Shown: piece after piece, positions 1 to 10,777 of the stretch | Position numbering within the stretch: the first letter of the stretch is position 1 | How the letters are laid out: each line of letters opens with the position of its first letter | Source: a bacterium | GTDB lineage: Bacteria > SAR324 > XYD2-FULL-50-16 | Assembly (NCBI GenBank): GCA_024275165.1 | Contig: JAJRZQ010000047.1 | Span: 1-10,777, forward strand | Length of the DNA stretch: 10,777 nucleotides | Reading direction: 5' to 3' | Notes under the pieces: model-generated | Told to the model about the DNA's origin: nothing | Seen by the model: only the letters and a program-made list of their open reading frames with translations | The model's database searches: none | Made by a program: the position numbers and the translations under genes

Positions 1-176
1 GCCGCCCCGCCGGCTTTGGGCAGAGCGTCATCAAGGCGATCCGCCTTCAAGCGAACTCCGCGAAAGCAAAGGAAGCGGTCTGTAGGCTGAGCCTAGGTCG
101 GTCCAGTTCTCGGAAGAACAATATAGGCGCCGGATTAATAAAAAAGGTCTAAGCTAGCCCTAAACAAGGAGAATGA
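1..176 (+). other. Leading stretch without a recognised gene; possible tail of an upstream gene
   Basis: One frame is open from base 3 to the TAA at 150-152, giving about 49 residues that are basic and serine-rich near the end. It resembles no family I recognise, so it may be the C-terminus of a gene cut by the window edge or a chance open frame. The stretch also holds a dyad TAGGCTGAGCCTA at 83-95 and a small hairpin (GTTCT at 106-110, AGAAC at 115-119, four-base loop). Neither is followed by a T-run, so I do not call a terminator. I saw no tRNA, tmRNA or RNase P RNA signature. Confidence 0.25.
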
Positions 177-332
177 ATGGGTACCGTTAACGATTATATC
201 ATTTGGGCTATTTTATTTATTGTGCTCATGAGCATGATGGCGGTTTTGCTCTATGTGTTTTGGCAATGGGACGCTATCGCGGAAAAGCTTGCCGACAAAG
301 AAGAGGCAGAGCAGCGTGAGAAAAAAGAGTAA
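177..332 (+). CDS. Small single-pass membrane protein, unknown function
   Basis: The gene encodes 51 residues. A Shine-Dalgarno AAGGAG at 166-171 sits 5 bases before the ATG at 177. A second ATG at 173 is out of frame and too close to it. Residues about 7-30 form one hydrophobic segment rich in Ile, Leu, Met and Val, ending in an aromatic patch (YVFWQW, 26-31). Residues 34-51 form a highly charged Lys/Glu tail. The architecture recalls accessory subunits such as CcoQ or CydX, but no diagnostic motif of either is visible and I make no assignment. It lies 12 bases before the DUF362 gene, so the two are probably co-transcribed. The good ribosome site and compact spacing make it likely real. Confidence 0.7.
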   Translation: MGTVNDYIIWAILFIVLMSMMAVLLYVFWQWDAIAEKLADKEEAEQREKKE

Positions 333-344
333 AGGAATTAGCCT

Positions 345-1265
345 ATGCCTCTAGTTCACCTTGAGCAGCGCGGTTACCGGCAAGGCTTGAAGGATCAACT
401 CGAGCAGGCGGTTCGCCTTTTAGGAGGGTGGAATACCCTGCTTGGAGGGCGCAAGCGGATTTTACTCAAACCCAATCTGGTTTTATCCGGCCCCCCGACA
501 GCCCTCCGCAATACCCACCCCTTGTTTATCCTCGCCGTTGCCGAACTCTTGCTGGATCAGGCCTATCTGGTGGGAGTAGCCGACTCACCCGGTACCGGTA
601 GCGCGGAAGCGGCGTTGGATAAAATGGAGGTCTTAAAACCCTTGCAGGCCAGAGGGGTAAAATGTTTTAGCTTTCGCCAAAACCGATCCTTAAAGGGTTT
701 GGTTCCAGACTACCCCGGGCTGGGAATCGCGAAGGAACTCTCCGCCTGGGAGGGGATGATCAACCTGCCTAAACTCAAATCCCACCAGCAAACCCTCTTT
801 TCCGGCGCCACCAAGAACCTCTTTGGTTGCTTGGCAGGGAAAAAAAAGGCGCTCCTTCATGTTAGAAGTCGGGACGACCTTAAAGGGTTCTTAACCATGA
901 TCCACGCCCTAGCAAAAGAAGCCAACCCCTTGTTTCACTTAGCCGATGGAATAAAAATTCTCCACCATCAAGGCCCCATTGAGGGGCAACCCTTTGATTT
1001 GGGGGCTATCTTGGCCTCCACCGAGGCCTTGCAATTAGATTGGCTCTTCTGCCGTCTAGTGGGGCTGGACCCGGCGCGGACCCCGCTTTTTTCGGCCCTG
1101 GGGCCGATTCGGCAAGAAGAAGTATGGGGGGACCCTGTTTGGACCCGTCCGGGTTTTATCCCTCCTCGGCTAAAACCGATCCGCTTTCGCCTTTTGCAAG
1201 TCAGCAAAAGCTTAGCCAAAGCTGTGCTGGCCCGATTTAAGCCAAACCGCCTCTTCATGAAATAA
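345..1265 (+). CDS. DUF362 family protein lacking a ferredoxin domain
   Basis: The gene encodes 306 residues, starting at an ATG preceded by AAAGGA (331-336). Family signatures are KPNLV at 42-46, a conserved His-Pro at 58-59, LPKLKSH at 141-147, SGATKNLFG at 153-161 and a DGI...GP..G.P stretch at 201-216 followed by G.I.AS. Many DUF362 proteins carry a [4Fe-4S] ferredoxin module. None is present here, and only three scattered cysteines occur (107, 162, 236). No signal peptide is seen, so the protein is probably cytoplasmic. The C-terminal 40 residues are strongly basic (many Lys/Arg) and could sit against the membrane or nucleic acid. The biochemical role of the family is not established well enough to name a reaction. 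It probably forms an operon with the small membrane protein just upstream. Confidence 0.85.
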   Translation: MPLVHLEQRGYRQGLKDQLEQAVRLLGGWNTLLGGRKRILLKPNLVLSGPPTALRNTHPLFILAVAELLLDQAYLVGVADSPGTGSAEAALDKMEVLKPLQARGVKCFSFRQNRSLKGLVPDYPGLGIAKELSAWEGMINLPKLKSHQQTLFSGATKNLFGCLAGKKKALLHVRSRDDLKGFLTMIHALAKEANPLFHLADGIKILHHQGPIEGQPFDLGAILASTEALQLDWLFCRLVGLDPARTPLFSALGPIRQEEVWGDPVWTRPGFIPPRLKPIRFRLLQVSKSLAKAVLARFKPNRLFMK

Positions 1266-1282
1266 GACACTTTCACTTTTAG

Positions 1283-1320
1283 ATCAATGCGCTATACTAT
1301 TAATCGGACATTGATAGTAT
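1283..1320. repeat. Two overlapping inverted repeats sharing one arm
   Basis: ATCAATG at 1283-1289 is complementary to CATTGAT at 1309-1315. ATACTAT at 1294-1300 is complementary to ATAGTAT at 1314-1320. The two right arms overlap by two bases, so in RNA the two pairings would compete. As DNA the block could be an operator. It begins 18 bases after the DUF362 stop codon. A TATACT sequence at 1293-1298 lies inside, but no good -35 box precedes it. Function is inferred only. Confidence 0.4.
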
Positions 1321-1428
1321 TCCTGATGTTTTCTTAAACGCAAACCTTGGACAAGTAAAAGCGGCCAACAATACCAAACGGGCAGGGCTCGCCGACAGTA
1401 GCCGACCCGAATATAAACCCGATGCCTC

Positions 1429-1459
1429 CGGGGTCTGGGGCCGAAGGCCCCAGACCCCG
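1429..1459. repeat. Perfect 14-bp GC-rich hairpin, REP-like
   Basis: The left arm at 1429-1442 and right arm at 1446-1459 are perfect 14-base complements around a GAA loop. Twelve of the fourteen pairs are G-C. No T-run follows on either strand, so it is not a classical intrinsic terminator. It could be a REP-like intergenic element, a mRNA 3' stabiliser for the DUF362 transcript, or a structural boundary between the two operons. Only one copy exists in this window, so repetition in the genome is not shown. Confidence 0.6.
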
Positions 1460-1464
1460 AAACA

Positions 1465-1492
1465 TTGTGATTTATCAAGAACAAGTTATACG
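1465..1492 (+). promoter_or_regulatory. Possible sigma70-type promoter for the exporter operon
   Basis: TTGTGA at 1465-1470 is followed after 16 bases by TATACG at 1487-1492. This gives a four-of-six -35 and a four-of-six -10 match at acceptable spacing. Transcription would start near 1499, about 24 bases before the LolA-like ATG. It lies just after the GC-rich hairpin and is the best candidate in the 257-base gap. It rests on sequence matching alone. Confidence 0.35.
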
Positions 1493-1508
1493 CCGGATGA
1501 ATATAAAC

Positions 1509-1518
1509 AAGGAGGTGA
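1509..1518 (+). promoter_or_regulatory. Very strong Shine-Dalgarno site
   Basis: AAGGAGGTGA matches the 16S rRNA anti-Shine-Dalgarno sequence over ten bases. Its AGGAGG core ends 7 bases before the ATG at 1523. It fixes that start and suggests that the first gene of the exporter operon is efficiently translated. Confidence 0.85.
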
Positions 1519-1522
1519 ATCC

Positions 1523-2356
1523 ATGCCCTGGATTTTTATGCTTATTCTCGTACTTTTCCCTCCGCCCGTTGGGGCAGTCACTTGCAAAAGCTTTCAACAA
1601 CCCGCAGACTTCACTGCTTTTTATGAACGGGTCAAAGCGACGAATCCCCTGAACCTATCCCGCTTTAGCCTGCTGTTGGAACTCAGCCCCTGCGAGAGCA
1701 GCGAGTGCGACCAAGCCAATCGAGGTCAACGGCTGGATAAAAAAGAGATCCTGCATCTGTATAAAAATGAAACGAGCAAGCGCGTTAATTTTCTGGTGGG
1801 GCGCAACTCCCCCCAATGTTTTTTGAATCTCCGCGAAAAAGATTACAAATGTACCCGCTGTACCGAAACCCGCAACGAAAATTGCCGCGCCACCAAGGTG
1901 GAGGGTTCCAAAACCCTGCTCAAGGGGACCAATATCGACAGCGCGGACTTCGATTTTTTAAGCGACCCCTCTTATCAAAACCAGTGCAACCCCTGGCCCC
2001 AAAACCCCAATTACCTACTTTTCACTGCCCTTGGCCCGGCCACCAGCCTGTGGAGTAAGGTTGAAATCTATCTGGAGAAAAAAAGAGAGATCCCCGTATT
2101 GGTGCGTTTTTTTTATCAAGACCGCTTAACCAAGGTGTATCGCTTTTACCCCCAGTCTTATGTACAGCTTCAAGGGCATTGGTACTCCACCCAATTTCGG
2201 GTGCGCGGGGTGGAGGGGGACGAAAACCGCTTTTTCTTTGAAACGGCGGTCAAGGTACTGGCCAACGCCACGGGGCAATTGCAGCTTTTCCTCGACCCGA
2301 ATCAAGACCCCCTGCTGGGAGCAAAGGAGGCGCGTGAAGCCCTTTTTATCCCTTAG
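1523..2356 (+). CDS. Periplasmic LolA-like / outer-membrane lipoprotein-sorting type protein, cysteine-rich
   Basis: The protein has 277 residues. Residues 1-18 form a hydrophobic signal-like segment ending in VGA, a plausible signal peptidase I site, although the usual N-terminal Lys/Arg is absent. The mature part resembles the LolA-like family encoded next to MMPL/RND exporters. It has a GTNIDSADFDFL segment (136-146), then strand-like stretches with SKVEIYLEKK, a second strand pair and a G-W-Y motif near 218-221. Such proteins are thought to hold a lipid or other apolar ligand in the periplasm. Eight cysteines (21, 57, 62, 99, 110, 113, 121, 155) are unusual for this fold and could form four disulfides. 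The family call rests on pattern similarity and the neighbouring OMP and RND genes. It is the first gene of a three-gene operon and overlaps the next by 23 bases. Confidence 0.65.
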   Translation: MPWIFMLILVLFPPPVGAVTCKSFQQPADFTAFYERVKATNPLNLSRFSLLLELSPCESSECDQANRGQRLDKKEILHLYKNETSKRVNFLVGRNSPQCFLNLREKDYKCTRCTETRNENCRATKVEGSKTLLKGTNIDSADFDFLSDPSYQNQCNPWPQNPNYLLFTALGPATSLWSKVEIYLEKKREIPVLVRFFYQDRLTKVYRFYPQSYVQLQGHWYSTQFRVRGVEGDENRFFFETAVKVLANATGQLQLFLDPNQDPLLGAKEAREALFIP

Positions 2357-3710
2357 CTTGATGGTTTATGGATGCATGCTGGCAGCCCCGCTTTACGGCC
2401 AAGACTTAAATCTGGAGGAACCCCCGCCCCCCGAGCCGGAGATACGCCCCCAAACAACCCCCGCCGTAAACGACGATTGGCAGGTTTTTTATCTCAAAGC
2501 GAGTTATCGCTCGACCTATCGTTTAAAAACCAGAGTCAGCAACGATTCTTGGGGCCTCCCCTTAAACCCGGGACTGGTTTGGGAAGAACGGAAATTTACC
2601 CTCTTTAACCTCTATTCCGCGGATTCAAAAATACAGGTGTCGGAAACTCTTTCCAGCTACCTCCGCTTTGATTATTACTTTGTGCAAAATTGGGAGGTCT
2701 TGGGCCGCAGCTATCAAGATCAACCCGCCGTGGACTTATGGGAGGCCTATCTCGACTGGAACGGTGAGGGCCAACAAGTTCGCATCGGGGGCCAACAACT
2801 GCGTTTGGGACGAGTGGACTTTGAAAGCCCCATTGATGTATTAAACCTCTACGACTCCGATAAATACGCTCACCTAGACTATCAAGACAATCGCTATCTG
2901 ATGCCCGCCCTCGTGTATGAAAAGGATTTGGGGAAAAATCGACTCAAGCTGTATTGGGCCCCCTTTCAACGGCTGAGCGAAAAAGCGAGGAGCCTGCGGG
3001 CCAGTTCGGGGGTGGTTTATCAAAATCGAGCAAGTACCTGGGAATGGGATTTGGGCCTTTTTTCCTGGCTCGATGTGGATAACGAGGTCCGGCTCGAACC
3101 CCAGCTCAACAAACAAGGAGAAGAAACCACCTGGACCCTCGCTTTGGAAGACGCGCCCTTGAGCTTTGTCTTTTTCAGCACCGAGGGCCCCATCGGCTCT
3201 TGGCTTTTCAAAGGGGATTTTGGTTTTTTTTACAACAAGCATGTCTATCATTTCTATGCCCCCCCGGGAAAGGAGATTTCCGACCTGGCGGAAGTAAAGA
3301 CCTTAAGCCTAAAGCAAACCGCCTTTGCCATGAGCATCGAAAAAAAATCAGGAGATTGGTTTTACTTGGGACAAATCTCCAGTATCGCCCTGGCCAAGGC
3401 CCCAGCGGGAACCCGAATCTTCCAGTTTGAAAATACCCCAAACAAGGTGGCCCAGGAACGAAATTTAATACGGCACCAAGGGGCGGTGGGGCTCGCTTAT
3501 GAAATCTTTGACGGAAATGAGATCCGAGGCTTTGTGTTCGCCAGCTTGCCCTATCGCCGTCAAGGGGGATTGCTGGAATGGTTGTGGAAGGGCTCTAGAG
3601 GAACGGAGGTGCGGGTTTTCCTCTCCCATGTGGGAATGGAGACCAGCTTGTTGACCCAACGGGCGACAAGCCTAAATCGCTTGGAAAGTCAATATAGTCT
3701 TAGGTTTTAG
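2334..3710 (+). CDS. Outer-membrane beta-barrel protein (DUF1302-like porin/partner)
   Basis: I chose the GTG at 2334, giving 458 residues. AAGGAGG at 2324-2330 lies just before it, and the resulting N-terminus (Lys2, hydrophobic 3-20, then LYGQ) is a good signal peptide. The frame extends upstream to an ATG at 2160, but that would add basic, non-signal sequence wholly inside the preceding gene. After a proline- and glutamate-rich linker (about residues 28-42) the protein has alternating aromatic/polar strands typical of a barrel. These include LYSADSKIQVSETL and the GQQVRIGGQQLRLGRVDF segment. It ends in QYSLRF, with the terminal Phe expected of a BAM recognition signal. Proteins of this kind often accompany LolA-like and MMPL genes. 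The exact family is inferred. It may be the outer-membrane exit or acceptor for the pump. Confidence 0.7.
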   Translation: MKPFLSLSLMVYGCMLAAPLYGQDLNLEEPPPPEPEIRPQTTPAVNDDWQVFYLKASYRSTYRLKTRVSNDSWGLPLNPGLVWEERKFTLFNLYSADSKIQVSETLSSYLRFDYYFVQNWEVLGRSYQDQPAVDLWEAYLDWNGEGQQVRIGGQQLRLGRVDFESPIDVLNLYDSDKYAHLDYQDNRYLMPALVYEKDLGKNRLKLYWAPFQRLSEKARSLRASSGVVYQNRASTWEWDLGLFSWLDVDNEVRLEPQLNKQGEETTWTLALEDAPLSFVFFSTEGPIGSWLFKGDFGFFYNKHVYHFYAPPGKEISDLAEVKTLSLKQTAFAMSIEKKSGDWFYLGQISSIALAKAPAGTRIFQFENTPNKVAQERNLIRHQGAVGLAYEIFDGNEIRGFVFASLPYRRQGGLLEWLWKGSRGTEVRVFLSHVGMETSLLTQRATSLNRLESQYSLRF

Positions 3711-3712
3711 CT

Positions 3713-6700
3713 ATGAGTATCAAAATCCTAGGCCGCTTTTACCGTCACCCCAAACTCACCTTAATTCTTTTTTTCCTCATCAGTTTGTTTTTTGCCGGGG
3801 TTGTTTTCGAGCGGCTCTTTGACGGGCAATCCCGCTTAATTTTAGATACGAGCTTTGAACCCTTTTTTGATAATTCCAGCCCTGCTTATGTCTACTCCAA
3901 ACAGATGGAGCAGGAGTTCGGTTCTGAAAATATTCTTTTGATCGCCCTAGCCCCCACCCCCATTCAGGGCCAACAGCGCCTGGATTTGGAGTTTTTTTTA
4001 AACTTAAAAAAACTACGGGACCAACTCAAGGCCCGGCCCTTAATCGAGAGCCTCACCAGTTTGTTGGATGTCCCCCAGACCAAAGGGGATTGCCTGGGCA
4101 AGAGCTATTTTCACCGCTTGAGACCCGGCGGAGTCTGCCTGGATATTTTAACCCAGATTCAAGCGAACCTAGCCTGTCTAAAAAAGGGGATTCCAGACCC
4201 TATTGAAGCCTCCCCTTTGGCTTTAGATTCCTTTACCCTAGACAGTACCTTAGAACCCAGGGCAGCGAAACCCGCTTTTGCCTGTACCCAAGCTATTTTA
4301 AATCAGGGACGAGCCGCCTTGTGGCTTGCGGGGGAGGATGAGACCCATCAGGTCTTAGAGAAAATCAAGGCCACTCCCCTCATCCGTCAAGACCTGTTGA
4401 GCTTTGACGCCAATGCGACGGCCATCATTGTACGCCTCTACTCCACTGATCCCAAACAACGCAACCAAGAATTGGCGGACTTGGAAAAAATCTTTGCCGA
4501 TTATCGGGGAATGGGGATGCAAATCTATTACAGCGGGCTGCCCAGAGAAGAGCTGGAGGTTGCCCGTTTATTGCTGCAAGACCTCTCTCGGTTGATTCCC
4601 GCCTCATTGGTACTCTTGACCTGCATGACCTTTCTCTCCTTTCGCAGCTTGACCCCCCCGCTGCTGCTTTTGGGCAACTTGGCCCTCGGCTTGCTCTGGA
4701 CCGCCGGAGTATTTGGCTTGAGCGGGGCCCGGCTCAACCTGATCACCCTTGTCTTGCCGCCTTTAGTGACCACCGTGGGGACCAGCTACGCAATCCATGT
4801 CTTGGCTCAGTATATTCAAGCGGCCAAGAAATCGAACCTCAGCAAGACAGAGGTCATTGAGCGAACCCTAGAAAAGGTAAGCCTCCCGATTTTATTAGCC
4901 TTAATCACGACCCTATTGGGCTTTTTTGCCCTGGTTTTAAGCCCCATCCCCGCGATTCGCGAAATGGGAATCTTCGCCTCAGTCGGGATTTTTTTCATGG
5001 CTGCCTTTGCCATGGTCGTGCTGCCTTGCGGCCTCTACTTGCTGCCTCGGCCCGCTTTGGAATCCGCCGCCATGCGACGCAGCTTTTTTGAGGCCCTCTT
5101 GACTCGTTTAGGCGCCTTAGTGACGAGTCAACCCCGCCCGATTCTCTGGGTTTTTTTAACCGTCACTCTCACCGCCCTATTGGGGGCCACTCAAGTCAGG
5201 GTGGACAGTAAAACCCAAAACTTCCCCGCTCGATCCAAGATCACGCAGGATCATCAATATTTACAAACCCATTTTGGAGGCACAGATTTCATTCGCCTTG
5301 TTTTTTCTTCTAAGGACGAGGCAGGTCAACTAGAAAGGGCGGCAACCGTCCAGGGTTTAGTGGCTTTAAAAAAATGGTTGGCCCAGCAGGCCTTGCTCCA
5401 TCCCAACAGTCTGAAAGTACACCGGATGTACAGCCCCTTAGAGTATCTGGAGATATTAAGGGGCGGGCTCGACCATTTAAATGATGAAGAGGTGCGCTTT
5501 TACTTTAACCGCATGGAAAAGGGGTATGGAGCCTTGTTTTTCAATTCACGCCATAGCCTGCTCAGTGTTACCCTGCGCGTCGCCAACCAAAGCACCGCGG
5601 GCTACCTCGCCTTTCAAGAAAAATTACAGGAAAAATTAAAGGAACTCTTTCCCCATTTGCAAGCTAAGTTTACGGGAAATGTGGTTTTGTCTGCGGAGTC
5701 GGCGCACAACATCGCCCAAAGCCAGATCATCAGCTTAGGCTTGGCCTTGGCTTTTATTTTAGTGGTTTTATCCCTGCTGTTTTTTTCCTTCAAGGTGGGC
5801 TTTTTAGCTCTCTTGCCCAATGTAGCCGCGATTTTACTCTTTTTTGGTCTCTTGGGCTTTTCAGGCACCCCGATCAGCGCGATTTTATCGGTAATCGGGG
5901 CCATTGCCTTAGGAATCGGGGTAGACGACTCCATTCATTTCATCACCCATTTCAACCAGAATTTAAACGACTTAAAAGACCCGAAGGAAGCGGCGGAAAA
6001 AACCCTCCGCAGCGTGGGAAAGCCCATGATTTACACGACCTTGGCCTTAATGCTGGGCTTTGGGGTTTTAATGGCGAGCGAAGTCACCGGGCAAGCCAGC
6101 TTCGGTTGGCTCACGGCCTTTACTTTGTTTTTAAGCCTCTTGAGTAATTTGTTTTTACTCCCCGCTTTGTTGGTGCGGGTTCGCTTTTTTGTCATTTGGG
6201 ATTACTTGAATATTCGCTATTCCTCCGACTTCATCCAAAGCATTAATCTCTTTCAGAATATGTCTTTAGTGGAGTCTCGCCTCGTCACGCTGGTGGGAGA
6301 AACCAAGGATTATCAGGCGGGGGAGATTATTTTTCAGGAAAACGACGAAGGAAAAGAACTCTTTATTATCTTAGAAGGGGCAATCGAAGTCTATTTCGAT
6401 GAGAAATATCATGGAGAAAATCGTTTGGTTGACCTCTTTAAGCGAGGGCAGGTTTTTGGGGAAATGGCCTTGTTCGAGCAGGGAAGCCGGATGGATTCGG
6501 CTCGCGCTATTGTGCCTTCTAAACTGCTTTTACTCAACAAGCACAATTTAACTCGGCTGAAGGATAGTTTTCCCCAAACCGCCTTAAAACTTTATTTAAA
6601 CCTCTGTAAAAACCTCAGCGTTTCTATTTACCATTGCCAATTGAAGCTGCAAGATCACGCGAATTCGCCCTCTTTTGCTCCATCGGTCGGAAAACCCGAC

Positions 6701-7441
6701 CTCTTCCACGCCCTGACCAAGATTCGCAGTATGCGCGGCCCCACCGTAGAAACCAAGGACAACTGGCCGCGTTTTAGGGATTATTATCAGCGGCTCTTTC
6801 CCCCTCATCTTTTTGAGGGAAAAGGAGAGTTGAGCGCGCCAGAGGATTATCTCCGCTTAGTCAACGAAGTCTTAGAAAAAAAAGGAATCACCTATTACCA
6901 GAGATTGCTTTTAAAACGCTTTTCCCATTTGGGTTATCCATTAAAAAAAGAGGAAAATCAACGCTTGGAACTGTTGATCGCAAAGATTCGCAGCGGAGAA
7001 GTGGTGGAAATCAAACCGAGTTTTTCCAACCTCTTTCAGGGATTGGGGGCAAAAGAATTAGATTGGATTGAAAAAAAATTAGAAATCAAAGAGGTGCCCC
7101 AAGACTCCACCCTGTTTTCTGTGGGAGAGTATTCCGATTCCATGCTGGTTGTTTTGCGAGGAAGAATTCATAGTTTTGCCTCCTCCCCCCCTGAGGGCGA
7201 AACGCCCATCAGCGTTTTGAGCAGTGGAGACATCATTGGAGAGACCGCTCTATTTGTGCCCGATTACCGGCGCGAGGTAACCGCCATCGCTGTCGAGCCC
7301 ACTCAAATTTTTTATTTGAGTTCTCGAGGTTTAGAGAAACTCATCAAGGAAAATAAAAAATTAGGTGCCACCCTCACCTATAATCTGGTTGGAATTTTTT
7401 TAGCCCAACTGCGTCGTTGCCTCGACCAAGCTTTTGGCTAA
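3713..7441 (+). CDS. RND/MMPL family exporter with two C-terminal cyclic-nucleotide-binding-like domains
   Basis: The 1242 residues divide as follows. TM1 (about 12-32) is followed by a periplasmic loop (33-290) and TM2-TM6 (about 295-439). TM7 (about 475-495), a second loop and TM8-TM12 (about 671-822) complete the duplicated RND core. The second half has the TM10 motif GIGVDDSIHF with Asp738/Asp739, the likely proton-relay acids. The matching site in the first half is GTSYAIH (356-362), without acids, as in COG1033-type predicted exporters. Two CRP-like domains follow in the cytoplasm, at about 850-975 and 1108-1235, separated by a roughly 130-residue helical linker. Their phosphate-binding cassettes read GEMALF (916-921, then Arg926) and GETALF (1176-1181, then Arg1187). 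Both keep Gly-Glu and an Arg but lack the Ser/Thr-Ala pair that contacts the nucleotide in CRP, so the ligand is uncertain. The ATG lies 2 bases after the OMP stop, so it is co-transcribed. The substrate is unknown; the LolA-like partner hints at something apolar. Confidence 0.9.
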   Translation: MSIKILGRFYRHPKLTLILFFLISLFFAGVVFERLFDGQSRLILDTSFEPFFDNSSPAYVYSKQMEQEFGSENILLIALAPTPIQGQQRLDLEFFLNLKKLRDQLKARPLIESLTSLLDVPQTKGDCLGKSYFHRLRPGGVCLDILTQIQANLACLKKGIPDPIEASPLALDSFTLDSTLEPRAAKPAFACTQAILNQGRAALWLAGEDETHQVLEKIKATPLIRQDLLSFDANATAIIVRLYSTDPKQRNQELADLEKIFADYRGMGMQIYYSGLPREELEVARLLLQDLSRLIPASLVLLTCMTFLSFRSLTPPLLLLGNLALGLLWTAGVFGLSGARLNLITLVLPPLVTTVGTSYAIHVLAQYIQAAKKSNLSKTEVIERTLEKVSLPILLALITTLLGFFALVLSPIPAIREMGIFASVGIFFMAAFAMVVLPCGLYLLPRPALESAAMRRSFFEALLTRLGALVTSQPRPILWVFLTVTLTALLGATQVRVDSKTQNFPARSKITQDHQYLQTHFGGTDFIRLVFSSKDEAGQLERAATVQGLVALKKWLAQQALLHPNSLKVHRMYSPLEYLEILRGGLDHLNDEEVRFYFNRMEKGYGALFFNSRHSLLSVTLRVANQSTAGYLAFQEKLQEKLKELFPHLQAKFTGNVVLSAESAHNIAQSQIISLGLALAFILVVLSLLFFSFKVGFLALLPNVAAILLFFGLLGFSGTPISAILSVIGAIALGIGVDDSIHFITHFNQNLNDLKDPKEAAEKTLRSVGKPMIYTTLALMLGFGVLMASEVTGQASFGWLTAFTLFLSLLSNLFLLPALLVRVRFFVIWDYLNIRYSSDFIQSINLFQNMSLVESRLVTLVGETKDYQAGEIIFQENDEGKELFIILEGAIEVYFDEKYHGENRLVDLFKRGQVFGEMALFEQGSRMDSARAIVPSKLLLLNKHNLTRLKDSFPQTALKLYLNLCKNLSVSIYHCQLKLQDHANSPSFAPSVGKPDLFHALTKIRSMRGPTVETKDNWPRFRDYYQRLFPPHLFEGKGELSAPEDYLRLVNEVLEKKGITYYQRLLLKRFSHLGYPLKKEENQRLELLIAKIRSGEVVEIKPSFSNLFQGLGAKELDWIEKKLEIKEVPQDSTLFSVGEYSDSMLVVLRGRIHSFASSPPEGETPISVLSSGDIIGETALFVPDYRREVTAIAVEPTQIFYLSSRGLEKLIKENKKLGATLTYNLVGIFLAQLRRCLDQAFG

Positions 7442-7558
7442 AGGCCTACAAAAAAAAAGAAAGACCCGCAAAAGACCGAAACCTTATATTATAAAATTAT
7501 CTGAATATTTGACAAATACAGAAATTACTGTTAGCCAGGGGCATCAAATAAGGTTCTT
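7442..7558 (+). promoter_or_regulatory. AT-rich gap with a perfect -35 hexamer but no clear -10
   Basis: A run of nine adenines near 7450 follows the exporter stop, but no hairpin with a T-run is present, so no terminator is called. A TTGACA at 7509-7514 is a perfect -35 hexamer. The best-placed downstream hexamer (TTAGCC at 7531-7536) is a poor -10. An AT block around 7484-7500 contains TATATT and TATAAA without an upstream -35. No sigma54 or sigma28 consensus was seen. The chemoreceptor promoter is probably here but cannot be placed. Confidence 0.3.
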
Positions 7559-8476
7559 ATGCGTCGAAAAATTTTACTTTTAATCTTTGGTATTTTTTCT
7601 CTCACCGGTGCGAGCAGCACCCTGTTGCTGATCTGGGGGCAGGTGGAGGCAATCCACCAGGCCTTGGAGTTGCAGTTCAAACAAGCCTCTCTCACCCTAC
7701 AGCAAAATCAAAACAACCTGCTGGAGCAAGGAAAAATGCTGCTGCGAGCCGTGCAAAAAGGGGGGGACCCTCTAACAGAGAGCAATGCCTTAGGCTTGCC
7801 CTTAATCGGCTTAGAGATCAATGGAGAACGGCGTTTTGGCCCTCCCCTCCCCCCCAAAGAGGGGTTGGCGCAGATCGGCTCAAAACAGGCTTGGGTTTTT
7901 AAGTTCCCCCAAAAATCGGGAAAAATAGCCTTCGCGGCTGAAAAAATATTACCCCGCCTGCAATTGAGCGTCAGCGGCTTATGGCTGAAAAACCAATGGA
8001 TGGCGCCGTTGAAAAACAAAAAGCAAAATCAAGAAGCGGCTTTATTGCTCAAGGGGGTTCAACCAGGAGAGGTTCTCACCCTCCCTGCTTCAGGTTGGGG
8101 TTCCATGCTGAAATCCTTGCTCGGTCACCGACAGACGATCTACTTGGCCCTACCCCTTGGGCAAGGTTATTTGATTATTCCAGCGGAAAAAGAAGCCCTG
8201 GAGGCGGGAGCGAAACAATTTTTATGGATCTCCATCACCGTAGGCACCCTCTTTGGTCTGTTTGCCCTGGTGGTGTTGAATCGCATGCTGAGCCGATGGG
8301 TCTTGTCCCCCATTGAGCAAGTGGACCAAGCCTTATTTCGCATCCGCGCAGGAGAGCTTTCCGCCAGACTCAATTTTACCAGGGCCGATGTGATCGGGAA
8401 TTTAGCCCGCAATCTAGATGACTTTGTCGAAAGCATCGAAGCCGAGGTACTGCCGAGCTTTCACCGCCTAGCATAA
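7559..8476 (+). CDS. Chemoreceptor (MCP), N-terminal sensor and HAMP part, ended by in-frame stop
   Basis: This 305-residue reading frame is the front half of a methyl-accepting chemotaxis protein. TM1 spans about 4-26, a periplasmic sensor region 27-219, and TM2 about 220-241. The HAMP domain covers about 242-295, with the conserved Pro251, AGEL at 264-267 and a DVIGNLARNLDDF second helix. I cannot assign the sensor region to a known fold. The TAA at 8474-8476 stops translation just where the signalling helices should begin. The same frame then continues open to 9268 with the missing half. Alone, this product would be a membrane receptor unable to reach CheA/CheW. The start ATG has only a weak AAGG upstream. 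The most likely reading is a single receptor gene carrying a nonsense mutation, or a base error in the sequence. Confidence 0.8.
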   Translation: MRRKILLLIFGIFSLTGASSTLLLIWGQVEAIHQALELQFKQASLTLQQNQNNLLEQGKMLLRAVQKGGDPLTESNALGLPLIGLEINGERRFGPPLPPKEGLAQIGSKQAWVFKFPQKSGKIAFAAEKILPRLQLSVSGLWLKNQWMAPLKNKKQNQEAALLLKGVQPGEVLTLPASGWGSMLKSLLGHRQTIYLALPLGQGYLIIPAEKEALEAGAKQFLWISITVGTLFGLFALVVLNRMLSRWVLSPIEQVDQALFRIRAGELSARLNFTRADVIGNLARNLDDFVESIEAEVLPSFHRLA

Positions 8477-9268
8477 GGAAATTTTGAGACCCAAGCCTCC
8501 GGCTTTATCCAAGAAGCCTTAAAAGAAGCGACTTTAAGCTTGAGCGAACGGGTCAACTTAATGATGAATCTCTCGGGGCAAATCGCGGAATTTTACAGCT
8601 CCTTGTTGGCGGCCAGCGAAGGAATGAGCAGCTCGGCGGCCAGCCAGTCGGGTACGGCGGAAGAGCTTTCCCAAACCATACAGCAGATGAACCAAGAGAT
8701 CACCGAAAACTCCGACAACCTAGACGAAGCGGAAAGCCTTTCTTCCAAAACCGCCCAAGACCTGAGTATCGCATCGCAAATCGTGGGCAAGGCAATGGAT
8801 ATGATGAACGAGATCCTACAGGTGGTTTCCAGCATTAGAGACATTGCGGGTCAGACGAACTTATTGGCCCTCAACGCGGCAATTGAGTCGGCCAAGGCAG
8901 GGGAGCAGGGTAAAGGCTTTGCCGTGGTTGCCGATGAGGTGCGAAACCTTGCCGAACGAAGTGGGAAGGCCGCGGCCGAAGCGGCAAGCCGCAGCCAGGA
9001 GGGGAGCGCAATCGCGGAACAAGTTAAGGAAACCCTAGCGGCCGTGGCCCAGGATGCCGATTCTTCGGCAAAACTGGTGCAGAAAATCACGATCCGCAAC
9101 CACCAACTAGCCCGTGAGGTGGGAGAAATCGAGCATGCGGCCCTAGACCTAGCCAAAACGGTTCAGGGCAATCACAATGAAGCCGAAAAGTTAGAAAACC
9201 TTGCTGATGAACTGGCGGAAAAGGTTTCCATGGTTCGTTCAGAGTTGCAAAAATTTCGCCTTGGCTGA
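8477..9268 (+). pseudogene. Chemoreceptor (MCP), C-terminal signalling part, in frame after the stop
   Basis: The frame runs on directly from the TAA at 8474-8476 for 263 codons and would complete a receptor of about 569 residues. It has the methylation/coiled-coil region, then the kinase-control hairpin tip with [19 protein letters not shown] and [15 protein letters not shown] (Ala437 in full-length numbering, encoded from 8867). A descending helix ends near QKFRLG. If translated separately, the first start codons would be TTG at 8540 or ATG at 8561. Neither has a Shine-Dalgarno sequence, so independent expression as a soluble receptor is doubtful. Codon use and coiled-coil character show no further damage, which argues that the stop is recent, is an error, or is read through. 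Confidence 0.75.
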
Positions 9269-9313
9269 AAAAAATTCTTTGCGCTTTTTAGCCCAGTCCA
9301 GCAAAATCATTGT

Positions 9314-9559
9314 ATGAAAACTCAGTTGTTGTATTTTGCCGCCCTGAAAGAGGCTTTAGGGAAGTCGGGAGAAAGCTTGGACTACAGCTCCCCCTTAACC
9401 GGGCAAGGGCTGTTGGAACTTTTATCCCTCCGTTACCCCCAGGCAGCAGAAACCATCCAGGCCTGCACCCTGGCCCAAAACATGGAATACACCCCCCTCG
9501 GCGAGGAAATTCGACCCAATGCCGAGGTGGCCTTGATCCCCCCGGTGAGCGGAGGTTGA
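9314..9559 (+). CDS. moaD: Molybdopterin synthase small subunit MoaD
   Basis: The protein has 81 residues, the same length as Escherichia coli MoaD. It is a ubiquitin-like sulfur carrier that is thiocarboxylated at its C-terminus and donates sulfur to precursor Z within the MoaD-MoaE complex. The sequence starts with a beta strand (TQLLYFAALKEALG) and ends in the hallmark PPVSGG, so the terminal Gly80-Gly81 is intact. The ATG at 9314 has no visible Shine-Dalgarno sequence, which is unusual for a lead gene. A 45-base gap separates it from the chemoreceptor, and it may rely on upstream transcription. The next gene, moaE, begins at the base after its stop codon. Confidence 0.93.
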   Translation: MKTQLLYFAALKEALGKSGESLDYSSPLTGQGLLELLSLRYPQAAETIQACTLAQNMEYTPLGEEIRPNAEVALIPPVSGG

Positions 9560-9979
9560 TTGTTTCGCATCCTCCATCAGGACTTGTCCGCCAAAGACCT
9601 AACAGACCTAGTTGCCAGTACCAAAGCCGGCGCGATCAGCTTGTTTATCGGGGTCACCCGAGACCACCAACAGGGCAGGGAAGTCGAATACCTTGAGTAC
9701 GAGGCCTTTGTGCCCATGGCCGAAAAAATGCTGGAACAAATTGCCCAAGAGGCAAAAAATAAATGGAAGCTGGAAAAGGTCGCGATCCATCACCGCATTG
9801 GCCCCGTCGCGGTGGGAAAAGAAAGCGTGATCATTGCCGTTTCCTCGGCACATCGCAAAGAAGCCATTGAGGCTTGCCACTTTTTGATTGATCGGCTCAA
9901 AGAAAAGGTTCCCATTTGGAAAAAGGAATATTTTTCCAATGGAGAGGCTCAATGGTTGGTGAACTTCCCCCGCCAATAA
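9560..9979 (+). CDS. moaE: Molybdopterin synthase catalytic subunit MoaE
   Basis: The protein has 139 residues; it inserts two sulfurs from MoaD into precursor Z to make molybdopterin. Family motifs are GAISLFIGVTR (24-34), LEYEAFVPMA (near 45-54), a HHRIGPVAVG stretch, SSAHRKEA and the C-terminal LKEKVPIWKKEY. Lys114 and Lys121 correspond to the active-site lysines 119 and 126 of the E. coli enzyme. The start is a TTG directly after the moaD TGA, in the same frame. GGAGG at 9551-9555, inside the moaD end, serves as ribosome site 4 bases upstream, and no other start keeps the first strand. Translation is probably coupled to moaD. Its 3' end overlaps the convergent mob gene by 31 bases. Confidence 0.93.
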   Translation: MFRILHQDLSAKDLTDLVASTKAGAISLFIGVTRDHQQGREVEYLEYEAFVPMAEKMLEQIAQEAKNKWKLEKVAIHHRIGPVAVGKESVIIAVSSAHRKEAIEACHFLIDRLKEKVPIWKKEYFSNGEAQWLVNFPRQ

Positions 9980-10777
9980 GCACGGGCCTTTTCTACATCA
10001 CCCGGTTCATTGGCGTTAAACAGTTGGGGCCAAAGCTCTAATGAAAGCTGAACCTCTTGATAAGGCAGTTTGTTAAAACTCTTGACTAAGCTGAATTTAA
10101 GTTGAAAAAACGCGGCGCGCAGGTATCGGGCTGTCGCCGGTTCATAAATCCCCGCGAGAGGCTCAATCCCTTCGCGCTTGCAGAGAGTTGCCGGTTTTAG
10201 GGGATCACGGCCTTGGATTAAGGTTTTTAACCCCTCGGGCCCTAAGCAGGCCAAATCCGCGGATAAAATCAGCCAAGCCGCTTTGGGGTCTTTCATTTGC
10301 AGGCTCAAGATTCCCCCTAAGGGGCCGGCGTCTAAAAAGCGGTCGGGAACTGGTTCCATGCCAAAGGAGTTGAGTTCTTGTTCCACCCTGAAAGAAAGCA
10401 CCGGAGGAAAGCCGAAACACCGGGTCACCAGATCTTTGAGGTACTTTAAATGGGGCCCTCGACCAAAATCCAACCCCGCTTTATCTTGCCCCATGCGGCG
10501 GCTCCACCCCCCGGCGAGAATCGCGACCTTCAGAGGGCGGGTGCGGAGCAAGTACCCCTGTAGGCGAGGCAGCAGCCATGCGAAAGTCTCGCTGGGAGGT
10601 TGATCCCAGCTAAAGGCCAAGTCTTCTGCCAAACTATTGTTGATCGCTTGGGCTTGCGCCTCGCTGGGGCACTGAATCGCCAGCAACCCCGGTTTGGGTT
10701 GCGGGGGGGCCTCATCTTGTTGTAGGCAGTGGATACGGGGGTGATCTAAACTGGCCCAGCCCTCCAATAAAAGAAGA
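9949..10777 (-). CDS. mobA: Molybdenum cofactor guanylyltransferase MobA domain, with N-terminal MobB-like segment (partial at window edge)
   Basis: The frame is open to the right window edge, so the N-terminus is missing; a TTG at 10767 is not a convincing start. The C-terminal 193 residues are a full-length MobA domain, which transfers GMP from GTP to Mo-molybdopterin. Its features are AILAGGWSRRMGQDKAG for nucleotide binding, DAGPLGGI, an SADLACL strand in the place of the metal-binding Asp motif, PLAGIY and the NANEPGDVEKA end. The roughly 80 residues before it begin LLLLEGW..LDHPRI. That resembles the VEGFK..PKIE region of MobB, a GTP-binding protein of the same pathway, so a MobB-MobA fusion is likely but inferred. 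It faces moaD-moaE tail to tail with a 31-base overlap and no terminator between. Confidence 0.85.
   Translation of the reverse strand, partial: LLLLEGWASLDHPRIHCLQQDEAPPQPKPGLLAIQCPSEAQAQAINNSLAEDLAFSWDQPPSETFAWLLPRLQGYLLRTRPLKVAILAGGWSRRMGQDKAGLDFGRGPHLKYLKDLVTRCFGFPPVLSFRVEQELNSFGMEPVPDRFLDAGPLGGILSLQMKDPKAAWLILSADLACLGPEGLKTLIQGRDPLKPATLCKREGIEPLAGIYEPATARYLRAAFFQLKFSLVKSFNKLPYQEVQLSLELWPQLFNANEPGDVEKARAYWRGKFTNH

Follow-up and report, generated by a model that had tools for sequence, protein, structure and literature searches.

An RND/MMPL-type transporter fused to two cyclic-nucleotide-binding-like domains in SAR324 bacteria

Gene content of the locus

The window, meaning the whole stretch of DNA analysed, is an entire contig of 10,777 bases from a 2.69 Mb genome assembly that is 98% complete and consists of 47 contigs. 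It carries a three-gene operon on a single strand, encoding a LolA-like periplasmic protein, a putative outer-membrane β-barrel protein (OMP) and, as the last gene, an RND pump. The pump gene (3713..7441, + strand) is an uninterrupted open reading frame of 1242 aa that starts 2 bp past the OMP stop codon and encodes a 12-TM MMPL/HAE3-type RND protein followed by a cyclic-nucleotide-binding domain (CNBD1), a helical linker and a second such domain (CNBD2). A 12-TM RND/MMPL pump with two CRP-like domains had been claimed in the initial annotation, and this layout was confirmed by Pfam, AlphaFold models and fold searches.

The first gene of the operon (1523..2356, +) lies directly 3’ of a strong Shine-Dalgarno sequence, and its 277-aa product has a signal peptide and a conserved Cys. 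Against the Pfam LolA_like profile (PF17131) the window protein scored 14.6 bits, below the cut-off of 30. Weak matches to this profile were obtained for 10 of 14 family members (E up to 1, best 4.3e-6), and comparison of the family profile with that of bona fide LolA_like was likewise weak. The product is tentatively described as LolA-like on the basis of its neighbourhood and this weak similarity. The second gene (2334..3710, +) starts at GTG 2334 behind a GGAGG Shine-Dalgarno sequence, overlaps the LolA-like gene by 23 bp and encodes a 458-aa protein ending in QYSLRF. This protein possesses a hydrophobic leader and a C-terminal Phe, the latter shared by some relatives and not by all. Searches of Pfam and the PDB returned no match to it, and the profile of its family resembles that of the OMP found in single-CNBD cassettes (E = 3.9e-5). 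The product is tentatively assigned as an outer-membrane barrel. BLAST with the window proteins, restricted to loci with adequate flanks, placed both the LolA-like and the OMP family beside the RND gene at 22 distinct loci. Exceptions to the complete cassette were L038, with two RND copies of which one has a LolA gene only and the other neither partner, as well as L039 and L076.

The location of the gene on a short contig (10.8 kb) within a fragmented 47-contig assembly would suit a misassembly, or chance, having joined a pump gene to a CRP-like gene, and the initial annotation had named a sequencing or assembly error as a possible source of the fusion. Such an artefact was excluded because orthologues of 1160–1310 aa with the identical layout are present in dozens of independent genome assemblies, where they form one clade; its probability is negligible. 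A phage or mobile origin was also rejected, as a search of a phage collection gave no match to the window, viral contigs gave no confirmed match, and plasmid matches were partial and weak. No RNA families were found in the window. A scan of the window for CRP-type operators yielded a single match with two mismatches, away from the operon and with no excess above chance, and a promoter scan of the window gave nothing upstream of the operon, with a total no higher than in shuffled sequences.

An RND core and two unequal CNBDs

The HAE3-type RND/MMPL core comprises residues 1–822 (3713..6178, +). Two MMPL repeats (PF03176) were identified by Pfam with an E-value of 7.9e-29 and 101.1 bits against a cut-off of 20.5. 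AlphaFold (AF2) modelling of residues 1–985 gave 12 TM helices, with TM1 and TM7 each followed by a large periplasmic loop, two periplasmic domains, and CNBD1 directly behind the core (pLDDT 81.7); this model and that of the tail were both built from alignments of relatives. Foldseek matched the fold of the core to MmpL4/5, MmpL3, NPC1 and HpnN (E down to 5e-24), and Pfam reported sterol-sensing domain matches within it. Among NCBIfam families HAE3 (TIGR00921) was the top-scoring one; its 192.1 bits nonetheless fall below the curated cut-off of 351.9, and the core is therefore named HAE3-like only.

Four cysteines of the first periplasmic domain (C127, C142, C155 and C191; 4091..4285, +) are invariant in 18/18 homologues and likely form disulfides. 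The Asp pair of TM10, D738-D739 (5924..5929, +), is conserved in the alignment, with the same motif in paralogues, and is presumed to be the proton relay. The loss of an Asp in TM4 was considered as a special trait and discarded, because paralogues in the same genome also lack the Asp-Tyr type motif at that position. The core is joined to its cytoplasmic module by a junction after TM12 (6179..6262, +) that includes the motif W829-D830.

Modelling of the tail (residues 823–1242; AlphaFold, pLDDT 79.3), a check suggested in the initial annotation, produced two complete CRP-like β-rolls, each with a short cassette helix and trailing helices. They are separated by the expected helical linker, anticipated at about 130 residues and found to be about 125 (residues 986–1110; 6668..7042, +), which is TerB-like in one homologue (L039; PF05099 TerB 1e-5, over the cut-off). 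The Pfam cNMP_binding family (PF00027) was matched by two stretches (3.2e-34). When these were scored separately, CNBD1 (residues 848–985; 6254..6667, +) reached 72.5 bits and CNBD2 (residues 1111–1242; 7043..7438, +) 54.7 bits against the curated cut-off of 27.5. Fold searches agreed with the models in assigning the CRP/PKA β-roll. CNBD1, present in both models, aligned structurally to the Bd1971 CNBD and to CRPs with Z about 15, and the fold neighbours of the whole tail in Foldseek and VIA-align were PKA regulatory subunits, PKG, CRP, Bd1971 and SthK.

The phosphate-binding cassettes read F-G-E917-M-A-L-F-E-Q-G-S-R926-M-D928-S-A-R-A in CNBD1 (6455..6508, +) and G-E1177-T-A-L-F-V-P-D-Y-R1186-R-E-V-T-A-I-A in CNBD2 (7238..7291, +). 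Across 23 non-redundant CNBD1 domains the Gly and the Arg are each retained in 23/23 and the Glu in 21/23, with an Ala two positions past the Arg in 18/23 and a Ser/Thr next in 17/23. CNBD1 is thus constrained as a cNMP pocket should be, and conservation of the cassette extends to distant single-CNBD relatives. In contrast, CNBD2 is eroded: its Arg, at the same spacing, is kept in only 4/25 family members, although the window protein itself retains the Gly, Glu and Arg. The two domains had been treated alike, but this asymmetry does not support their equivalence, and CNBD2 may be drifting or serving another purpose.

Compared with the pattern G-E-(x8)-R-x-A, CNBD1 of the window protein has the G, E and R and carries Asp928 in place of the A, whereas the family consensus fits throughout. 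The initial annotation was thus correct that both cassettes keep Gly-Glu and an Arg and mistaken that the Ser/Thr is absent, since CNBD1 has the Ser and it is the Ala that is replaced. Its proposal of an unusual, non-cAMP ligand finds no support across the family, since almost every relative has a canonical CNBD1 and the Asp is shared by the window protein with its nearest relative only. Judging from the E-to-R spacing and the PKA numbering, Asp928 occupies the position of A211 in PKA RIα, where A211D is a Carney-complex mutation with a solved structure. The PKA RIα A211D structure, 7lz4, was among the fold-search matches of the tail. Asp928 would likely alter or weaken cNMP binding in the window protein.

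Distribution and relatives with other modules

SAR324 is an abundant deep-ocean group. An orthologue search of 52 SAR324 genomes and of outsiders found the same layout in about 29/52 of the former (matches below 1e-120), the closest named relative being that of Candidatus Lambdaproteobacteria RIFOXYD2_FULL_50_16 (42% identity). A species-genome collection yielded further orthologues, nearly all from MAGs whose labels read SAR324, Lambdaproteobacteria or Deltaproteobacteria; isolated ones bore the labels Myxococcota, Neomarinimicrobiota and, on a short contig, Campylobacterales. The double-CNBD RND protein is a hallmark of SAR324. In a tree of the core all double-CNBD proteins fell in one clade (support 100/100), and the layout is ancient.

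RND proteins with a single CNBD were found in Thalassospira, one SAR324 genome, one Proteobacteria MAG and many desulfobacterial genomes; in a sample of 192 desulfobacterial-class genomes, about 31 had RND matches extending into a CNBD. A single origin for all CNBD fusions was supported by a first tree (99/97) and abandoned when the desulfobacterial rows broke the grouping; the larger tree that includes them requires three gains or losses of the CNBD. One origin is therefore claimed for the double-CNBD clade only. The three changes, together with the presence in L160 of CNBD-fused and unfused RND paralogues side by side, indicate that the CNBD module is easily gained or lost. All 8/8 CNBD-only single-CNBD RNDs examined have a LolA_like neighbour, and several also an OMP. 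The bona fide LolA_like proteins adjoining single-CNBD relatives matched at 2.6e-40 in Thalassospira, 6.4e-51 in G006 and 4.5e-51 in a desulfobacterial genome.

In desulfobacterial relatives TM12 is followed by one CNBD, by a CNBD and a degenerate GGDEF domain, or by a full histidine kinase. A scan of 23 longer relatives identified a GGDEF-fold domain in 15/23, 14 of them with a significant CNBD match; in 8/23, TM12 runs straight into a complete HisKA-HATPase_c kinase. Motifs like G-R-L-D mostly stand in place of the GGDEF signature, and the RND-GGDEF relatives are therefore probably not cyclases. The same HMMs detected a LolA or OMP gene at 0/23 of the GGDEF or kinase loci within flanks of a few kb; this contrast in partners with the CNBD-only proteins (8/8 LolA_like) is confounded by shared ancestry. 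The W and D after TM12 are common to the window protein and to the CNBD, CNBD-GGDEF and histidine-kinase fusions. It is conceivable, if doubtful, that in a widespread clade of RND proteins this one junction serves as a socket for a CNBD, CNBD-linker-CNBD, CNBD-GGDEF or histidine kinase, and that some of the resulting proteins are cNMP-gated exporters and others RND-based receptors, so that Patched and NPC1 would have relatives of the transceptor type in bacteria.

A candidate mode of control and its alternatives

In the usual view, proton flux powers RND pumps and their regulation lies mostly at the level of gene expression. The reading preferred here, with a probability of roughly 0.55, is that the window protein exports a lipid or hydrophobe under allosteric gating by a cNMP that binds CNBD1 in the cytoplasm, CNBD2 being a regulatory or dimerization module. 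The analysis shows the architecture, the predicted folds, the conserved cassette, the operon and the common ancestry of the double-CNBD proteins; the substrate class is inferred from HAE3 relatives, and the choice of a cNMP ligand and the direction in which control runs are inferred too. The pump would form the inner-membrane part of an export route of the AmeABCD, HpnN or MmpL kind, in which the HAE3-like RND protein would pass its substrate to the LolA-like periplasmic carrier and then to the outer-membrane barrel. CNBD1, directly behind TM12, would have as its ligand a cyclic mononucleotide produced by the cell’s class III cyclases, and the rearrangement of the trailing helices of CNBD1 (C-helix) could act through the W-D junction helix on TM12 to switch transport on or off. 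CNBD2, held on the helical linker, would most likely be the regulatory or dimerization module, its phosphate-contacting Arg being gone in most relatives.

The direct control by a cytoplasmic ligand that the initial annotation had suggested emerged as the most economical reading, given a CNBD1 cassette conserved over great divergence and cyclases throughout the phylum. Class III cyclases were found in 52/52 SAR324 genomes, which makes a cyclic mononucleotide a plausible ligand; the genome of the window encodes four class III cyclase domains and eight GGDEF domains. The C-terminus has no catalytic output domain, as would be expected if the tail serves as an input. The same genome encodes other CNBD proteins, which may be the cyclases’ targets.

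The Asp in the window’s own CNBD1, where cNMP binders carry Ala, is an observation that counts against cNMP gating, and CNBD folds that do not bind cNMP are common. CNBD proteins often dimerize and RND proteins work in dimeric or trimeric form, so the CNBDs could instead link protomers of the pump to one another or fix it to a partner, with no small ligand involved. Both Asp928 and the loss of the cassette Arg from CNBD2 in most relatives (4/25) would fit this structural role; the Gly (23/23), Arg (23/23) and Glu (21/23) of CNBD1, however, are more conserved than a scaffold should need, and we regard the role as quite unlikely. CNBD-less pumps occur beside fused ones in the single-CNBD clade (L160), so the cassette can do without the tail.

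The histidine-kinase relatives, which share the junction, show that this type of RND core can be connected to an output module, and signalling may run outside-in. The core would then act as a transceptor that senses substrate binding, flux or membrane state, with TM12 relaying the signal and the CNBD tail reporting it or binding a partner. This direction, absent from the initial annotation, is a serious rival given those relatives: the same W-D junction carries a CNBD with a GGDEF-fold domain (15/23) or HisKA-HATPase_c (8/23) in desulfobacterial proteins, and the RND relatives Patched and NPC1 serve sensing or sterol handling in eukaryotes. Set against it, the LolA/OMP transport partners are kept by the CNBD-only and double-CNBD pumps and found at none of the GGDEF and kinase loci, CNBDs are normally input domains, and the window protein is without an output domain. 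It is considered unlikely, although with the post-TM12 junction shared by the GGDEF- and kinase-fused relatives signalling may run in either direction, a point that these same relatives make testable. Gating by a cNMP, the preferred reading, would if true place the export of lipids or hydrophobes towards the SAR324 outer membrane under the direct control of a second messenger, and ligand binding is directly testable since the tail is soluble and separable from the pump.

No description of an RND/MMPL pump with a CNBD tail was found in the open-access literature searched, which does not prove its absence. The component families are known; their combination, its breadth and the asymmetry of the CNBDs are apparently undescribed. 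With PKA regulatory subunits and PKG the window family shares two tandem CNBDs and an identical CNBD1 cassette spacing (E to R = 9), and differs in its helical linker of about 125 residues, eroded CNBD2 and fusion to a transporter. In SthK and the HCN/CNG channels, too, a cytoplasmic CNBD forms the C-terminus of a membrane transport protein, but these are ion channels with one CNBD as opposed to a proton-driven RND pump. MmpL3/4/5 and HpnN, which are MMPL/HAE3-type exporters of lipids and siderophores, resemble the core in fold, 12 TM helices and the TM10 Asp; they have no CNBD, and the known cytoplasmic partners are separate proteins (MmpL5 with AcpM, according to structure titles).

Parallels to the operon come from hydrophobe-related systems. 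In the excerpted account of AmeABCD from Castellaniella defragrans, an HAE3 RND protein, a LolA-superfamily DUF1329 protein and a DUF1302 OMP are required for monoterpene tolerance (PMC6394551), and a hydrophobe is exported. The window has three adjacent same-strand genes whose putative parts come in a matching order; the assignments of both partner genes are themselves weak, their families are distinct from those of AmeABCD, and no DUF1302 match was present in the window. AmeABCD additionally has a second periplasmic protein, and that account mentions no cytoplasmic CNBD. A further parallel to the operon arrangement comes from Thalassolituus, in which long-chain alkane induces an MMPL and a LolA-like protein (PMC6304351). 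The Thalassospira marina plasmid MMPL protein WP_101286615 and the desulfobacterial RND-CNBD proteins also combine an RND core and CNBD with LolA-like and OMP neighbours, and differ in having one CNBD and in their large divergence (about 25–28% identity).

Cytoplasmic modules joined to RND cores

In a group of homologous loci (L173 and L185-L191), the RND core is joined at the W-D junction, just after TM12, to a complete histidine kinase comprising HisKA and HATPase_c domains. These fusions, exemplified by the gene at 3256-6318 of L173, are approximately 990-1036 aa in length, carry H-boxes such as HELNQPLNAI, and were found across several genomes of a desulfobacterial class. A further set (L161, L162 and L174-L183) consists of an RND core, a CNBD and a GGDEF-fold domain within approximately 1040-1130 aa. 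The GGDEF signature is mostly replaced in this set by GRLD-like motifs, and the CNBD cassette is mostly canonical; the cassette is degenerate in the homologues at L163, L167 and L170. Within the linker between the two CNBDs, a single homologue (L039) gave a Pfam match above cut-off to TerB (tellurite resistance), at approximately residues 1117-1163 of the RND protein.

Paralogues and possible periplasmic partners

Genome G013 possesses two distinct double-CNBD RND genes that adjoin one another in convergent orientation (L038, 5802-9416 and 9539-13411), with a third, that of L039, on a separate contig. The desulfobacterial locus L160 combines three RND paralogues, only one of which bears a CNBD, with two LolA genes and one OMP gene. 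In the SAR324 genome G042, MMPL and LolA are fused in one protein of 1115 aa (L192, 3141-6488), which resembles the Thalassolituus MMPL plus LolA-like protein and is adjoined by an OMP-like gene. In the RND protein, Cys127, Cys142, Cys155 and Cys191 lie in periplasmic domain 1 (window 4091-4285) and are invariant in SAR324. Given that the LolA-like protein (window 1523-2356) also contains cysteines invariant in SAR324, the sequences suggest that the two may be disulfide-stabilised periplasmic partners.

Other genes of the window

The methyl-accepting chemotaxis protein gene at 7559-9268, encoding a HAMP domain followed by MCPsignal, is broken by an in-frame TAA at 8474-8476; it may be a pseudogene or a split gene, or the sequence may be in error there. 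The moaE gene (9560-9979) is preceded by moaD, and its end shares approximately 30 bases with a minus-strand MobA-like gene (9949-10776).
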